64,000 bases of DNA from Cellulosilyticum lentocellum DSM 5427. Lineage in GTDB: Bacteria > Bacillota > Clostridia > Lachnospirales > Cellulosilyticaceae. Made by a program: the position numbers and the translations under genes. The notes under the pieces are model-generated. The model was not told the origin of the DNA, searched no databases, and saw only the letters and a list, made by a program, of their open reading frames with translations. Shown here one piece after another: positions 1-64,000 of this stretch (positions are counted from its first letter, which is position 1; every line of letters begins with the position of its first letter). The DNA lies in contig NC_015275.1 of assembly GCF_000178835.2 (NCBI RefSeq), positions 3,749,001-3,813,000 of the forward strand, written 5' to 3'.

Positions 1-723
1 CTCACTAGTCATCATGCGCATAAAAACAGTATCATATCCTTCCACTTGATGGGCTCTGTATCCTTCTCCTTCAATACTTACAGGATAAGCTGACTGCTGT
101 ATCGTTTCTCCACATAAAAAAAACAAATTGTGTAAAAAGTGAGCTGCTCCATTACTCATAACAGACTCTAAAATATACTTACCATCCTCCCCCTGTATTT
201 TCCCCTTCCAGTTACTATCTTCAAAGTAGCTTTTAGGTCTATTCCAGTTAACTACTGTTTTAATACTTTTAATAGCACCATATTTGCCAGCTAAAATATC
301 TCTTTTTAGATGCTGTATTGCCTTAGAATAGGACCACTGGAAGTCTACTGCAGCAACCTTTCCTAATTGCTCCGCTACTTTCTTTATTTCCAGACATTCA
401 TCTATAGTAGGTGCTAATGGTTTCTCACAAAACACATTAACGCCGTGTTTTAAAGCACACATGACTTCCTCATAGTGGACATGCATGGGTGTCGCAATAA
501 TGGCTAAGTCCACTTCATTTTCTACTAAACATTGTTCTAATTTCGTATATAGCATCACACCATTTTCTAGTAGCTTCTCATAATACTCACTAGCTGTAGG
601 ATTTCTGCTCACTACTCCAACTAATTGAATATCTTTAGAGATTTCTTCTCTTAGTATTTCAGTTATAAAATTTTTTCCATAACCATTTAATCCTGTTAAT
701 ATAACCTTAATCCTTTTTCTCAT
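1..723 (-). CDS. Gfo/Idh/MocA-family oxidoreductase, 3' end cut by window edge
   Basis: An open frame starts at 721-723 and runs off the left edge, giving 241 codons. The N-terminus carries a Rossmann NAD(P)-binding turn (TGLNGYGKN). About 95 residues in comes the family signature CEKPLAPTIDECLEI, which holds the EKP lysine of Gfo/Idh/MocA dehydrogenases. Such enzymes oxidise or reduce sugars, inositols or related polyols with NAD(P). The substrate cannot be read from this part. The start has a good ribosome site (AGGAAGAAG, 3 bases before ATG). Family members are usually 320-400 residues, so a third or more of the gene lies outside. The gene is divergent from the aminotransferase to its right. 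The family call is secure; the function is open. Confidence 0.85.
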   Translation of the reverse strand, partial: MRKRIKVILTGLNGYGKNFITEILREEISKDIQLVGVVSRNPTASEYYEKLLENGVMLYTKLEQCLVENEVDLAIIATPMHVHYEEVMCALKHGVNVFCEKPLAPTIDECLEIKKVAEQLGKVAAVDFQWSYSKAIQHLKRDILAGKYGAIKSIKTVVNWNRPKSYFEDSNWKGKIQGEDGKYILESVMSNGAAHFLHNLFFLCGETIQQSAYPVSIEGEGYRAHQVEGYDTVFMRMMTSE

Positions 724-854
724 AGTCTTCTTCCTAAAATGATCTATTTTTTTATAATCGTATAGCTACTATAATACATGACTTTTTCGCTATTATTTTC
801 TATTTAACTCCAACTATTGAGAAAATGCAACCAATTTTATGTATAGTAGTTAAA

Positions 855-957
855 GACAGCAAAAAATACGAAGCATATTTCCGAGAGGTAGCCCTTATCC
901 TCTCATTTCTACCTAGCATCATTCCTCATAAACGCTCAGACAACTTTATATTTATTG
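855..957 (-). repeat. Element E5: solitary 5' arm of dispersed structured repeat family
   Basis: Read on the minus strand, this stretch matches the 5' arm of elements E2 and E4. The shared blocks are CATAAA/TTTATGAGGAAT, AAATGAGAGGATAAGG, a TACC block and a CGTATTTTTTG block. It is clearly related base for base to 51911-52007. Short internal pairings are possible (GGTAG 887-891 with CTACC 909-913, or GAGAGG 883-888 with CCTCTC 899-904). The core helices found in E1-E3 are absent, so this is a fragment. It occupies most of the 352-base gap between the divergent oxidoreductase and aminotransferase genes. I could not identify a firm promoter in the rest of that gap. Confidence 0.65.
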
Positions 958-1075
958 GCTAGTGGTTGAAATGTACAGAAAAATATTGTAAATTATACTA
1001 AACCCTTGTTAATAATAATTTGATTTCAATAAACTAGTAACTTAAATACCAAATTAACTAAAAAGGAGAGAAAAC

Positions 1076-2263
1076 ATGATTTCAAATGAAATGCTTCAAT
1101 TAGGAACAAAACGCTCTGTCATCAGAGAAATCTTTGAGTATGGTAAAATAAGAGCTGGGGAAATTGGCGCGGAGAACGTCTATGACTTTAGTCTTGGCAA
1201 TCCTAATGTGCCTGCTCCAGAATGTGTAAAGGAGGCTCTTTTAGAATTATTAAATTCTAATGATTCTAATGTACTTCATAGCTACACCTCTGCACAGGGC
1301 GATGCTGGTGTTAGAAAAACCATAGCAGATTCTATTAATGAAAGATTTGGTACGAATGTTACAGCTAATCATATTTACATGACGGTAGGAGCTGCTGCTT
1401 CTTTATGTATTTGTGCTAAAGCTCTTACAATGCCTGGTGATGAGTTTATTACTTTTGCGCCTTTCTTTCCCGAATACCGTGTCTTTGTAGAGTCAGTAGG
1501 TGCAAAACTTAAAGTAGTTCCTGTTAATACTGATAACTTCCAGATTGACTTTAAGAGTTTTAAAGCCCTTCTTTCTCCGAATACAAAAGCCATCATTATG
1601 AACTCACCAAACAACCCATCTGGTGTCGTTTATTCAGAAGAAACAGTTAAAGAATTATGTAGTATTTTAGAAGAAAAATCTAAAGAATACAATCATCCTA
1701 TTTACTTAATCTCCGATGAACCTTACAGAGAAATTGTTTATGATAACATTAAAGTACCCTACCTTATGAACTACTATAAAAATACTTTGGTATGCTACTC
1801 TTACAGCAAATCTCTTTCTTTACCTGGTGAAAGAATTGGTTACATTGCCGTATCAGATCAAATGGAAGATGGGGGCAATATGTACGCTGCTATCTGTGGT
1901 GCAGGTAGAGCCCTTGGTTATGTGTGTGCACCTAGCTTGTTCCAATTTGTTATTCAAAAATGCATTGGTGCTACTTCTGATATTAATGCTTATAAGGAAA
2001 ATAGAGATATTCTTTATAATGGCCTTACTAAGTTTGGTTATGATTGTGTTCGCCCAGATGGCGCCTTCTACCTCTTTGTAAAAGCTTTAGAAGAAGATGC
2101 TAATGCCTTCTGTGAAAAAGCTAAAAAGTATGAACTTCTCCTCGTACCTGGTGATGATTTTGGTTGTCCTGGTTATGTAAGAGTTTCTTACTGTGTTAAA
2201 CAATCACAAATCGTTAACTCATTACCAGCTTTTGAGAAACTTATTCAAGAATATCAAGCATAA
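1076..2263 (+). CDS. Class I/II PLP-dependent aminotransferase (aspartate aminotransferase-like)
   Basis: The protein has 395 residues, the usual fold-type I aminotransferase size. The PLP Schiff-base lysine is K245 in YSYSKSLSLPGERIGY. NSPNNPSG (176-183) is the cofactor/substrate loop, and D214 and Y217 in ISDEPYRE hold the pyridine ring and phenolic oxygen. An arginine near the C-terminus (YVRVSYC) fits binding of the substrate alpha-carboxylate. It is expected to be a cytosolic enzyme moving amino groups between an amino acid and 2-oxoglutarate. The exact substrate cannot be told from sequence. The start has a clear AAAAGGAGAG site 8 bases upstream. The gene stands alone and ends at a strong terminator. 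Confidence 0.9.
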   Translation: MISNEMLQLGTKRSVIREIFEYGKIRAGEIGAENVYDFSLGNPNVPAPECVKEALLELLNSNDSNVLHSYTSAQGDAGVRKTIADSINERFGTNVTANHIYMTVGAAASLCICAKALTMPGDEFITFAPFFPEYRVFVESVGAKLKVVPVNTDNFQIDFKSFKALLSPNTKAIIMNSPNNPSGVVYSEETVKELCSILEEKSKEYNHPIYLISDEPYREIVYDNIKVPYLMNYYKNTLVCYSYSKSLSLPGERIGYIAVSDQMEDGGNMYAAICGAGRALGYVCAPSLFQFVIQKCIGATSDINAYKENRDILYNGLTKFGYDCVRPDGAFYLFVKALEEDANAFCEKAKKYELLLVPGDDFGCPGYVRVSYCVKQSQIVNSLPAFEKLIQEYQA

Positions 2264-2384
2264 AAATTTTATTAGGGATTTGGTTAGCTGCCCACATATG
2301 TATAAATTTAAAGACCAATAGATGGTTCCACCTGTTTTTACAAACTTCTCTAGCCCAATAAAATCTTAAACCAGAGTCCGACGT

Positions 2385-2431
2385 AAAAAAGCACTACTAA
2401 GAAGCTGAATGCTTATTAGTAGTGCTTTTTT
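2385..2431 (+). terminator. Rho-independent terminator of the aminotransferase gene
   Basis: A-run plus GCACTACTAA (2391-2400) pairs with TTAGTAGTGC (2416-2425), followed by six T (2426-2431). It lies 120 bases after the aminotransferase stop. Confidence 0.9.
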
Positions 2432-2591
2432 GATATCTTATCCTTTAAGGGTTTAGAAAGATTAGCGCCTATCTTCTCACGAAATACTTCACTGTATCAA
2501 CATATTATCATATCATTAAAATATAAGACAAGTGAGAAGTGAAAATAGCTGTTCTAGAATTAATTACAGAATAAAAAGGAGAAATAGTAAA

Positions 2592-2978
2592 ATGAATATT
2601 TCAGTAACACATATTGCACTCTATACAAATGATCTAGAGCGTACAAGAGCATTCTATATGAAATACTTTAATGCCAAGAGCAACGAAAAATATGTAAATG
2701 CCAAAGGATTTTCCAGTTACTTTTTATCTTTTGATTCAGGTGCTAGATTAGAAATAATGGCACATGAGTTATTAGAATATCGGGAGCCAAAGGATCATGT
2801 AAATGGCATTCACCACATTGCTTTCTCTGTAGGCAGTAAAGAAAATGTCATTACTCTTACTAACCAAATAGTACAAGATGGTTATCCATTACTAAGTGCA
2901 CCAAGAGAAACTGGGGATGGTTACTTCGAAAGTTGTATAAGTGATCCAAATGGTATTAGGATTGAAATTACTGAATAA
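2592..2978 (+). CDS. VOC-superfamily (glyoxalase/bleomycin-resistance-like) protein
   Basis: The protein has 128 residues from the ATG at 2592, which follows an AAAAGGAG site. A longer frame from a GTG at 2532 lacks a ribosome site and has an unlikely N-terminus. The protein holds the two beta-alpha-beta-beta-beta units of a VOC domain. H7 (VTHIALY), the glutamate in ARLEIM, H in IHHIAF and the last glutamate in RIEITE are the four expected metal ligands. This looks most like the SMU1112c/YaeR-type glyoxalase-like group. Members may be metal-dependent lyases, isomerases or thiol-transfer resistance proteins, and substrate choice cannot be inferred here. It is a single gene with no operon partner. 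Confidence 0.85.
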   Translation: MNISVTHIALYTNDLERTRAFYMKYFNAKSNEKYVNAKGFSSYFLSFDSGARLEIMAHELLEYREPKDHVNGIHHIAFSVGSKENVITLTNQIVQDGYPLLSAPRETGDGYFESCISDPNGIRIEITE

Positions 2979-3014
2979 CAAGCATATAACTATTCAGCCA
3001 TATAAATAGAAATT

Positions 3015-3270
3015 TGTCGGGGACTTTACGGGCTATATGGGCGGAACTGAGAGAGGGGGGCTACCTATCGTGGCTTGGCTCCGCATTTCCAGTAGGCACT
3101 AAGCTCACTTTTTTGGATGAACGCCCACAAACTCGGTTCCCGGGGGCACGTGGGCTAAGTACCATCCAAAACGTTCGCTAAGTGCCTACTGAAAATACTC
3201 CGAAGTCACCCCGTCAGGCAGCCACCCTCTCTCAGTTCTACCAGCAATAACGCGTAAAGTCGCCTCCATT
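3015..3270 (+). repeat. Element E1: full-length copy of a structured dispersed repeat / candidate ncRNA
   Basis: Four nested helices can be drawn. Outermost, GACTTTACG (3022-3030) pairs with CGTAAAGTC (3253-3261). A 14-bp perfect stem joins 3044-3057 to 3225-3238. P1 is AGTAGGCACT (3091-3100) with AGTGCCTACT (3181-3190). P2 is TTGGATG (3113-3119) with CATCCAA (3163-3169). Apical P3 is GCCCAC (3123-3128) with GTGGGC (3150-3155). P2 and P3 are joined by AAC on one side and TAAGTAC on the other, the same joining bases as in E2 and E3. The element is much GC-richer than its surroundings. It lies in the 828-base gap between the VOC gene and the first rhodanese. Confidence 0.8.
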
Positions 3271-3404
3271 AAGTGTTTTCAAGAAAAAACAAAACTTGTT
3301 ATTATCTTTTTTCTGCACTTTGCACTTAGGGGTTTGAACACTTAAGAGATCAATAATGCTTGTAAGGCTCCCTAGCTTCCTTACAGAGCTACTTCTTGGC
3401 AAAA

Positions 3405-3770
3405 TAGACTTATGGGAAGCTTTATACGTTATTGCCTTGGGCGCCTGCCCTCGGCTTCGAGTATTTTTTAACTGTCGTTACGCCTTCTTTCCACGCTGCT
3501 TCACTGTCTTGGATGTTTATGAGGTCAACAACGTTTGTGAAAATGAGTGGGAATGGGTGCCTGGAGTAGTGACTTGGGAGCATTTTTTAGAAGCACTTAG
3601 TGAACGTTTTAGATGGGTTTTAGGCAGCTGTTTGAACGAAGTGAGTTCTGCCGTTCATCTAAATAAGTGAACTTAGTGCTTCTAAAAATGTGAACCGGAA
3701 CAACGGAAGGCACCCATACCCACTCATTTTCTCTCAGACGTACCTCTCATAAATACCACGTCAAATTTCT
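3405..3770 (-). repeat. Element E2: full-length copy, opposite orientation to E1
   Basis: This is a giant hairpin. A 22-base arm (3540-3561) pairs with 3709-3730 with one mismatch. P1 is a perfect 14-bp stem (3584-3597 with 3675-3688). P2 is TTTAGATG (3608-3615) with CATCTAAA (3656-3663). P3 is GGCAG (3623-3627) with CTGCC (3648-3652). Read on the minus strand, the joins are AAC and TAAAACC, as in E1 and E3. Its minus-strand 3' tail (GGCAATAACGTATAAAGC, the complement of 3419-3436) matches the E1 tail at 3243-3261, so the two elements meet tail to tail. A 104-codon open frame across this hairpin has no ribosome site and is not a gene. Confidence 0.8.
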
Positions 3771-3806
3771 ATTTACCATACTAACTAAATACTATTTATT
3801 ATTTAA

Positions 3807-4130
3807 TTACTTAACGATTTCATAAGGCCAGTAAATAATACCACCCATATCATATACGGAGGTATATCCTAGATTTAATAAGGTATCTCCTGCCATAATG
3901 GTTCTTACACCACTTCTACAATATAAATAGATAGTTTGTTCTTTATCTGAAATCATATCCTCAATCTGGTATTCTAGTTCATTAACTGGTACATTAATGG
4001 CTCCTTCAATATGACCTTCTGCATATTCCATTTTGGTTCTTACATCTAATAATACAATGCTTTTGTCTGTATCTAGATTCTGTTTAGCTTCTTCTATACT
4101 GATTCTTTGTACTTCTGCTATTTCATCCAT
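3807..4130 (-). CDS. Single-domain rhodanese-like protein
   Basis: The 107-residue protein is one rhodanese domain. The active-site loop is YLYCRSGVRT with catalytic C71, preceded by the family blocks LLDVRTKMEYAEGHIEGAINVP. Single-domain rhodaneses carry persulfide sulfur between donors such as thiosulfate or polysulfide and thiophilic acceptors. The physiological partner here is unknown. No signal peptide is present, so it should be cytosolic. It starts at an ATG behind AGGAG. It is a close paralogue of the protein at 5284-5607, with the same length, the same active-site position and the same C-terminal GGIIYWPY.IVK. The two flank an unrelated membrane protein, which suggests a tandem duplication. 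Confidence 0.9.
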   Translation of the reverse strand: MDEIAEVQRISIEEAKQNLDTDKSIVLLDVRTKMEYAEGHIEGAINVPVNELEYQIEDMISDKEQTIYLYCRSGVRTIMAGDTLLNLGYTSVYDMGGIIYWPYEIVK

Positions 4131-4233
4131 TTTAGTTCTCCTTCTAGCTACTGTCTATGGTTAATCATTTAGAATTGTTCCTTGTCTATTAGCGTTCTTG
4201 ACTCTTTAACTTTACCTAAATGAGTTTATAAAG

Positions 4234-4983
4234 TCAAATCAATTGCTTTTCTGTCTTTTTTAATTTAAATAAACCCCAGCAATATATTGCTAAAGGATAC
4301 ATAGATGCTATTCCTAACCATCTCATCATTAATAACTCATCATCTCTAATTTTCATATTTGAATATCCATATGATTCTAGAAGTTCTATTCCTATTTTTT
4401 CATGTTCTAAATGAGATAGGGTGTTTATTATCTTTTCTGCTTTTATATAACCTTCATTCCTATCGATCATCTCTATAGTACCTACAACTTCACTTATAAA
4501 TACATACTCCTTATCACTTTTCCAAAAATGAAATATCTGACTTATTCCTATTCCCAATATAAAAACATATAGTAATCCAAGAAACATTGCGCCTATATAT
4601 GGTAAATATTCATTTTTTCTAATATGAGTGTGTGCTATCCGTCTTATTACAATTATACTTATTATTAGCACCACTATCCCCAATATAATTATTTCTATGG
4701 CTATGCCAGATGGATTCAAAAAACCTTCAAGCTCTCCCCTTATATAGCCTTTTTCCTGTAATAGACGATTACCCGCCTTTATTCCTATATTATCTCTTTT
4801 TAATATAACTTCTTTCATTATTGAATCTAACTCTGGATATTCTATATGTACAGTTCCAATGACCTTAGCTACAAATAAGTACCTATCCCGGTTCATCCAA
4901 TTAGTAGCACCTATCGTTACTATACTTCCCCCACCAACTATAATGATTAGTGCCACTAATAAACCTTTAACTTTTGAAATCAT
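4234..4983 (-). CDS. Unrecognised four-helix membrane protein with internal duplication
   Basis: I do not recognise a family for these 249 residues. Four hydrophobic helices are visible (about 5-27, 93-113, 128-150 and 222-240). They enclose two soluble segments that resemble each other. Segment one has YLFVAKVIGTVHIEYPE, then IGIKAGNRLLQEKGY. Segment two has YVFISEVVGTIEMIDRN, then IGIELLESYGY. The shared pattern is an aromatic, hydrophobic-V, GT, a charged stretch, then IGI, LL and GY. The protein therefore looks like a doubled helix-ectodomain-helix unit, with both loops on the same, probably outer, face. It sits between two rhodanese paralogues on the same strand, about 100 bases from the first and 300 from the second. 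No function is assigned. Confidence 0.6.
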   Translation of the reverse strand: MISKVKGLLVALIIIVGGGSIVTIGATNWMNRDRYLFVAKVIGTVHIEYPELDSIMKEVILKRDNIGIKAGNRLLQEKGYIRGELEGFLNPSGIAIEIIILGIVVLIISIIVIRRIAHTHIRKNEYLPYIGAMFLGLLYVFILGIGISQIFHFWKSDKEYVFISEVVGTIEMIDRNEGYIKAEKIINTLSHLEHEKIGIELLESYGYSNMKIRDDELLMMRWLGIASMYPLAIYCWGLFKLKKTEKQLI

Positions 4984-5153
4984 TCTGCCCCCTCCTTATT
5001 TCATTCTCTCTATTTAATCCTACATTCCTTTCTTTTGAATTAGTAAGAATCTTCAATCAAATTTATTTTATCATTAGATGCTTTATATTCCTAGCTAAAA
5101 AGGACATATTCAAAAGTATAAATATTTAAAATGGAACCTCTAGAATAAACACT

Positions 5154-5195
5154 AAAAAAAGCTGGCTCCTGTACAATACAGAAACCAGCTTTTAG
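5154..5195 (-). terminator. Terminator downstream of second rhodanese
   Basis: On the minus strand AAGCTGGTTTCTGTA pairs with TACAGGAGCCAGCTT, followed by a run of T. It lies about 90 bases after the stop of the rhodanese at 5284-5607. Confidence 0.8.
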
Positions 5196-5283
5196 CTTCC
5201 TAGTTTTTGAATGTTCTTGACATAGACTTTGTTTCAATCTTAACCATCAAGTTATTCCTAGGCTTTTTCACTCTTCACTACTC

Positions 5284-5607
5284 TTACTTCACAATCTTAT
5301 ATGGCCAGTAGATAATACCACCCACGTCATAAATCGAAGTATAACCTAGGTTTAATAAAATATCACCTGCTGTAAGTGTTCTTATACCACTTCTACAATA
5401 GAGGTAGATCGTTTGATTTTTCTTTGAAATTCTCTCTTCAACAACCCCTTCTAATTGGTCAAGTGGCATATTTATTGCCCCTTCAATGTGACCCTCTGCA
5501 TATTCCATCTTAGGTCTTACATCTAATAAAACAATGCTTTTATTGATATCTAGATTTTTCTTTGCTGCCTCCATACTAATTCTGTGAACATTAATCATTT
5601 CATTCAT
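5284..5607 (-). CDS. Single-domain rhodanese-like protein, paralogue
   Basis: This is a 107-residue rhodanese domain with catalytic C71 in YLYCRSGIRT. It is a near twin of the 3807-4130 protein. Differences are scattered rather than clustered, so both copies appear to be under selection and functional. Role as for the family: sulfur transfer through a cysteine persulfide in the cytosol, partner unknown. The start ATG follows GAGGGAG. The gene has its own terminator at 5154-5195. The roughly 265-base gap between its start and the ABC exporter stop at 5874 holds nothing I can identify beyond AT-rich DNA. Confidence 0.9.
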   Translation of the reverse strand: MNEMINVHRISMEAAKKNLDINKSIVLLDVRPKMEYAEGHIEGAINMPLDQLEGVVEERISKKNQTIYLYCRSGIRTLTAGDILLNLGYTSIYDVGGIIYWPYKIVK

Positions 5608-5873
5608 TTTTTTCTCCCTCTAGCTTTCCTTTATGCCTGCTTATATAATTACTTAGCTTTCAAATAGCACTATAGTAAATCTATATATCAAATATATCCT
5701 CTAACACTCATTTCCTATTAGAAAATTCACGTAGGCCAATAACTTCTATTTTCTTTTATCAGCATTGCCTTTTATTATATTTAGTATACCATACTGGCCT
5801 TAACAATCTTACTTATTTCTCTAATTACTACAATATATTATCTATACTCCAGTAAATTAGGATAGCTACTTTA

Positions 5874-7805
5874 CTAATCTTGCTCTAAAGCACCTGTATA
5901 GAGTTGATAGTAAGTACCTTTTTTCTCTATTAAATCTTCATGGTTACCACGTTCAATGATTCTTCCTTGATCGAGTACCATAATGACATTTGAATTCTTA
6001 ATGGTTGATAAACGGTGGGCAATAACAAATACTGTTCTACCTTCCATAAGTCTATCCATACCTTCTTGAACAATCTTTTCTGTACGTGTATCAATACTTG
6101 ATGTTGCTTCATCTAATATGAGTACTGGTGGATTAGCTACAGCAGCTCTGGCAATGGCTAGAAGTTGTCTTTGCCCTTGGGAAAGATTAGCACCATCTCC
6201 AGTGAGGACTGTATCATAGCCATGTGGTAAGTGTTTAATAAAGTACTCGGCATTAGCCAGTCTTGCTGCTGCTTTAACTTCTTCATCTGTGGCATCTAAT
6301 TTTCCATAACGGATATTCTCCATAACTGTACCTGTAAATAAATGTGTATCTTGAAGTACAATCCCTAGAGATCTTCTTAAATCATCTTTTTTAATCTTAT
6401 TAATGTTAATGCCATCATATCGAATTTTCCCGTCCTGAATATCATAGAAACGATTGATCAAGTTGGTAATAGTGGTTTTCCCCGCTCCTGTTGCACCAAC
6501 AAAGGCGATTTTTTCACCTGGTTTTGCATAAAGTTCTATATCATGAAGAATAATCTTCTCATCATTGTAACCAAAGTCCACATGGTCAAAGACTACGTCA
6601 CCTTCAAGCTTTTGGTAAGTTGTTGTGCCATCTTCTTTATGATAATGTTTCCATGCCCAAATTCCTGTTCTCTCTTTGGTTTCCACGCATTCACCATTTG
6701 CGCCTATTTTAGCATTAACTAATTCCACATAACCTTCATCTTCTTCTGGCTTTTCATCTAATAATTTAAAAATACGATCAGCTCCAGCAAGGGCCATAAT
6801 GATGGCATTGAACTGCTGTGATATCTGAGATATAGGTTGGGTAAAGCTCTTGTTAAATTGTAAGAAGGATGCAAGTGCTCCTAGTGTAAAGCCACCTACA
6901 CCAGCAATTGCTAACGTTGAACCAACAATAGCTGTTACCACATAGTTAAGGTTACCCATGTTGTTCATAATAGGCATGAGAATATTAGCAAACTTATTAG
7001 CATTGTTTGCACTGTCAAAAAGTTGTTCATTAAGTTCACTAAATCGTTTGATACTGTCTTCTTCATGACAGAATACCTTAACAACCTTTTGTCCTTCCAT
7101 CATCTCTTCAATATAACCATTAACTGCTCCTAAGTTCTTTTGCTGTTTCATAAAATAGCTGCCACTTTTACCAGTAATGCTCTTAGTTACTACAAGCATT
7201 AAACCTACCATGATTAACGTAACCAATGTGAGTGGCATATTTAAAAAGAGCATGGCAATAAACACACTTATAACCGTAATACTAGAAGCAATAAGCTGTG
7301 GCATAGATTGGCTAATCATTTGTCTTAAAGTATCTGTATCATTGGTATAAATACTCATAATATCCCCATGTGCATGAGTATCGAAGTATTTAATAGGTAA
7401 CTTCTCCATATGCTTAAAAAGGTCATTTCTAATATTCTTCATTGTCCCTTGGCATACAAAAATCATAATACGATTGTATAAATAAGTAGAAAAAACACCT
7501 ACTAAGAAAATAAGTGCTATCTTCACAAGTGCACCAAGTAATTGACTAAAGTCAGGATTATTTGACCCTAAAAGGGGCATGATATAATCATCAATTAACT
7601 CTTGTATAAAGCTAATTCCTTTTACACTAGCTAATGAACTAATAAGAATGAGGAAAAAAACTACAATACAATGTAGCTTATAATTCTTAAAAATATAAGC
7701 CATTAATCTTTTTAAAGTCTTACCAGGGTTCTCAAGCTTCATATGTCCTTTACCTGGACCCATTGGCCCTTTGCCATGTCCCATTGGCATCTTATTTTGT
7801 CTCAT
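5874..7805 (-). CDS. ABC exporter half-transporter, catalytic-Glu subunit of heterodimer (BmrD/TM288-like)
   Basis: The 643 residues start with a Met/Gly/Lys/His-rich N-terminal tail. A six-helix type-1 exporter domain follows, then a linker insertion of about 45 residues and a nucleotide-binding domain. Walker A is VGATGAGKTT. The signature is NLSQGQRQL, so LSQGQ rather than LSGGQ. Walker B is VLILDEATSSID with the catalytic glutamate present. This is the pattern of the subunit that supplies the good Walker site and the poor signature in asymmetric exporters. It pairs with the next gene upstream, whose frame it overlaps by 14 bases. Expected role: ATP-driven export of drugs or lipids across the membrane. 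The substrate is not determinable. Confidence 0.9.
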   Translation of the reverse strand: MRQNKMPMGHGKGPMGPGKGHMKLENPGKTLKRLMAYIFKNYKLHCIVVFFLILISSLASVKGISFIQELIDDYIMPLLGSNNPDFSQLLGALVKIALIFLVGVFSTYLYNRIMIFVCQGTMKNIRNDLFKHMEKLPIKYFDTHAHGDIMSIYTNDTDTLRQMISQSMPQLIASSITVISVFIAMLFLNMPLTLVTLIMVGLMLVVTKSITGKSGSYFMKQQKNLGAVNGYIEEMMEGQKVVKVFCHEEDSIKRFSELNEQLFDSANNANKFANILMPIMNNMGNLNYVVTAIVGSTLAIAGVGGFTLGALASFLQFNKSFTQPISQISQQFNAIIMALAGADRIFKLLDEKPEEDEGYVELVNAKIGANGECVETKERTGIWAWKHYHKEDGTTTYQKLEGDVVFDHVDFGYNDEKIILHDIELYAKPGEKIAFVGATGAGKTTITNLINRFYDIQDGKIRYDGININKIKKDDLRRSLGIVLQDTHLFTGTVMENIRYGKLDATDEEVKAAARLANAEYFIKHLPHGYDTVLTGDGANLSQGQRQLLAIARAAVANPPVLILDEATSSIDTRTEKIVQEGMDRLMEGRTVFVIAHRLSTIKNSNVIMVLDQGRIIERGNHEDLIEKKGTYYQLYTGALEQD

Positions 7806-9531
7806 TTTCTTCTGCTCCTTTCATCTGTGATATATAGACATCACGATAAATGTCACAGCTAGCTAGGAGCTCTTCGTGATTGCCCATGCCCACGATTTTT
7901 CCTTCGTTTAAAACAAGGATTTTATCTGCATCTTGAATAGATGAAATTCTTTGGGCAATAATAATTTTAGTTGTATCTGGTATTTCTTCTTTAAAGGCTT
8001 TTCTAATAAGTGAATCTGTCTTTGTATCAACTGCACTTGTAGAATCATCTAAAATAAGAATTTTAGGCTTTTTAAGCAAGGCTCTGGCAATACAAAGCCT
8101 TTGTTTTTGACCACCTGATACGTTACTTCCACCTTGTTCAATGTAAGTATCATATTTTTCAGGCATTTTTTCAATGAATTCTGCTGCTTGTGCAAGCTCA
8201 CATGCCCTCATAATCTCCTCATCACTGGCTTCTTTATTACCCCAGCGTAAATTCTCTTTGATAGTACCGGAGAATAAGACATTCTTTTGAAGTACCATAG
8301 CCACTTCATTTCTAAGGGTTTCAAGATCATAGTCTCTTACATCTAAGCCTCCTACTTTAACCTTGCCACCTACTACGTCATAAAGTCTTGGAATAAGTTG
8401 TACTAAAGAAGACTTAGCACTACCCGTTTCACCAATAATACCAATGGTCTCTCCTGATCGAATAGAAAAGTTAATGTTCTCAAGTACACAGTTATTTTTA
8501 TCTTTGTTATAAGCAAAATCTACGTTTTCAAAATCAATTGAACCGTCTTTCACTTCATAGATAGGATTTTCACCATTTGTTAAATCTGTTTCTTCATTAA
8601 TGACTTCTACAATACGTTCGGCTGAAGCGCGTGACATGGTGATCATTACAAACACCATAGCAATCATCATCAGACTCATTAAGATATTCATAACATAAGC
8701 AAATAAACTCATGAGCTCTCCTGTTGTTAAGCTTCCACCAACAATCATCTTAGCTCCTAACCAAGAAATCAGTAAGATACATGCATAGATAGCAAATTGC
8801 ATCACTGGCATATTTAAAATAATAAGTTTTTCTGCGTTAACAAACATTTGATAAAGGTTTTCACATGCCTTCTCAAACTTATTCATTTCATGTTCCTCAC
8901 GTACATAAGCTTTAACCACACGAACTGCATTAATATTCTCTTGTACGCTAGCATTTAAATCATCGTATTTCTTAAATACTTGCCTAAAAACAGGGTGTAC
9001 TTTTCTTATAATTAGTACTAGCGCCACACTTAAGAAAATGATAGCCCCAACAAATACCATTGAAAGTCTAGCATTAATCAAAAAGGCCATAATCATGGCA
9101 CTAATCAGCATAAATGGTGCTCTTGCACAAATACGAATTACCATTTGATAAGAGTTTTGCACGTTAGTAACGTCAGTTGTGAGTCTGGTTACAAGCCCTG
9201 CTGTTGAATACTTATCTATATTAGAAAAAGAAAAATCCTGTATATTGATAAACATGGCTTCCCTTAAGTTTTTTGCAAAACCACTACTTGCTTTTGCAGC
9301 ATGTTTTCCTGCTATTGCGCCAAAGAGTAATGCTAGCATGGCTGCACCAATCATACAAACTCCCATGAATACGACATGCTGCATATCGCCTTTTTCTACA
9401 CCATTATCTATAATAGAAGCCATCATAAATGGAATAAGTACTTCCATAATAACTTCGAGTACAATAAAAACGGGTGATAGAATAGATGACTTTTTATATT
9501 CTTTTACCTGAGCTAATAAGGTTTTTATCAT
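7792..9531 (-). CDS. ABC exporter half-transporter, degenerate-site subunit (BmrC/TM287-like)
   Basis: This 579-residue fused membrane/ATPase subunit begins MIKTLLAQVKEY behind AGGAGGA. The signature NVSGGQKQR is canonical. Walker B reads ILILDDSTSAVD, with Asp in place of the catalytic Glu, the mark of the non-hydrolysing site in heterodimeric exporters. Walker A reads GETGSAKSS, where the usual glycine before the lysine is alanine, an extra oddity. The gene is first in a two-gene operon with the 643-residue subunit. A TTAGCTTGCTAA operator lies about 46 bases upstream (9577-9588), inside a plausible promoter. The MarR protein at 10514-10942 probably represses it. Confidence 0.9.
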   Translation of the reverse strand: MIKTLLAQVKEYKKSSILSPVFIVLEVIMEVLIPFMMASIIDNGVEKGDMQHVVFMGVCMIGAAMLALLFGAIAGKHAAKASSGFAKNLREAMFINIQDFSFSNIDKYSTAGLVTRLTTDVTNVQNSYQMVIRICARAPFMLISAMIMAFLINARLSMVFVGAIIFLSVALVLIIRKVHPVFRQVFKKYDDLNASVQENINAVRVVKAYVREEHEMNKFEKACENLYQMFVNAEKLIILNMPVMQFAIYACILLISWLGAKMIVGGSLTTGELMSLFAYVMNILMSLMMIAMVFVMITMSRASAERIVEVINEETDLTNGENPIYEVKDGSIDFENVDFAYNKDKNNCVLENINFSIRSGETIGIIGETGSAKSSLVQLIPRLYDVVGGKVKVGGLDVRDYDLETLRNEVAMVLQKNVLFSGTIKENLRWGNKEASDEEIMRACELAQAAEFIEKMPEKYDTYIEQGGSNVSGGQKQRLCIARALLKKPKILILDDSTSAVDTKTDSLIRKAFKEEIPDTTKIIIAQRISSIQDADKILVLNEGKIVGMGNHEELLASCDIYRDVYISQMKGAEENETK

Positions 9532-9570
9532 CGCTGTTCCTCCTCTATTTCTTTATGTCTTTTTACTATT

Positions 9571-9600
9571 TTATAATTAGCTTGCTAACTATTTTAACAA
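9571..9600 (-). promoter_or_regulatory. Promoter with SlyA/MarR-type operator before ABC exporter 1
   Basis: The palindrome TTAGCTTGCTAA at 9577-9588 equals, on either strand, the published SlyA/RovA-type MarR consensus (TTAGCAAGCTAA). On the minus strand it sits between TTAAAA and TATAAA, spaced 16 bases, so a bound repressor would block the polymerase. The same 12-mer recurs at 10479-10490. Confidence 0.7.
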
Positions 9601-9643
9601 AAAATTTTTTTGCCGTCTATAGGCAGTTACTCCCTCTTTAATA

Positions 9644-9667
9644 AGCAGAGGGAACTTCCCCTCTGCT
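9644..9667. terminator. Hairpin after nitroreductase gene, possible weak terminator
   Basis: AGCAGAGGG (9644-9652) pairs perfectly with CCCTCTGCT (9659-9667) over a six-base loop. Neither side has a clean T-run, so it may stop transcription only weakly or protect RNA ends. Confidence 0.45.
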
Positions 9668-9725
9668 CTAACCTATAGTGCACGTTTTAGCTACTTCACT
9701 GCTTGATTTCATTATGCCTATTCTA

Positions 9726-10367
9726 CTATTCTGTAATAAAGGTGACCACCTCTTCTAAAGGTTTACGTCTTGGTTGCCTTGGTGTTTCATCAGCTGGAAT
9801 ACCCAATGAGATAATAGCCATTAAAGAATAACCTGGTTTTTCAAAGCCAATGATTTGTTCAATCTCAGTTTTGGCATGAGCAGGTCCTGTCATATAACAT
9901 GCGCCATAGCCCATATTAGCAGCTGCAAGTAAGAAGTTCTCTACTGCTGCACCAATACCTTGTGCACCTGCTTGTGGTGATTTAATCACATCTATAATTG
10001 CTTCATCTACCCCATTAGCTCTTAAGATTTTCTCTTCAATCATGTCATATTCTTTTGCATATACAATAACCGCACATGATGATCGCTGAAAATTAAGGTA
10101 GTAAGGAAGTACCTTCATAAACTGTGCTCTTTCTTCCTCATTCCTTGCTAAAGATGCAATATATTCGTGACTCTTTGTTACTGCCTCTGCCATTTTGCTT
10201 ACAATCTCTCCGTTTTGTACCACAACAAAATGCCAATTTTGTTGATGCTTTGGAGAAGGTGCTAAAGTTGCTGCTTCTAACATCTTTAAAATATCTTCTT
10301 TAGGTACTTCTCCTTCTTTATAATCTCTAATACTTTTTCTCTTGTAAATAAAATCTAATTCTGACAT
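9726..10367 (-). CDS. Nitroreductase-family FMN oxidoreductase
   Basis: The protein has 213 residues with the family opening FIYKRKSIRDYKEGEVP, whose RKSIR binds FMN phosphate. APSPKHQQNWHFVVV follows (the SxxNxQPW-like cofactor strand) and then a conserved IGAAVENFLLAAANMGYGACY. These enzymes use NAD(P)H and FMN to reduce nitro compounds, quinones or similar electrophiles in the cytosol, usually as homodimers. The gene lies between the first ABC exporter and its likely MarR regulator. It has its own copy of the TTAGCTTGCTAA operator upstream. The shared operator suggests export and chemical detoxification are induced together. Confidence 0.9.
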   Translation of the reverse strand: MSELDFIYKRKSIRDYKEGEVPKEDILKMLEAATLAPSPKHQQNWHFVVVQNGEIVSKMAEAVTKSHEYIASLARNEEERAQFMKVLPYYLNFQRSSCAVIVYAKEYDMIEEKILRANGVDEAIIDVIKSPQAGAQGIGAAVENFLLAAANMGYGACYMTGPAHAKTEIEQIIGFEKPGYSLMAIISLGIPADETPRQPRRKPLEEVVTFITE

Positions 10368-10468
10368 CTATATCTCTCTCCTATTTATCTTGTTTATTTT
10401 TACTACTACCCATCCTATTGTATAGCAATAAAAATTCATACGCAATTAAGCATCTTAATTTCATCTAT

Positions 10469-10498
10469 TACTATATGATTAGCTTGCTAACTGTTTAA
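10469..10498 (-). promoter_or_regulatory. Promoter with SlyA/MarR-type operator before nitroreductase
   Basis: TTAGCTTGCTAA at 10479-10490 is identical to the site at 9577-9588. On the minus strand it lies between TTAAAC and TATAGT with 17-base spacing. It stands about 110 bases upstream of the nitroreductase start and just after the MarR stop. Confidence 0.65.
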
Positions 10499-10513
10499 TT
10501 AATTTTTTTCTTT

Positions 10514-10942
10514 TTATAACGACATATTTTTTAGCATTCTGTTTAGGATACCTATTAGTTCTTGTTTTTCTTCTTCACTAATTCCTTGATATAACTGATT
10601 TTCCATCTCTTTTAAGCCGGCTAACATTTCTTGGTGATACCCTTGTGCCTTACTGGTTAAAATAATCTGCTTATATCGATTATCTTTAATGCTAGGTGCT
10701 ACTCTAATAAATCCTTTTTCTTCTAGACGTTTTAAAAGACCTGTTACAGTGGGACGTTTGAGATTAAATCGCTTTTCAATATCGATAGGATTTACTTCTT
10801 TGCCTTCATTCTCATGCAAAAATCCTAGTAAGTCACACTGAGCTGTTGTTAAGTTAATCTCTGATATTTTATTATTAAAAGTTCTTTCATAAATATTGTT
10901 AATCATTTTTAAAAGAATACCTATTCTCATCTCTTGTTCCAT
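10514..10942 (-). CDS. MarR-family transcriptional regulator
   Basis: The protein has 142 residues from the ATG at 10942, which follows GAGGTTGGGG. A longer frame from a GTG at 10996 would run through a TATAAT -10 box, so it is not the start. The winged helix reads NLTTAQCDLLGFL, then FNLKRPTVTGLLKRLEEKGFI, then KDNRYKQIILT (wing). MarR proteins are dimeric repressors that usually release DNA on binding an aromatic ligand. Two identical SlyA-type palindromes lie in front of the neighbouring nitroreductase and exporter genes. That makes this protein the natural candidate for their control, which is inference from position and site type. Confidence 0.88.
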   Translation of the reverse strand: MEQEMRIGILLKMINNIYERTFNNKISEINLTTAQCDLLGFLHENEGKEVNPIDIEKRFNLKRPTVTGLLKRLEEKGFIRVAPSIKDNRYKQIILTSKAQGYHQEMLAGLKEMENQLYQGISEEEKQELIGILNRMLKNMSL

Positions 10943-10974
10943 AGCCCCAACCTCGTTTTTTATCAAAATAGTAG

Positions 10975-10990
10975 TTCTATTATAACACAC
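10975..10990 (-). promoter_or_regulatory. -10 region of MarR gene promoter
   Basis: On the minus strand TGTGTTATAATAG carries a perfect TATAAT about 35 bases upstream of the chosen MarR start. The -35 (TTTATG, 16 bases further up) is weak. Confidence 0.5.
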
Positions 10991-11082
10991 TAGCACAAGT
11001 CATAAAAAATGGCACTCGCTTCTCACTATTTCACTAACTAGCTATACTTTATTGCTCTACCTTACTTATCTCTATAAACATT

Positions 11083-11124
11083 AAAAAGGAGACTGCCTCT
11101 CTGCTCACGACACTCTCCTCTTTA
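11083..11124 (-). terminator. Terminator of ABC exporter operon 2
   Basis: On the minus strand AAAGAGGAGA pairs with TCTCCTTTTT across a partly paired middle. It lies just after the stop of the exporter gene at 11135 and before the MarR gene. Confidence 0.6.
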
Positions 11125-11134
11125 TTCTATCTTT

Positions 11135-12892
11135 CTATACTGCAAACTGGCTATTATAAAGCTGATAATAAAATCCCTTTTTCCCTAAAAGCTCATTATG
11201 ATTACCCTGCTCTATAATTTTCCCTTCTTTCATAACCAGAATAACATCTGCATTTTGAATAGTTGATAAACGATGGGCTACAATGAAACTCGTTTTGCCT
11301 TCCATTAATCGATTAAAGGCACTTTGAATCTTAATTTCTGTTCTTGTATCAATTGAAGATGTTGCTTCATCTAAAATCAGCATAGGCGGCTCCGTGAGCA
11401 TGACCCTTGTTATACATAGAAGCTGCTTTTGCCCTTGTGAAAGCATACCCCCATCTTCTTCTATGACTGTATCATAACCTTTTGGTAAACGTTTAATGAA
11501 AGAATGGGCATGTGCTGCTTGAGCTGCTGCAGTTATTTCTTCATCAGTGGCATCTGGTTTACCCATGATAATATTTTCTTTAATTGTTCCCTTCTTCAGC
11601 CAGGTTTCTTGAAGCACCATACCGTAATTTAAGCGAAGACTTCTTCTCGTCATTTCTCTAATATCCTTGTCATCTACTTGAATGCTTCCTTGATTCACAT
11701 CATAAAAACGCATGAGTAAATTAATGAGTGTTGTTTTACCACAGCCTGTGGGCCCTACAATAGCTACCTTTTGGCCTGGTTTAATTTGAATATTAAAATT
11801 CTCAATCAATTTTTTCTCTGGGACATAAGAAAAGCTTACATTTTTACAACTTACATTGCCATTAGCGTTTTCTAAAGTGACTGCTTGTGGACTTTCAGGA
11901 GCTTGGGCTTCTTCTTCAATGAGTTCAAAAATTCTAGCTGCACAAGCCAAGGCATTTTGAAGTTCTGTGACTACCCCTGATATTTCATTAAAAGGCTTAG
12001 TATATTGATTAGCATAACTTAAAAAGCAAGACCATGCTCCCACTGTCATCTTGCCATTTAATACTGCAAAAGCACCTGTAATCGCTACACCTGCATACAC
12101 CACACTGTTTACAAACCTAGTAGTAGGGTTAGTTAAAGAAGAAAAGAAAGTTGCCCTTAAAGAATATTTTGCTAATCTATCATTAATTTCATCGAATTTT
12201 TTAATGGCTTCTTCTTCATGTCCATAAGCCTTTACTACTTTTTCATTTCCAATCATCTCATCAATAAAAGCTGTTTGCTCTCCTCTTGTTTCTGATTGTA
12301 ATTTAAACATGGTATAAGTTTTTTTAGCAATAAAACTGGCTACAAATAATGAAAGAGGTGTGACTAAAACCACTACAAAAGTAATACTTACATTAATCGT
12401 TAACATGAACAGCAAGGTTCCCAATATGGTGATAACACCTGTAAATAGCTGAGTAAATCCCATTAATAGCCCATCAGCAAATTGGTCTACATCTGCAATA
12501 ACACGGCTTACAATATCTCCTTGTGAATGGGTATCGATATATTTAAGCGGCAAAATTTCAATCTTTTTAAACGCCTCATCTCTCATATCACGTACAACCT
12601 GATAAGTCACTTTATTATTAATCATATTCATAAACCACTGTGCTATGGCTGTTATGCTCACTATAATAGCTACAATCATAAGCTGTTTTAAAATATAATC
12701 AAATTGAATCTGACTATATGCTATCCCATCAATAGCCTTTCCGATTAAAATAGGAACATATAAAGTCAATGCCACAATGATAACCGCTAAGAGAATAGAA
12801 ATCAGCATTAAGCTCCTATACTTTTTAATATAACGAAGTACTTTTTTAAGCGTGTCTTTTTGAACATCTTTTTTTAAACCAGTCTTTTTCAT
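11135..12892 (-). CDS. ABC exporter half-transporter, catalytic-Glu subunit (second pair)
   Basis: This is a 585-residue type-1 exporter half: six membrane helices, then an ATPase domain with Walker A VGPTGCGKTT, signature MLSQGQKQL and Walker B MLILDEATSSID. As in the 643-residue protein, the signature is LSQGQ and the catalytic Glu is kept. It overlaps the upstream partner by four bases (ATGA), a classic coupled pair. The two together should form an asymmetric exporter of the BmrCD/LmrCD class. Its similarity to the pair at 5874-9531 is clear at the motif level, though the linker insertion is missing here. It may export antibiotics or other hydrophobic compounds. The substrate is unknown. 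Confidence 0.9.
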   Translation of the reverse strand: MKKTGLKKDVQKDTLKKVLRYIKKYRSLMLISILLAVIIVALTLYVPILIGKAIDGIAYSQIQFDYILKQLMIVAIIVSITAIAQWFMNMINNKVTYQVVRDMRDEAFKKIEILPLKYIDTHSQGDIVSRVIADVDQFADGLLMGFTQLFTGVITILGTLLFMLTINVSITFVVVLVTPLSLFVASFIAKKTYTMFKLQSETRGEQTAFIDEMIGNEKVVKAYGHEEEAIKKFDEINDRLAKYSLRATFFSSLTNPTTRFVNSVVYAGVAITGAFAVLNGKMTVGAWSCFLSYANQYTKPFNEISGVVTELQNALACAARIFELIEEEAQAPESPQAVTLENANGNVSCKNVSFSYVPEKKLIENFNIQIKPGQKVAIVGPTGCGKTTLINLLMRFYDVNQGSIQVDDKDIREMTRRSLRLNYGMVLQETWLKKGTIKENIIMGKPDATDEEITAAAQAAHAHSFIKRLPKGYDTVIEEDGGMLSQGQKQLLCITRVMLTEPPMLILDEATSSIDTRTEIKIQSAFNRLMEGKTSFIVAHRLSTIQNADVILVMKEGKIIEQGNHNELLGKKGFYYQLYNSQFAV

Positions 12893-14625
12893 CCCTCTAC
12901 CTCCTTCTTAAACTGAGAATAGTAGATTTCGTTATAAACCTCACAGTTTTCTAGAAGCTCTTCATGAGTCCCTTTTCCAACTAATTGACCATCATCTAGA
13001 ACAATAATTTGATCCGCATATTGCACTGAAGAAGCTCTTTGCGACACAATGACCACGGTAGGATGATAATCTAACGCTTTAATTGCCTTACGAAGCTTGG
13101 CATCTGTGACGAAGTCTAGTGCTGAGGTACTATCATCTAAGATGAGAATTTCCGGCTTCTTCACTAAAGCTCTAGCAATGGTTAAACGTTGTCTTTGCCC
13201 ACCTGAAAGATTTCTGCCACCTTGTTCTATCTCAGCCTTCATTCCGCCTTTAACACTTACCACATCTTCTGCTTGCGCAGTCTTAATAGCTGCTTGTAAC
13301 TCTTCCTCTGTAACATCTTTCTTACCCCAGCGTAGGTTTTCTTCTATGCTCCCCTTAAAGAGTACTGCCTTTTGCATCACAATACCTACTTTTTCTCTTA
13401 AAGTTTCTAAAGGATAATCTTTGACATTTATACCATTAATCAGTACTTCACCAGAAGTAGCATCATAAAATCTAGGGATTAAATGAATAACAGAACTCTT
13501 CCCAGATCCTGTACCGCCAATAATACCTATGGTCTCTCCCTTTTTAGCAGTAAAATCAATAGCTGTTAAAGACTCTTCCCCGGCATTAGTATAGGTAAGA
13601 GAAACTTGTTTAAAGGTAATGCTCTCTTCATTACTGCTTACTTTTACTTGATTCGTATGAATAGCTTCTTTTTCTAGCATACTAGACTCGATATGAAATA
13701 CATCTGCTATACGATTACCACAGGCTACTGATTTATTAACAGTAATAATGAGCGCTGCTAATTTAATCAGCTCCACTAAAATCTGTGACATATAATTATA
13801 AAGTGCTACTACCTGCCCACTACTTAAATTGCCTGCATCTACCTGGAGTGCACCTACCCATATAAGTCTAATAATAGCAATATTAATAATGACATAAGTA
13901 AGGGGATTCATTAAAGCTGAGATGCCCCCAGCTTTCTTTTGCTGCTTAGTCAGGGTTTCATTTCTTTTATTAAAAGCTTCAATTTCTTCCTCTTCTTTGC
14001 AAAAAGCTCTAATCACACGAACTCCTGTTAAGTTTTCTCTTGTCATACTTAAAACACCATCTAATCTTTGTTGTACCGCTTTAAGCATAGGAATATTAAG
14101 AAGCATAATCCCAAATACCACAAAAGATAATAAAATAATGGCAATGACAAATATCATGGCTGATTTCACATCAATAGTAAGGGCCATAATAGTAGCCCCA
14201 AATACTACAAATGGGGATCTTAAAAAGAGACGAAGTACCATATTAACCCCATTTTGAGCTTGATTGACATCACTTGTCATTCTGGTAATCATGGTCGGTG
14301 TCCCTAAGGTATCAATCTCTGTAAAAGAAAGGCCTAATAAATGCTTAAATAAAGCATGACGTACACCTGTCCCAAAACCTACTGCTGCCTTAGCTGAAAA
14401 ATACTGTGCTGTTACTGAACAGATAAGTCCAATCACCCCTAAGCCTATGAGCAGTGCACACATTTGTATAATGTAAGTCTTGTCTCCATTACCAATCCCT
14501 TTATCAATAATGGTAGCAATCACTAAAGGTACAAATAACTCAAAAGAAGCTTCTAGCATTTTAAATAAGGGAGCCAAGATGCATTCTTTTTTATAACCTT
14601 TTAAGTAAACGAGTAATTCTTTCAT
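12889..14625 (-). CDS. ABC exporter half-transporter, degenerate-site subunit (second pair)
   Basis: The protein has 578 residues from the ATG at 14625, placed 5 bases after GAGGAGG. The frame stays open 16 codons further up, but without a ribosome site. Walker A is GGTGSGKSS (normal), the signature NLSGGQRQR is canonical, and Walker B ILILDDSTSALD has Asp for the catalytic Glu. It therefore forms the non-hydrolysing site with its partner's LSQGQ. It is first in the operon and divergent from the LysR gene at 14746. The shared 120-base intergenic region has several AT-rich dyads, which makes the LysR protein its likely regulator. Confidence 0.9.
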   Translation of the reverse strand: MKELLVYLKGYKKECILAPLFKMLEASFELFVPLVIATIIDKGIGNGDKTYIIQMCALLIGLGVIGLICSVTAQYFSAKAAVGFGTGVRHALFKHLLGLSFTEIDTLGTPTMITRMTSDVNQAQNGVNMVLRLFLRSPFVVFGATIMALTIDVKSAMIFVIAIILLSFVVFGIMLLNIPMLKAVQQRLDGVLSMTRENLTGVRVIRAFCKEEEEIEAFNKRNETLTKQQKKAGGISALMNPLTYVIINIAIIRLIWVGALQVDAGNLSSGQVVALYNYMSQILVELIKLAALIITVNKSVACGNRIADVFHIESSMLEKEAIHTNQVKVSSNEESITFKQVSLTYTNAGEESLTAIDFTAKKGETIGIIGGTGSGKSSVIHLIPRFYDATSGEVLINGINVKDYPLETLREKVGIVMQKAVLFKGSIEENLRWGKKDVTEEELQAAIKTAQAEDVVSVKGGMKAEIEQGGRNLSGGQRQRLTIARALVKKPEILILDDSTSALDFVTDAKLRKAIKALDYHPTVVIVSQRASSVQYADQIIVLDDGQLVGKGTHEELLENCEVYNEIYYSQFKKEVEG

Positions 14626-14673
14626 TTCTTCCTCCTCGCCTTTATATTTTTTCAAATTTCCGACTCTTATCAT

Positions 14674-14745
14674 ATCACAGTATATACTATACTAAAATTA
14701 TTAATATGATATACTAACTATATTAAATTCATATAGGAGGATCGC
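14674..14745. promoter_or_regulatory. Divergent promoter region, LysR gene / ABC exporter 2
   Basis: This AT-rich stretch holds overlapping dyads around 14681-14728 (repeats of the ATATACTA type on both strands). They fit T-N11-A LysR boxes and back-to-back -10 elements. The exact sites cannot be fixed by eye. Confidence 0.4.
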
Positions 14746-15609
14746 ATGGATTTTAAACAACTTACTTATCTTGTTAGCACGGTTCAAGAAGGTAACATTT
14801 CAAAGGCGGCAGAAAAATTAAATATTTCTCAACCACCCTTAAGTACTAAATTAAAAGAGCTTGAAAATGAGTTAGGCGTGATTCTCTTTGAACGTGGTTC
14901 TAGAAAAATTGAACTCACCCAAGCCGGTCGTATTTTTTATGCACGTGCAACTTCTATACTGGAGCAAATGGCTATTGCTAAAAAAGAATTAGAAGATTAT
15001 AACTCTGGGAAAATAGGCACTTTACGCCTTGGTATTATTTCTTCTATTGGCAGCACGCTCATCAATGAATGGCTCATTTGCTTTCATCAAGCTTATCCTG
15101 AAATACGCTTTAATATTTTTGAAGGTAATACCTATGAACAATTAGAAAGGCTTCGAAATAATCTTATTGAAGCGGCCATTGTTCGCACACCCTTTTCAGC
15201 TACTGATTTAGAGTGCACCATTTTACGGCAAGAACGTGTTTATGCCGTAGGTCATGTGCACTACTTTGAGAATCTTCCTAATCCTTCTGTTAGTTTAACC
15301 GAAATCTGTACAAAACCCCTCATTCTTTATCGGAGATGGGAAAAAATATTTCAAGAAATTGCTCATGAGAACTCTCTTAATCCTTTTATATTTTGTATGA
15401 ATGATGATGCTAGAACAACGGCTAGTATGGCTAATTCAGGATTAGGTATAGGGATTATCCCAGAATCTGCCTTACCACTTTTATCAAATTTAAATATGGA
15501 AAAAAGAGTTATTTCAGATGAAGGATTAGAGTCCGATATCTGTTTACTACGTAATCCTAACAGCTATTTATCAACGGTTATGGAGCTTTTTTATCAGTTC
15601 TTGGTTTAA
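14746..15609 (+). CDS. LysR-family transcriptional regulator
   Basis: The protein has 287 residues. The N-terminal winged helix-turn-helix is typical (FKQLTYLVSTVQEGNISKAA, then LNISQPPLSTKLKELENELG, then LFERGSRKIELTQAG). A linker helix and a two-lobed effector-binding domain from about residue 90 follow. LysR proteins bind DNA as tetramers and usually activate a divergent target in response to a small molecule. The gene is divergent from ABC exporter pair 2 with only about 120 bases between start codons. Control of that exporter is the simplest reading. A good AGGAGG site precedes the ATG. The effector is unknown. Confidence 0.88.
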   Translation: MDFKQLTYLVSTVQEGNISKAAEKLNISQPPLSTKLKELENELGVILFERGSRKIELTQAGRIFYARATSILEQMAIAKKELEDYNSGKIGTLRLGIISSIGSTLINEWLICFHQAYPEIRFNIFEGNTYEQLERLRNNLIEAAIVRTPFSATDLECTILRQERVYAVGHVHYFENLPNPSVSLTEICTKPLILYRRWEKIFQEIAHENSLNPFIFCMNDDARTTASMANSGLGIGIIPESALPLLSNLNMEKRVISDEGLESDICLLRNPNSYLSTVMELFYQFLV

Positions 15610-15700
15610 TATTTAGGCTACTGCCCTAGTAAGCAAATATTTATTTAGTCAATATTCAATGCTATAATATGAACCACTAACTGACTATAAGGAGATGACA

Positions 15701-15792
15701 ATGAAGAAAACAAAATTGCTTTAATGGGAGTTTTAGTTTTTATTATACTTATTAGTACCGCTATCTTAGGCTTTGGTGCAAACTTTAAATAA
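15701..15792 (+). pseudogene. Tiny membrane-peptide gene, apparently frameshifted (or two overlapping mini-ORFs)
   Basis: A TATAAT (15664-15669) and an AAGGAG site (15689-15694) precede an ATG at 15701. That frame ends after seven codons (MKKTKLL) at a TAA overlapping a second ATG at 15724. The second frame gives a 22-residue peptide, MGVLVFIILISTAILGFGAN followed by FK, which is a single membrane helix. The second frame also stays open upstream (ENKIAL). A one-base shift therefore joins the parts into a roughly 30-residue membrane peptide. It may be a broken gene, a translationally coupled pair, or a sequencing or indel artefact. No function is known. It lies between the LysR gene and the second MarR gene. 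Confidence 0.4.
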
Positions 15793-15830
15793 ATACATTC
15801 AAGCCTATTAAGAAATAAAAATGATTTTAA

Positions 15831-15879
15831 TTGCGTGCGCAAACTTATTATTGCGCACGCAATTTTTTAGGTATATAAT
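15831..15879 (+). promoter_or_regulatory. Promoter with twin palindromic operators of the MarR-MATE operon
   Basis: TTGCGTGCGCAA (15831-15842) and TTGCGCACGCAA (15851-15862) are each 5-bp-arm palindromes, centred 20 bases apart. The second one contains the -35 (TTGCGC 15851-15856), 17 bases before a perfect TATAAT (15874-15879). Such a pair on one DNA face fits two bound MarR dimers and autorepression. The two also pair with each other as a 12-bp hairpin followed by six T, so a terminator role for the preceding small ORF is possible too. Confidence 0.75.
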
Positions 15880-15898
15880 AAAAAACTGAGGTGATTCT

Positions 15899-16342
15899 AT
15901 GGAATTTTTAAAATGGCTTTCTATTACTGATCGATATACTAAAATACACTTAGATCGTCAGTTAGCTCCTCTTGGTCTTAATAGTAGCCAACATATGTAT
16001 ATTATGAAAATATGTAATGAACCTGGTATAACACAAGATCGTTTCGTAACGCTTTTTTATATTCATCCAAGTAATATTACCCGTTCCCTTGCTTATTTAG
16101 AAAAAACCGGTTTTATCAAAAAAGAACCTCTCAAAAAAGATAAACGTACTTGCTGCTTATATCCTACAGATAAAGCCCTTGAAGCCAATAAACAAATTCT
16201 CCATATCCAAAAGACATGGTATGAAAAACTTCTTCAGGATTTTTCTGTAGAAGAAAGAGAACTCTTCTTTTCTTTTCTCAATAAAGCTGGAGAAAAAGCG
16301 ATTTTGGAAGTAACCGAAGAAATAGAACTAGAAAATGAATAA
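15899..16342 (+). CDS. MarR-family transcriptional regulator of the MATE pump
   Basis: The 147-residue protein has the MarR winged helix: GLNSSQHMYIMKIC, then FYIHPSNITRSLAYLEKTGFI, then the KDKRTCCLYPTD wing. It is the first gene of a two-gene operon, with the MATE transporter starting 15 bases after its stop. Twin palindromes overlap the promoter (15831-15879), so it probably represses itself and the pump until a ligand binds. A cysteine pair sits in the wing (TCCL), which might allow thiol sensing; that is speculative. The start ATG follows GAGGTG. Confidence 0.88.
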   Translation: MEFLKWLSITDRYTKIHLDRQLAPLGLNSSQHMYIMKICNEPGITQDRFVTLFYIHPSNITRSLAYLEKTGFIKKEPLKKDKRTCCLYPTDKALEANKQILHIQKTWYEKLLQDFSVEERELFFSFLNKAGEKAILEVTEEIELENE

Positions 16343-16357
16343 TACTGAAAGGAAATA

Positions 16358-17761
16358 ATGATGAACGAGATTAGACATGAAAATCCTCTTGGCTATGAAA
16401 AACTCCCCAAGCTTTTAAAAAGTTACGCTATTCCTAGTATCATAGCCATGTTAGTAAGCTCTTTATATAATATTGTTGACCAAATCTTTATTGGCCAAGG
16501 TGTTGGTTATTTGGGAAATGCGGCAACCAATGTAGCCTATCCTCTTACCACCATCTGTCTTTCTATTGCTTTATTAATTGGTATTGGTAGTGCTGCTCGC
16601 TTTTCCTTAGCACTAGGTGCAAAACAAAAGGAAGAAGCTGCACTAGCTGTTGGTAACGCTATTAGCATGATGTTTTTGTTTGGCATCATGTATTTTATAC
16701 TTATTGAAATCTTCTTGCAGCCACTACTTACAGTTTTCGGTAGTACCCCAGATATTATGCCTTATGCTAAGGTCTATACTCGAATTACTGCTCTTGGTAT
16801 GCCACTCCTTATTGTTACCAATGGTATGAGTAATTTAGCTAGAGCCGATGGAAGTCCAAAGTTCTCTATGAGTTGTATGTTAGTAGGTGCCATTATTAAT
16901 ACCCTCCTAGACCCTCTTTTTATTTTTATATTTGATATGGGTATTGCTGGTGCTGCACTTGCCACTATTATAGGACAACTCGTTTCTTTCCTAATGGCTA
17001 TTAGCTACATTCGTCGTTTTAAACATATTACTTTGAAAAAGAGCCACTTTAAGCTTCGAGTACCAGAGTGCCTTAAAATTGCTTCTCTAGGCATGAGTAA
17101 CAGTCTTAATCAGTTAGCTATTACACTTGTTCAAATCGTACTGAACAACTCCCTTATTCACTATGGTTCCCAATCTATTTATGGTAGTGAAATACCACTT
17201 GCATGTAGTGGTATTGTAATGAAAACAAATGCTATCTTGATATCTGTTATTATTGGTATTTCTCAAGGGGCTCAGCCTATTATCAGCTTCAACTATGGTG
17301 CTAAAAATTATGATAGAGTGAGCGGTATCTATAAGCTAGCAGTCAGCTCTAGTTTAGTCATTTCTGTCTTAGGTTTCATTGCCTTTCAATTCTTTCCAAA
17401 ACAAGTTATATCCTTATTTGGAACAGGAGATCAGCTCTACTTTGAGTTTGCAGTTAAATTCATGAGAATCTTCTTATTTATGGTACTTATTAATGGCGTG
17501 CAAATCATCTCCTCTAACTTCTTTGCAGCCATTGGAAAAGCTATTAAAGGCGTTTTCTTATCCCTTTCAAGGCAAGTACTCTTTTTAATCCCTCTCATTC
17601 TTGTACTACCATTCTTCTATGGTATCGATGGGATTTTATTTGCAGCACCAGTAGCCGATGCCTTAGCCTTTTGTGTGACGATTACACTCATTGGCAAAGA
17701 ACTTACTCATATGAAAACATTAAGCACGCAGAAAACACTGCATCTTTCTGCTCAATCTTAA
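16358..17761 (+). CDS. MATE-family multidrug/sodium (or proton) efflux transporter
   Basis: The protein has 467 residues with 12 predicted membrane helices in two six-helix halves. The N-terminal half has the MATE hallmark IVDQIFIGQGVGYLG followed by a variant of the NVAYP loop. MATE proteins sit in the cytoplasmic membrane and swap cationic drugs or metabolites for sodium or protons. It is co-transcribed with the MarR regulator just upstream. Two ATGs (16358 and 16361) are possible starts, and the first is used here. It ends at a perfect terminator. The family is certain; the substrate is not. Confidence 0.92.
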   Translation: MMNEIRHENPLGYEKLPKLLKSYAIPSIIAMLVSSLYNIVDQIFIGQGVGYLGNAATNVAYPLTTICLSIALLIGIGSAARFSLALGAKQKEEAALAVGNAISMMFLFGIMYFILIEIFLQPLLTVFGSTPDIMPYAKVYTRITALGMPLLIVTNGMSNLARADGSPKFSMSCMLVGAIINTLLDPLFIFIFDMGIAGAALATIIGQLVSFLMAISYIRRFKHITLKKSHFKLRVPECLKIASLGMSNSLNQLAITLVQIVLNNSLIHYGSQSIYGSEIPLACSGIVMKTNAILISVIIGISQGAQPIISFNYGAKNYDRVSGIYKLAVSSSLVISVLGFIAFQFFPKQVISLFGTGDQLYFEFAVKFMRIFLFMVLINGVQIISSNFFAAIGKAIKGVFLSLSRQVLFLIPLILVLPFFYGIDGILFAAPVADALAFCVTITLIGKELTHMKTLSTQKTLHLSAQS

Positions 17762-17772
17762 ACCTATACAGT

Positions 17773-17806
17773 AAAAGAGGTTGCTTCTTTAAGCAACCTC
17801 TTTTTA
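17773..17806 (+). terminator. Terminator of the MarR-MATE operon
   Basis: AAAAGAGGTTGCTT (17773-17786) pairs with AAGCAACCTCTTTT (17791-17804) over a four-base loop, followed by T. Confidence 0.92.
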
Positions 17807-17876
17807 ATTTAGCCTAGTTCCTCTTTTTAATTTAGCCTAGTTCCTCTTTTTAATTTAGCCTAGTTCCTCTTTTTAT
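17797..17876 (+). repeat. Tandem repeat of 23 bases, three full copies plus a part
   Basis: Units at 17797-17819, 17820-17842 and 17843-17865 are identical, and a partial unit runs 17866-17876. Each starts CCTCTTTTTAA and ends AGCCTAGTT. The first unit shares its start with the 3' arm and T-run of the MATE terminator, so the array grew out of the terminator tail. The rest of the gap to 18071 holds nothing I can identify. Confidence 0.9.
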
Positions 17877-18070
17877 TTTACCAAAATCTGATTATAACTC
17901 AGTATCTACTTTTCTTTATCTAATATAATCTTGTAAAAACTCTCCTAAGTTTAAACCTTTCTTGATGAACCATTTGCTCTTGATAAGATTTCACTTTTTA
18001 ATGATGAGCCTAAACTATCTTATTTCTTGTTATTAGTATCTATTAATATGGTATGCTTTACTTAAAGGCA

Positions 18071-21000
18071 CTAAACAAATAAGCTTAATTGGTTACTTCC
18101 TAAGATACTGAGTGCCACTGGATCATTGTCCATAAAGTATGCTTTTTTAATTTCTTGTTCCTTAGAGAAAACAGAAGTTCTTTGATCTAAAGTACTTCTT
18201 AACTTACAGCTATAAACAATTGGGAAGTATCTTCTAATGAAGTCCCCTTCTGAATGGGCTGTAAGGGCAATAATTTGGAAACCAAGTTGTTTCGCAATAA
18301 AAAATACTGGTTCTAAGACATGCCCACTAGATGCCTTACCAAATGGATTATCTAGAATAACAGCACGGCTTACTTTTTGCTCTTCACTTTGGATATTTTG
18401 TTTCTTCTCAGCTAGATAGTTGAGAATGCCTAGGTAAAGTGCCATGTTTTTACTCCATTTTTCTCCTCCTGACCATTTATTAGAGGTTTCCCAAGAGTAT
18501 TTTTGGCTACTAATATCACCAATGTTACTTACCTTACGGCATCTTACACGAATAGCATCATTACCCATGACTACTTTTAATAAACTTCTAAGCTTAAATT
18601 GCTCTTTAATATATTTCTTGATTTTCCCAGTGTCTTCTTTTCCTGTATCATCTAAGAAGCTATCCCCGTCAATATCATCTAGTAAGTTATAAATATGGGT
18701 ACGAATCTTTTCTTTTCCACTGTCTTCTTGCCAGCTTGGAATGACAAACTCATAAATGTTTTTCCAACCTTCTTCTGTATTCACTCTTGTATTTTTAGGA
18801 ATCTCTGTTAATTCACTTGCTACTGTTTTTAAGTAAGCATAAAGGTGAATAATAAATTGTGAAATCTGCTGATCTTGATCTATCAGATCTCTTTCTAATA
18901 TAGTTAACGTATGGTTAATACGTTCTACGATATTTTCTTTCCATACCACTAATGCATCATAATCTTGCTTTTGTGTAATGCCTTGCACCGCCATGTTTCT
19001 AAGCTTACTATCTCTAATTTCTCTCTGGCAGAATAGCTTAAAATCAATTTGCTTCTCTTCTACTACCTTTTTACCTGCTTCAACACCATTTTTAAGCTGT
19101 TGTAAACTTTCAAGTAAATGACTTACGATTACTCTTACCTTTAGGTCATATATAAACTCTTGCTCCACTGCTTCATCTAGGATACCTACCTTTACTTCTG
19201 GGGCACAATACCCAAAAAGCTCATCTTTTTTATCCATTTGCTGCTTGTTATCTAAAATAAACTTAAGTTCACGTTCTAACCCTGCAGTTTGTTTAACTAA
19301 ATATTTTTCTTTCTCTGCTAGCTCAACTTGTGTTCTTAATAATCGTTCTTTATCTTGCAAGGATTGTGTAGCTTCTTCACTGATCACACCATAACTTACT
19401 TCATAAGCTTCTTTTTTACTTTGATACTCTTGCTCTTTTTTATCAAAGTCTGTTTTCATTAATTTAACCTGCTCATCTAATTCCTCTAGTTGTTTTCTTA
19501 CTTCTATGAGTTCTTCAGATAATCGGTCCATTTCCTGTGCATAAGCTTCTCTATATACTGGAATACTTTCTAAGCGTTTTTCTCTTTCTGCTTGCTCCTG
19601 ACGGAAGCTCTTTTCATTTTCTTCATATACCTTTTGATTGTGTTTTAAGAGACTTTCAATTTCACTATGGCCTTTTTGCTTATTGTCTAGGGCTTCTTTT
19701 AACTGTTCCTGCTTATCTCTTAAATAGACAATATCCTTATTAGAATAAATAGCTTTTTCGTCTTTTACTTCTTTATAAAGTGGATCATCTACTATACGAC
19801 TTTCACTACTTCTTAGAAGGCTATAATTTTCTTTGGCTTCTTCTAAAGCTTCAAGGGTATTTCTTAAGGCATATTCCACTTTACTATACGCACTTTCTTC
19901 TTCTTTAATGGTCTCTTGAAGCATTTTAATACGTACCTCTTCTTTATCGCATTCCTCTTTAATGCCTAAATACTCTGTTGCTTTCTCCACATAGCCTTGT
20001 AATCTATTTTTTTCTTCTACTTCTTTTCTTAACGTTTCACTCGTTAACTTTGCTTCCTTCTGGGCCTTCATTAACTTATCTTTAGCATCTTCCATGTTTC
20101 GGACAAGTTCCATTTCTTGTCTTTTAAACCCATCACTTTCTTCTCTTAAGCTCGCATGCTTTTCATGAGAATAGGTTTCAAGGAAACTCTTGACCTTTTC
20201 TAAAGTTTGGTCTATTTCTCGTAATTCATTTTCCTTTTGCCTGCGATATGCCATAGCTTCTTCTAAAGCTTTACCCGCTTCTCTCTTATGCATTTCAAAA
20301 AATGTGGTCTGCATATTCTCACTCCAAGCAGTTGGATAAATAAGACTTTCCACCTGCTTTTCTTGTTCTAACAGTGCCCTAGCCTCTGATAAGGTAACCA
20401 CACCTACTGGATAAGTCATCTTTGCTGTTTGTTCCTCTAATAAGCTGATGAGCTCACGCTCACTGCCATCTGATACAACTACTAGCTGTGCCCATTTCGG
20501 CTGAGTATACATCTTTTGTTTCAGCTCTTTATCTTCTAAACTTGCAATAAAAGCTGTTCCTGTTTGTAAAAAGCTAAACTGATTCATCCATTTTTCTACC
20601 CAAAGCTCAAGAAGTGGTTCAACTGTAAAGAAATCACATCCCTCATAGTTTTCTAGGAAATGTGAGTGACGTCTTTCAAGTAAGAGTGCCTCTTCTTTTT
20701 CTCTTATAAGTTTTTCTACTTGTTCTTCTAAAGCTGTTATCACTTGACTAGACTTTAAATAAATAGAAGATAAATGATAAAAGGCTGGTAAAACTTTTTT
20801 AATCTCCACAAGAATCTTCTCATGAGCTTCTTCTAGCTGCTGAAGCTGCATGCTGGTTCTACTTGCTTCTCTTAGCACCTTAGTATGCTTATTCGTGCTT
20901 TCACCAATAATTTGGTTAAGCTCTACTTGGCGCTCTTCTAATACCCTTAAGTTTTGTGCTAATTTAAGCTTACTTTCTTCAATTTCTGCTAAACGGCTCT

Positions 21001-22495
21001 TCCACTTTTTCTCTTGCCCTTCAATATCCTCACTAGCGCCTTGTGCTACAATTAGCATTTTAATCTGATTCATTTGCTTTTCTTGATGCTCTAGCTTACC
21101 AATGAGCTTACTTGCATCACCTCTAAGCTTCTGAAGCTTTTCACCAAGCTGTTTCTTTTCTTTCTCTTGTTCTTGCTGCTCTTCTAAATAGCGTTCCTTT
21201 TCTCTCTCACAGTGGCCTAGCTCTTTTTGAAGCATCACTAATTGCTCTTCAAAATAGCCTTTGATTTCTCCTCTATTTTCTTCTAAGGCTTCTTTTATTG
21301 CTTCTACTTCTGTATCTTCACCTAATAAAGCTAGCTGTTCCTCATAAAGTTTAATTTTCGCCCGTGCTTCATTCATATTGTTTTGGAATCTAGAAAGCTT
21401 GAGGGCATGACGCCTTTTTTCCTTTTCTTCTTTTTTTTCTTTTGCTTTTTCATAGGCTTCATTTTCTTTTTCATAGCTTAGTCTAGCTTCATCTAAGGCT
21501 TCTTTAGCCTCTTCTACTTCAATAAGTGCTATCTCTTTTTGCAGCACTCTCTTCTTAGTCTCTAATTGTTTCTTCTCTGTGTCACAGGCTGTAAGTTTTT
21601 CCCTTGTCTGTGCTTCTTTATCCTCAATAAGCAGCCAAAGTGCCTTTGCCTCTTCTTTTTTAGCTTCATATTCTTTGACCTTTTGATTATACATGCTAAA
21701 GCTTGTTACATAAGATTCGATTTCAGCTTTGATTTTTTCACTTTCCTTAATGCTACGCTCTAATTGTTTATGCTTATTAAAATGCTCTCTTTGACTTTCA
21801 AAGGTCCCTGCGAACTCTTGGGCTCCCTTCCCTACTAGGCCTTCTTCCACTGTTGGTAAAAGTAATTTCTCAACTAAGTCTGAAGTCGTTTTACAGCCAT
21901 CAAAGAAAGCTTCAACAGACCCCTCTCCCCCATTAATGACTGTAATACTGCGCCATTCTTCAGGGATAATTTTAAAAGCTGCTTCGATATATTGATGAAA
22001 TTCTTTAGTGGTCACAAAAGTTTTAGCTGCTATATGCTCTTTGCTCATTTTCTGGTAGTATTCATTCATCTCTACCCTTGTTGCTGCTCTTGTTACGCCT
22101 TCTTCTTCCCTTGTAAAAGGGAGGCCTTCAATATTATCCTTATCTTCTACACCATATTCATAAGCATATTTATAAGATTTAAGCTCATTATTTTGAAGAT
22201 AAAGGGTTACTGCTGTTAGTGCATAGCGTCTTGGTTTATTACTTATAATCCATTCGATAGCAATATGTGCTGCATTTCCCTCTAGAACAAAGGTTTCTTT
22301 TGCTTTACGTTCTCCTAGGTCTGTGTGAGGCAAAATAGCTTGAAGGGCTGCTTGAATAAACACAGTTTTTCCCCCACCATTTTCAAGCAAAATGGCTGTA
22401 TTATGCCCTGCACAAGTGAATACCTCGTCATTATAGCGTTTTCCGCCATTTTCATAAATTACATTTGTATATCTGATTTTAGAAATTGATGCCAT
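18071..22495 (-). CDS. SMC-like ATPase of a JetABC/MukFEB-type complex (JetC/MukB-like)
   Basis: The 1474-residue protein has split ATPase head halves at each end. The N-terminal P-loop is LLENGGGKT with K43. Long coiled coils run about 230-560 and 750-1170. A globular hinge-like part lies at about 565-730. The C-terminal head has signature WSGGEKWSKN (SGGE 1342-1345) and Walker B AVILDNPFG (D1382), followed by TAHSEGDFIRRYF. The residue after the Walker B aspartate is Asn, not the Glu of classical SMC proteins. Its place after two smaller genes matches Wadjet JetC, MksB or MukB, which load on and extrude DNA. Whether this works in plasmid defence or chromosome packing cannot be settled. The start follows AAGGA. 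Confidence 0.82.
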   Translation of the reverse strand: MASISKIRYTNVIYENGGKRYNDEVFTCAGHNTAILLENGGGKTVFIQAALQAILPHTDLGERKAKETFVLEGNAAHIAIEWIISNKPRRYALTAVTLYLQNNELKSYKYAYEYGVEDKDNIEGLPFTREEEGVTRAATRVEMNEYYQKMSKEHIAAKTFVTTKEFHQYIEAAFKIIPEEWRSITVINGGEGSVEAFFDGCKTTSDLVEKLLLPTVEEGLVGKGAQEFAGTFESQREHFNKHKQLERSIKESEKIKAEIESYVTSFSMYNQKVKEYEAKKEEAKALWLLIEDKEAQTREKLTACDTEKKQLETKKRVLQKEIALIEVEEAKEALDEARLSYEKENEAYEKAKEKKEEKEKRRHALKLSRFQNNMNEARAKIKLYEEQLALLGEDTEVEAIKEALEENRGEIKGYFEEQLVMLQKELGHCEREKERYLEEQQEQEKEKKQLGEKLQKLRGDASKLIGKLEHQEKQMNQIKMLIVAQGASEDIEGQEKKWKSRLAEIEESKLKLAQNLRVLEERQVELNQIIGESTNKHTKVLREASRTSMQLQQLEEAHEKILVEIKKVLPAFYHLSSIYLKSSQVITALEEQVEKLIREKEEALLLERRHSHFLENYEGCDFFTVEPLLELWVEKWMNQFSFLQTGTAFIASLEDKELKQKMYTQPKWAQLVVVSDGSERELISLLEEQTAKMTYPVGVVTLSEARALLEQEKQVESLIYPTAWSENMQTTFFEMHKREAGKALEEAMAYRRQKENELREIDQTLEKVKSFLETYSHEKHASLREESDGFKRQEMELVRNMEDAKDKLMKAQKEAKLTSETLRKEVEEKNRLQGYVEKATEYLGIKEECDKEEVRIKMLQETIKEEESAYSKVEYALRNTLEALEEAKENYSLLRSSESRIVDDPLYKEVKDEKAIYSNKDIVYLRDKQEQLKEALDNKQKGHSEIESLLKHNQKVYEENEKSFRQEQAEREKRLESIPVYREAYAQEMDRLSEELIEVRKQLEELDEQVKLMKTDFDKKEQEYQSKKEAYEVSYGVISEEATQSLQDKERLLRTQVELAEKEKYLVKQTAGLERELKFILDNKQQMDKKDELFGYCAPEVKVGILDEAVEQEFIYDLKVRVIVSHLLESLQQLKNGVEAGKKVVEEKQIDFKLFCQREIRDSKLRNMAVQGITQKQDYDALVVWKENIVERINHTLTILERDLIDQDQQISQFIIHLYAYLKTVASELTEIPKNTRVNTEEGWKNIYEFVIPSWQEDSGKEKIRTHIYNLLDDIDGDSFLDDTGKEDTGKIKKYIKEQFKLRSLLKVVMGNDAIRVRCRKVSNIGDISSQKYSWETSNKWSGGEKWSKNMALYLGILNYLAEKKQNIQSEEQKVSRAVILDNPFGKASSGHVLEPVFFIAKQLGFQIIALTAHSEGDFIRRYFPIVYSCKLRSTLDQRTSVFSKEQEIKKAYFMDNDPVALSILGSNQLSLFV

Positions 22496-22512
22496 TTGTA
22501 TTGTCCTTCTTT

Positions 22513-23229
22513 CTAGCTATACTGATAAATAAAATCTAATATTCCTCGGTTATACTCATAATCCATATAATAACGCTGAATAATGACCTTTGTTTTCTCA
22601 GTGATTTCTATCTCGTAATTCCCGATGTCTTTAATCATATCCTGCTTCTCTAAGAACTGCTTCGTCATATTTAAAAAGCTGATACGACTTGCTGTTACGC
22701 CTGTTAGCTTTTTGGCTTTTTCTTTTACATCATCTAGTGCTAACCATTTTTCTAAGATTTTGATCCAGTTGTATTCTTGTTCTTCTTCAATCTTTTGAAG
22801 CACTTCTTTATCTATTTGAGCAAGGGTTTCCATTCTGGTATTAACAGCTTCTAGCCACTCCTCCATCCCTATAAATACTCTTGTTGGCTCCTTGGTTTGA
22901 TAACTGTTATAAAATTCTCCTAATAAAATGATTGTTGCTACATACATTAAATAAATATCTAAGTTAGTGGCATTATTAGGTAGATAAAGCTTCTTAATGG
23001 TTTCATTGCTCATATGAAAAGGTGAGCTACTTGCAATAGGTACTAAATATACCTGTTCTCCAGCAATAATAATCGTTGCATAATCCTGGGCTGCAAACTG
23101 ATTCATCAGTTCTTCTATATGTTCCTCTCTTGTATAAGCTCTCATTTCTCCTAAGGAGCTGGCTCCTTCTACTGCTAGCTTGCTATAAAGTTTGTAAGCT
23201 TCTAAGATTTCCTCATTTCTATAGTTCAT
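22513..23229 (-). CDS. JetB/MukE-like accessory subunit (DUF6063-type)
   Basis: The protein has 238 residues from the ATG at 23229; a GTG three codons earlier is too close to its ribosome site. It is soluble and mixed alpha/beta. It reads like the winged-helix KITE-type subunits that bridge kleisin and SMC head in JetB, MukE and MksE. I think of DUF6063 from memory, without a search. It overlaps the stop of the upstream kleisin-like gene and ends 17 bases before the SMC-like gene, so the three are one operon. Expected role: dimeric regulator of the SMC complex that also contacts DNA. Confidence 0.65.
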   Translation of the reverse strand: MNYRNEEILEAYKLYSKLAVEGASSLGEMRAYTREEHIEELMNQFAAQDYATIIIAGEQVYLVPIASSSPFHMSNETIKKLYLPNNATNLDIYLMYVATIILLGEFYNSYQTKEPTRVFIGMEEWLEAVNTRMETLAQIDKEVLQKIEEEQEYNWIKILEKWLALDDVKEKAKKLTGVTASRISFLNMTKQFLEKQDMIKDIGNYEIEITEKTKVIIQRYYMDYEYNRGILDFIYQYS

Positions 23230-24736
23230 TTCTCTCACCTTCTTTTTGTCTCATTGTAATGTCAATTAACATATTTTTAATTTCAAAACGGGGTACTTTC
23301 TGCACGGTTCCTTCATATTCCATAACCTTAATACTGTTGGTTATGCCACCTAAAGCTTCCTTGATGCCATTTAATAGACTTTCTTCATCTAAATTCTCCA
23401 ATACAATCGGTGACTTTTGATGTAAAATCATCCACATGTCATAAAAAAGTCTTTGCTCTAACCACTCAGGTCTTAATCCTTCTATCTGATTACAAATGTC
23501 TTCTAAAGTTACAACGCTTTTTTCTTCAAATAATGGGATAAGCTCACTCATCACTTCTTTAAAATACTGACCTATCTTAGATTTGCCTTTACTTATTTCT
23601 TCCTCTGTTGCTCCGTAGGTAAAGGCCTTACCCTTATCTACTTCTCCTACTCTTTCAATTCGTTGCTTATAAAAGATACTCATTGGATGCCAAAGTTTAG
23701 CACGTTCCAGATTAAGGAAAGGTTCTATAAAGGTGCTACTTGTGCAAAGTGGCATGGGTTTTCCCATAAGTGCATCCACAATTTCTTGTTCAAAGTTAAA
23801 ACTATCGATCCCAATGTAATAAAGCGACTGCTGTGCTGCATCTAATGCATGGGTTCTTAGGGCAATACTTTCTTGTAAAAGTTTACTATGCTCATGATGG
23901 ACCTCTTCTAACCTATTATCAATTTTCAAGATGAATTCATAAGCCTTTTTATCTTTCGCATTATCTAGCTTATACTTTAAGCTATCCTTCGTTAATCTTA
24001 CAAATTCATGAAGCTCTTCAAACTCCTCATTTTCTCTTATTAGCCTTAAATTAATATCTTCAATCAGCTTCTTATATCTTGTATAAGTTTCTTCCGACAC
24101 AATGCTACGACTCACTTCATGTTTAATTTTAGCTAAGCGTTCTGTCAGTGCTTCAGCGGATAAATCCATCTCATCTAACTGTCTAAGAGAGCCCATGAAC
24201 TCGCCTTTTTCAAGCTGTTTACGAAGGAGTAATTGATTAATTGAAATTTGAAATTCACTAAAGTATTCTCTACTTGAAAAAATAAGCTCTAAACCTTGCT
24301 CATCTAAAGTATAATATTGGGTGTTGGATTTCAAATCTGAACGTGCAGCTTTTAAAATAGAATAGTAGACCGTTTCCTCTTGCCCTGTTTCCCAATTATA
24401 AAAGCTCCTACTATTACGTTTACCATTGGATGGCCTATAGACCTCTATAATCTCTCTAGCTAATTCCTCAAAACCTGCTTCATCTAAGTTAATTTTTTCA
24501 TGACATACTTCATATAAAAATAAAGCAAGTTCTCGTGCGCCACTTGTCTTATGACGCATAATCATATTTTCAAAGAAGAATAATAAGGTGAGCATGCCTA
24601 ACTCATAATAAGGAAGCTCATTCCCACTTCTATCTTTTCCTTTCTTTCTATCTAAACGATGTAAGGGTTCATAAATGGCAAGCCTCTTCATACGCTCACC
24701 AAACTGTTCCATTACACTCCTTGCTTCAATACTCAT
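23219..24736 (-). CDS. JetA/MukF-like kleisin subunit of SMC-type complex
   Basis: The protein has 505 residues from the ATG at 24736, eight bases after GGAGG; the frame is open five more codons to an unlikely TTG. It is largely helical, with an N-terminal helical domain (LGMLTLLFFFENMIMRH). A charged helical middle follows (about 195-300), then a C-terminal part ending IDITMRQKEG. Size, position and helical make-up fit the kleisin of Wadjet (JetA), MksF or MukF, which closes the ring between SMC heads. It heads the three-gene operon. The usual fourth Wadjet gene, the TOPRIM-type nuclease jetD, is not on either side here. Confidence 0.65.
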   Translation of the reverse strand: MSIEARSVMEQFGERMKRLAIYEPLHRLDRKKGKDRSGNELPYYELGMLTLLFFFENMIMRHKTSGARELALFLYEVCHEKINLDEAGFEELAREIIEVYRPSNGKRNSRSFYNWETGQEETVYYSILKAARSDLKSNTQYYTLDEQGLELIFSSREYFSEFQISINQLLLRKQLEKGEFMGSLRQLDEMDLSAEALTERLAKIKHEVSRSIVSEETYTRYKKLIEDINLRLIRENEEFEELHEFVRLTKDSLKYKLDNAKDKKAYEFILKIDNRLEEVHHEHSKLLQESIALRTHALDAAQQSLYYIGIDSFNFEQEIVDALMGKPMPLCTSSTFIEPFLNLERAKLWHPMSIFYKQRIERVGEVDKGKAFTYGATEEEISKGKSKIGQYFKEVMSELIPLFEEKSVVTLEDICNQIEGLRPEWLEQRLFYDMWMILHQKSPIVLENLDEESLLNGIKEALGGITNSIKVMEYEGTVQKVPRFEIKNMLIDITMRQKEGERNEL

Positions 24737-24751
24737 TCTAGCTGCCTCCAA

Positions 24752-25023
24752 AAGTCAAAGTTAAAATATGTGCCTCTCATTATACTACAAAATCAGCTAG
24801 AGTTAGCATGACCACTTAGGTTTCATTCTATTAAAAATATTGTTTACAATCCTGATAATACTAAGGTTTAATGGATGAATTCAATAGAATATAGACTCAA
24901 CCTCTTAGCTGCATAAAGAAATAGCATAGTACTCTAGAACTACTACGCTATAAAGTCAAACTTATTGGGATCACATCAGAATAGAACCATTCAACTTCTT
25001 TTCAATGATTTCTTTATTCACAT
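24752..25023. other. Gap between SMC operon and treC terminator; nothing identified
   Basis: About 270 bases of AT-rich DNA. It must contain the promoter of the SMC-type operon, but no convincing -35/-10 pair stands out. A GAATTCAATAGAATATAGACTC stretch has no clear symmetry. Confidence 0.4.
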
Positions 25024-25066
25024 AAAAATAGTCCCTCTCCATTTTCTTATGGGATAGGGACTATTT
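25024..25066 (-). terminator. Terminator of the trehalose operon
   Basis: AAATAGTCCCT (25026-25036) pairs with AGGGACTATTT (25056-25066). On the minus strand it is followed by TTTT. It lies shortly after the treC stop. Confidence 0.85.
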
Positions 25067-25082
25067 CCTCTAGAACTATAAT

Positions 25083-26720
25083 CTATCTTTTCACACGTCT
25101 ATAAATAATAGCTTCAAATGGTTCCAGTTCTTTGGCATGATCAGCCTTTTCATAATTTCCTAGTATTTTTTCATAAGATTCAAGCTGTAAATCGGCTGTT
25201 AACCGAGTATGATTTCTTCCTAAGTTATTTAATACTAAGATTTCTTCATCTCCAAAGCTTCTTTTATAAGCCAATATTTCTGGATGATCTTTATAAATAA
25301 ACTCAATTTTTCCTTCTGAAATGGCAGGATGCTCTTTACGTATTTGAATTAACTTTTTATAATACGCTAATATAGAATCTGCATCGTTTTGCTCTATTTC
25401 TACATTAATTGCTTTATAGTTTTCAGGAATTGAAAGCCATGGTGTACTGTTAGAAAACCCTGCATGGTCACCACTATTCCACTGCATTGGTGTACGGCTG
25501 TTATCTCTAGATCTTGCCCCTAAAATAGCAAGTGCTTCTTCTTTTGTCTTACCATTTCTAAGCATGATTTCATAGTAGTTTTTGCTTTCTACATCACAGT
25601 ACTGACTAATATCTGTATACTTTGCATTTGTCATACCAATTTCTTCACCTTGAAAAATATAAGGTGTACCTTGCATCATATGGATGCACGTTGCTAGCAT
25701 TTTAGCTGATTCCTTCCAATAGTTTTCATCATCTCCTAAACGTGATACCACTCTTGGTTGGTCATGATTACACCAAAATAGTGCGTTCCATCCTTCATTT
25801 TCTTGCATACCTAATTGCCAATTGTAGAATAACGTTTTAAGTGCTTTGAAATCTGGCTGCATAATCTCCCACTTATTTCCATCCTTATAATCTACTTTAA
25901 GATGATGGAAGTTAAAACACATAGACAATTCCTTTTCCTTTGGATTGCTATAACGGATACAATGCTCTAGTGTTGTAGATGACATCTCGCCTACTGTCAC
26001 CATATTTTCGATTTGTGTATCTGCCACTAATTCCTTAAGATATGCATGCACTTTAGAACCATCTGTGTAAAATCTTCTGCCGTCCCCCACCTTATCACTT
26101 TCAAATACTTCTGGTTTAGAAATCAGATTCACAACATCAAAACGGAAGCCTTTAACGCCCTTATTCTTCCAGAATCTAATAATCTCTTTAAGCTCTTCTC
26201 TTACCTTAGGATTTTCCCAATTTAAGTCTGCCTGGGTTACATCAAATAAATGAAGGTACCATTTTTTAAGATGTGGCACATACTCCCAAGCATTGCCACC
26301 AAATTTTGATTCCCAATTAGTAGGTGGCTGATCTGGCGTACCATCCTTGAAAAAATAATAATCCATATATTCTGGATCTCCAGCAAGTGCTTTTTGAAAC
26401 CATTGATGCTCTGTAGACGTATGATTGAAAACCATATCTAACATAATGCCTATACTGCGTTTATTGGCCTCCTCAATAAGCTCCTCACAGTCCGCCATTG
26501 TCCCAAATAAAGGGTCAATATTACGATAATCTGCTACATCATAACCGTTGTCTCTTTGTGGTGAAATAAAAAAAGGGGTAAGCCATATATAGTCTATACC
26601 AAGCTCCTCTAAGTAATTTAATCTGCTTGTTACACCCTTTAAGTCCCCAAATCCATTTCCTGTTGTATCTTGGAATGATTTTGGATAGATTTGATAGATT
26701 ACTTTATCTTTAAAATTCAT
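25083..26720 (-). CDS. treC: Trehalose-6-phosphate hydrolase (alpha,alpha-phosphotrehalase)
   Basis: The 545-residue protein is a GH13 alpha-glucosidase. It opens with VIYQIYPKSFQDTTGNGFGDLKG and has DMVFNHTSTEHQW, then GFRFDVVNL carrying the nucleophile Asp. VGEMSST carries the acid/base Glu, and WCNHDQPRVVSR carries the third catalytic Asp. It splits imported trehalose 6-phosphate into glucose and glucose 6-phosphate in the cytosol. GH13 members with this opening also include oligo-1,6-glucosidases. The adjacent trehalose-type PTS and TreR gene decide the assignment. It is second in the operon after treB, with a 101-base gap that contains a hairpin. Also called treA in Bacillus. Confidence 0.9.
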   Translation of the reverse strand: MNFKDKVIYQIYPKSFQDTTGNGFGDLKGVTSRLNYLEELGIDYIWLTPFFISPQRDNGYDVADYRNIDPLFGTMADCEELIEEANKRSIGIMLDMVFNHTSTEHQWFQKALAGDPEYMDYYFFKDGTPDQPPTNWESKFGGNAWEYVPHLKKWYLHLFDVTQADLNWENPKVREELKEIIRFWKNKGVKGFRFDVVNLISKPEVFESDKVGDGRRFYTDGSKVHAYLKELVADTQIENMVTVGEMSSTTLEHCIRYSNPKEKELSMCFNFHHLKVDYKDGNKWEIMQPDFKALKTLFYNWQLGMQENEGWNALFWCNHDQPRVVSRLGDDENYWKESAKMLATCIHMMQGTPYIFQGEEIGMTNAKYTDISQYCDVESKNYYEIMLRNGKTKEEALAILGARSRDNSRTPMQWNSGDHAGFSNSTPWLSIPENYKAINVEIEQNDADSILAYYKKLIQIRKEHPAISEGKIEFIYKDHPEILAYKRSFGDEEILVLNNLGRNHTRLTADLQLESYEKILGNYEKADHAKELEPFEAIIYRRVKR

Positions 26721-26763
26721 CGTCTTAATTCCTCATAACTTCCCTTATTCTACTCCTTAACTC

Positions 26764-26803
26764 AAATCAGCAGTAACAGTATTTTAACTGCCACTGCTGA
26801 TTG
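26764..26803 (-). other. Intercistronic hairpin between treB and treC
   Basis: AATCAGCAGT (26765-26774) pairs perfectly with ACTGCTGATT (26793-26802), with a short inner AGT/ACT pairing. There is no strong T-run, so partial termination or RNA processing that lowers treC relative to treB is more likely than a full stop. Confidence 0.6.
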
Positions 26804-26821
26804 CTTGGTACTCATAAATGA

Positions 26822-28243
26822 TTAATGATTGCCTAAGCCTTTTTTCTTTGCAACGATTACTGTTAACACAAATGGTACAACAATTGCTACAAGCATAGCT
26901 ATACCAAAGCTTAACATATACGTTGGTTGGATGGATAAGATACCAGGAATACCACCTACACCAATGGCATTTGCTGTTGTATTAGTGAGTACTGAAATAG
27001 TAGCTGCGATTCCTGAACCAATCATTCCACAAATGAATGGGAATGTATATTTAAGGTTAACACCAAAGATTGCTGGTTCTGTAACACCTAAATAGCAAGA
27101 TAAGCAGGCTGGCACATTCACTTCTTGCGCTGCTGCATTTTTACGTTGTACATAAATCATACCAAGAACTGCTGACCCTTGTGCAATGTTAGATAAAGCA
27201 ATCATTGGCCACAGCATTGTACCACCAAAGTCTGCAATAAGTTGTAAGTCGATTGCATTTGTCATGTGGTGAAGTCCTGTAATAACTAATGGTGCATATA
27301 AGAAACCAAATACCATACCAAATACAACTTTTAATGGTCCTGTAATACCAGCGTATACTACAGCTGAAATAGCTGAACCGACTTTCCAGCCGATAGGGCC
27401 TAATACAAAGTGCGCTGCCATTACTGCTAATAGTAAACTTGCAAAAGGTACCACAATCATGGAGATTGCTTGTGGTGTAATCTTACGGAAGAATTTCTCA
27501 AGATATACGAGTGTAAATGCAGCTAAAATAGCTGGAATGATTTGTGCTTGGTAACCAATCATTTGAACTTGTGCAAATCCAAAATTCCAAACAGGAATAT
27601 CTGCTGCTGCAGTAGATCCTACTGCATAGGCATTTAAAAGTTGTCCTGATACTAAAGTAAGCCCAAGGACGATTCCTAACATTTGGGTTGTTCCCATCTT
27701 TTTAGTTACTGACCAACAAATCCCTACTGGTAACATATGAAATACTGCTTCACCAATTAACCAAAGGAAATGATCAATACCTGCCCAGAATTGACTCATC
27801 TCTACAAGAGTTTTTGTTCCATTTTCAAATAAATATAAACTATCAATAACGTTACGGAATCCTAAAATCAAACCTCCTACGATAATAGCGGGAATAAGTG
27901 GTGCGAAGATTTCTGCAATCCCTCCTACTATACGCTGGAAAATATTTTGATTCTTTTTAGCCGCTTGTTTTACTTCATCTTTAGAAGTTCCTTCAATACC
28001 TGCTACCTTTGAAAAGTCTTGGTAAAACTCAGATACTTTATTTCCTATAATAACCTGGAACTGACCAGACTGTGTAAAAGTCCCTTTAACATTTTTTAAT
28101 TCTTCAATTTTCTTAATATCCGCTTTTGATGGTTCTGCTAAAACAAAACGTAGACGTGTCATACAATGTGATACGGCTGCAATATTTTCTTTACCACCCA
28201 CATAAGCTAGTAGTGCTTTAGCCTCATCTTTATATGTACTCAT
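26822..28243 (-). CDS. treB: PTS trehalose transporter, IIBC component
   Basis: The protein has 473 residues from the ATG at 28243, seven bases after AGGAGG. The frame stays open 23 codons further up, through the operator, and is not used. The IIB domain comes first (about 1-80), with the phosphorylated cysteine in AAVSHCMTRLRFVL. The IIC membrane domain follows, with GxTEPAIFG as YLGVTEPAIFGVNLKY. No IIA domain is fused, so a glucose-type IIA made elsewhere must serve. It imports trehalose and phosphorylates it to trehalose 6-phosphate. It is first in the treBC operon, under a promoter overlapped by twin TreR palindromes. The specificity call rests on treC and treR beside it. Confidence 0.9.
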   Translation of the reverse strand: MSTYKDEAKALLAYVGGKENIAAVSHCMTRLRFVLAEPSKADIKKIEELKNVKGTFTQSGQFQVIIGNKVSEFYQDFSKVAGIEGTSKDEVKQAAKKNQNIFQRIVGGIAEIFAPLIPAIIVGGLILGFRNVIDSLYLFENGTKTLVEMSQFWAGIDHFLWLIGEAVFHMLPVGICWSVTKKMGTTQMLGIVLGLTLVSGQLLNAYAVGSTAAADIPVWNFGFAQVQMIGYQAQIIPAILAAFTLVYLEKFFRKITPQAISMIVVPFASLLLAVMAAHFVLGPIGWKVGSAISAVVYAGITGPLKVVFGMVFGFLYAPLVITGLHHMTNAIDLQLIADFGGTMLWPMIALSNIAQGSAVLGMIYVQRKNAAAQEVNVPACLSCYLGVTEPAIFGVNLKYTFPFICGMIGSGIAATISVLTNTTANAIGVGGIPGILSIQPTYMLSFGIAMLVAIVVPFVLTVIVAKKKGLGNH

Positions 28244-28259
28244 GTTGTACCTCCTGATG

Positions 28260-28312
28260 ACTTGTTTAAACAACTTCTTAAACAGAATATCATGCTTGTT
28301 TAAACAAGTCAA
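28260..28312 (-). promoter_or_regulatory. treB promoter with two TreR operators
   Basis: TTGTTTAAACAA occurs twice, at 28262-28273 and 28296-28307, centres 34 bases apart. It resembles the Bacillus TreR site TTGTATATACAA. The -35 TTGACT (28307-28312, minus strand) and -10 TATTCT (28284-28289) are 17 bases apart. One operator covers the spacer and the other lies downstream of the start point. Confidence 0.85.
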
Positions 28313-28355
28313 TTATTATTTATATTTTCTCATACTGAAGATTTTTCCAGTCTTC

Positions 28356-28383
28356 TTGACACAATATGATACTCTTCTATAAT
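28356..28383 (+). promoter_or_regulatory. treR promoter
   Basis: Perfect TTGACA (28356-28361) and TATAAT (28378-28383), 16 bases apart, lead into the treR gene. No TreR palindrome overlaps it. Confidence 0.8.
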
Positions 28384-28430
28384 ATAGGTTAGTATGTGTC
28401 ACACCAGAAATTTTAGAAGGGAGAATGAAA

Positions 28431-29168
28431 ATGGCAGGCGTTAAATATGAACTCATTTATGATGAACTAAAAAAGAAAATTGAAGCATTTGAATATAACT
28501 TTCAAGAATTACTTCCTTCTGAAAATACATTGATCGTAACTTATGATTGTTCTAGAAATACAGTTCGCAGGGCCATTGCACAGCTTGTCAAAGCTGGCTA
28601 TGTCCAATCTCTTCAGGGGAAAGGCGTTCGTGTAATCTATGAGCCACAGCAACAAAACTCTTTTACACTTGCCGGCATTGAAACTTTTGAAGAACTAGCC
28701 AAACGCAATAATAGAATACCTTCCACTAAAGTCTTAATCTTTACAGACCTCATTGCTGATGAGTCTATTCATCGCCGTACAGGTCTCCCAGTAGGTAGTG
28801 AACTTTATTATATCCAACGTGTCCGTTACCTAGATGGTACACCCACCATTTTGGACCATAGTTTCTTCTTAAAAGAAGTTACAAAGGGACTCACTCCTGA
28901 AATAGCTGAGAAATCAATTTATCATTATTTAGAACAAGACCTAGGCGTATCCATTATCACTAGTAAACGTAAAATCACCGTTGAAAAAGCAACTGATGCT
29001 GATGTGATTCACTTGGATTTGGACCTAAATGAACATAACTGCTTGGCTGTTGTTTCTAATCAAACTTACAATTCAGATGGCGTTATGTTTGAATTTACAG
29101 CTTCTAGACATCGTCCTGAATTCTTTAGTTTCCAAGATACTGCAACACGTACCAAGCCATCTTTTTAA
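28431..29168 (+). CDS. treR: Trehalose operon repressor, GntR family
   Basis: The protein has 245 residues from the ATG at 28431, seven bases after AAGGGAG; an ATG two codons earlier lies too close to that site. The N-terminal GntR winged helix reads YELIYDELKKKIE, then LPSENTLIVTYDCSRNTVRRAI, then QSLQGKGVRV. A UTRA (HutC-type) ligand domain follows (about 85-240). TreR proteins leave DNA when trehalose 6-phosphate binds. Divergent placement from treB and two TTGTTTAAACAA palindromes in between support the name. The gene has its own TTGACA/TATAAT promoter and ends at a good terminator. Confidence 0.88.
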   Translation: MAGVKYELIYDELKKKIEAFEYNFQELLPSENTLIVTYDCSRNTVRRAIAQLVKAGYVQSLQGKGVRVIYEPQQQNSFTLAGIETFEELAKRNNRIPSTKVLIFTDLIADESIHRRTGLPVGSELYYIQRVRYLDGTPTILDHSFFLKEVTKGLTPEIAEKSIYHYLEQDLGVSIITSKRKITVEKATDADVIHLDLDLNEHNCLAVVSNQTYNSDGVMFEFTASRHRPEFFSFQDTATRTKPSF

Positions 29169-29221
29169 TATCAGCTTAATAAGCTTTATATAATTCATTG
29201 CATTCTACTTCTAGTCTTATA

Positions 29222-29270
29222 AATAAAACCGCCTAAGTTTTCAAAATTCAATCTCAGGCGGTTTTATTCG
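29222..29270 (+). terminator. treR terminator
   Basis: AATAAAACCGCCT (29222-29234) pairs with AGGCGGTTTTATT (29256-29268). The A and T flanks make it likely to work in both directions. Confidence 0.9.
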
Positions 29271-29410
29271 TTATATTATTTTATATAGCTTTTAAGGTAT
29301 TTATGCGATTACATTTAACCTAGAAAGTCATTTAAAAGTTTTAAATTTGCTAATCTTATCTCTATTAGATTCTTTTCTGTAGCGTATCTTCCATTTTTAA
29401 CAATAAAAAA

Positions 29411-30289
29411 TTAGTCGCTCGTTAATGCTATTTTAAATACTTTGGACTTTACTGCTGTTCCAGATATTTTCACCTCTATCTCATCATTATTTCTAAAAGC
29501 ATATCCATGAACATATCCCTCTTTATTTATCTCATTTCCTTGTTCAATCATTAGATCTACTTCATCACTACCTTTGATGTATTTTAAATAATAAGCAGAC
29601 ATAACACCACTAGCTGTTCCTGTTACTGAATCTTCAATAGTTCCAGAATAACAGGAAGAAAAATGCCTTCCATGCATGTCACTCTTTTGATCATAGCATT
29701 CTAATGTGAAAGGATGAATGGAAGCTCTAGGCATCTGTTTTAAAATAGCAGGAAATAAATCATTATTAGGTTTCATTTTTTGAAAGCTATCCAATGTTTT
29801 AATAGGTATAAGTGTTGTCCAAGCACCAGTACTTCCATACACAATAGGATAACGTGTATCTAAATCCTCTATCTCTAATCCTATTGCATTTAATAACTGC
29901 TCTTTATCTCCCTCAAATGGTGTAAAGGTAGCATTGGCTTGCTCCATTAATAGTTCATCCGTGTCATAACTGTAGTGAATATCTAATAGCCCTGCTCTTG
30001 TTTCTATTTTAAAATCTAAATCACTATTGGCATTTAAACCATCAACAATAAATTTCATTGTACCTATGGTTGCATGACCACATAGAGGTGTTTCATGTCC
30101 TGGTGTAAAATACCTCAACTTATAATCAGCAACGTCTGACTTACATATAAAACAACACTCATTGTAACCTGCCTTGTAAGCAATCTTTTGCATGAGCTCA
30201 TCATCATACTTATCTCCATCAGTAATAATCCCTACAGGATTGCCTTTATTGACGGTCAAAGTAAATACATCATATTGAATAATCTCCAT
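29411..30289 (-). CDS. PhzF-family isomerase-like protein
   Basis: The protein has 292 residues. The family start QYDVFTLTVNKGNPVGI is followed by the conserved glutamate region GYNECCF (E44), then RYFTPGHETPLCGHATIG, the best PhzF signature. The second half repeats the fold with EDSVTGTASGVMSAYY. PhzF proteins are two-domain hot-dog-like isomerases or epimerases. Only a few make phenazines, and most have unknown small-molecule substrates. There is no phenazine gene nearby, so a housekeeping or salvage role is more likely. It starts behind AGGGGG and stands alone. The 130-base gap to the treR terminator shows nothing. Confidence 0.88.
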   Translation of the reverse strand: MEIIQYDVFTLTVNKGNPVGIITDGDKYDDELMQKIAYKAGYNECCFICKSDVADYKLRYFTPGHETPLCGHATIGTMKFIVDGLNANSDLDFKIETRAGLLDIHYSYDTDELLMEQANATFTPFEGDKEQLLNAIGLEIEDLDTRYPIVYGSTGAWTTLIPIKTLDSFQKMKPNNDLFPAILKQMPRASIHPFTLECYDQKSDMHGRHFSSCYSGTIEDSVTGTASGVMSAYYLKYIKGSDEVDLMIEQGNEINKEGYVHGYAFRNNDEIEVKISGTAVKSKVFKIALTSD

Positions 30290-30385
30290 TAAAATATCCC
30301 CCTTTATCTTAGTCTACTCAAACCTATTTATTATGATCATAAAATATATTATACCATGCAATAAAAACAACTCCCATTATTTCCT

Positions 30386-31273
30386 CTAATCTTCTTTGCC
30401 TAGCTCCGTCTCATAAGGTTCAATATGAATAATAACCTGTGCATGAGGATTAAGCTCTTTTTGCAGCATATCTTCAATGTCGTGTGAAAGCTTGTGTGTC
30501 TGTCCAAGTGTCAAATCACAAGAAGCTAAAATATGCATATCAATATGTAAATCATCTATTGTTCCACGATTTCTGATTTTATGTACACCTTTGACAAGCT
30601 CATGTTTGACTGTAATTTTCTCTATTTCTTTATTGTCCACTACTGCTTTATCTACCAGCACACCACAGGTCATATCAAATATTTCATAGCCTGCTTTCAA
30701 AATAAATCCTGCTACAATCAGTGATGCAAGTGGATCTATCCATACTGGTGCCCCAAGTTTAATAGCCACCAACGTGGTAAGTACACCAATCGTTACATAA
30801 ATATCACTTTTGGTATGCATGGCATCTGAAATTAAAATCGTACTATTGCATTCTTCACCTTTTTTGCGTTCGTATGTTGTGACAAATAAATTAACACCTA
30901 GTGTAATGATCATCACCACTAAACTTGAAATACTAATTTCCGGTGTTATAGGATTAATAAAATGACTTATTGCCCCTACTATAATCTTAAGTCCTAAACC
31001 AACTAGCATTGCTACTATAAAAAGCCCTGTAATCGTTTCAAATTTCTTGTGCCCATAGGGGTGATCATCATCAATGGGCTTTGATGCAATTCCAATTCCA
31101 ATAAGCCCTACAATATTGGATGAACCATCTGTTATAGAGTGAAATCCATCTGCTGTCATACTAGCACTATTAATAATCATCCCAAAAATCACCTTAGCTG
31201 CTGCCACTGCAAAGTTTGCTAATAAAATGAGCCACAATACTTTCTTTACAATCTTAAACTTACTCTTTTCCAT
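30386..31273 (-). CDS. Cation diffusion facilitator (CDF) metal efflux protein
   Basis: The protein has 295 residues from the ATG at 31273, which follows AAGGGGGAAGTAAGG; the upstream ATG at 31303 lacks a ribosome site. Six membrane helices carry the two metal motifs SMTADGFHSITDGSSN (helix 2) and LISDAMHTKSDIYV (helix 5). A cytosolic ferredoxin-like C-terminal domain follows (about 215-290). CDF proteins exchange Zn, Fe, Mn or Cd for protons. The D/H pattern in helices 2 and 5 suggests a divalent cation such as zinc or iron, but specificity is not certain. No metal riboswitch or operator is seen upstream. Confidence 0.9.
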   Translation of the reverse strand: MEKSKFKIVKKVLWLILLANFAVAAAKVIFGMIINSASMTADGFHSITDGSSNIVGLIGIGIASKPIDDDHPYGHKKFETITGLFIVAMLVGLGLKIIVGAISHFINPITPEISISSLVVMIITLGVNLFVTTYERKKGEECNSTILISDAMHTKSDIYVTIGVLTTLVAIKLGAPVWIDPLASLIVAGFILKAGYEIFDMTCGVLVDKAVVDNKEIEKITVKHELVKGVHKIRNRGTIDDLHIDMHILASCDLTLGQTHKLSHDIEDMLQKELNPHAQVIIHIEPYETELGKED

Positions 31274-31327
31274 ACGCCTTACTTCCCCCTTAGAAATACT
31301 CATAAAATAAATTAGTTCCTAATACAT

Positions 31328-31373
31328 AAAAAACCTGTGAGACTATAGTGTTTATTATAGTCCCACAGGTTTA
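31328..31373 (-). terminator. Terminator of flavodoxin gene
   Basis: AAACCTGTGaGACTATA pairs with TATAGTCcCACAGGTTT (one mismatch) around an eight-base loop. On the minus strand it is followed by TTTTTT. It lies between the flavodoxin stop (31549) and the CDF start. The remaining 175 bases hold only a short CTCATT/AATGAG dyad near 31433-31460. Confidence 0.85.
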
Positions 31374-31548
31374 ATTCCTGTTGCCAATAAATTGGCCCAG
31401 TTATTACATCCAACATAATAACCTGATTTATTCTCATTAAAGTCATTGTAAATGAGAACAAGCCTATTTGTCAATCTACTTTTTATAAATAAAATACATA
31501 ACCCAATTACTTATTCCTTTGCCCCAGAAAGATGGTTATGCAAAGCGC

Positions 31549-32031
31549 TTATATACTCTCTTGAATAGCTTTACAAAAAGCTTCTACCTTCGATCTATCT
31601 TCTGCATAAGTTTGCTTATTGGGATTAATAAGACTTAAGGTTGCAATTGCTTCTCCCCATTTATTTTCAAGTTGATTAAAACATTTCTGTGTACCCCCGC
31701 CTCCACTACATACATAAATTGCCACCTTATGCCCTCCTATATTATTTTCTTCAAGAAATGTACTAATAGGAGCTGCATGGCTTCCTGCCCAAATAGGTGT
31801 CCCCAAAATTACGACATCATACTGAGATGTATCAAATTCATAAGGTGCAAGCTTTGGCTTTTCTCCAAACACTGCTGCTTTCCCACACCAAAACATCCTA
31901 GCCATTTTCCCCTTTGGATAGGGTTTTGCTATTTTCAAGGCTAATGTATCTGCTTTTAGACACTGAGCTATTTCCTCTGCTATATATTGTGTATGGCCCT
32001 CTAATGAATAATAAACTACTATGGCTCTCAT
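31549..32031 (-). CDS. Flavodoxin-family protein
   Basis: The protein has 160 residues. The FMN phosphate loop is VVYYSLEGHTQYIAEEI, and the flavin-edge loops are GTPIWAGSHAAPI and CSGGGGTQKCF. Such short flavodoxins carry electrons or act as small NAD(P)H:quinone or flavin reductases in the cytosol. The extra cysteines C107 and C115 next to the flavin are common in a clostridial subgroup. The gene starts behind AGGAGGAGT and is followed by its own terminator. It lies 38 bases after the HD-domain gene, on the same strand, so read-through is possible. Confidence 0.88.
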   Translation of the reverse strand: MRAIVVYYSLEGHTQYIAEEIAQCLKADTLALKIAKPYPKGKMARMFWCGKAAVFGEKPKLAPYEFDTSQYDVVILGTPIWAGSHAAPISTFLEENNIGGHKVAIYVCSGGGGTQKCFNQLENKWGEAIATLSLINPNKQTYAEDRSKVEAFCKAIQESI

Positions 32032-32069
32032 ATTACTCCTCCTTATTGATCTACTTACGTTTACTAATA

Positions 32070-32555
32070 CTAAATCCCATACATAATCTCACAAAGCTTT
32101 TTTCCGCTAGGGGTTTTAAAAATATTGTTATAGGCGGTCTTTATAGCTTCTTTTCCTAGCTCATCTTCATAAAAGTTTACAAGGAAATCTGCTTCTACTA
32201 AAATCTGATAGTCTATTCCTTGTATATCTGTATAAGTATGATGGTGGCCTACTATATAACAAACACGTTTAATTTTCTCTTCATGATAGTCCAGTTCTTT
32301 TAAGAGCTTCTTAGCTAAATCTGGACCTAATTGTTCTTGTAACTTACCATTACTACTCCCAAATTGTGCTTCTGCTGCTTTAATCCCTATATCATGTACA
32401 AGGGCTGTTACTTCTATTAGGGTAAGTGTTTCTGGGTCTAGCTGCTCCATCTCCCCAATGAGTTTGGCAAAGCTATGTACCTTAATAAAATGTTGAATAC
32501 GTTTGGCATCTCCGCTATAATACGTCATCATCTTATATGCTAATGTATTAATCAT
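32070..32555 (-). CDS. HD-domain phosphohydrolase-like protein
   Basis: The protein has 161 residues from the ATG at 32555, six bases after GAGGAGA. The frame is open 33 more codons into the upstream gene, but that start has no support. An HD domain is visible: H in KVHSFAKLI, the HD pair in ALVHDIGIKAAE, then histidines in IVGHHHTYTD and D in LVEADFLVNF. This is a complete metal-binding set for a phosphohydrolase or nucleotidase of the HDIG type. The substrate cannot be told. Neighbours on the same strand are CapA-like and HAD genes, with no shared pathway evident. Confidence 0.82.
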   Translation of the reverse strand: MINTLAYKMMTYYSGDAKRIQHFIKVHSFAKLIGEMEQLDPETLTLIEVTALVHDIGIKAAEAQFGSSNGKLQEQLGPDLAKKLLKELDYHEEKIKRVCYIVGHHHTYTDIQGIDYQILVEADFLVNFYEDELGKEAIKTAYNNIFKTPSGKKLCEIMYGI

Positions 32556-32622
32556 ATTTTTCTCCTCTATTCCTTTCCTGTTTAATTCAAGATAAAACTT
32601 CTTTGACTTTATTGGCTTGTGC

Positions 32623-33975
32623 TTAGTTTTTGAGGCCTTTACTATATTTCTCAATGCGTTTTAATACACGCTCTTTATCTGCACCTGTAAGAACTTTGGG
32701 TTGATAATTATTTCTATTAGATACAGAAGAAATAGAACAAGGAATAATTTCATTGCCTTCTGAAACAATACCATCTTTAGTTAATACAAAGGTTTCCCTA
32801 TAAATAAAGGTGTCTTTATCATCAGGATTTTTATTAGCGCCAAAGCAGAAGTTACCCATGCTGTACACAATATTGGCACCTTTATAACTTCCTATACCTT
32901 GAATCACATGAGGATGGCTACCCAGTACTAAATGAGCACCTTGATCAATGACGTACTTAGCTAAATCCTGCTGCACTTTATTAGGAATATTTTCTCTCTC
33001 AATCCCCCAATGAAACTCTATAATGATTAAGTCTGCTTTTGCTTTCGCTTCTGTAATACGCTTTTTAAGTTTATTTTTCATACCTTGATCATTACTCCAA
33101 GCGGATTCTCCAATCAGAGCAATGCGGATATCATTAATGGTTATATAGTAGGTTTGATCACTGCCAAAATACCCAATTTGATTTTTTGTTAAAACACTTT
33201 TTGTATCTGTATAGCCTACATTTCCATAATCCTTACTATGATTGTTGGCTAAATTAACAACTTCTATATCTCCTAACTGTAAAATCTTTATGTACTCAGG
33301 TAACCCTCTAATAGCAAATTCCTTTTCTGCTGCACTACCTCTAGTCGTGAGAGGTCCTTCTAAATTTACTATAGTTAAATCATCCTCTTCAAAAATGCTT
33401 TTTACATTCTTCATAAAATAAGCATAGCCATTTGCCTTAGCTACTTCATCAAAGCGCCCACCTCTACTTTGTCCTTTGTAATACCCTAATGTAAAATCTC
33501 CTGCTGCTGATAGGGTGATTCGCTTTTCACTTATTTCTTCTTCATATTTTCCAGTTTTCCCTATATTTTCAGTACCTGAAATATTCATCTGACCGTCTTT
33601 GTAAACCACGTTATAACCTAAGAAATCTGAGAAAAACTTAAGGGGTATATAAACTCTTCCATCTTTAACCACTGGCGCTGTTTCTAAGTAATAGTTACTT
33701 CCCCCTACGCTAGCTTGACGGCTATTTGCCTTAATCACTATATTACCTGGCATAATAAGAAAAGTGCCTTCTTTTTGCTGCCAAGTCACTTGATATCCCA
33801 GTGCTTTTAGAAAAGGTGCTGCTTGCACCATGGTCGTTCCTTGCTTCCTGTAAGTCGTATGATCCTGCATAGTAATCGTTTTCTCTACTGTAGTGACCAC
33901 TATATCTGCCATTAAAGCTTGACTACTCCAAAGACAAATACATATTGCTAAAATAGCGATTAACTTCTTTTTCAT
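32623..33975 (-). CDS. Exported CapA-like metallophosphatase with copper-amine-oxidase-N domain
   Basis: The protein has 450 residues from the ATG at 33975 behind GGGAGGGG. It has a signal peptide (MKKKLIAILAICICLWSSQALMAD, cleavage after A-D-like). A copper amine oxidase N-terminal (stalk) domain spans about 25-130. From about 148 a CapA/PgsA-type calcineurin-like fold shows AAGDFTLG, TIVNLEGPLT, VVNLANNHSKDYG, IIEFHWGIE and LGSHPHVIQG. CapA proteins help make or anchor poly-gamma-glutamate capsules, but many family members in clostridia have no capsule locus. None is visible here. It is expected outside the membrane. Its start is 18 bases before the HAD gene stop, so they may be co-transcribed. 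Confidence 0.85.
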   Translation of the reverse strand: MKKKLIAILAICICLWSSQALMADIVVTTVEKTITMQDHTTYRKQGTTMVQAAPFLKALGYQVTWQQKEGTFLIMPGNIVIKANSRQASVGGSNYYLETAPVVKDGRVYIPLKFFSDFLGYNVVYKDGQMNISGTENIGKTGKYEEEISEKRITLSAAGDFTLGYYKGQSRGGRFDEVAKANGYAYFMKNVKSIFEEDDLTIVNLEGPLTTRGSAAEKEFAIRGLPEYIKILQLGDIEVVNLANNHSKDYGNVGYTDTKSVLTKNQIGYFGSDQTYYITINDIRIALIGESAWSNDQGMKNKLKKRITEAKAKADLIIIEFHWGIERENIPNKVQQDLAKYVIDQGAHLVLGSHPHVIQGIGSYKGANIVYSMGNFCFGANKNPDDKDTFIYRETFVLTKDGIVSEGNEIIPCSISSVSNRNNYQPKVLTGADKERVLKRIEKYSKGLKN

Positions 33976-33992
33976 AGTATCCCCTCCCTTAT

Positions 33993-34811
33993 TTAAGAAA
34001 AATGATGCATTAACCACTTAGCTACACCATCTTCTTCATTGCTTTCTATTACATCTGTTGCCAATTCTCTAAGCTCTGGAACAGCATTGGCTACTGCATA
34101 ACATTCATCTGCTATTTCAAACATAGGTATATCATTCATGGCATCCCCAAAAGCAATCACCCTGTCATACTGAAAGAGTTCTTTTAACTGCTTAATAGCA
34201 TTAGCTTTAGTCGCTTTCTTTGGCAAAATCTCACACCAATACTCTTCTCTATAAAGCTCTTGATGAAATAAGCAGTTATAATGAGGGTGGTCTTTTAATG
34301 CCTCATAAATCGGAAGTAATTCTTCCCTTTCTCCTATGCAAGTAAAATAAAAGACTTCTCCCTCATATAAAGCTTCTACTTGCCCTACTTCTCTAAAACG
34401 CTTATCCCCTCTTCTATTATTTAAATAATAGCGAATACCTTCATTTTCATGCTTTGGTATCCAGCTTACCCTTTCTATCCCCTCTATAAAAGCATATACT
34501 AAAGGGCTTACTTGATAGTGATGTAATAGCTTCTTTATAAACAGTTTTTCTTCTACATTAAACCCACTGGAGGCCATAACCTCTCTTGTTGTGGCATCTA
34601 AAATAAAGGCTCCATTATAAACAATAACAGGTATCTGAGGACTTAAGCCTTCAGCCACTACAGCCGCTGAGATTAAGGATCTTGCTGTAGCATAGGTAAA
34701 GTGCATGCCTTCCTTAATTAGCTCATTAATAACCTTTTTGCTATATTCACTTATTCTATCCTTGGTATTTAATAAAGTGCCATCTAAGTCTGTCACATAT
34801 AATGTCTTCAT
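33993..34811 (-). CDS. HAD-superfamily Cof-type phosphatase
   Basis: The 272-residue protein has motif I YVTDLDGTLLN (nucleophile D8 and general acid D10). Motif II/III is TKANAIKQLKE (K) and motif IV is VIAFGDAMNDIPMFEIA. The IIB (Cof-type) cap lies between them. Such enzymes remove phosphate from sugar phosphates, nucleotides or cofactor precursors such as FMN and PLP in the cytosol. The substrate cannot be inferred. It starts behind AAGGTGGAGG. The CapA-like gene follows 18 bases downstream. Confidence 0.9.
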   Translation of the reverse strand: MKTLYVTDLDGTLLNTKDRISEYSKKVINELIKEGMHFTYATARSLISAAVVAEGLSPQIPVIVYNGAFILDATTREVMASSGFNVEEKLFIKKLLHHYQVSPLVYAFIEGIERVSWIPKHENEGIRYYLNNRRGDKRFREVGQVEALYEGEVFYFTCIGEREELLPIYEALKDHPHYNCLFHQELYREEYWCEILPKKATKANAIKQLKELFQYDRVIAFGDAMNDIPMFEIADECYAVANAVPELRELATDVIESNEEDGVAKWLMHHFS

Positions 34812-34843
34812 TCCTCCACCTTCCTTATCTATAAGTATATCAA

Positions 34844-34888
34844 AAACTAAAATCCTAGAACATGATTGATGCTTATGCCCTAGGATTA
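34844..34888 (-). terminator. Terminator of the basic-tail protein gene
   Basis: AATCCTAG (34851-34858) pairs with CTAGGATT (34880-34887). On the minus strand it is followed by TTAGTTTTTG. It is a moderate hairpin with a 21-base loop. Confidence 0.6.
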
Positions 34889-34901
34889 GTTAAATGGTTA
34901 T

Positions 34902-35462
34902 TTATTTCATTTTACTACTAAAGCTTTTAGTAGCATTATTTCTTGTACTATTTCTGTTTGAATGCTTTTTGTCTGAACTACTTTTTTCTGCGCGATTACT
35001 TTTAGCGTTACTTCTTGAATCATGATTACTTGACTTATTTTTTTGAGTCAATTTCTTTTTATCTTTTTTAGGATTCGGTGCAATACCAAAGCTCTTGCTT
35101 ACATTTTTATCATGCGTTTCTGGTTTATCGAGTAATGTTCTTTTTAATTTAATAATGTGCTTTTCTGCTGAACTCACTGTCCATTGTCTATCAATGGTTC
35201 TTACTTCAATACCTGTTTCTTCATAAAGCTTTTCATAAAGGGCTTTACAAGTTGCTACTGCGTTAGCTACTTGTTTATTCTCATTTACCTTGTTCATTTT
35301 TCTTTTCTTAATAAACTGAGCTGCTTCCTGCTCTGTTTTAAATAAACGGTTATTCGCAATGCTTTGTTCCTTTTGAGCCGAACCTACTTTACACAGAGAA
35401 GAGATTTCTTCTTTTTTCTTTACTTCACAACGAAGTATTTTTTCACCAATTACACAGTACAT
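34902..35462 (-). CDS. Unrecognised cytosolic protein with a Lys/Ser/Asn-rich tail
   Basis: I do not recognise this 186-residue protein. Residues 1-120 look folded (MYCVIGEKILRCEVKK, then a helical part with FKTEQEAAQFIKKRK). The tail from about 125 to the end is low-complexity, very basic and rich in Ser and Asn (KNKSSNHDSRSNAKSNRAEK), with no signal peptide or membrane helix. Such tails often bind nucleic acid, which is only a guess. The gene lies downstream of truA on the same strand, 76 bases after its stop, and has its own terminator. Base use is ordinary for the window. Confidence 0.65.
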   Translation of the reverse strand: MYCVIGEKILRCEVKKKEEISSLCKVGSAQKEQSIANNRLFKTEQEAAQFIKKRKMNKVNENKQVANAVATCKALYEKLYEETGIEVRTIDRQWTVSSAEKHIIKLKRTLLDKPETHDKNVSKSFGIAPNPKKDKKKLTQKNKSSNHDSRSNAKSNRAEKSSSDKKHSNRNSTRNNATKSFSSKMK

Positions 35463-35538
35463 TCTTTTTTCCTTTACATAAAATTGATAAGTATGGCTTA
35501 TAACTTTTATGACCTTTCTTTTAGGTTTGATTTATTTA

Positions 35539-36276
35539 TTAATATTTTACTTCTACTAGTGAAAGGGCTTTTGGCTTGGCCATAGGATAGCCTGTTGCTC
35601 TTTGTTTTTTATCCATGACTTCCTGAGTTTGCTGAGCTGTTATCGTTCCTTTCCCTGCTTCAACGATTGCACCAATAATCATTCTTGGCATATGCAATAA
35701 GAAGTCATCTGCTGTTACGCGAATCTGAAGGATATCCCCTTTTTGGATGATTTCAATTTCGTTAATGGTTTGCATCGTTGATTTGCCATTGGGTTTTAAA
35801 CTTGTAAAGCTTTGAAAATCGTGGGTACCTTTAAAAACAGCCGCTACTTCGTTCATACTTTTCAGGTCAAAGTTCTCAGACATATGATGCACATATTTTC
35901 TATTAAAGACATTTCTTTGAGCACCACAATTAATGGTATACTCATAAGTCTTGGCTTTGACATTATAACGTGCATGGAAGCGCTCATCTACTTCTTCTAT
36001 GCTTTTTACCACAATGTCCTCAGGTAAAAATTCATACAAATAATCTAACATACACGCTGTACTTAAAGTACACTCCGTTTTAAAACTAGCTACATAATTT
36101 TCTGCATGAACACCTACATCTGTGCGGTCACAGCCAATAATCTCTACTTGCTCCTCTGTCATTTTCTCAAGAACTGCTTCGATTTTTGCTTGCACCGTAA
36201 GATCTGTATCTCTTTGGAGTTGAAAACCCTTATAACGACTGCCATCATACTGAATAACGATTTTAAAATTTCTCAT
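35539..36276 (-). CDS. truA: tRNA pseudouridine(38-40) synthase TruA
   Basis: The 245-residue protein has the family start IQYDGSRYKGFQLQ. The catalytic loop is CDRTDVGVHAENYV, with the nucleophile Asp at D53. KTYEYTINCG and FTSLKPNGKST follow, and DFLLHMPRMIIGAIVEAGKG closes the fold. The family normally has GRTD; here the residue before R is D, a small deviation. It isomerises uridines at tRNA positions 38-40 in the anticodon arm. It is not in a ribosomal-protein operon, where clostridia often carry a truA, so it may be a second copy. That needs the rest of the genome. Confidence 0.9.
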   Translation of the reverse strand: MRNFKIVIQYDGSRYKGFQLQRDTDLTVQAKIEAVLEKMTEEQVEIIGCDRTDVGVHAENYVASFKTECTLSTACMLDYLYEFLPEDIVVKSIEEVDERFHARYNVKAKTYEYTINCGAQRNVFNRKYVHHMSENFDLKSMNEVAAVFKGTHDFQSFTSLKPNGKSTMQTINEIEIIQKGDILQIRVTADDFLLHMPRMIIGAIVEAGKGTITAQQTQEVMDKKQRATGYPMAKPKALSLVEVKY

Positions 36277-36404
36277 TCAATTTACCTATATGCTTTCTTT
36301 TTGAATAAATGCTAGGCTACTAAAATAATCTTTTACCTACCTATCATTAGCTTCATTTATTATAACACTGATTTTAATATTTAGATATATGACAAAAAAG
36401 GCGA

Positions 36405-36527
36405 TTACCTCTCTGAATAATAGCCATCAAAAAAGAGCACCATGAAGCCATTTATAGTTTCACAATACTCTTCAATATTTGTTATCTTTCCTTCATAATG
36501 CTTTTGCAAATACAGCAAAGATTTTTG
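36405..36527 (-). pseudogene. Possible small coding remnant
   Basis: On the minus strand a 40-codon stretch stays open with protein-like composition (KITNIEEYCETINGFMVLFF, then a tail ending YYSER) and a proper stop. There is no ATG near its upstream end and no ribosome site. It could be the tail of a decayed gene or chance. It lies in the 298-base gap between truA and the PrsA-like gene. A GGTAGG/CCTACC hairpin (36530-36566) also lies there and may end the PrsA-like transcript weakly. Confidence 0.2.
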
Positions 36528-36574
36528 CTAGAGGTAGGATTTATAATTATACTAGCCACCTACCCCTCATAATA

Positions 36575-37909
36575 TTAAAGCTTATTTATGACATCCTCAT
36601 ATTTCTCAATAGTCATCTCTTTGCCCCATTCATCTAATTGACTATAAATAAATTCAGTTGCTTTTTCAGAAATGATAATGTTTTTAAGGTCTTCTTTTAT
36701 TTCTTCTAACAGCACCTTATAAGCTTCTTTATGTACATTTAAAACTTTTATTAAATGCCAACCAAATTGGGTTTTAACTGGGTTTGATACTTGCCCTTCT
36801 TCTAAAGTCTTCGCTCCATCTAAGAAGTCCTGATCATAATAACTTGAATCATATGCGATATAACCTAGTTCTCCTCCAGTATCTTTAGTCCCGTCTGTAC
36901 CATACTTTTTAGCAAGCTCTGCAAAGCTTGTACCTTTATCATATTCTGCTTTAATAGCCTTAGCTTCTTCCTCCGTTGCAACTAAAATATGTGCCATTTC
37001 AGCACCTGGTGGCATTGTATAGTTTCCACTATTGCTCTCATAATATGCCTTAATTTCAGCATCGGTAACAGGGATGTTCTTACTAATGTATTTAGCAACA
37101 TTGGAAATCGTTAGACTATCTTTAATCTGAGTTTTATAACCTTCTGTTGTTAAGCCACTATTTACTAAAGCTTTTTCAAATTCTGCTGCTGTCTCATAAT
37201 CTTCCTTAGTTTTGTTAAATTCATTATTTACTTCTGTCACTGTAGGCTCTAACTTAAGTTCTCTTCCCTTAATGAGTGCCACTTTGTTCTTAATAATATA
37301 ATCAACAAGCTCTCCCTTGCGCTGCTCCATATACTGTTTAGCTTCCTCTGTTTCAAAAAAGCTATCATCGTATTGGTATTGATATTGAAGCATCATCATT
37401 TCATAATCTAATTGAGTCAATATCTCTTTTGCTGTTATCGTTAAGTCACCCACTTTAGCTACTACTGCATGGCCCGTAATACCTGGCGTAATCGCTACTG
37501 TATTGTCTTTAGCAAGCCATTTAACTTCTACATTAAGTAGTTCTCCAATATATTTAACAGGTACAAACAGACGACCGTCTTGCATAATTGGCTTAGTATC
37601 CATTTCTTTAGTTTTTCCATCTACTATCATTGTGGTTTGTCCCACCGTTAAAAGCACCTTCATATTGTCTTTCATAATAGTAGCCGTTCCAGATACTTGG
37701 TCCCATTCTACCTGAGCGCCAAGCTCTTCACTAATAAAACGCAGTGGTACTAAGGTACGATTATTACTATCAATGAAAGGGGCTACATCTTTAAAAACTA
37801 CATTTTCGTTATTAATCGTAACACTTACTGGTTTCTGTGCCATAACAGCTCCTGATGGTATTGCCACCAACATTCCTAAAAGTATAGCTAACATCTTCCT
37901 TGCTTTCAT
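36575..37909 (-). CDS. Exported PrsA/SurA-like foldase with copper-amine-oxidase-N domain
   Basis: The 444-residue protein has a signal peptide (MKARKMLAILLGMLVAIPSG, cleaved after MAQ). A copper amine oxidase N-terminal domain spans about 27-145 (NRTLVPLRFISEELGAQVEW). A SurA_N-like helical chaperone part covers about 150-285. A parvulin rotamase domain runs about 297-390 (EMAHILVATEEEA, then SFAELAKKYGTDG, then GELGYI, then QFGWHLIKV). It should fold secreted proteins outside the membrane. Ordinary PrsA is a lipoprotein, but here no lipobox cysteine is present and the stalk domain may hold it in the wall instead. It is a single gene behind GGAGGAAAA. Family call strong, anchoring inferred. 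Confidence 0.88.
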   Translation of the reverse strand: MKARKMLAILLGMLVAIPSGAVMAQKPVSVTINNENVVFKDVAPFIDSNNRTLVPLRFISEELGAQVEWDQVSGTATIMKDNMKVLLTVGQTTMIVDGKTKEMDTKPIMQDGRLFVPVKYIGELLNVEVKWLAKDNTVAITPGITGHAVVAKVGDLTITAKEILTQLDYEMMMLQYQYQYDDSFFETEEAKQYMEQRKGELVDYIIKNKVALIKGRELKLEPTVTEVNNEFNKTKEDYETAAEFEKALVNSGLTTEGYKTQIKDSLTISNVAKYISKNIPVTDAEIKAYYESNSGNYTMPPGAEMAHILVATEEEAKAIKAEYDKGTSFAELAKKYGTDGTKDTGGELGYIAYDSSYYDQDFLDGAKTLEEGQVSNPVKTQFGWHLIKVLNVHKEAYKVLLEEIKEDLKNIIISEKATEFIYSQLDEWGKEMTIEKYEDVINKL

Positions 37910-38053
37910 CTTTTTCCTCCTTTTTATAAATAACCCTAGAAAAAATGATTAAAACCTTCGCATTTTAAAGATAATTCATTATAGCATAATCTCATTTGTG
38001 CATTTCATTTTGTTCGTAAGTTGTTATTTTTATTGGAGTAAAAAGAAATAATG

Positions 38054-38082
38054 TTGTATATTTTATTATTTTGACATATGAT
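38054..38082 (+). promoter_or_regulatory. Promoter of the queT-queF operon
   Basis: TTGTAT (38054-38059) and TATGAT (38077-38082) are 17 bases apart. Transcription would start near 38090, just before the riboswitch. Confidence 0.6.
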
Positions 38083-38106
38083 ATAAGGGTACGCCTTAAA
38101 TTAATA

Positions 38107-38146
38107 AGACAGTTCGAGACCATCCTGTCTAAAAACAAAACTAGGG
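38107..38146 (+). ncRNA. preQ1 class I riboswitch
   Basis: AGACAG (38107-38112) pairs with CTGTCT (38125-38130) to form P1. The loop contains TTCGAGACCATC, and an A-rich tail (AAAAACAAAACTAGGG) follows, able to form the H-type pseudoknot. This matches the compact preQ1-I consensus (stem, TTC...CAC/ATCC loop, AAAAAACTA tail). It lies 43 bases before the start of queT. A short ACAAC/GTTGT hairpin (38147-38163) follows. The GGAGGTG site is about 20 bases further on. Translation control is more likely than termination because no terminator is seen. Confidence 0.85.
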
Positions 38147-38188
38147 ACAACTTATGTTGTTGTGAATTTAATTTGGAGGTGAACGTTT

Positions 38189-38692
38189 ATGAATATGACA
38201 AACTTAAGTAAAACACAAAAATTAGTTTTTTCTTCTATGCTCATGGCGCTTTATATCGTCATTTTGTATTTTACGCAAAGCTTTTCTTTTGGGGCTTATC
38301 AAATCCGTATTGCTACCAGTATGTACGCCCTATCATATTTCTTTCCGTTCCTAGTTTTCCCACTTGGTCTCGCCAATTTTATTGCTAATGCCCTTTTTGG
38401 TGGCTTAGGTCTTCTTGATATGATTGGAGGCCTTACTGTTGGCATCGTTACAACCTACTCTATTGTCCTTATTAAACAAGGTAATCTTAATAAATGGCTC
38501 ATTGCCCTACCTATTATTTTAGTCCCAGGATTAGGTGTCTCTATTTGGCTTTCTTATCTTTTAAATCTGCCATATACTGCACTAGCTATGAGCTTATGTA
38601 TTGGGCAAATCATCCCTGCACTTGTAGGCGTACTTTTGGTAAAAACATTAGCACCTATTATTTGTAAAACACAAAAGGAGAATTTAGTATGA
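38189..38692 (+). CDS. queT: Queuosine precursor ECF-type transporter QueT
   Basis: The 167-residue protein is almost entirely hydrophobic, with five to six membrane helices. The opening [20 protein letters not shown], then [19 protein letters not shown] and [21 protein letters not shown], is the QueT (substrate-binding S component) pattern. It should take up preQ0 or preQ1 with an energy-coupling module encoded elsewhere. The preQ1 riboswitch directly upstream and queF overlapping downstream (ATGA) support the call. It starts at 38189 behind GGAGGTG. Confidence 0.9.
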
Positions 38693-39186
38693 GTAGTAGA
38701 ACAAAAGAGGAATTAAACGGTGTAACCCATTTAGGTAATCAAAAGGTAGCCTACCGAGATAATTATGCCCCAGAGGTCTTAGAAACTTTTATTAATAAAC
38801 ACCCTGATAATGATTATTTCGTTAAATTTAACTGTCCAGAATTTACAAGCTTATGTCCGATTACTGGTCAACCTGACTTTGCAACTATTTATATTTCTTA
38901 TGTACCAGGTCCTCGTATGGTAGAAAGTAAATCCCTTAAGCTCTACCTTTTCAGTTTTAGAAATCATGGTGATTTTCATGAGGATTGTATTAATACTATT
39001 ATGAAAGACCTTATTAAGCTAATGGACCCTAAATACATAGAGGTATGGGGTAAATTCACTCCAAGAGGTGGGATTTCTATAGACCCTTATTGTAATTATG
39101 GGAAGCCTGGGACTAAATGGGAAGCTGTTGCTTTTGACCGACTAACCCATCATGATTTATACCCTGAAAAAGTAGATAATCGCTAA
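38689..39186 (+). CDS. queF: NADPH-dependent 7-cyano-7-deazaguanine (preQ0) reductase QueF
   Basis: The 165-residue protein is the short unimodular QueF. The catalytic cysteine is C56 in [15 protein letters not shown], which also holds the aspartate used as proton donor (D63). The NADPH/substrate motif [20 protein letters not shown] follows. It reduces preQ0 to preQ1 with two NADPH. The gene overlaps queT by four bases and is under the same preQ1 riboswitch. The following gene, queC, which makes preQ0, is dead (39197-39391). The enzyme may therefore now act on imported preQ0. Confidence 0.95.
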
Positions 39187-39196
39187 TAGGAAAGAT

Positions 39197-39391
39197 GTGC
39201 TCTGTATAAAATCAATAGTTTTATTTAGTGGTGGCATCGACAGTACAACTTGTCTTGCCCTAGCTATAGAAAATTTCAGTAAGGAAAATGTAACTCCATT
39301 ATCTATAACTTATGGATAAAAATATAGCAAAGCATTAGCCGCTTATAATACTTATCCTGATTGTAGTCAGGCTATAAATAAAAGCTATTAA
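39197..39391 (+). pseudogene. queC: queC remnant with internal stop and large deletion
   Basis: In one frame from a GTG at 39197 (behind AGGAAAG) comes KSIVLFSGGIDSTTCLALAI, the PP-loop ATPase start of 7-cyano-7-deazaguanine synthase. Then come ITYG and a TAA (39317-39319) where Gln is expected. The frame goes on without a shift to KYSKALAAYNTYPDCSQAI, which matches the later YPDC part of QueC, and stops at 39389-39391. The bulk of the protein (about 100 residues between, and the zinc-binding C-terminus) is missing. QueC makes preQ0 from carboxy-deazaguanine. The remnant is in the right operon position after queF, so it decayed in place. Confidence 0.85.
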
Positions 39392-39433
39392 ACTTATGAT
39401 AAGCATATAAAAGATTGATTATTTTAAAACATT

Positions 39434-39462
39434 TTGACAAATATATAAAATTAGTATATTAT
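39434..39462 (+). promoter_or_regulatory. Promoter of the beta-lysine operon
   Basis: Perfect TTGACA (39434-39439) and TATTAT (39457-39462), 17 bases apart. This sets a start near 39470 and a leader of about 295 bases. Confidence 0.8.
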
Positions 39463-39469
39463 ATAAATA

Positions 39470-39763
39470 TAAATAAAATATATTGTGAATTAAGTAGTCC
39501 GGAGTAGTTTAATGAGTGAGCCTATTTACGTACATGAATATGTGTGGAAATATGTAAACCATTGGTTAAAAACGAAATGCCTACTGAAAAACAATAGTTT
39601 TACCTATTATTAGAACTGGGGCTTGCATAGGGTCATACGGTCATATGCTATACTATACATTGTGTGGTATAAAGCGAGCTATGTTGCGAAGCTTAGGCAC
39701 TCTAACTCTGATTAATTCAGAGTTAGAGTGCTTTTTTATTTGCCCCCAAGAAAGGAGTAATAA
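39470..39763 (+). promoter_or_regulatory. Structured attenuator-type leader of the beta-lysine operon
   Basis: A long leader runs from the promoter to ablA and ends at a terminator (39697-39737). Visible pairings are AGTAG (39503-39507) with CTACT (39581-39585), a TTTACGTA/TATGTAAA hairpin, ACC-ATT-GGT, GCATA/TATGC, and TATAC/GTATA. TGCCTA (39578-39583) can instead pair with TAGGCA (39694-39699), which overlaps the terminator base and would offer a switch. I see no lysine riboswitch core, no T-box motif and no coding leader rich in lysine. The class is not recognised. Confidence 0.6.
39697..39737 (+). terminator. Leader terminator ahead of ablA
   Basis: A perfect 14-bp stem (39697-39710 with 39718-39731, GCACTCTAACTCTG) over a seven-base loop, followed by TTTTTT. 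It lies 27 bases before the ablA start, so the operon must be controlled by read-through. Confidence 0.92.
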
Positions 39764-41077
39764 ATGAATGAAAAAATATGTATCACTAAAGAGTATATGT
39801 CAAATGATCATATCTCAGAAACTCTTATGGAAAAGTGGTGTGACTGGCAATGGCAAGTCAAGAATACTATTCGTAAAGTCGAAACTGTTGAAATGATTTT
39901 AGGTATTACCTTTTCTGATTCACAAAAATTTGACATTGAAAGAACTCTTGCTCAATTCCCTATGGCTATTTCACCTTATTATTTATCTCTAGTCGATATA
40001 CATAATTATGACAATGATCCTATTTTTAAGCAATGTTTTCCAAGTGTTCTAGAACTTAATATTTCTCCGTGCGATATGTCGGACCCCCTTCATGAAGAAG
40101 TAGATAGTCCAGCACCTTGTATTACTCATCGTTATCCAGATCGAGTACTTTTTCATGTGAGTAATGTATGTGGCATGTATTGTAGGCATTGTACACGTAA
40201 AAGAAAAGTAGGTGATTTAGATTCTATCCCTTCTAAAGAGTCACTTCTACAAGGCATTGAATACATTAAAAACACACCAGTCATACGTGATGTTTTATTG
40301 TCAGGTGGAGATCCGTTCTTACTCTCAGATACAATGATAGATTGGTTACTTAAAGAAATAACTGCCATTGATCATGTAGAAGTCGTACGTATAGGCACTA
40401 GGACACCCGTTGTCCTACCATTCAGAATTACCGATGAATTAGTTTCTATTCTTAAAAAATATGATAATATTTGGCTTAATACACATTTTAATCATTCTCG
40501 TGAAATGACAACTGAGGCAGGTGCCGCTTTAAAGAAACTCAAATTAGCAGGTATTCCATTAGGTAACCAATCTGTTCTTTTGAAAGGCATTAATGATTGT
40601 ACATACATTATGAAAGATTTACTTCATAAGCTTATATTAAATGGTGTACGTCCTTATTACCTTTACCAATGTGACTTATCTGAAGGATTAGAACATTTTC
40701 GTACCAATATAGGCACAGGTATTGAAATCATGGAAAATCTAAGAGGTCATACAAGCGGGTTTGCCATTCCTACCTATGTGATTGATGCGCCTGGGGGTGG
40801 GGGGAAGATTCCCGTTATGCCTAATTACCTTGTTTCATGGTCAAGTAATAAAGTTGTCCTTAGAAATTATGAAGGAGTCATAACGACTTATCAAATGCCT
40901 ATAAATGATAATACGTCAAGTTGTGATTTAAATTGTGAAGCGTGCCACCTACAGCGTAATCATGATACACCATGTAAGCAATATCAGAGTATTGGCATTG
41001 CTAAATTATTATGTGACTATGAAGAAGACTATACACTTATTCCAGAAAAATTATTACGTCATTCAAGGAGGGAATAA
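39764..41077 (+). CDS. ablA: Lysine 2,3-aminomutase
   Basis: The 437-residue radical SAM enzyme has the cluster motif CGMYCRHC (C136, C140, C143). [10 protein letters not shown] follows. The PLP lysine is K348 in [13 protein letters not shown], and a C-terminal zinc-type cysteine set is [10 protein letters not shown]. It converts L-lysine to L-beta-lysine using S-adenosylmethionine, a 4Fe-4S cluster and PLP. The next gene acetylates beta-lysine, so the purpose is N-epsilon-acetyl-beta-lysine, a compatible solute, rather than lysine fermentation. It is also called kamA. Start ATG behind AAAGGAG, first gene after the leader terminator. Confidence 0.93.
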
Positions 41078-41079
41078 AT

Positions 41080-41934
41080 ATGAACTCTAGTTTTTTTAAT
41101 TCCTCAGATGTTATTGAAACACATAGGCACTCCCTTATTCATCATGGTCCTCAGAATAAACGGGTTTACGTGATGCACCTAGATCCTCAAGATATGCCAG
41201 CCATAATAGATGAGCTTGAAGAACTGGCTACAACTAACCATTATACAAAAATGATTTATAAGGTCCCAAAACCTTTTAAAGCGGATTTTTCTAAGCGTGG
41301 ATATAAGCAAGAAGGATCTATCCCAAAGTATTTTAGTGCTATTGAAACCTGTTGTTATATGTGCCATTATCTTGATGCTAGACGCAAACAGATAAAAGAT
41401 ATTGATCAAGTTACAGATGTACTTAGGAAATCACTTCACCAAACTTCACTCAATATTTCATTAAAATTACAATCACCTTTTACTATTAAGATATTAGATA
41501 CTTCTCATACTTTTGCAATGGCAGAACTTTACCGTCAAGTATTCAGCTCTTATCCTTTTCCTATTTTTGATAAAACGTATTTAGAAGAAACAATGTTAAA
41601 AAACATTATCTATTTTGGTCTATTTAATAAAAATCAATTAGTTGGTGTTGCATCTTGTGAAACAGACTTATCAACTAAAACAAGTGAAATGACGGATTTT
41701 GCAATTCATCCAGATTATAGAGGACATCAGTTTGCCTTGCATTTATTGCAGGAGATGGAAATACATATGAGGATGTTAGGTATTCAAACAGTCTATACAA
41801 TTGCCCGTGCAAATTCATATGGTATGAATATTACTTTTACTAAGCAAGGTTATTGTTACGGTGGGCTACTTAGGAATAATACACACATCGGTGGGCAACT
41901 TGAAAGCATGAATGTCTGGTATAAAATGATTTAA
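41080..41934 (+). CDS. ablB: Putative beta-lysine N-acetyltransferase
   Basis: The 284-residue protein has a C-terminal GNAT domain (about 145-275) with DFAIHPDYRGHQFALHLLQ as the acetyl-CoA loop, and TIARANSYGMNITFTKQGY. The N-terminal half is characteristic of AblB. It should transfer an acetyl group from acetyl-CoA to the epsilon-amino group of beta-lysine, giving an osmolyte that accumulates in the cytosol. It starts three bases after the ablA stop behind AAGGAGGG, the usual ablA-ablB pair. An importer for the likely substrate follows. Confidence 0.9.
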   Translation: MNSSFFNSSDVIETHRHSLIHHGPQNKRVYVMHLDPQDMPAIIDELEELATTNHYTKMIYKVPKPFKADFSKRGYKQEGSIPKYFSAIETCCYMCHYLDARRKQIKDIDQVTDVLRKSLHQTSLNISLKLQSPFTIKILDTSHTFAMAELYRQVFSSYPFPIFDKTYLEETMLKNIIYFGLFNKNQLVGVASCETDLSTKTSEMTDFAIHPDYRGHQFALHLLQEMEIHMRMLGIQTVYTIARANSYGMNITFTKQGYCYGGLLRNNTHIGGQLESMNVWYKMI

Positions 41935-41967
41935 TTTTATTAACTTAATTAACTAAAGGAGGATTTT

Positions 41968-42750
41968 ATGTTAAAAAAAATATTACTTTTAGGGCTATCA
42001 TTATGTACTATGTTTTCTTTTGTGGGGTGTACAAATAGCACTCAAACAACCTATGAAAAGGTTAAAGAAAAAAAGGAACTAACCTTTGCTATGACAGGGC
42101 AATATCCACCATTTAACTACATAGATGAAAGTGGGGAACTTGTTGGTTTTGATATTGATATTGCTAATGCCATTGCTGATAAAATGGGCGTAACTGCTAA
42201 GCCAGAAACGATTGCATGGGAAGGTATTATTACTGGTTTAACAGGAAAGCGTTTTGATATGATTATTGGTAGTATGGCGATTACTGAGGAGCGATTGGAA
42301 AAAGTTAGCTTCTCGAATCCTTATTATTATGATGGTGCACAACTATTTGTAATGCAGGATTCAGATATAGCAGATATTAATGATTTGACTAATGCAAAAG
42401 TGGGGGTTGTAACAGGTACCACTTTTCATTCTTATTTAAGTGAGAATTATCCAAACCTTGAAATTCTTCAATTTGAAAGTGATGTAGACAACTTAAGAGC
42501 ACTTAAACAAGGACGTATGGATGCACTAGTAACAGGGAAATTTGTAGGGCTTAGCGCACCTTCAAAATATGGAATAAATATTAAGGTTGCAGGTACACTT
42601 TTGTATTTTGAAGAAATTGGTGTTGCTATACGAAAAGAAGATGCCGAACTTTTAGATGCTGTTAATACGGCACTTCAAGATATGATAGATGATGGTACTT
42701 ATGAAGAAATCAGTCAAAAATGGTTTAGTACAAATATTTTAGAAAAGTAA
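41968..42750 (+). CDS. Amino-acid ABC transporter substrate-binding lipoprotein (operon with ablAB)
   Basis: The 260-residue protein has a lipoprotein signal with lipobox SFVGC (cysteine about residue 21). A family 3 periplasmic-binding fold follows, with ELTFAMTGQYPPFNYIDESG, GFDIDIANAIADKMG, IIGSMAITEERLEKVSFSNP and GVVTGTTFHSYL. It should be tethered outside the membrane and bind a polar amino acid. Its place behind ablA and ablB makes lysine (or beta-lysine) the best guess. Binding residues alone do not prove it. The gene follows ablB by 33 bases with an AAAGGAGG site. Confidence 0.88.
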   Translation: MLKKILLLGLSLCTMFSFVGCTNSTQTTYEKVKEKKELTFAMTGQYPPFNYIDESGELVGFDIDIANAIADKMGVTAKPETIAWEGIITGLTGKRFDMIIGSMAITEERLEKVSFSNPYYYDGAQLFVMQDSDIADINDLTNAKVGVVTGTTFHSYLSENYPNLEILQFESDVDNLRALKQGRMDALVTGKFVGLSAPSKYGINIKVAGTLLYFEEIGVAIRKEDAELLDAVNTALQDMIDDGTYEEISQKWFSTNILEK

Positions 42751-42775
42751 CATAGACTATACACAGGAGGTCGAC

Positions 42776-43465
42776 ATGCATTATTTTACTAATTTCTATG
42801 AAATGATTGTTGAGTTCTTTTCTACAGTTTTAAATTTTATGCCTAAATTTTTACCTGGGGTATGGATGACATTACAACTCTCTTTTTATTCTATTTTATT
42901 AGGCACACTGTTTGGGCTTTTAGCAACGATACTTAAACTTTCTAAAAAAAAGATTCTTATGCAATTAATAGATTGCTATATTACCATTGTAAGAGGAACC
43001 CCATTGCTTCTTCAACTCATATTTATTTTTTCGGCTTTACCTCAACTAGGCATTGAATTTGACAGTTTTTCATCTGCTATTATTGGTCTTGCCTTCCATA
43101 GTGGTGCTTATATTAGTGAAATTTTCAGAGGTGCAATTGAGTCAATTGATAAAGGACAAAATGAAGCTGCCAAAGCACTAGGCATGACAAAATTACAGGC
43201 TATGAGGCGTATTATTCTTCCACAAGCTTTTAAACGTTCTATTCCTGCTCTTGGTAATCAATTTATTATAGCTATTAAAGATTCTTCCTTAGCCAGTGCT
43301 ATTACTATTACGGAGATCATTATGCTCACAAGGCAATATGCTTCTATAAAATTTGATGCATTTCCTATCTTTTTTGTGGCAGCACTTTACTATCTTATCA
43401 TTACGCTGTCTCTTACAAAATTATTAGCATATATAGAGAAACGATTAAAAGTAAATGAGAGGTGA
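42776..43465 (+). CDS. Amino-acid ABC transporter permease
   Basis: The 229-residue HisM/GlnP-type permease has about five membrane helices. It carries the family segment [14 protein letters not shown] and the EAA loop [23 protein letters not shown] that docks on the ATPase. It is the membrane channel of the importer encoded by its neighbours. A single permease gene implies a homodimer. It is preceded by CAGGAGGTCG and flanked by the binding-protein and ATPase genes. Confidence 0.92.
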
Positions 43466-43470
43466 TTCAT

Positions 43471-44196
43471 ATGATTGAAATAAAAGATCTATACAAACGC
43501 TTTGGTTCGTGTGAAGTGTTAAAGGGCATTAATATGACTATTGAAAGAGGAGAGGTCGTTTGTATAATTGGAGCTAGTGGTTCAGGAAAAAGTACACTAC
43601 TTAGATGTATTAATTTTTTAGAAAAGAAAACAAGTGGAGAAATATATATCGATGGAGAAGCAATATCAAAAAAGAAAAATAATATTAATGCCATGCGCAA
43701 GAAGGTCGGTATGGTTTTTCAACATTTTAATCTTTTTCCACATAAAACAGTCATTGAAAATATTATAGAAGGACCTGTTATTGTAAAAAAAATACCTAAA
43801 AATGAAGCTAAAAATCTTGGAATGTTACTTCTTGAAAAAGTTGGACTTGAAGATAAAGCAAATCAATATCCAGCCATGTTATCAGGTGGGCAAAAGCAGC
43901 GTGTTGCCATAGCAAGAGCACTTGCAATGGAACCAGAAGTAATATTGTTTGATGAGCCCACTTCTGCACTTGATCCTGAATTAGTTGGAGAAGTCCTAAG
44001 GGTTATGAGAGATTTGGCAAGTGAAGGAATGACAATGATTATTGTGACTCATGAAATGGGCTTTGCTAAAGAAGTAGCTGATCGAATTATATTTCTTAAT
44101 GAAGGTATTATTGCTGAGGAAGGTTCACCTTTAGAATTGTTTGAAAACCCTAGTCACGAGCGTTTACAGACATTTCTTAGTCAGATTCTTGTTTAG
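43471..44196 (+). CDS. Amino-acid ABC transporter ATP-binding protein
   Basis: The protein has 241 residues from the ATG at 43471, which is well placed after GAGAGGTG; a GTG three codons earlier overlaps the permease stop and is unlikely. Walker A is [12 protein letters not shown], the Q-loop [13 protein letters not shown], signature MLSGGQKQR, Walker [13 protein letters not shown] and the H-loop VTHEMGFA. It powers the lysine-type importer. It is the last gene of the five-gene ablA-ablB-transporter operon. No terminator is evident downstream, where decayed sequence begins. Confidence 0.93.
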
Positions 44197-44583
44197 AAAA
44201 TATAAGGACTTTCTGATCAAATTGAAGCTGATTTACATGCCATAGAAGTTGTAAGGGAAATGCTCCATCAACCTGTTCTGCTTCCAATAATGCTTTATCT
44301 AAACTTTTTATTCCTGCAAGAATCATAACCATTGCATAACCAACTAGTCGCCATACAAGAACAAATATGAGTGCTATTATTGCCGAATTTTTATTCTGTA
44401 CAACATAAATAAAATCAAATCCTAATTTTCTTAATATCATATTAAATAGTCCAGATTGTAAAGACTACAATAAGACGTATAAATCAATAGAACCACAAGA
44501 AATAACAGCAGAACACTCATTGCTAGAACAACATAAAAGATTGATAGTTGCTTGTTATCTGTAATTTTCTTCAATAGTACCAC
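44177..44583 (-). pseudogene. Sugar ABC transporter permease remnant (MalF-like)
   Basis: Two pieces of one binding-protein-dependent permease survive. From 44583 to 44437 there is a first-helix segment with YVVLAMSVLLLFLVVLLIY. From 44440, one base out of frame, comes LRKLGFDFIYV, then ALIFVLVWRLVGYAMVMILA and the typical IKSLDKALLEAEQVDGA. Roughly 60-100 residues between them and the whole C-terminal half after VDGA are missing. The remaining codons to 44177 do not look like permease. The other parts of the same system are decayed next to it. Confidence 0.75.
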
Positions 44584-44654
44584 TCTCCATTTAGTATTAA
44601 TATTAAGTTGCAGATTGTCGCATTGCCCATAACTAAAGCTCTGGCCTATGGAAT

Positions 44655-45211
44655 TTACCTATTATTATCTGTATTAAACATATTTTCTACTTCTTCTATT
44701 GCTTTTATTTGATCTGTACCATATATCACTACACTCTGAATAGGATAATTTAAATCAAGCTTCCATCCAACGTATGCTTCTGTATTGGATGGTAATCACC
44801 CTTCATTAAATGTCTTAATCATTGCTTCCATATATTTATTTCCATTAGTAATTTCCAGATTTTTACTGTAGTTTTTTGTAATGGAGCCTGTCCACCTAAT
44901 TGAATCCATTTCGAATCAGATTCAGGTGCATGCATTTTCTCAAGGGCCTTACCTGCTTCTTCTTTATGCTGCGAACCAGACCAAACGCCTACAAACCATC
45001 CATCAACGACTGTGCCACCTGGAAGAGGAGTAAACTGAATCGCACTTCCATCAAAAGATGCATTTTGTCTTAATGTCGCTAAATGTACCCCACTGGCAAT
45101 TGCCCTACCATATTTCCCGACTGCAAATTCAGTATAAATGTCTTCAATAGTTGAATTTATACTTTCTTTAGGAGTAACACCGGTATTGATGTATTTCCTT
45201 AATAAATGCAA
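44655..45211 (-). pseudogene. Sugar ABC transporter substrate-binding protein remnant
   Basis: The frame has the family 1 solute-binding pattern in its C-terminal half: GVTPKESINSTIEDIYTEFA, then GSAIQFTPLPGGTVVDGWFV. It then runs into a shifted end and a stop near 44819. A further stretch ending WKLDLNYPIQSVVIYGTDQI and a terminal stop at 44655-44657 looks like the original C-terminus in another frame. The N-terminal half, with signal peptide, is gone. It was probably a lipoprotein for a sugar importer together with the permease remnant at 44177-44583. Confidence 0.75.
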
Positions 45212-45216
45212 TTTTG

Positions 45217-45363
45217 CCTACAGGTTTCCCTGTTGTTTTTATTGATATAACTCCCGACAATTGTGTGCATGATATTTCTACTATTTCTAATTACACATCC
45301 ATATTCGATGCAATTAAAGCACTCATTCAGAATGGTCTAAAGAAAAACGCAAAAAATCACTAA
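45217..45363 (+). pseudogene. LacI-family regulator fragment
   Basis: An open stretch reads PTGFPVVFIDITPDNCVHDI, then a variant of the sugar-binding-domain helix SIFDAIKALIQNG, before a stop. This is the effector-domain pattern (PVVxID ... AxxxLIxxG) of LacI/GalR regulators. The DNA-binding end and the rest are missing. It was likely the regulator of the adjacent dead sugar transporter, divergent from it. Confidence 0.55.
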
Positions 45364-45526
45364 AGTCGCATTAAGATTTTCTCCATATATCTTGTCGTTT
45401 GACTTTCTGTCTCATTATCTTTATACTAAGAAACCATAGATTGCCCTCTACTCAGAAAGCGTTGAACTATTTCATAACATTCTTGCTTTGGAATATATTT
45501 GTTTGTTTTGATTTAATGAGTATATA

Positions 45527-45558
45527 AAATAGACGGAGTCTTTAAACTCCGTCTATTT
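45527..45558 (-). terminator. Terminator of selO
   Basis: AAATAGACGGAGT (45527-45539) pairs with ACTCCGTCTATTT (45546-45558), a perfect 13-bp stem with a six-base loop, followed by T on the minus strand. The 160 bases before it, back to the LacI fragment, show nothing. Confidence 0.9.
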
Positions 45559-45615
45559 CACAACCTATTATTCTAGTTATTTACTACTTAATAGTCCTCT
45601 TACTAAGTCCCCTTA

Positions 45616-47088
45616 TTATGTCCCACAATATGTTTTATACCCACAAGTAAATGACTCAGGTACTACTGTATAATCATCATTCAGATTTTGATAATCATAA
45701 GGATTTTGTAAGGCTCTTACTAGAGCTTCTAAAATACTATAATCCTTATGAATTACAGCTTGTTCTAACGCCTCTTCCACTCTATGATTTCTAGGTATTA
45801 TTGTAGGATTATTTTTCTCCATTAAGCTTCGTGCTGCTTCTAAGGATTCTTTCTGTGCCTTAAGGCGTTGTTGCCATAGGTCAAGCCACGCTTTAAACTC
45901 TTCAGAGGCTGTAAGATTAGAAGACGTTAACTGATTTAATGTGAGCTGACGAAATGTATTCGTATAATCTGCATTATACTTTTGCATTAAACCTAGAAGT
46001 GCTTCGATTAAAGATTGATCCATCTGATTTTCATGAAATAAACCAAGTTTTCTTCTCATTCCCTCATACCAAAAACTATGATATAAGGTGAAAAACTGAT
46101 TGACTTCTTTTTCTGCAAGTTTAACGGCTTCTGCTTGGTCTTCATGTAATAATGGTAGTAAGGCTTCTGCAAATCTAGCTAAATTCCATGCAGCCATTTT
46201 AGGTTGATTCTGATAAGCATATCTCCCATTAGTATCAATGGAACTAAACACCGTATCAGGATTATAACTATCCATAAATGCACAAGGCCCATAGTCAATG
46301 GTTTCTCCGCTGATTGTCATATTGTCTGTGTTCATTACACCATGAATAAACCCAACCAATTGCCACTTTGCAATTAATTCTGCTTGTCTTCTTACTACTT
46401 CTTGAAGTAAATACATATAAGGTGCTTCTTTAGATATGCCTTCTTTAAAATGTCTCTCTAAGGTATAATCAGCTAAAGCCTTTAGCTCTTCTTTAGTCTG
46501 AAACTGGCTTGCATATTGAAAGGTACCCACTCTGATATGACTTTTAGCCACTCTCACCAAGATAGCTCCCGGTAAACTCGTTTCTCTCATAATGGTTTCA
46601 CCAGTCGTTAATACTGCCAGACTTCTTGTAGTCGGAATGCCTAACCCTTTCATTCCCTCACTGATTATATATTCACGTAGCATAGGGCCAAGTGTTGCTT
46701 TTCCATCTCCTCGTCTTGAATAGGGTGTTCTTCCTGAACCCTTGAGTTGAATATCCAATCGTTCTTCCTCTTTTGTTAGATACTCTCCTAAAAGAATGGC
46801 TCTTCCATCTCCTAGCATGGTAAAATAGCCAAATTGATGACCCGCATAAGCCTGTGCAATTGGTGTTGTTCCTTGTAAAACCTTGTTACCAGCTAAAACT
46901 TCCACCCCTTCTTTACTTTTAAAAAAATCTATATCTAAACCCATTTTTTCTGCAAGATTTTCATTCCACAGAATTAGCTGTGGTGATGGCACTTTACTTG
47001 GAGATTGCCTTGAGAAAAATGCTTCTGGTAAAGTTATATACGTATTTTCTAGCATTTTACATTTATTTTCTACAAATTGTTCTTCCAT
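45616..47088 (-). CDS. selO: SelO-family protein adenylyltransferase (YdiU)
   Basis: The 490-residue pseudokinase-fold enzyme has [60 protein letters not shown], then [20 protein letters not shown] with NMT and D as metal ligands. SelO proteins transfer AMP from ATP to Ser, Thr or Tyr of target proteins and are tied to redox stress. Many homologues carry a selenocysteine near the C-terminus. Here the end is [12 protein letters not shown], so ordinary cysteines stand in that place. It is a single gene starting behind AAGGAGG. Confidence 0.93.
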
Positions 47089-47325
47089 AATATCTTCCTC
47101 CTTACTTTTTATTATTTATTTGCATCATATGATTTCATTTTTAGTCTCTTCATAACTCTAATTATTATACAACACCATTTTACTTATCTTATCAATAGTA
47201 ACTAAAAAGGACTGTCACTTAAATCCCCTATCACACAAAATATAGTCCCTGCATAAATAAATGCTTAGCCTATACTTTGTAATAGAGGAAAATTTAGTAA
47301 CAGCCCTATTTCTCTATTTATTTTA

Positions 47326-48048
47326 TTATAACACCTTACTTAAGAAAAGTTTTGTTCTTTCTTCTTTAGGTGCATCAAATATATCCTTTGGTACGCCTTC
47401 TTCAATAATCTTGCCTTGATCCATAAATAAAAGTCTTGTACCTACTTCTTTTGCAAAGCCCATTTCATGCGTTACAATCATCATAGTCATACCTTCATTA
47501 GCTAGTTCCTTAATAACGTCTAATACCTCATTAACCATTTCAGGATCTAAGGCAGAAGTTGGTTCATCAAATAGCATCACTTCTGGTTTCATCGCTAAAG
47601 CTCTTGCAATAGCAATCCTTTGCTTTTGTCCACCAGATAATTTATTAGGGTATTCACTAGCTTTCTCTCTTAGTCCTACTTTTTCTAAGAGGCTATAGGC
47701 TAATTTCTCTGCTTCTTCCTTCTCCATCTTTTTAATCTTCATAGGTGCTAATGTAATATTATCAAGCACTGTCATATGAGGAAAAAGGTTAAAATGCTGG
47801 AACACCATTCCTATTTTTTGACGTATTTCATTAATATCTACCTTAGGATCAGTAATGTCGACTTCATTAACTAAAACCTGCCCACTTGTGACTTCTTCCA
47901 TTTGATTAATACATCTTAAATACGTAGATTTCCCAGAACCAGATGGACCGATAATAACAACTACCTCACCCTTATTAATAGAGTCATTAATTCCTTGTAA
48001 TACCTTTAAATCTCCGAAACTTTTATGTAAGTCTACTACCTTAATCAT
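47326..48048 (-). CDS. Amino-acid ABC transporter ATP-binding protein (second importer)
   Basis: This 240-residue ATPase has Walker [13 protein letters not shown]-loop [13 protein letters not shown], signature KLSGGQKQR and Walker [13 protein letters not shown]. It is close to the ATPase at 43471-44196 in sequence. It is last in a binding-protein, permease, ATPase operon on the minus strand, with 12 bases to the permease stop. Its start follows GGAGGG. It drives uptake of a polar amino acid, possibly cystine or glutamine; specificity is not readable. Confidence 0.93.
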
Positions 48049-48060
48049 TTTCAGCCCTCC

Positions 48061-48801
48061 TTATTTGCTCACGTTAACCTTTTTCTCTATTTGCCTCATA
48101 AATACTGTCAGTAAGCTAGTAATGATAAAATAGCATACACCCACGATTAATAATGGTTGTAAGGCATTAAAGGTACGGCTCATAATAATATCTTGAGCTT
48201 TCATTAAATCAAGACCACCGATAAATCCTATAATGGCTGTTTCCTTAATTAAGATGATAAACTCACTAACGAAAGCTGGTAACATCTGAATAAAGGCCTG
48301 TGGCAAAATAACATGTCTCATCGTTTGACCATAGCCAAGCCCTAGAGACCTACCGGCTTCCATTTGTCCTTTATCTATACCTTGGATACCTGCACGAATA
48401 AGTTCTGCCATATAAGCACCACTATTAATACCAAATGCAATTCCACCAACCCAAATACGATCAATTGTAGCATTGGCAAAAACAACGTTCCACATTAATA
48501 CAATTTGAAGTACAGATGGTGTACCCCTAATTATGTAAATATATGCTCTTGTAATCCACTTTAAAAACTTTACTATATAGTACCAACAACTTCTTAAAAA
48601 ACCAGACTTCTTAGGTAGCACACTAATTTGTACTAATGCTATAAATATACCGATTAGTAAACCGATTATTAGTGCAATGGCTGTAAGCCCTAATGTCCAC
48701 TTAAGTCCTTCCCAAATGACAGTATAATATTTCTGTTCCATGAATGTTTTATAAAATAAAACTGTTTGCTCTCCTAATAAATTGGTTAAGAAATTTTCCA
48801 T
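48061..48801 (-). CDS. Amino-acid ABC transporter permease (second importer)
   Basis: The 246-residue permease of the HisM/GlnP family has TRAYIYIIRGTPSVLQIVLM in the middle. The ATPase-docking EAA loop is EAGRSLGLGYGQTMRHVILP. It has about five membrane helices and probably acts as a homodimer. An internal terminator (48896-48948) separates it from the binding-protein gene, which would make the permease less abundant than the binding protein. Its start follows GGGAGG. Confidence 0.92.
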   Translation of the reverse strand: MENFLTNLLGEQTVLFYKTFMEQKYYTVIWEGLKWTLGLTAIALIIGLLIGIFIALVQISVLPKKSGFLRSCWYYIVKFLKWITRAYIYIIRGTPSVLQIVLMWNVVFANATIDRIWVGGIAFGINSGAYMAELIRAGIQGIDKGQMEAGRSLGLGYGQTMRHVILPQAFIQMLPAFVSEFIILIKETAIIGFIGGLDLMKAQDIIMSRTFNALQPLLIVGVCYFIITSLLTVFMRQIEKKVNVSK

Positions 48802-48895
48802 ATTCCTCCCACCTTCTCTGTTATGTTATCTTATTCTAATATATCATTACTTTTGCATTAAGTCTAATAATTTTGAATATATATACCCTAGAAAT

Positions 48896-48948
48896 CACAA
48901 AAAGAGTTGTTGCAATAGCCTACTAGGCTTCTATCATGCAACAACTCT
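48896..48948 (-). terminator. Intra-operon terminator between binding protein and permease
   Basis: AGAGTTGTTGCA (48903-48914) pairs perfectly with TGCAACAACTCT (48937-48948), with an inner ATAGCC/GGCTTCTAT pairing. On the minus strand it is followed by TTTTT. Confidence 0.88.
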
Positions 48949-48969
48949 CTATACACTTTTTCTTATGTG

Positions 48970-49797
48970 TTACTCTGTTTTTCCAAAGAATTGTTCGTAG
49001 ATTTTGTCATATTCACCGTTAGCTTTTAATTCTTCGATTGTTTCATTAATAGTATTTAAAAGTTCTGTATTACCTTTTTTAACTGCAATAGCATATTCTT
49101 CTTCAATAAAAGGTACTTCTAAGATTTTTACATCTGTTTTACCTGCTATCATTTTTTTAGCTGGTTCTTCATCAATAACGACTGCATCTACTTTTCCATT
49201 TTGAAGATCCATTACAGCTTGAGTTCCTTTTTTAACTTGAACAACTGTAACACCTTCTGTACCACTTACAAATAAATCACCAGTTGTACCAAGTTGTACC
49301 CCTACTGATTTACCTACTAAATCATCTGCAGAAGCAATTGCTGTATTGTCTGCTTTTACGATAATAACTTGTTTAGACTTGAAATAGCTATCTGAGAAAT
49401 CAACTTGCTGAGCACGTTCTTCTGTCGCTGTCATACCTGCTGCAATAAAGTCCATTTTATCATTATTAAGTCCCATGATTAATGAGTCAAATGCCATATC
49501 TTCAATTTTTAATTCTTTGCCTAGTTTATTAGCAACTGCCTTGGCAATTTCAACATCAAATCCTACAATATCTAATCCATCACGATATTCAAATGGCTCG
49601 AATTCTGCATTAGTCCCCATTACAATAACATTATCAGAGTTTGTTGGCTCTGTACTATTTTCTGGACTAGCTTCTGCTGTTTGGGTACTCGCATCAGTTG
49701 TTTTTGTAGCTGAATTGCCACAACCAACAAATAACCCCATTGTTAATACACTTATACCTATTAAACTTACTACTTTAAATAATTTACTTTGTTTCAT
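48970..49797 (-). CDS. Amino-acid ABC transporter substrate-binding lipoprotein (second importer)
   Basis: The 275-residue protein has lipobox LFVGC (cysteine about residue 26) and then a Ser/Thr/Ala linker. A family 3 binding fold follows: NVIVMGTNAEFEPFEYRDGL, VGFDVEIAKAVANKLGKEL, FIAAGMTATEERAQQVDFSD and GVQLGTTGDLFV. It binds a polar amino acid at the outer face and feeds the permease at 48061-48801. It is first in the operon behind GAGGGGG. The ligand is undetermined; the closest-looking relatives are general polar amino acid or cystine binders. Confidence 0.92.
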   Translation of the reverse strand: MKQSKLFKVVSLIGISVLTMGLFVGCGNSATKTTDASTQTAEASPENSTEPTNSDNVIVMGTNAEFEPFEYRDGLDIVGFDVEIAKAVANKLGKELKIEDMAFDSLIMGLNNDKMDFIAAGMTATEERAQQVDFSDSYFKSKQVIIVKADNTAIASADDLVGKSVGVQLGTTGDLFVSGTEGVTVVQVKKGTQAVMDLQNGKVDAVVIDEEPAKKMIAGKTDVKILEVPFIEEEYAIAVKKGNTELLNTINETIEELKANGEYDKIYEQFFGKTE

Positions 49798-49972
49798 TAT
49801 ATAATCCCCCTCTATGTGATTTAATAAAATAATCTATTTCCTGTTTGATATGAATAATTATACACATTCAAGTATTAATAGTCAATCTATATTTTTATTT
49901 TTTTATACTTTAATGAAAATATTCTCTGATCAAAATTAGGACGAGCCCTTGATATTTAATATTTTCTTATTT

Positions 49973-50061
49973 TTATCCACAATTTTATAAACATCTAGTA
50001 AACATAAAATTAAATAGACTTATTTATTTTTTGTGGATAATGTGTATAACTTTGTGCATAA
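49973..50061. promoter_or_regulatory. Cluster of four DnaA boxes
   Basis: TTATCCACA at 49973-49981 is a perfect DnaA box. TGTGGATAA at 50032-50040 is a perfect box on the other strand. It is followed by TGTGTATAA (50041-50049) and TGTGCATAA (50053-50061), each one mismatch from consensus and in the same orientation. The surrounding 420-base gap (49798-50220) is very AT-rich and holds no gene. No dnaA or dnaN is in the window, so this may be a DnaA-titration or regulatory cluster, or less likely an origin. Confidence 0.65.
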
Positions 50062-50220
50062 GTTGAAAATACTATACTATTTTAAGAGCATAAATGTGGA
50101 CACGCTGTTTATGGAAACACTTAAGTGAATACTTTATGTTAAAAACTATACATTTCGCGTTTGATTTTATACCACATTTTAACAATATTGTCCTAAATTG
50201 TTTATTTATAAAAATACATT

Positions 50221-50526
50221 TTAAATTGTATAATCAACCACTGCTCTACTAGTTGCCACTTGTCTTACTAATTGATTTGCTACCGCTAAGTGCTTTTCAT
50301 GTGCTTGGTAATAATCTAAAGCTGATGCATCTACGAATTCTGAGTAAAGTACTACGTCATAAGCTGCTGGTGAAGCATTAAAATTAAGACCTACTTCTAT
50401 TTCAAGAAGTCCCTCTATCTGACCCTTAAGTCCCTCTAGCTGTTCTTTAATCTTATGCATTACTTCTTCTTTTGTCCCATGTACTTCATGTTCTGCTACT
50501 TGCCACATTACAATATGTTTGACCAT
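50221..50526 (-). CDS. Dabb-family (stress-responsive A/B barrel) protein
   Basis: The protein has 101 residues from the ATG at 50526, seven bases after GAGG. The domain opens MVKHIVMWQV and continues with LEIEVGLNFNASPAAYDVVL and VADQ-like VANQLVRQVATSR, a dimeric alpha-beta barrel. Bacterial members are small cytosolic proteins of uncertain role; some are cyclases or bind polyketides. A frame from nine codons earlier lacks a ribosome site. It is a single gene beside the DnaA-box cluster. Confidence 0.85.
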   Translation of the reverse strand: MVKHIVMWQVAEHEVHGTKEEVMHKIKEQLEGLKGQIEGLLEIEVGLNFNASPAAYDVVLYSEFVDASALDYYQAHEKHLAVANQLVRQVATSRAVVDYTI

Positions 50527-50667
50527 TTTATGACCTCGTTTCTTATTAATCATTTTTCATTATACTAGTCTCCTTATAGCTTCTCAACATATTTATTCAT
50601 AATATTTATAAATAATCTTAATCGTAGATAAATTTTTTCGATAGCTCTACGATGATGACAAAATATA

Positions 50668-50691
50668 TCGCCGAGGCATAACGCCCCGGCG
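50668..50691 (-). terminator. GC-rich hairpin after the GNAT gene
   Basis: CGCCGAGG pairs with CCCCGGCG (one mismatch) around a short loop. It is unusually GC-rich for the region. No long T-run follows, so its terminator strength is doubtful. Confidence 0.5.
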
Positions 50692-50713
50692 TAAGCTACG
50701 AAGACTGGCACAG

Positions 50714-51157
50714 TTATAACTCTTTTTTTAAGTAGACCATATCCACAAGCTGTACCCCATTTTCAAACATTGGGTGGTCGTAATTGTCAGTAAAAAAGTT
50801 ATGAATCCTGTGTGAAAGATGAAAACCATTTTTTCCATAAAATTGCATCATAGAAGGAACATCGCCCGTTCCGACAATCATAGTTTTATATTTATCTTTG
50901 TAAAATGCCCCAATATATTGAATCAGCTTACTGCCATATCCCATACCGTGCCACTTTTCGTATGTTGCTATATTTTTAAGCTCGCATATATCACAGCTCT
51001 CTCTTGTGACAACGCATACACTTCTGAGTTCATTATCATACAAGGCAAACAACTCTCCACGCTCAAGATATTTGTCTATCATGGATTCCGACTCATCTGC
51101 AAGCAACAGTAAATCAAGAAACTGTTTTTTATTCTCATTTATCATTTTAATTTCCAC
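50714..51157 (-). CDS. GNAT-family N-acetyltransferase
   Basis: The protein has 147 residues from a GTG at 51157, six bases after GGGGG; an internal ATG four codons later is an alternative. The acetyl-CoA loop is NIATYEKWHGMGYGSKLIQY, followed by VPSMMQFYGKNGFHLSHRI. Substrates of such small GNATs range from amines to proteins and antibiotics. Nothing here narrows that. The DNA is visibly less AT-rich than the flanks, as is the next gene, which may mean recent arrival. Confidence 0.85.
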   Translation of the reverse strand: MEIKMINENKKQFLDLLLLADESESMIDKYLERGELFALYDNELRSVCVVTRESCDICELKNIATYEKWHGMGYGSKLIQYIGAFYKDKYKTMIVGTGDVPSMMQFYGKNGFHLSHRIHNFFTDNYDHPMFENGVQLVDMVYLKKEL

Positions 51158-51207
51158 GGAATACCCCCTAACTCATTTACTTTATATCAATAATACTCAT
51201 AAATCTG

Positions 51208-51768
51208 CTACATGGGCTTTAAATTTTTATTGAGCCTTTCTACCATCCAGGAAAAGCGTTTGGCACGCCCTGCGTCTGTCTTTGCATCAAGATATGCCCG
51301 TGTATAAGTTTTCTGAACGGCTGGAGACATCGACATGAAATTGGAGTAGGCAGGATCAAAGCCTTTTAACATGGCGGCTATGAGCGTAATCTGTTCTTCC
51401 GTAATAGCTGCTGGCTTTGCAATGTTCCACTGTCCATTTTGCTTGGCTTCTTCAATTTTGCGCCTGCCATGGTCGGTCATGATTCCCCGTTGCTCCAGTT
51501 GCTTTACTAATGCCTTATTCTTCTCTGACCACTTACTATTATCTCTGCGTAAAGAAAAATATTTTTTATATGTCTTGTCATCAATGCTTTGCATCTGCCC
51601 GTCAATCCATCCAAAACAAAGTGCTTCCTCAAGCGCGTCACTAGCGGTTATTGTTTCCGGGCCACCTGCCTTGCCAAATAGCAGCCAAATGCCGTCACTA
51701 GATAGGCAATGTACTGATAGCCATTTTCTAAATTCCTCCCGATTAATAAATTGCATGATTTGACCCAT
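51208..51768 (-). CDS. YdeI/OmpD-associated-family protein
   Basis: The protein has 186 residues from the ATG at 51768, just after AAGGAGGGG; the frame is open 23 codons earlier without support. The family features are the opening REEFRKWLS, then DGIWLLFGKAGG, then EALCFGWIDGQMQSID and FSLRRDNSKWSEKNKALVK. The function of the family is poorly known. Some relatives are linked to bacteriocin or peptide resistance. Codons are richer in G and C than most of the window. It is upstream of the GNAT gene on the same strand with a 50-base gap. Confidence 0.82.
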   Translation of the reverse strand: MGQIMQFINREEFRKWLSVHCLSSDGIWLLFGKAGGPETITASDALEEALCFGWIDGQMQSIDDKTYKKYFSLRRDNSKWSEKNKALVKQLEQRGIMTDHGRRKIEEAKQNGQWNIAKPAAITEEQITLIAAMLKGFDPAYSNFMSMSPAVQKTYTRAYLDAKTDAGRAKRFSWMVERLNKNLKPM

Positions 51769-51841
51769 AGTCCCCTCCTTCATTTCACCTTCTTTGTCAA
51801 AGACCCACTTAAATAAATTTAAATTTGTCAGTTTCACATAT

Positions 51842-52007
51842 GCTCACTATGTTTACTTTAAAGCTTAGTAAAAGAATGAGTTTTTACATGTTCACCAAAA
51901 AAAGTAAGCCTTAGTGCTTCAAAAAATACGGAGCAGAATTTCGGAAGGTAATCCTTATCCTCTCATTTCTGCTCCGTAATATTCCTCATAAATACTCAAA
52001 CAAATAC
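51842..52007 (-). repeat. Element E4: diverged and truncated copy of the structured repeat family
   Basis: The minus-strand 5' arm matches E5 and E2, with TTAGTGCTTC, CGGAAGG, CTCATTT, CTCATAAATAC blocks on the plus strand. It contains a perfect 12-bp hairpin (51927-51938 with 51967-51978). A shrunken core follows: P1 CACTA (51845-51849) with TAGTG (51912-51916), P3 GTAAAA (51868-51873) with TTTTAC (51882-51887). The family joins AAC and TAAG, and an ACTCATTC loop, are kept. The 3' arm is gone. It fills the gap between the YdeI-type gene and secDF. Confidence 0.7.
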
Positions 52008-52037
52008 TATTGATAATGTTCTTTTACTATAAAACTC

Positions 52038-54221
52038 TTAAGCCGTTTTTATATGTGCACCTTTATTAAACTTTTTGCTATTCTTCCAAGATACCCAAAG
52101 TGGACCAGCTAAACATACTGAAGAGAAGCAACCACTTAAAACACCCATCATCATAGGAAGTGCAAAAACTTTAATAGATTCAATACCAAAAACATAAGCA
52201 AAAATGTACATAATCAAAACACTAATACTTGTTGTTACACTGGTATTAATAGAACGTGTTAAGGTTTGTGTTAAACTGTCATCCATTAGTACTTCCATAT
52301 TCTTACTATTAAGTGCCATATTCTCACGGATACGGTCATAAATAACAACAGTATCATTAATGGAGTAACCGATAATAGTGAGGGCTACTGCTATGAAGTT
52401 GGTATCCAGTGGAATTCTTAAAACAACGAATGTAAAGAAAATGACTAATATATCATGTCCCAAAGCTACAAGTGCCATAGCTCCAGCTGATAAACCACCA
52501 ATCTTCTTAAAACGAACCCAAACATAAACAACAATTAATGCAAGTGCTATCACCAAAGACATGATTGATCTAATAAGAGTTTCTTTACCGATATAGGGCT
52601 CTACCATATAAGATTCTGATAGCTCTAATTTATTAGCTGCATAAGCTTTGTCTAAAGCTTCATCTAATTTAACTTGGTCTTTTGCATTTAAGCTATCTGT
52701 ACCAGCTAAGCTTAAAACAATCTTTTGTTGTTTATTTCCTAAATCCTCTGTGATCTGTCCTGTTACATTTCTATTTAAGGTACTTGTTGCAAGTCTAGAT
52801 ACATCTTCTACATTTAAGTCGCCTGTATAAGTATAAGTAAGCATTGCTCCACCTTTAAAGGTTGTATCTAATGCTATCCCATTAATGAAACAACTTGCAA
52901 TACCAATAACCATTAATACAATAGAAATACTGTAAAGTCCCCATCTCTTCTTGTAAAAAGGAATCGTTTTTCTTTCCTTTGGTAAATGGTAAAGCTTGAT
53001 ATTTCTAAACGCTTTGAAATTAATTAAAGAAAGTAATAACTTATGAGTTGTATAGATACCAGCTATGAAGTTAAGTACAATTCCGACTAATAGTGTATAA
53101 CCAAAAGATAGCATTGTTCCTGAACCTAATGCCATTAGAATAATGGCTACAATAGCTGTTGTAATATTACCATCAAATACAGAAGCAAAAGCTCTACTAT
53201 AACCCGATTTAAGCGCTAATGGTAAAGATTTTCCTGACCTTAATTCCTCTCCAATACGCTCATTAATGATAACGTTAGCATCTACTCCCATACCTAGGGA
53301 TAAGATAATACCTGCTATACCTGGTAAGGTTAAAGTAAATTGTGGCACAGAAAGAGCTAAAATCTGCACCGCTAACTGCAGCGTTAAAGCAATACAACTT
53401 ATAAAGCCTGGTAATCTATAAAAGACAAGCATAAATAAACAAATAAGTGCAAACGCTGTTATACCTGCCATAACCATTACTTTTAGGGCCCCACTTCCAA
53501 GACTTGGGCTAATGGTGTTGTGGCTTGTAGCAGTCATAGAGAATGGTAGTGCACCTGAACTAATTTTCTCTGCTAAGTCTTGTGCCTGATCTAGGGTAAA
53601 TGTACCCTCGATAACGCCTTCCCCGCCTGAAATCTTCTGATTTACCATAGGTCCAGAAATATAAGTTTCATCCATAAAAATAAAAAGTTGTTGACCAATC
53701 AGTTTTGCCGTTGCTTCTTCAAAAAGCTTTGCGCCTTCTGCATTAAATACTAACTGTACCATATACTGATTGGTTTGTTGATCCATTACAGCACGGCTAC
53801 TTTTTACATCCTTACCTTCGATAAGAATATTACCTTCACTATCTCTAAAGGTTAGCCTAGCTGTTTCACCTAATTCAGATATAGCTTTTTCAGGGTTAAA
53901 CTCTGCTTCATCAGACTTCCATGGGAATCTTACAATGATTCTACCATTTTTCTTATCAATTGTTACTTCTCTATCTAGTATGTTCTTATTATCTAATCTT
54001 GTTTCAATAACACTTCTAGCTGCATTAAGCTCATCTGAGGTTGCTGCTCTGTCTAAATCAACAGGTTCATAGATTGCTTCTACACCACCTCTAATATCAA
54101 TACCAAAACGCATTTCTTTAGCTCCTTTAACATGAGGAGCTCCAAATACAGCTAATATTAATAATCCTATAATAATGGCTACAATAATAAAAAACGTATA
54201 TTTTTTTGCCTTCACTTTCAT
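52038..54221 (-). CDS. secDF: Protein translocase SecDF fusion
   Basis: The 727-residue protein joins SecD and SecF in one chain, common in Firmicutes. It begins with one membrane helix, then the SecD signature MRFGIDIRGGVEAIYEP, an extracytoplasmic P1 region, and a SecD helix bundle with GIAGIILSLGMGVDANVIIN. The SecF half starts about 415 with GIALDTTFKGGAMLTYTY and has ALTIIGYSINDTVVIYDRIRENM. The two Asp residues expected for proton use (DANV and NDTV) are present. It uses the proton gradient to pull secreted proteins across the membrane. A small membrane-protein gene lies just upstream. Confidence 0.95.
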   Translation of the reverse strand: MKVKAKKYTFFIIVAIIIGLLILAVFGAPHVKGAKEMRFGIDIRGGVEAIYEPVDLDRAATSDELNAARSVIETRLDNKNILDREVTIDKKNGRIIVRFPWKSDEAEFNPEKAISELGETARLTFRDSEGNILIEGKDVKSSRAVMDQQTNQYMVQLVFNAEGAKLFEEATAKLIGQQLFIFMDETYISGPMVNQKISGGEGVIEGTFTLDQAQDLAEKISSGALPFSMTATSHNTISPSLGSGALKVMVMAGITAFALICLFMLVFYRLPGFISCIALTLQLAVQILALSVPQFTLTLPGIAGIILSLGMGVDANVIINERIGEELRSGKSLPLALKSGYSRAFASVFDGNITTAIVAIILMALGSGTMLSFGYTLLVGIVLNFIAGIYTTHKLLLSLINFKAFRNIKLYHLPKERKTIPFYKKRWGLYSISIVLMVIGIASCFINGIALDTTFKGGAMLTYTYTGDLNVEDVSRLATSTLNRNVTGQITEDLGNKQQKIVLSLAGTDSLNAKDQVKLDEALDKAYAANKLELSESYMVEPYIGKETLIRSIMSLVIALALIVVYVWVRFKKIGGLSAGAMALVALGHDILVIFFTFVVLRIPLDTNFIAVALTIIGYSINDTVVIYDRIRENMALNSKNMEVLMDDSLTQTLTRSINTSVTTSISVLIMYIFAYVFGIESIKVFALPMMMGVLSGCFSSVCLAGPLWVSWKNSKKFNKGAHIKTA

Positions 54222-54234
54222 TTCCTCCTATAAT

Positions 54235-54675
54235 TTAAAATGTTGTTATAAGAGGAATATTTCTCCTTGGTCCGTCCTTGTTATAAATATAATTTAAAAC
54301 CCTTCTTCGAGTAGTATGTATACATATCAGTGTAACTAAGCAAACAAACATTTGGTAAAGTACCCGCTGTAATACCTTGAGATAATCTAATAATGCAAGG
54401 CACTCCTCATAACTTGTAAGCTCATTAAGAATGAGTTCTTCATCTAGATGCTGTTCCACAAACTCATTGACTTTCTTAGGCATCAGTCCTAATAAATGAT
54501 TTGGTGACATCATTCCTGCATCATAAAGCGCACGCTTAGTTGTGGTTTCATAAGGCACTTGTGTAGGTTGTTCTTTTTTAGCAACCATATCTGGTGTTAG
54601 GCGCATAAAGAGGAGTATCACACAGATACATAGGCCTATATATGCTATTTGGTAGCTTATTCTATTAGCCTTCAT
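54235..54675 (-). CDS. Unrecognised small bitopic membrane protein upstream of secDF
   Basis: The protein has 146 residues from the ATG at 54675, six bases after AGGAGGA. I do not recognise it. Hydrophobic helices lie at about 8-26 and 102-120, with a soluble, partly acidic stretch between (NEFVEQHLDEELILNELTSY) and a basic C-terminus (TTRRRVLNYIYN). Both ends would be cytosolic with the loop outside. It ends 13 bases before the secDF start on the same strand, so co-expression is very likely and a link to export or envelope upkeep is possible. Confidence 0.6.
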   Translation of the reverse strand: MKANRISYQIAYIGLCICVILLFMRLTPDMVAKKEQPTQVPYETTTKRALYDAGMMSPNHLLGLMPKKVNEFVEQHLDEELILNELTSYEECLALLDYLKVLQRVLYQMFVCLVTLICIHTTRRRVLNYIYNKDGPRRNIPLITTF

Positions 54676-54837
54676 GATGCTCCTCCTTCTTTTAGTCATT
54701 TGAACCTATTATAATACTAATCAAAAAATTTTTATACTATTTATTTGAAAAAATCTTATCATTTTATGTCATATTTTTACTCATTTCAAGCTCAGCGATT
54801 TCTTGCTTTATTTTTCAAAAAGCTTTCACTTACCTCT

Positions 54838-57800
54838 TTAAGCTACTTCATCCGAAACTATTAGTAAATGCCCTATCTGCAGTACTATTTGAAGTAAGTC
54901 ATCTTCCGATAATGGCGAAGTTCCATTGAACTGATTGTCTTCATCTAAACTCATGCAGTTATTTCCTACTAAGAATTCTACTGCTTTTAATCCTTTTTCA
55001 GATAAGGTATTAGCATCCTTAATTACTACGTTACTCCCTTTAAGTAACTCTATTAAATCTTGTGATTCTAATAGCTTATAAATACTTATGGCTGCTTCTT
55101 CTCTAGTAAGGATTTCATCTGACTTTCCTGAAATAAGACCTTGTATAACTGCTTTATTATAGGTGTCCTCACCTAAAAGCAAATCAATAAAATCTTTTTT
55201 GGTAAGGTTAGTAGACTGATTAAGTTCTGCTACCTTATCCTGCAGCGAGATAATCTGGTCATATAACTTTTTATTCTTTTCTAAGTTACTTTTACTCCCT
55301 ACACTGGTCCAAGCTCCTACCTCTACTACTTCATTTATTAATTGTCCTAGTTCTTTTAGGTCACTTACCTGTGCTGATTTTATCTCTTCTAGTAATTTTA
55401 CAGTTTCGTTATTACTATAACCACACATATAATTAAAGACTGCATTAACTGCTCCACTTAATTCTCCTTGTGGCAAGGTATATTCACTAAAAGCTTTTAA
55501 AATATAGCCATCTAAGCTTTCTTGTGTTAAAGCATAACTTTGAGTAAAGCTTTCTATGCCTTTATAAGTATTTAAGGTCTTATCAATATAGGGATCCATA
55601 TAAGTTGATAAGCTAATACCATTCCAGCTTACACTTTCTATGTTAGAATAAACGTTATTTTGATACCTAAGCTGAGCTGTTAAAAAATTATCTGAAATGA
55701 CGTTCATAAGTGGAAGATACTTACCACTAAAGTCCTTGCTTAAGTTTCCAAATGATGCTGAAAGCATATTATAATTTACCGTTGTATCCATGGCGATTCC
55801 TAAATTAGTAGGCACCTCTGGCAAATTAAAATAATTTTGTGTATTAATCCTTTTCTCAGGTAGCCTGCTAATAAATGTATTTAATGCTTTATAAAAGGTG
55901 GCTGTATGCGACTCATTACCTGCAAAAACACTCATTAAGTGTGTCCTATTCATAATCTTATCTTGTATTTGCTGTAATTTTGATGTTACCTTGGAAGGTT
56001 CTTTTTGTAAAAGAGACTCTACTTCTTTTAAAAAATGATAATAAGCTGTTTGCTTCATATAAACACTATAATTTTGGTCACTTAAGTAAGCTGCAGTATT
56101 ATACTGATACAAGATATTATAAGGTGATCCACTAAAATAGTCTTTGTAATAAGACTGAGCTGTTTTTACATAACTTAGCAGCTCATCTGTTTGTGTAAAA
56201 TCTGTTTCTAAGAGTAATTCTTCTAATAAATTAGCAGACTTACTAGATTCACCAATAAGTCCTAACCACGATACATCTAAAATAGGCCTATAAGTAAAAT
56301 CAGTCTTGGCATTTGCCCATGTATCTGTAGTGCAGCGGAAGTTATGCAGATACATACTTTTTAGTGTGCTTAATTCATCAATGGAGTGCTTAGTAGTACT
56401 TATCTCCCCTATAAGATTTGCATAAAGCTGTAAATAGTGCAGATCTTCTACAGCTACTCCTGATGTATCAAACATTAAATCTGCTAGAAAAGTATCTCCC
56501 ACATCTGCGTTAGCACTTAAATATCTCACACCATTATCCGTAACATCTTTAATACTATATTCTTTAAGTTCTATAGGTAAATCTTTGATGCTTACTGCTT
56601 GCAATTCTTTTATATGTTCTTTAGAGTCTTCCTTTGCATTCCAATTATTAAAACTAGCCGTTTCTGATATTAATTTTGCTACTTCTTCTTTAGTCATACT
56701 TGCTTCCTTAGCTGCCAGCTGTTTCTTTTGCTGAGCTCTCTTTTGCTCCAATAAACCAGCTTTAGGTACTGTGGCTACTAAAGCTGCATGCTTATTTCCT
56801 ACAATATATTTCTTTACAAGTTGTTCTAAATAACCATCTGTCATATGGGCCTTAGCATAATCTATATGACTCATATAACTGCTAAAATAGTCATATTCTC
56901 CATGAGCCGCCCAATACTGTGCCACTGCTACTGCAATATTGACACCCAGGTGACTTCCTTCTGTTACTAAAGCATTATTAAATTCAGTATTAGCAATAAT
57001 CATTTCTAATACTGTCTCATCAAAGCCTTTAGTAACTAAAGTTTTCATACTTTCATCCACGATACGTCCTAAAGCTTCTTTTTTACTAGGAGAGGTATTA
57101 GCTACACTAAAGACTAATACTGGCTGAGGTAAACTATCTTCATAATAAACCTCTAAAGTATTTCCTATATTAGCTCTTTTAAAGGCCTTCTGTACAATAG
57201 AACTACCTTGATTTAAGTATTCGGCAATAATAGACATTCCCACTCTATCAGTTTGGGATATATTCGTCATTGCATACGCATAACTGATAATGCTCTCATC
57301 AGTGGTGGCATTTTCACCTGCAGGAAAATCATAGGTCTTATTAGCTACTGTTGTAAAAGGCTTTTCATCTTTATAGTCTACTGTAATGGCCTTTTTATCA
57401 TATTGGGAGAGATAGTTTTCATCTAATAATTTTAAGAAACTACGATAATCTATATCCCCATAAAGTACAATTAAAGCATTTGAAGGATGATAGTAAGTCT
57501 CATGTACTTTTAATACGTCTTCGTAAGTTAATGTAGGTATGACTTCTGGCGTACCTCCAGACGCATTACTCATTGTGCCGTTTGGGAATAATGCTTTTAA
57601 GCAATTACGTACTTCAGCATTCTCTATGTCATCTGTGCTGCCTTGCATTTCGCTATAAATAATTCCTGTTAAATTAAGAGGTGCCCTTTCATTTTCTTTC
57701 TCATATCTCCACGCTTCTCTTTTAAAGAGATTAGGTTCTTTATAAATGAATGGATTAAACACACAATCCATATACACATCTGCTAATTTTAAAAGCTGTG

Positions 57801-58242
57801 CTTCGCTCATAGAAGCTACAGGATAGCTAGTCATTGTATTAGTCGTAAAAGCATTAATATAACTACAATAGGTTTGATTGCTTATATTAAAGAATACATC
57901 CTTGAAGGGATACTTTTGGGACCCTGCTGTACTTACATGCTCTAGTACATGGTTAACACCTGTATTATCGTTTGCTGGTGTTTTAAAACTAATGTCAAAA
58001 GCTCTATTTTTATCAGCGTTTTTTATGTACAATAATTTAGCTCCTGATTTCACATGTTCAAATAAAACTGTTTGTCCATTAACAATTTCCATTTTCCCCT
58101 TTTCTAAAGCTTTAAAACCTGATACCACTTCCCCTATTTGTGGTAAAGTCTTTGAATCATTAACTGCAGCCATTAACGTGGCAGGAGATAAACATCCTAT
58201 GATTAATGCAGCCACTAATATGAGAGCCCTTACTCTTCTCAC
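54838..58242 (-). CDS. Secreted M16C-family zinc peptidase with SLH-like C-terminus
   Basis: The 1134-residue protein has a signal peptide (ALILVAALIIGCLSPATLMA). The inverted zinc motif is HVLEH (H98, E101, H102), with the distal glutamate in YSEMQGSTDD. Both halves of the presequence-peptidase (insulinase-type) clam fold follow. The last 100 residues resemble one to two S-layer homology repeats (ILTREEAAISIYKLLES ... SPLSEDDLLQIVLQI). M16C enzymes degrade short peptides, usually in the cytosol or organelles, so an exported, wall-anchored version is notable. It is monocistronic. No clear terminator is seen in the gap to 54700. Confidence 0.85.
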   Translation of the reverse strand: MRRVRALILVAALIIGCLSPATLMAAVNDSKTLPQIGEVVSGFKALEKGKMEIVNGQTVLFEHVKSGAKLLYIKNADKNRAFDISFKTPANDNTGVNHVLEHVSTAGSQKYPFKDVFFNISNQTYCSYINAFTTNTMTSYPVASMSEAQLLKLADVYMDCVFNPFIYKEPNLFKREAWRYEKENERAPLNLTGIIYSEMQGSTDDIENAEVRNCLKALFPNGTMSNASGGTPEVIPTLTYEDVLKVHETYYHPSNALIVLYGDIDYRSFLKLLDENYLSQYDKKAITVDYKDEKPFTTVANKTYDFPAGENATTDESIISYAYAMTNISQTDRVGMSIIAEYLNQGSSIVQKAFKRANIGNTLEVYYEDSLPQPVLVFSVANTSPSKKEALGRIVDESMKTLVTKGFDETVLEMIIANTEFNNALVTEGSHLGVNIAVAVAQYWAAHGEYDYFSSYMSHIDYAKAHMTDGYLEQLVKKYIVGNKHAALVATVPKAGLLEQKRAQQKKQLAAKEASMTKEEVAKLISETASFNNWNAKEDSKEHIKELQAVSIKDLPIELKEYSIKDVTDNGVRYLSANADVGDTFLADLMFDTSGVAVEDLHYLQLYANLIGEISTTKHSIDELSTLKSMYLHNFRCTTDTWANAKTDFTYRPILDVSWLGLIGESSKSANLLEELLLETDFTQTDELLSYVKTAQSYYKDYFSGSPYNILYQYNTAAYLSDQNYSVYMKQTAYYHFLKEVESLLQKEPSKVTSKLQQIQDKIMNRTHLMSVFAGNESHTATFYKALNTFISRLPEKRINTQNYFNLPEVPTNLGIAMDTTVNYNMLSASFGNLSKDFSGKYLPLMNVISDNFLTAQLRYQNNVYSNIESVSWNGISLSTYMDPYIDKTLNTYKGIESFTQSYALTQESLDGYILKAFSEYTLPQGELSGAVNAVFNYMCGYSNNETVKLLEEIKSAQVSDLKELGQLINEVVEVGAWTSVGSKSNLEKNKKLYDQIISLQDKVAELNQSTNLTKKDFIDLLLGEDTYNKAVIQGLISGKSDEILTREEAAISIYKLLESQDLIELLKGSNVVIKDANTLSEKGLKAVEFLVGNNCMSLDEDNQFNGTSPLSEDDLLQIVLQIGHLLIVSDEVA

Positions 58243-58496
58243 TTAATTTCCTCCTCTATCTCTTTTATTTTTTAAATCAACCAATATCCATTATAAGACT
58301 TTTTTGCAACTTTTTTCAGTAGTAATTTTTATTTTCAAAATAATTAGTCGTATTTCATATATTTCCTATTGTATCTCCATCTCATATTAGTCATTTTACC
58401 TTTATGCCATAAATTTAAAATAACTATTTAGCCATCATTAAAAAGTAGATCCGTACCCTATTCAAATAGAAATGAAATAAAACTTTTTTATCTACA
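58243..58496. other. Gap between tkt terminator and M16C peptidase gene; nothing identified
   Basis: About 250 bases of AT-rich DNA that must contain the peptidase promoter. I see no firm promoter, repeat or RNA. Confidence 0.4.
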
Positions 58497-58535
58497 GAAA
58501 AAGGACCTAAGCTTGTGAAGAGCTTAAGTCCTTTT
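58497..58535 (-). terminator. Terminator of the transketolase gene
   Basis: AAAAGGACcTAAGCT pairs with AGCTTAaGTCCTTTT around an eight-base loop. It ends in TTTTT on the minus strand. Confidence 0.9.
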
Positions 58536-58548
58536 CATATAATGTAGA

Positions 58549-60528
58549 TTACGCTAATACTTCTTTAGCCACTTCTACTACGTGTTCTACTGTAAAGCCA
58601 TTTTTCTTAAAGATTAAACCAGCAGGTGCTGATTCTCCAAAGTGATCCATTGAAATGACTTGTCCTTCAAGACCAGTATATCTATGCCATCCAAATGAAG
58701 AAAGTGCTTCTACTGCTACTCTCTTCGTTTTGTTTGGAGGTAAAATCGCATCTTTGTATGCTTTTGGTTGTTTTTCGAAAACATCCATTGATGGCATACT
58801 TACTGCAGTAGCTTTAATACCTTGTGCTTCTAATTCTTTTACTGCACCTACTACAAGTTGTACTTCTGAACCTGTTGCAATTAAGATGATATCTGCCTCT
58901 TTTGGTTCTACTCCTGCTACTACATACGCACCTTTTTTAGCTTCTACACCTGTTTTTGCAAGGTAAGGAAGGTCTTGTCTTGTAAGCACAATAGCTACTG
59001 GCTCAGTTTTGCTATTAAGTGCATATTCCCATGCAGCTACTGTTTCTTTTGCATCTGCTGGTCTAAAGGTTACAAGGTTTGGTGTACTACGAAGCATTGC
59101 AAGCTGTTCGATTGGTTGGTGAGTTGGTCCGTCTTCACCTACACCAATACTGTCATGAGTGAGCACATAAGTTACTGGTAGTTTCATAAGTGCTGCAAGT
59201 CTCATTGGATTCTTCATATAATCACTAAATACAAAGAAAGTAGAGCAGAATGTTTTAAGCCCGCCGTGTACTGCAATACCATTTGCAATAGCACCCATTG
59301 CATGTTCACGAATACCAAAGTGAAGATTTCTTCCTGAGTAATCCTCAGCGCTGAAATCTCCTTTTCCGTTCATATAGGTTTTCGTTGATGGTGCAAGGTC
59401 AGCTGAACCACCAATCATATTTGGCACAATGTCTGCCATATGATTAATTACTTCAAAGGAAGCTACACGTGTTGCTTTTTTACCAGCTTCATCTGTGTAG
59501 TTGTTATAAATATCTAAGCTAATTTCTTCATCAGAATGCCAAGCTTTCCACTCTTTTGCAAGTTCTGGATAAGCTTTTTCATAAGCTGCAAAAAGTTCGT
59601 TCCAAGCTACTTCTTTAGCTGCTCCAGCTTTTACAAGCTCTGCCATATGTGCTTTAACATCATCTGCTACGAAGAACTCTTCATTGTGGTGTTCTAAGAA
59701 AGCTCTCATTTCTACAATGTTATCTGCTCCTAATGGCTCACCATGAGCTGCTGCTTTACCTTGTTTGTTAGGACAACCATAACCGATTTGTGTTTTAACT
59801 TCTATAAAGCTTGGTTTTGATGTATTCGCTTTTGCTTTAGCAATAGCTTCTGAAATAGCTTTAGTATCATTGCCATCTTCTACAAGGAAAGTTTCAAAGC
59901 CTTGCGCCTCAAAACGTGCTCTTACATTTTCTCTAAAAGCAATTTGTGTATCACCTTCGATAGTGATGTTATTTGAATCATAAAGTACGATTAATTTACC
60001 CAGTCCAAGTGTACCAGCTAATGCTGCTGCTTCATAAGAAATACCTTCCATTAAACAACCGTCACCAACTAATGCATAGGAATAGTGATCAACAAGATTA
60101 AAACCTTCTTTGTTAAAGTGTGCTGCTAAATGTTTTTCAGCCATAGCCATACCAACTGCTGTAGCAATACCTTGTCCAAGTGGTCCTGTTGTTGTTTCTA
60201 CACCCACTGTGTGACCATATTCAGGATGTCCTGGTGTAAGGCTCCCTTCTTGACGGAAGTTTTTAAGATCTTCCATAGTAAGTCCGTACTCAAATAAGTG
60301 AAGTAAAGTATAAAGTAATGTTGATCCATGACCTGCTGAAAGTACAAAACGGTCTCTGTTTTCCCATTTTGGATTTTTAGGATTATGATTCATGTGATCA
60401 GCCCATAATGTATATGCCATAGGTGCTGAACCCAGTGGTAACCCTGGATGTCCTGAATTTGCCTTTTGAATGGCTTCTGCTGCAAGCACCCTAATGGTAT
60501 TAATAGTTTTTTGTGATACTGCGTCCAT
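58549..60528 (-). CDS. tkt: Transketolase
   Basis: This 659-residue protein is a full-length bacterial-type transketolase. The N-terminal thiamine-diphosphate domain has [18 protein letters not shown], then [17 protein letters not shown]. The GDG...N cofactor motif is [18 protein letters not shown] ... [11 protein letters not shown]. The pyrimidine domain has [15 protein letters not shown] with the catalytic Glu, then [17 protein letters not shown]. It moves two-carbon units between sugar phosphates in the pentose phosphate pathway, linking ribose supply with glycolysis. It is cytosolic and monocistronic. Codon use looks like that of a highly expressed gene. Start behind AGGAGG. Confidence 0.97.
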
Positions 60529-60688
60529 TTCTTCCTCCTTATGATAAACAATGTCTTTCGATTAAACATACAATTCTATTATACTGTTTTTACATGTCCC
60601 TGTATATTGTAAATTTACTTGATTTCTTGTATATTTTTAATGAATTTATAGCGCTTTTGCTGTATTCTAGAACAAAGGCGGTGAATTT

Positions 60689-61735
60689 ATGTCTTATATT
60701 TATCCCACGGTTGAACGCAATAAGGCGCAGTTTAAGGTTTATTTTTTATATCAGACTCATAAAATTTACCTTGGTGCCTTTCCTTCTTTAGCAATTGCAG
60801 AAAACGTTCTTAGAGAAGCAGAGGCAATCATGTTACTTCCTCCAGGACCTCCAAATTTTCCGGAGTCACACTTAAATTATAAAAAGGTTGTCTGCCTTTG
60901 TAATTTAAGAGATCATCATACTTACATTAAAAATCCAATTTACCTCTTTCCTACATACTTTAGTTATTATTTGTCTAAAGATATGATTTTACTCTTTGAT
61001 TTAAAAGATTTATTTTTCTTTTCTACTTATAAAATTTATAAAAGAGGTAATTATCTTTACACCCAGGATCATATCTCTCAGCAAAATTTATTATCCAGGT
61101 TCGATATTCAAAATCATAGCGTTTTAGGTAAAGACTATTACTTTAAAAATAACAATTGTTATGATTTCCGTAGAGAAAACCTAGTCATCATTAACCATTA
61201 TAAGGGGGTTTCAAAAAAGGAAAAAGGTGCTCAAACCCTTTATATTACTAGTATCTATACAACTAAGAATATCATACTCGGGCATTATGCTTCTGAGATA
61301 GAGGCCGCTATTGCTTATAATAAAGGAATTGACCTCCTCAGGGCTAGAGGCATAGAAAAAAACTTTGTGCCTAACGAAATTCCGTTTTTAACCAAAAGTG
61401 AGTATAAGCAAATCTATGATAAGCTTTCTATCTCGCTTGCATTATTAGAACCACATAATAAGCATAAACGTATTACCTCCAATAAGCTTTATAGAGGCAT
61501 CTGCAAAGATAAAAATAGCTTTAAAGCACTTATTGGTTATCAGAAAAAACAAATATACCTCGGAAATTATCCTACTGAAAAAAGAGCTGCCCAAGCTTAT
61601 AATTATGCCTCTTTTTATTTATACGGTAGGCAGGGGTATATCAATCCTATAACGCCTGTTGTTTATGACCCCGATACGCCTCGTATAGCGCAGTTGCTTG
61701 CTAAACATATCACTTCTAAACAACCTACAACCTAA
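60689..61735 (+). CDS. Three-AP2-domain protein with a degenerate HNH-like centre
   Basis: The 348-residue protein has three segments shaped like AP2/ERF DNA-binding domains. One covers about 14-48 (FKVYFLYQTHKIYLGAFPS). The second covers 181-220 (TLYITSIYTTKNIILGHYAS). The third, the best, covers 266-313 (YRGICKDKNSFKALIGYQKK, then IYLGNYPTEKRAAQAYNYA). Between the first two, KDYYFKNNNCYDFRRENLVI matches the end of an HNH nuclease motif, but the first catalytic histidine is replaced by aromatic residues. AP2-HNH proteins are usually homing endonucleases. Loss of the His suggests a DNA-binding protein without nuclease action. It stands alone, is convergent with the DUF4097 gene, and starts at ATG behind GGCGGTG. 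Confidence 0.75.
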   Translation: MSYIYPTVERNKAQFKVYFLYQTHKIYLGAFPSLAIAENVLREAEAIMLLPPGPPNFPESHLNYKKVVCLCNLRDHHTYIKNPIYLFPTYFSYYLSKDMILLFDLKDLFFFSTYKIYKRGNYLYTQDHISQQNLLSRFDIQNHSVLGKDYYFKNNNCYDFRRENLVIINHYKGVSKKEKGAQTLYITSIYTTKNIILGHYASEIEAAIAYNKGIDLLRARGIEKNFVPNEIPFLTKSEYKQIYDKLSISLALLEPHNKHKRITSNKLYRGICKDKNSFKALIGYQKKQIYLGNYPTEKRAAQAYNYASFYLYGRQGYINPITPVVYDPDTPRIAQLLAKHITSKQPTT

Positions 61736-61745
61736 TATAGAAAAG

Positions 61746-61809
61746 TAAAAGCTACTTATATTGTTTCTTAATACCTTTCAAAGTATAGAAACTGCTATAA
61801 GTAGCTTTT
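61746..61809. terminator. Bidirectional terminator
   Basis: AAAAGCTACTTATA (61747-61760) pairs perfectly with TATAAGTAGCTTTT (61796-61809). Inside, GTTTC pairs with GAAAC. It lies between the convergent AP2-domain and DUF4097 genes. Confidence 0.88.
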
Positions 61810-61811
61810 CA

Positions 61812-62615
61812 CTAATTCGTTTTAATTTTAATTTCTCCTATGCCGCTATCAATAGTAATCTGATTTGGTGCATCATTATTTTCTTTGGTGTCACCAAAGC
61901 CTTCGTAAGTTCGATTATTAATAATGGTTTCCCCTATTCCTTTATTAATAGTATAATTATATTCTTTTTCATCCCCTACTAATTCTAAATAAAAACTACC
62001 AACGCCACCTTCTATAGATGTTTTTCCCTTTAAATCACCCTGTATTTTTACATCCCCGACACCCATTTTTGTATCTGTCTCTTGGCTTACAAGGTTATTA
62101 ATAACGACTTCTCCTACTCCCCCTTTAAGCTCAAACGCATCTGTTACCACATTATCAATATGTGCTTCTCCAATACCCATCTCAATATCCATATGCTCTA
62201 ATGACTTGCCTTCAGGTATATATAAAGTCATCTTTCCTATTTTAGTATTAAATCCAAATAAAGAAGGATGTTTGGCACTTTGCTTTATGACTAATTCATC
62301 CTTTTTGACTTCATAGGAGAATACACCTGCTTTAGCATACGTAGCCTCTAGCTGGTAAGTATCACCTGTTTTAATTTCTAAGTCCATTGTATCTATATTT
62401 AAAGTAAGCTTATCAAAGTTCTCTAGCTTTTCAGTAATCGTATTAAACTCCTCGCTATCGTAGTCCCTACTTACATAGGTTACGCCATTTACACCAATCT
62501 TTACATTATTCCAGGTAACAGAGGTATCAGCACCTGCTACATATGCCCCAAAACATAAAACGCCGCCACTAATAATCAGTCCTATAGCTAAACCTAGTAC
62601 ACTTCTTCCTCTCAT
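61812..62615 (-). CDS. DUF4097-type membrane-anchored beta-helix protein
   Basis: The 267-residue protein has one N-terminal hydrophobic helix (LGLAIGLIISGGVLCFGAYV). A repetitive beta domain follows, marked by recurring turns: MGIGEAHI, GGVGEVVI, MGVGDVKI, GGVGSFYL, KGIGETII, SGIGEIKI. Such domains form a right-handed beta fold outside the membrane. DUF4097 genes often follow DUF1700 and PadR genes, as here, in envelope-stress or antimicrobial-response cassettes. The exact role is unknown. It starts five bases after the DUF1700 stop and shares the operon. Confidence 0.82.
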   Translation of the reverse strand: MRGRSVLGLAIGLIISGGVLCFGAYVAGADTSVTWNNVKIGVNGVTYVSRDYDSEEFNTITEKLENFDKLTLNIDTMDLEIKTGDTYQLEATYAKAGVFSYEVKKDELVIKQSAKHPSLFGFNTKIGKMTLYIPEGKSLEHMDIEMGIGEAHIDNVVTDAFELKGGVGEVVINNLVSQETDTKMGVGDVKIQGDLKGKTSIEGGVGSFYLELVGDEKEYNYTINKGIGETIINNRTYEGFGDTKENNDAPNQITIDSGIGEIKIKTN

Positions 62616-62620
62616 TTGAC

Positions 62621-63334
62621 TTACCTCCTTCCATAACTTCTATTTGTAATCAAATCTTTTATACTTCCTAAGAGGAAGACATTCACGAATTTATTAGCAT
62701 ACTTTGTAACAAGCCCCATAATTAGAGCAAAGCCAAATATCGCAAGTGCTATACCTATTACGAATAAACCTGTCATAAACTGCCCACCTAAAGTGGCTGC
62801 TCCTGCCATTAAACAAACCACTCCAGCTACCGAAAGCACAAAACTCACTATTCCCAAAGCAAAGATAGTCACTTCTATGCCTATTAATACCCCTATTGCC
62901 CCAAATAACAAAGGAACAATGACTGGGATGGCAATAACAAGGAGTATAATAACCAACGGAGATGATCCTAGTGATTTAAAGCTGCTCCTGCTTTCTTTAT
63001 TTTCTTGTAGCTTAATATCATCTAAATTAATTGATCCTGCACTACTAGTGAAATCATTATTAGTTTGATATCCCTTATTACTAAAATCATAACTATTTTC
63101 AGGTTCCTTAGCCGTAAACTCATTACCATTTTCAGTCTCCCTATTATGAAAGTCCTCCATAATCTGCTTAGCAATTGCCCTAGGGTCACCTAACTCCTCA
63201 AGCACTCTTTCTTCATTTTCAGCTCCAGCTTCTTCAAAGTATTCCTCATAATACTCTAATGCCGCCTCAGCTTCTTGGTAAGGTAATTTGACAATCCCCG
63301 CTCGCAATTCTTTCATAAAATCTGTTCTATTCAT
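62621..63334 (-). CDS. DUF1700 (HAAS-type) membrane protein
   Basis: The protein has 237 residues from the ATG at 63334, eight bases after GAGGGGG. The N-terminal helical HAAS domain begins MNRTDFMKELRAGIVKLPYQ and includes EALEYYEEYFEEAG-like acidic helices and LEELGDPRAIAKQI. A disordered Asn/Glu/Ser linker follows (about 75-125), then four membrane helices. It overlaps the PadR stop by eight bases, so the two are coupled. The PadR/DUF1700/DUF4097 trio is a recurrent Firmicute unit thought to sense envelope or drug stress. Confidence 0.85.
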   Translation of the reverse strand: MNRTDFMKELRAGIVKLPYQEAEAALEYYEEYFEEAGAENEERVLEELGDPRAIAKQIMEDFHNRETENGNEFTAKEPENSYDFSNKGYQTNNDFTSSAGSINLDDIKLQENKESRSSFKSLGSSPLVIILLVIAIPVIVPLLFGAIGVLIGIEVTIFALGIVSFVLSVAGVVCLMAGAATLGGQFMTGLFVIGIALAIFGFALIMGLVTKYANKFVNVFLLGSIKDLITNRSYGRR

Positions 63335-63647
63335 TCCTTGATACCCCCTCAAGTACTAAATCTATTTTTTCCTTAAACCCAGTCCATTCTACCTTATAGG
63401 TTTGTAGCTTTTCCTTTCCTTCTTCTGTAATCCCGTAATATCTTCTATTTCTCCCCTGAAAAGCTTCATCGTAAGTATTTAAAAGGCCATCCTTTTGTAA
63501 TCTTCTAAGAACAGGATACAACGTAGATTCTGAAACCTCCATTAACTCTTTTGCTTCCTGTGTTAAACGATAGCCATAGACATCTTCTTTTTCTATAATT
63601 GCTAAAATACATGCTTCTAATAAATTTCCACCTAATTGCAATGCCAT
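63327..63647 (-). CDS. PadR-family transcriptional regulator
   Basis: The protein has 106 residues from the ATG at 63647, five bases after AAGGAGGGG; the frame runs on 30 codons through the promoter and is not used there. The PadR winged helix reads GGNLLEACILAIIEKEDVYG, YRLTQEAKELM, ESTLYPVLRRLQKDGLL and GRNRRYYGITEEGKEKL. A short C-terminal dimer helix follows. PadR proteins are ligand-releasing repressors that normally control their own operon. A perfect GCATAC-T-GTATGC palindrome lies just upstream. Confidence 0.9.
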   Translation of the reverse strand: MALQLGGNLLEACILAIIEKEDVYGYRLTQEAKELMEVSESTLYPVLRRLQKDGLLNTYDEAFQGRNRRYYGITEEGKEKLQTYKVEWTGFKEKIDLVLEGVSRNE

Positions 63648-63670
63648 CTTACCCCTCCTTGCTCTCCTAG

Positions 63671-63738
63671 GCATACTGTATGCTACATGAGTATTGTGTT
63701 GATATCTATAGTATACGCAATATAATATACATTTCAAC
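63671..63738 (-). promoter_or_regulatory. PadR operon promoter and palindromic operator
   Basis: GCATACTGTATGC (63671-63683) is a perfect palindrome with one central base. On the minus strand TTGAAA near 63735 and TATACT near 63712 make a plausible promoter, with the palindrome downstream of the start point. Similar ATAC/GTAT dyads recur between them. Confidence 0.55.
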
Positions 63739-63814
63739 GTAATATTATGATTTTTAATTATATTCTAATCTTCTAATCTTTTTTTCATAAAAGCAAGGGC
63801 CGAGTCCGCTATGT

Positions 63815-63998
63815 AGTCCAGCTAGGTGTCTTACTTTCAGCTGCTGTCTCACATCGTCAAGAGGCTCTCAACTCATACTACTTATGAACGACCAAAAACT
63901 CGCATTCGCTCAAACAATTGGTCTAAGAACCATAAGTAGCATTTCGTTAAGAGCCTCTAGACTCCGCTCCAAGGCATCTTCCAGCAAGCCACCTAGCT
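63815..63998 (+). repeat. Element E3: structured repeat family, outer tail cut by window edge
   Basis: GCTAGGTG (63821-63828) pairs with CACCTAGC (63990-63997). P1 is AGAGGCTCT (63860-63868) with AGAGCCTCT (63950-63958). P2 is CTACTTATG (63878-63886) with CATAAGTAG (63931-63939). P3 is GACCAA (63890-63895) with TTGGTC (63918-63923). The joins AAC and TAAGAAC, and the loop AAACTCGCATTCGCTCAAACA, match E1 and E2 while the helix sequences differ. It lies upstream of the PadR gene on the opposite strand. Confidence 0.8.
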
Positions 63999-64000
63999 TC

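Follow-up and report, generated by a model that had tools for sequence, protein, structure and literature searches.

Inverted doublets of long self-complementary rods in the genome of Cellulosilyticum lentocellum: a possible giant REPIN-like mobile DNA element

Introduction

The closest described systems to the sequences analysed here are the REP, BIME and REPIN elements, extragenic palindromes present in many copies and as inverted doublets, in which compensatory changes are frequent (PMC3116915, PMC3733652, PMC2817692). In the sections of this literature that we draw on, REPs are found near 3' ends in spacers whose genes are unidirectional or convergent, most of them forming inverted dimers and some lying within longer palindromes, and there are CGTC families without a tie to transposases (PMC3733652); REPINs, inverted doublets in which compensatory changes are common, are tied to RAYTs (PMC3116915). 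The corresponding sections of other sources treat the Y1 classes (PMC6006769), stem-loop families across 40 genomes (PMC2267715) and structured ncRNA candidates from intergenic screens, including mobile or repeat candidates in Clostridium novyi (PMC6429828), and a further paper mentions MITEs, the motif described in its available passages being different from ours (PMC4666352).

In a 64,000-nucleotide stretch of the C. lentocellum DSM 5427 chromosome (contig NC_015275.1, positions 3,749,001 to 3,813,000; the window in what follows), we have studied long self-complementary sequences, here called rods. They have in common with REPs, BIMEs and REPINs that they are extragenic palindromes in many copies, form inverted doublets, show frequent compensatory changes, lie near gene 3' ends in unidirectional or convergent spacers, and are in some cases found within longer palindromes. 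They differ in size, with about 160–300 bases for a rod and 771 bp for the unit against 20–40 bp for a REP palindrome and ~100 bp for its doublet, and unlike REPs they carry several constant internal loops and have no linked Y1 transposase. MITEs are short, non-coding, dispersed elements with inverted ends and no transposase of their own, general traits that the rods share; the rods, for which no target-site duplication was seen and no parent transposon found, differ from MITEs in that their structure is conserved beyond the sequence. Integron attC sites, whose stems vary in sequence, are recognised in single-stranded, folded form by their unpaired bases, a mode of recognition that we infer for the rods as well, although these are dispersed doublets and not arrays. 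Finally, the ncRNA candidates, as far as the sections used here describe them, are covarying and intergenic like the rods, in which, however, wobble pairs are nearly absent (PMC6429828). Searching by topic and by sequence words in the open PubMed Central literature, we found no paper whose title or abstract describes this element.

Results

Composite unit and further rods in the window

An earlier note on this DNA, made from the sequence alone, had described three copies (E1, E2, E3) of a structured element, a reduced copy (E4) and an isolated arm (E5). The helices P1, P2 and P3 that it assigned to E1 are present at the positions given in Table 1, and the predicted folds lie well beyond chance: E1 forms a single long rod of -125.6 kcal/mol (z -9.3 against shuffles), E2 folds at -137.6 kcal/mol (z -6.4) and E3 at -64.2 kcal/mol (z -4.8), and none of the shuffled versions of the three folded as well as the native sequence. 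The loops said to be common to E1, E2 and E3 are indeed there, although in E2 they appear only on the minus strand. E4, as the note had it, is a reduced copy, recognised as a degenerate rod by the covariance model R1 (23 sequences, 162 positions, 33 pairs).

Table 1. Features of the rod family in the window (positions are those of the window).
Feature	Position	Strand	Remarks
Composite unit	3004..3774 (771 bp)	.	E1 rod (+), spacer, E2 rod (-)
Composite unit ends			imperfect inverted pair AAATAGAAATTTGTC / GTCAAATTTCTATTT
E1 rod core	3061..3223	+	R1 positions 1-162; 166.0 bits, E 1.8e-42; E1 itself in model
E1 helix P1	5' arm 3091..3100, 3' arm 3181-3190	+	read from sequence, folded
E1 helix P2	3113-3119/3163-3169	+	
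E1 helix P3	3123-3128/3150-3155	+	
E1 apical loop region between P3 arms	3129..3149	+	starts AAACTC; read from sequence and alignment
E2 rod core	3555..3713	-	165.7 bits; E2 itself in model
E3 rod core, diverged copy	63831..63990	+	76.9 bits, E 1.1e-18; outside model alignment
E4, degenerate rod	51829..51951	-	25.0 bits, E 7.7e-5
E5, possible remnant	764..891	-	14.9 bits, E 0.037, marginal; partial profile match 860-913

E1 and E2 are not two independent copies, as had been claimed, but the two inverted halves of one unit. Used as queries against their own genome they find 52 and 69 matching places respectively, both strands counted, and matches of the E1 kind and of the E2 kind recur next to each other in inverted order, which makes them one composite. 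Compared with other copies, homology stops at both ends of the unit against unique flanks, and a pair of strong rods of the E1+E2 type is found at 14 other places in the genome. No partner rod was found for E3 in the 3 kb around it.

Two other structured features were seen in the window. Just before E1, at 2265-2430, there is a short element resembling the ends of the C repeat described below (ATTAGGGATTTGG ... AACCAGAGTC), after which comes a strong hairpin that carries a T-run. The sole Rfam match in the window is a NiCo riboswitch at 31356-31440 on the minus strand (50.3 bits).

A dispersed family on the origin side of the chromosome

The host genome is a single contig of 4,714,237 bases, in which R1 gave 87 matches at E <=0.1, although these often represent one rod twice, the second time through its weaker reverse strand; of 2128 first-look candidates 150 were scored, and the count may therefore lack some weak copies. 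Strong rods (>=71 bits) number 47 at 32 loci, so that the genome-wide, dispersed family suspected in the earlier note is borne out by the covariance model. Wherever two strong rods are neighbours less than 1.5 kb apart they are arranged (+,-), in 15 cases out of 15 (P 9e-10 under random orientation). Internally shortened copies occur at loci L011 and L027, and at L009, L010 and L011 a C repeat of ~500 bases sits between both rods, the second of which is shortened in L011. Loci L015 and L037 have some 60 bases of flank beyond the element end in common, as if carried along.

Strong rods are not spread over the whole chromosome: none was found between 743 and 3189 kb, an arc of 2.45 Mb or 52% of the chromosome (P bound 4.5e-9), and weak rod remnants extend to 3059 kb. 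The GC skew of the sampled loci fits an origin near base 1, and the first gene of the chromosome is one that we take to be dnaA, which places the rods on the origin side. Among the 30 best C repeats, 11 lie inside the arc without strong rods, at 745–3050 kb (Fisher P 1.1e-4).

The C repeat, represented by L011:1180-1667 (~480 bases), was noticed at about 30 further places (L009, L010, L039 and L126-L132 among them) and has 51 matches genome-wide, also at places without rods. Judged by its reading frames it is non-coding, its core is very conserved, its covariation is rich in G.U pairs and it ends in a terminator; in L009-L011 it has no match in Rfam. It looks like a multi-copy RNA gene.

Distribution in related genomes

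Under stricter filters, R1 has matches in 10 of 59 genomes, the own one included, that is in 9 of 58 relatives, where the family has additional copies. Presence is patchy within the genus, where one genome out of six has 12 matches and the other five have none, two of these being 97–100% complete. Other members of the family have 41, 26, 22, 13, 3, 2 and 1 matches, and one genome of another family has 12. Used as a plain DNA query, E1 matched none of 40 relatives. Two genomes of another genus have a rod in the orthologous spacer, and its orientation differs between them. The rods of the window, of L009-L011 and of 15 diverse loci had no Rfam match at either gathering or permissive thresholds; in that comparison, and in agreement with the earlier note, the family does not correspond to a known RNA family.

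Stems change in pairs, with few wobble pairs

In alignment A1, 95.6% of the cells are paired and 16 of the 33 pairs show two-sided changes, with 103 two-sided cells against 8 one-sided ones, six of which fall in one column. The score for covariation reaches 0.339, compared with 0.126 for shuffled alignments and at most 0.073 for slid ones, the shuffles ignoring relatedness, so that by this score covariation in A1 lies above both controls; further pair types are no more numerous than in the shuffles (27 against 29.8). Alignment A4, made of 19 rods from 22 retrieved sites of Clostridium sp. KNHs205 (L351 and L362 excluded; the genome has 74 sites), gave two-sided changes in 33 of 73 pairs, with 102 two-sided cells against 17 one-sided.

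What kind of molecule, then, has kept these stems? In the helix interiors, where the cells of related copies are not independent, two-sided changes, G.U pairs, A.C pairs and other mismatches number 39, 1, 2 and 1 in the rods of the own genome, 81, 9, 12 and 20 in those of KNHs205, and 121, 10, 24 and 40 in those of the Lachnospiraceae MAG RUG10816 (22 of 25 sites retrieved), whereas the C repeat of the own genome has 23, 64, 5 and 7. Pooling the three rod sets gives 241 two-sided Watson-Crick changes beside 20 G.U and 38 A.C, and G.U against A.C differs between rods and C repeat with Fisher P 1.5e-12, with the same dependence among cells of related copies. The other mismatches in the rods (61 cells) exceed G.U, so the stems are not perfect. 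For comparison, 12 tRNAs in the sampled loci have 22 G.U among 261 standard pairs (8.4%), only standard pairs being marked in them. In 94 diverse rods, 6774 Watson-Crick pairs stand beside 19 isolated G.U, 36 A.C and 69 other mismatches (G.U against A.C, P 0.03).

An A.C on the rod strand is a G.U on the opposite strand, whose apex reads GTTTGA-GCGNAGC-GAGTT, and d(GCGNAGC) is a DNA mini-hairpin of unusual stability. Since G.U is scarce and A.C at least as common, the stems appear to be kept at the level of DNA or of both strands: the wobble pattern fits DNA hairpins, or structures, RNA included, that are needed on both strands. The changed pairs had been read as the mark of RNA selected for structure. 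With two-sided changes nearly devoid of wobble, A.C at least equal to G.U and the opposite pattern in the C repeat, this reading of the rods is doubtful.

Placement relative to genes

Orientation had been held to be unrelated to the neighbouring genes, which is roughly so, as 28 of the 46 rods of the own genome with a called neighbour have a co-directional upstream gene and, in a second count, 22 of 36; yet in the own genome a divergent gene pair flanks only 2 of the 30 loci that could be classified (a simple gene caller was used). One orientation per place was retained in a profile of 44 aligned near-full rods of the own genome, 16 of which follow a co-directional gene; in 7 of these 16 the rod starts within 12 nt of the stop codon. 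Of the others, 15 have an opposite neighbour, one has none and 12 lack a readable end. A sample of 95 diverse rods has 67 between called genes, 20 within called frames and 8 at edges, and the 67 comprise 26 tandem, 19 reverse tandem, 16 convergent and 6 divergent spacers, against 19, 25, 10 and 24 in 78 comparison spacers of more than 150 bp. The upstream gene is co-directional for 42 of the 67, and 31 of these 42 rods start between -47 and +38 nt from its stop. A role confined to 3'-UTRs was considered and dropped because many rods stand behind oppositely oriented genes.

The apex occurs beyond the family

The apex AACTC-GCTNCGC-TCAAACA tops long palindromes with different stems in Clostridia, Pasteurellaceae, Burkholderiales, Bacteroidota and Patescibacteria, and it also occurs in genome G014. 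Hosts include Lachnospiraceae, Clostridium, Selenomonas, Haemophilus, Rodentibacter, Variovorax, Ralstonia, Parabacteroides, Sphingobacterium and Magasanikbacteria. Searched as an 18-mer, exact but for one free base, the apex is found in 13 of 398 Bacillota genomes; when one mismatch at most is allowed, KNHs205 has 74 occurrences and RUG10816 has 42. A reversed-pattern control, which partly overlaps the true apex and hence is not independent, gave one match in the 18-mer scan (in G105) and matches in 4 of 9 genomes in the one-mismatch scan. A wider contig scan yielded at least 117 stretches, with ~30 chance matches estimated in 257 Gb. Among 215 motif sites with >=60 nt on each side, the arms scored >=50 in 96, against 2 for shuffled arms (best shuffled score 54), and 94 non-redundant palindromes with the same apex were obtained. 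Read by eye, TAACG and CTAA stand beside the apical stem in many hosts, the E1 equivalents being GAACG and CTAAGTAC. Inverted (+,-) doublets also occur in RUG10816 (five retrieved), Variovorax sp. OV700 and Haemophilus quentini; L147, with two same-strand sites ~200 bp apart, is one of the exceptions to inverted pairing.

In RUG10816, the stem 60–105 nt from the apex scores 29.1 with its own opposite arm and 9.5 with those of other copies, left arms score 9.8 among themselves and the own arm is the best in 20 of 22 cases, so these stems are locus-specific; the outer arms of different KNHs205 copies are related (25.4). In G014, one rod was seen by eye to be nested in the apical loop of a rod of a second kind. 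Locus-specific stems and the nested rod suggest either insertion into existing hairpins or a paired evolution of the stems.

Some further sequences were seen around these palindromes. G014 has, at L071, L073, L076 and L077, a second rod family, its apex being CGACTCGGGTTTGGCTGTGGGTAGGCGGGAG and its long stems variable. Haemophilus and Rodentibacter rods (L186, L216, L177) start with AAAGAAAGTAGGCAAA-like flanks, which are also found near Variovorax and Ralstonia rods, and some of the former end near AAGTGCGGT, which we take to be the Haemophilus uptake signal.

Discussion

In this analysis, E1 and E2 form one unit, laid out as two inverted self-complementary rods with a short spacer. We propose, with a probability of about 0.55, that this unit is a copy of a mobile, non-autonomous DNA element working like a giant REPIN. 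When the region becomes single-stranded, during replication or repair, each rod would fold to a near-perfect DNA hairpin, and a putative protein supplied in trans would recognise not the sequence of the stem but its constant unpaired motifs, namely GAACG, AAACTC - small triloop hairpin - TCAAACA, and CTAA. This protein would move or copy the doublet into intergenic spacers, often beside stop codons. As only complementarity would matter, the stems may drift as matched pairs, and if one arm were copied from its partner, two-sided changes would arise with no wobble intermediate. The sharp ends of the composite, the shortened copies, the patchy presence within the genus and the differing orientation in an orthologous spacer count for mobility. 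The mobile or repeat character put forward in the earlier note is supported in this way, transposition itself being what we infer: no transposition event or empty site was seen, synteny to the genomes of the same genus being too weak for an empty-site comparison, and no target-site duplication appeared when the flanks of eight doublets were compared by eye.

The covariation, which is real in both A1 and A4, could also be that of a structured RNA at transcript 3' ends, in which a protein or a ribonuclease binds the constant loops and the mRNA is protected or processed by way of the rod. The starts close to the stop of a co-directional gene (31 of 42 diverse rods; 7 of 16 in the own genome) and the avoidance of divergent spacers (6 of 67 against 24 of 78) speak for it, but G.U is not commoner than A.C (20 against 38), unlike in the C repeat (64 against 5) and in tRNAs, and a co-directional upstream gene is present in no more than 28 of 46, 22 of 36 and 42 of 67 cases; we regard such an RNA as unlikely. 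Wobble would be missing on either strand, as observed, if the rods were two-way terminators or host boundary structures whose loops serve termination or chromosome structure, since a rod that must fold in the RNA of both strands can allow neither G.U nor A.C. Rods are placed at gene ends, and by eye some outer stems resemble A-tract - stem - T-tract. However, 3' T-tracts are not clearly above A-tracts (7 against 8 of 21, 7 against 6 of 21, and 17 against 11 of 54), termination does not need constant internal loops and many rods adjoin gene starts, so we give this possibility rather less credit than the 3'-end RNA.

The least probable of the alternatives, in our judgement, is an ordinary MITE whose mobility depends on a DDE transposase and whose structure is only a by-product of long inverted repeats. 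Terminal inverted repeats (the imperfect AAATAGAAATTTGTC ends), sharp ends and shortened copies are what a MITE would have; against it stand the lack of target-site duplication in the eight doublets, the fact that no transposase separates paired rods at the loci inspected, the pairwise change of stems around constant loops and, by eye, related rods of other genomes that do not have these ends.

On the side of the REPIN-like mobile element, the rods are REPIN-like and not REPINs, being alike in layout and place and different in size, foot and transposase. By eye, GTAG is not seen at the foot of the 32 rods, among 44, that have a readable end, where AAATAGAAATTTGTC and its variants stand instead; the end AAATTTGTC contains a TGTC, like variants of the CGTC tag, and may represent such a tag. 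An autonomous parent inside the doublets was looked for by eye in L009-L011, L079, L080, L086 and L087, without any transposase-like frame. A link with Y1/RAYT transposases was rejected as well: 24 of 29 genomes have such a gene whether or not they carry rods, and the carriers G017, G301 and G416 have none; no R1 match lies beside eight long Y1 genes (L115-L122) or beside L123. Repeats of the GGGGACGT type occur at the Y1 loci L116 and L119 and of the GGGACGG type at L117, L120 and L122, and GGGGACGT repeats are not among the five longest repeats of L115, which holds the Y1 gene of the own genome.

More tentatively, the rods may belong to a pan-bacterial class of structured elements acting at the DNA level, with arms free to differ, in some genomes from one locus to the next, while the apical module between them (TAACG - stem - AACTC-GCTNCGC-TCAAACA - stem' - CTAA) stays constant. 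Such elements would spread as inverted doublets by a single-strand DNA-processing system, and arm-to-arm copying would keep the arms complementary.

If our main reading is right, REPIN-like mobile DNA would extend to Clostridia and other groups, in far larger units, and the constant apex could serve as bait for finding the protein. Counting G.U against A.C in covarying helices would be a simple check to tell DNA hairpins from RNA genes, without which intergenic screens based on covariation could take such elements for new RNAs. Should the pan-bacterial reading hold too, the two-sided covariation that usually serves as proof of RNA structure could arise at the level of DNA.
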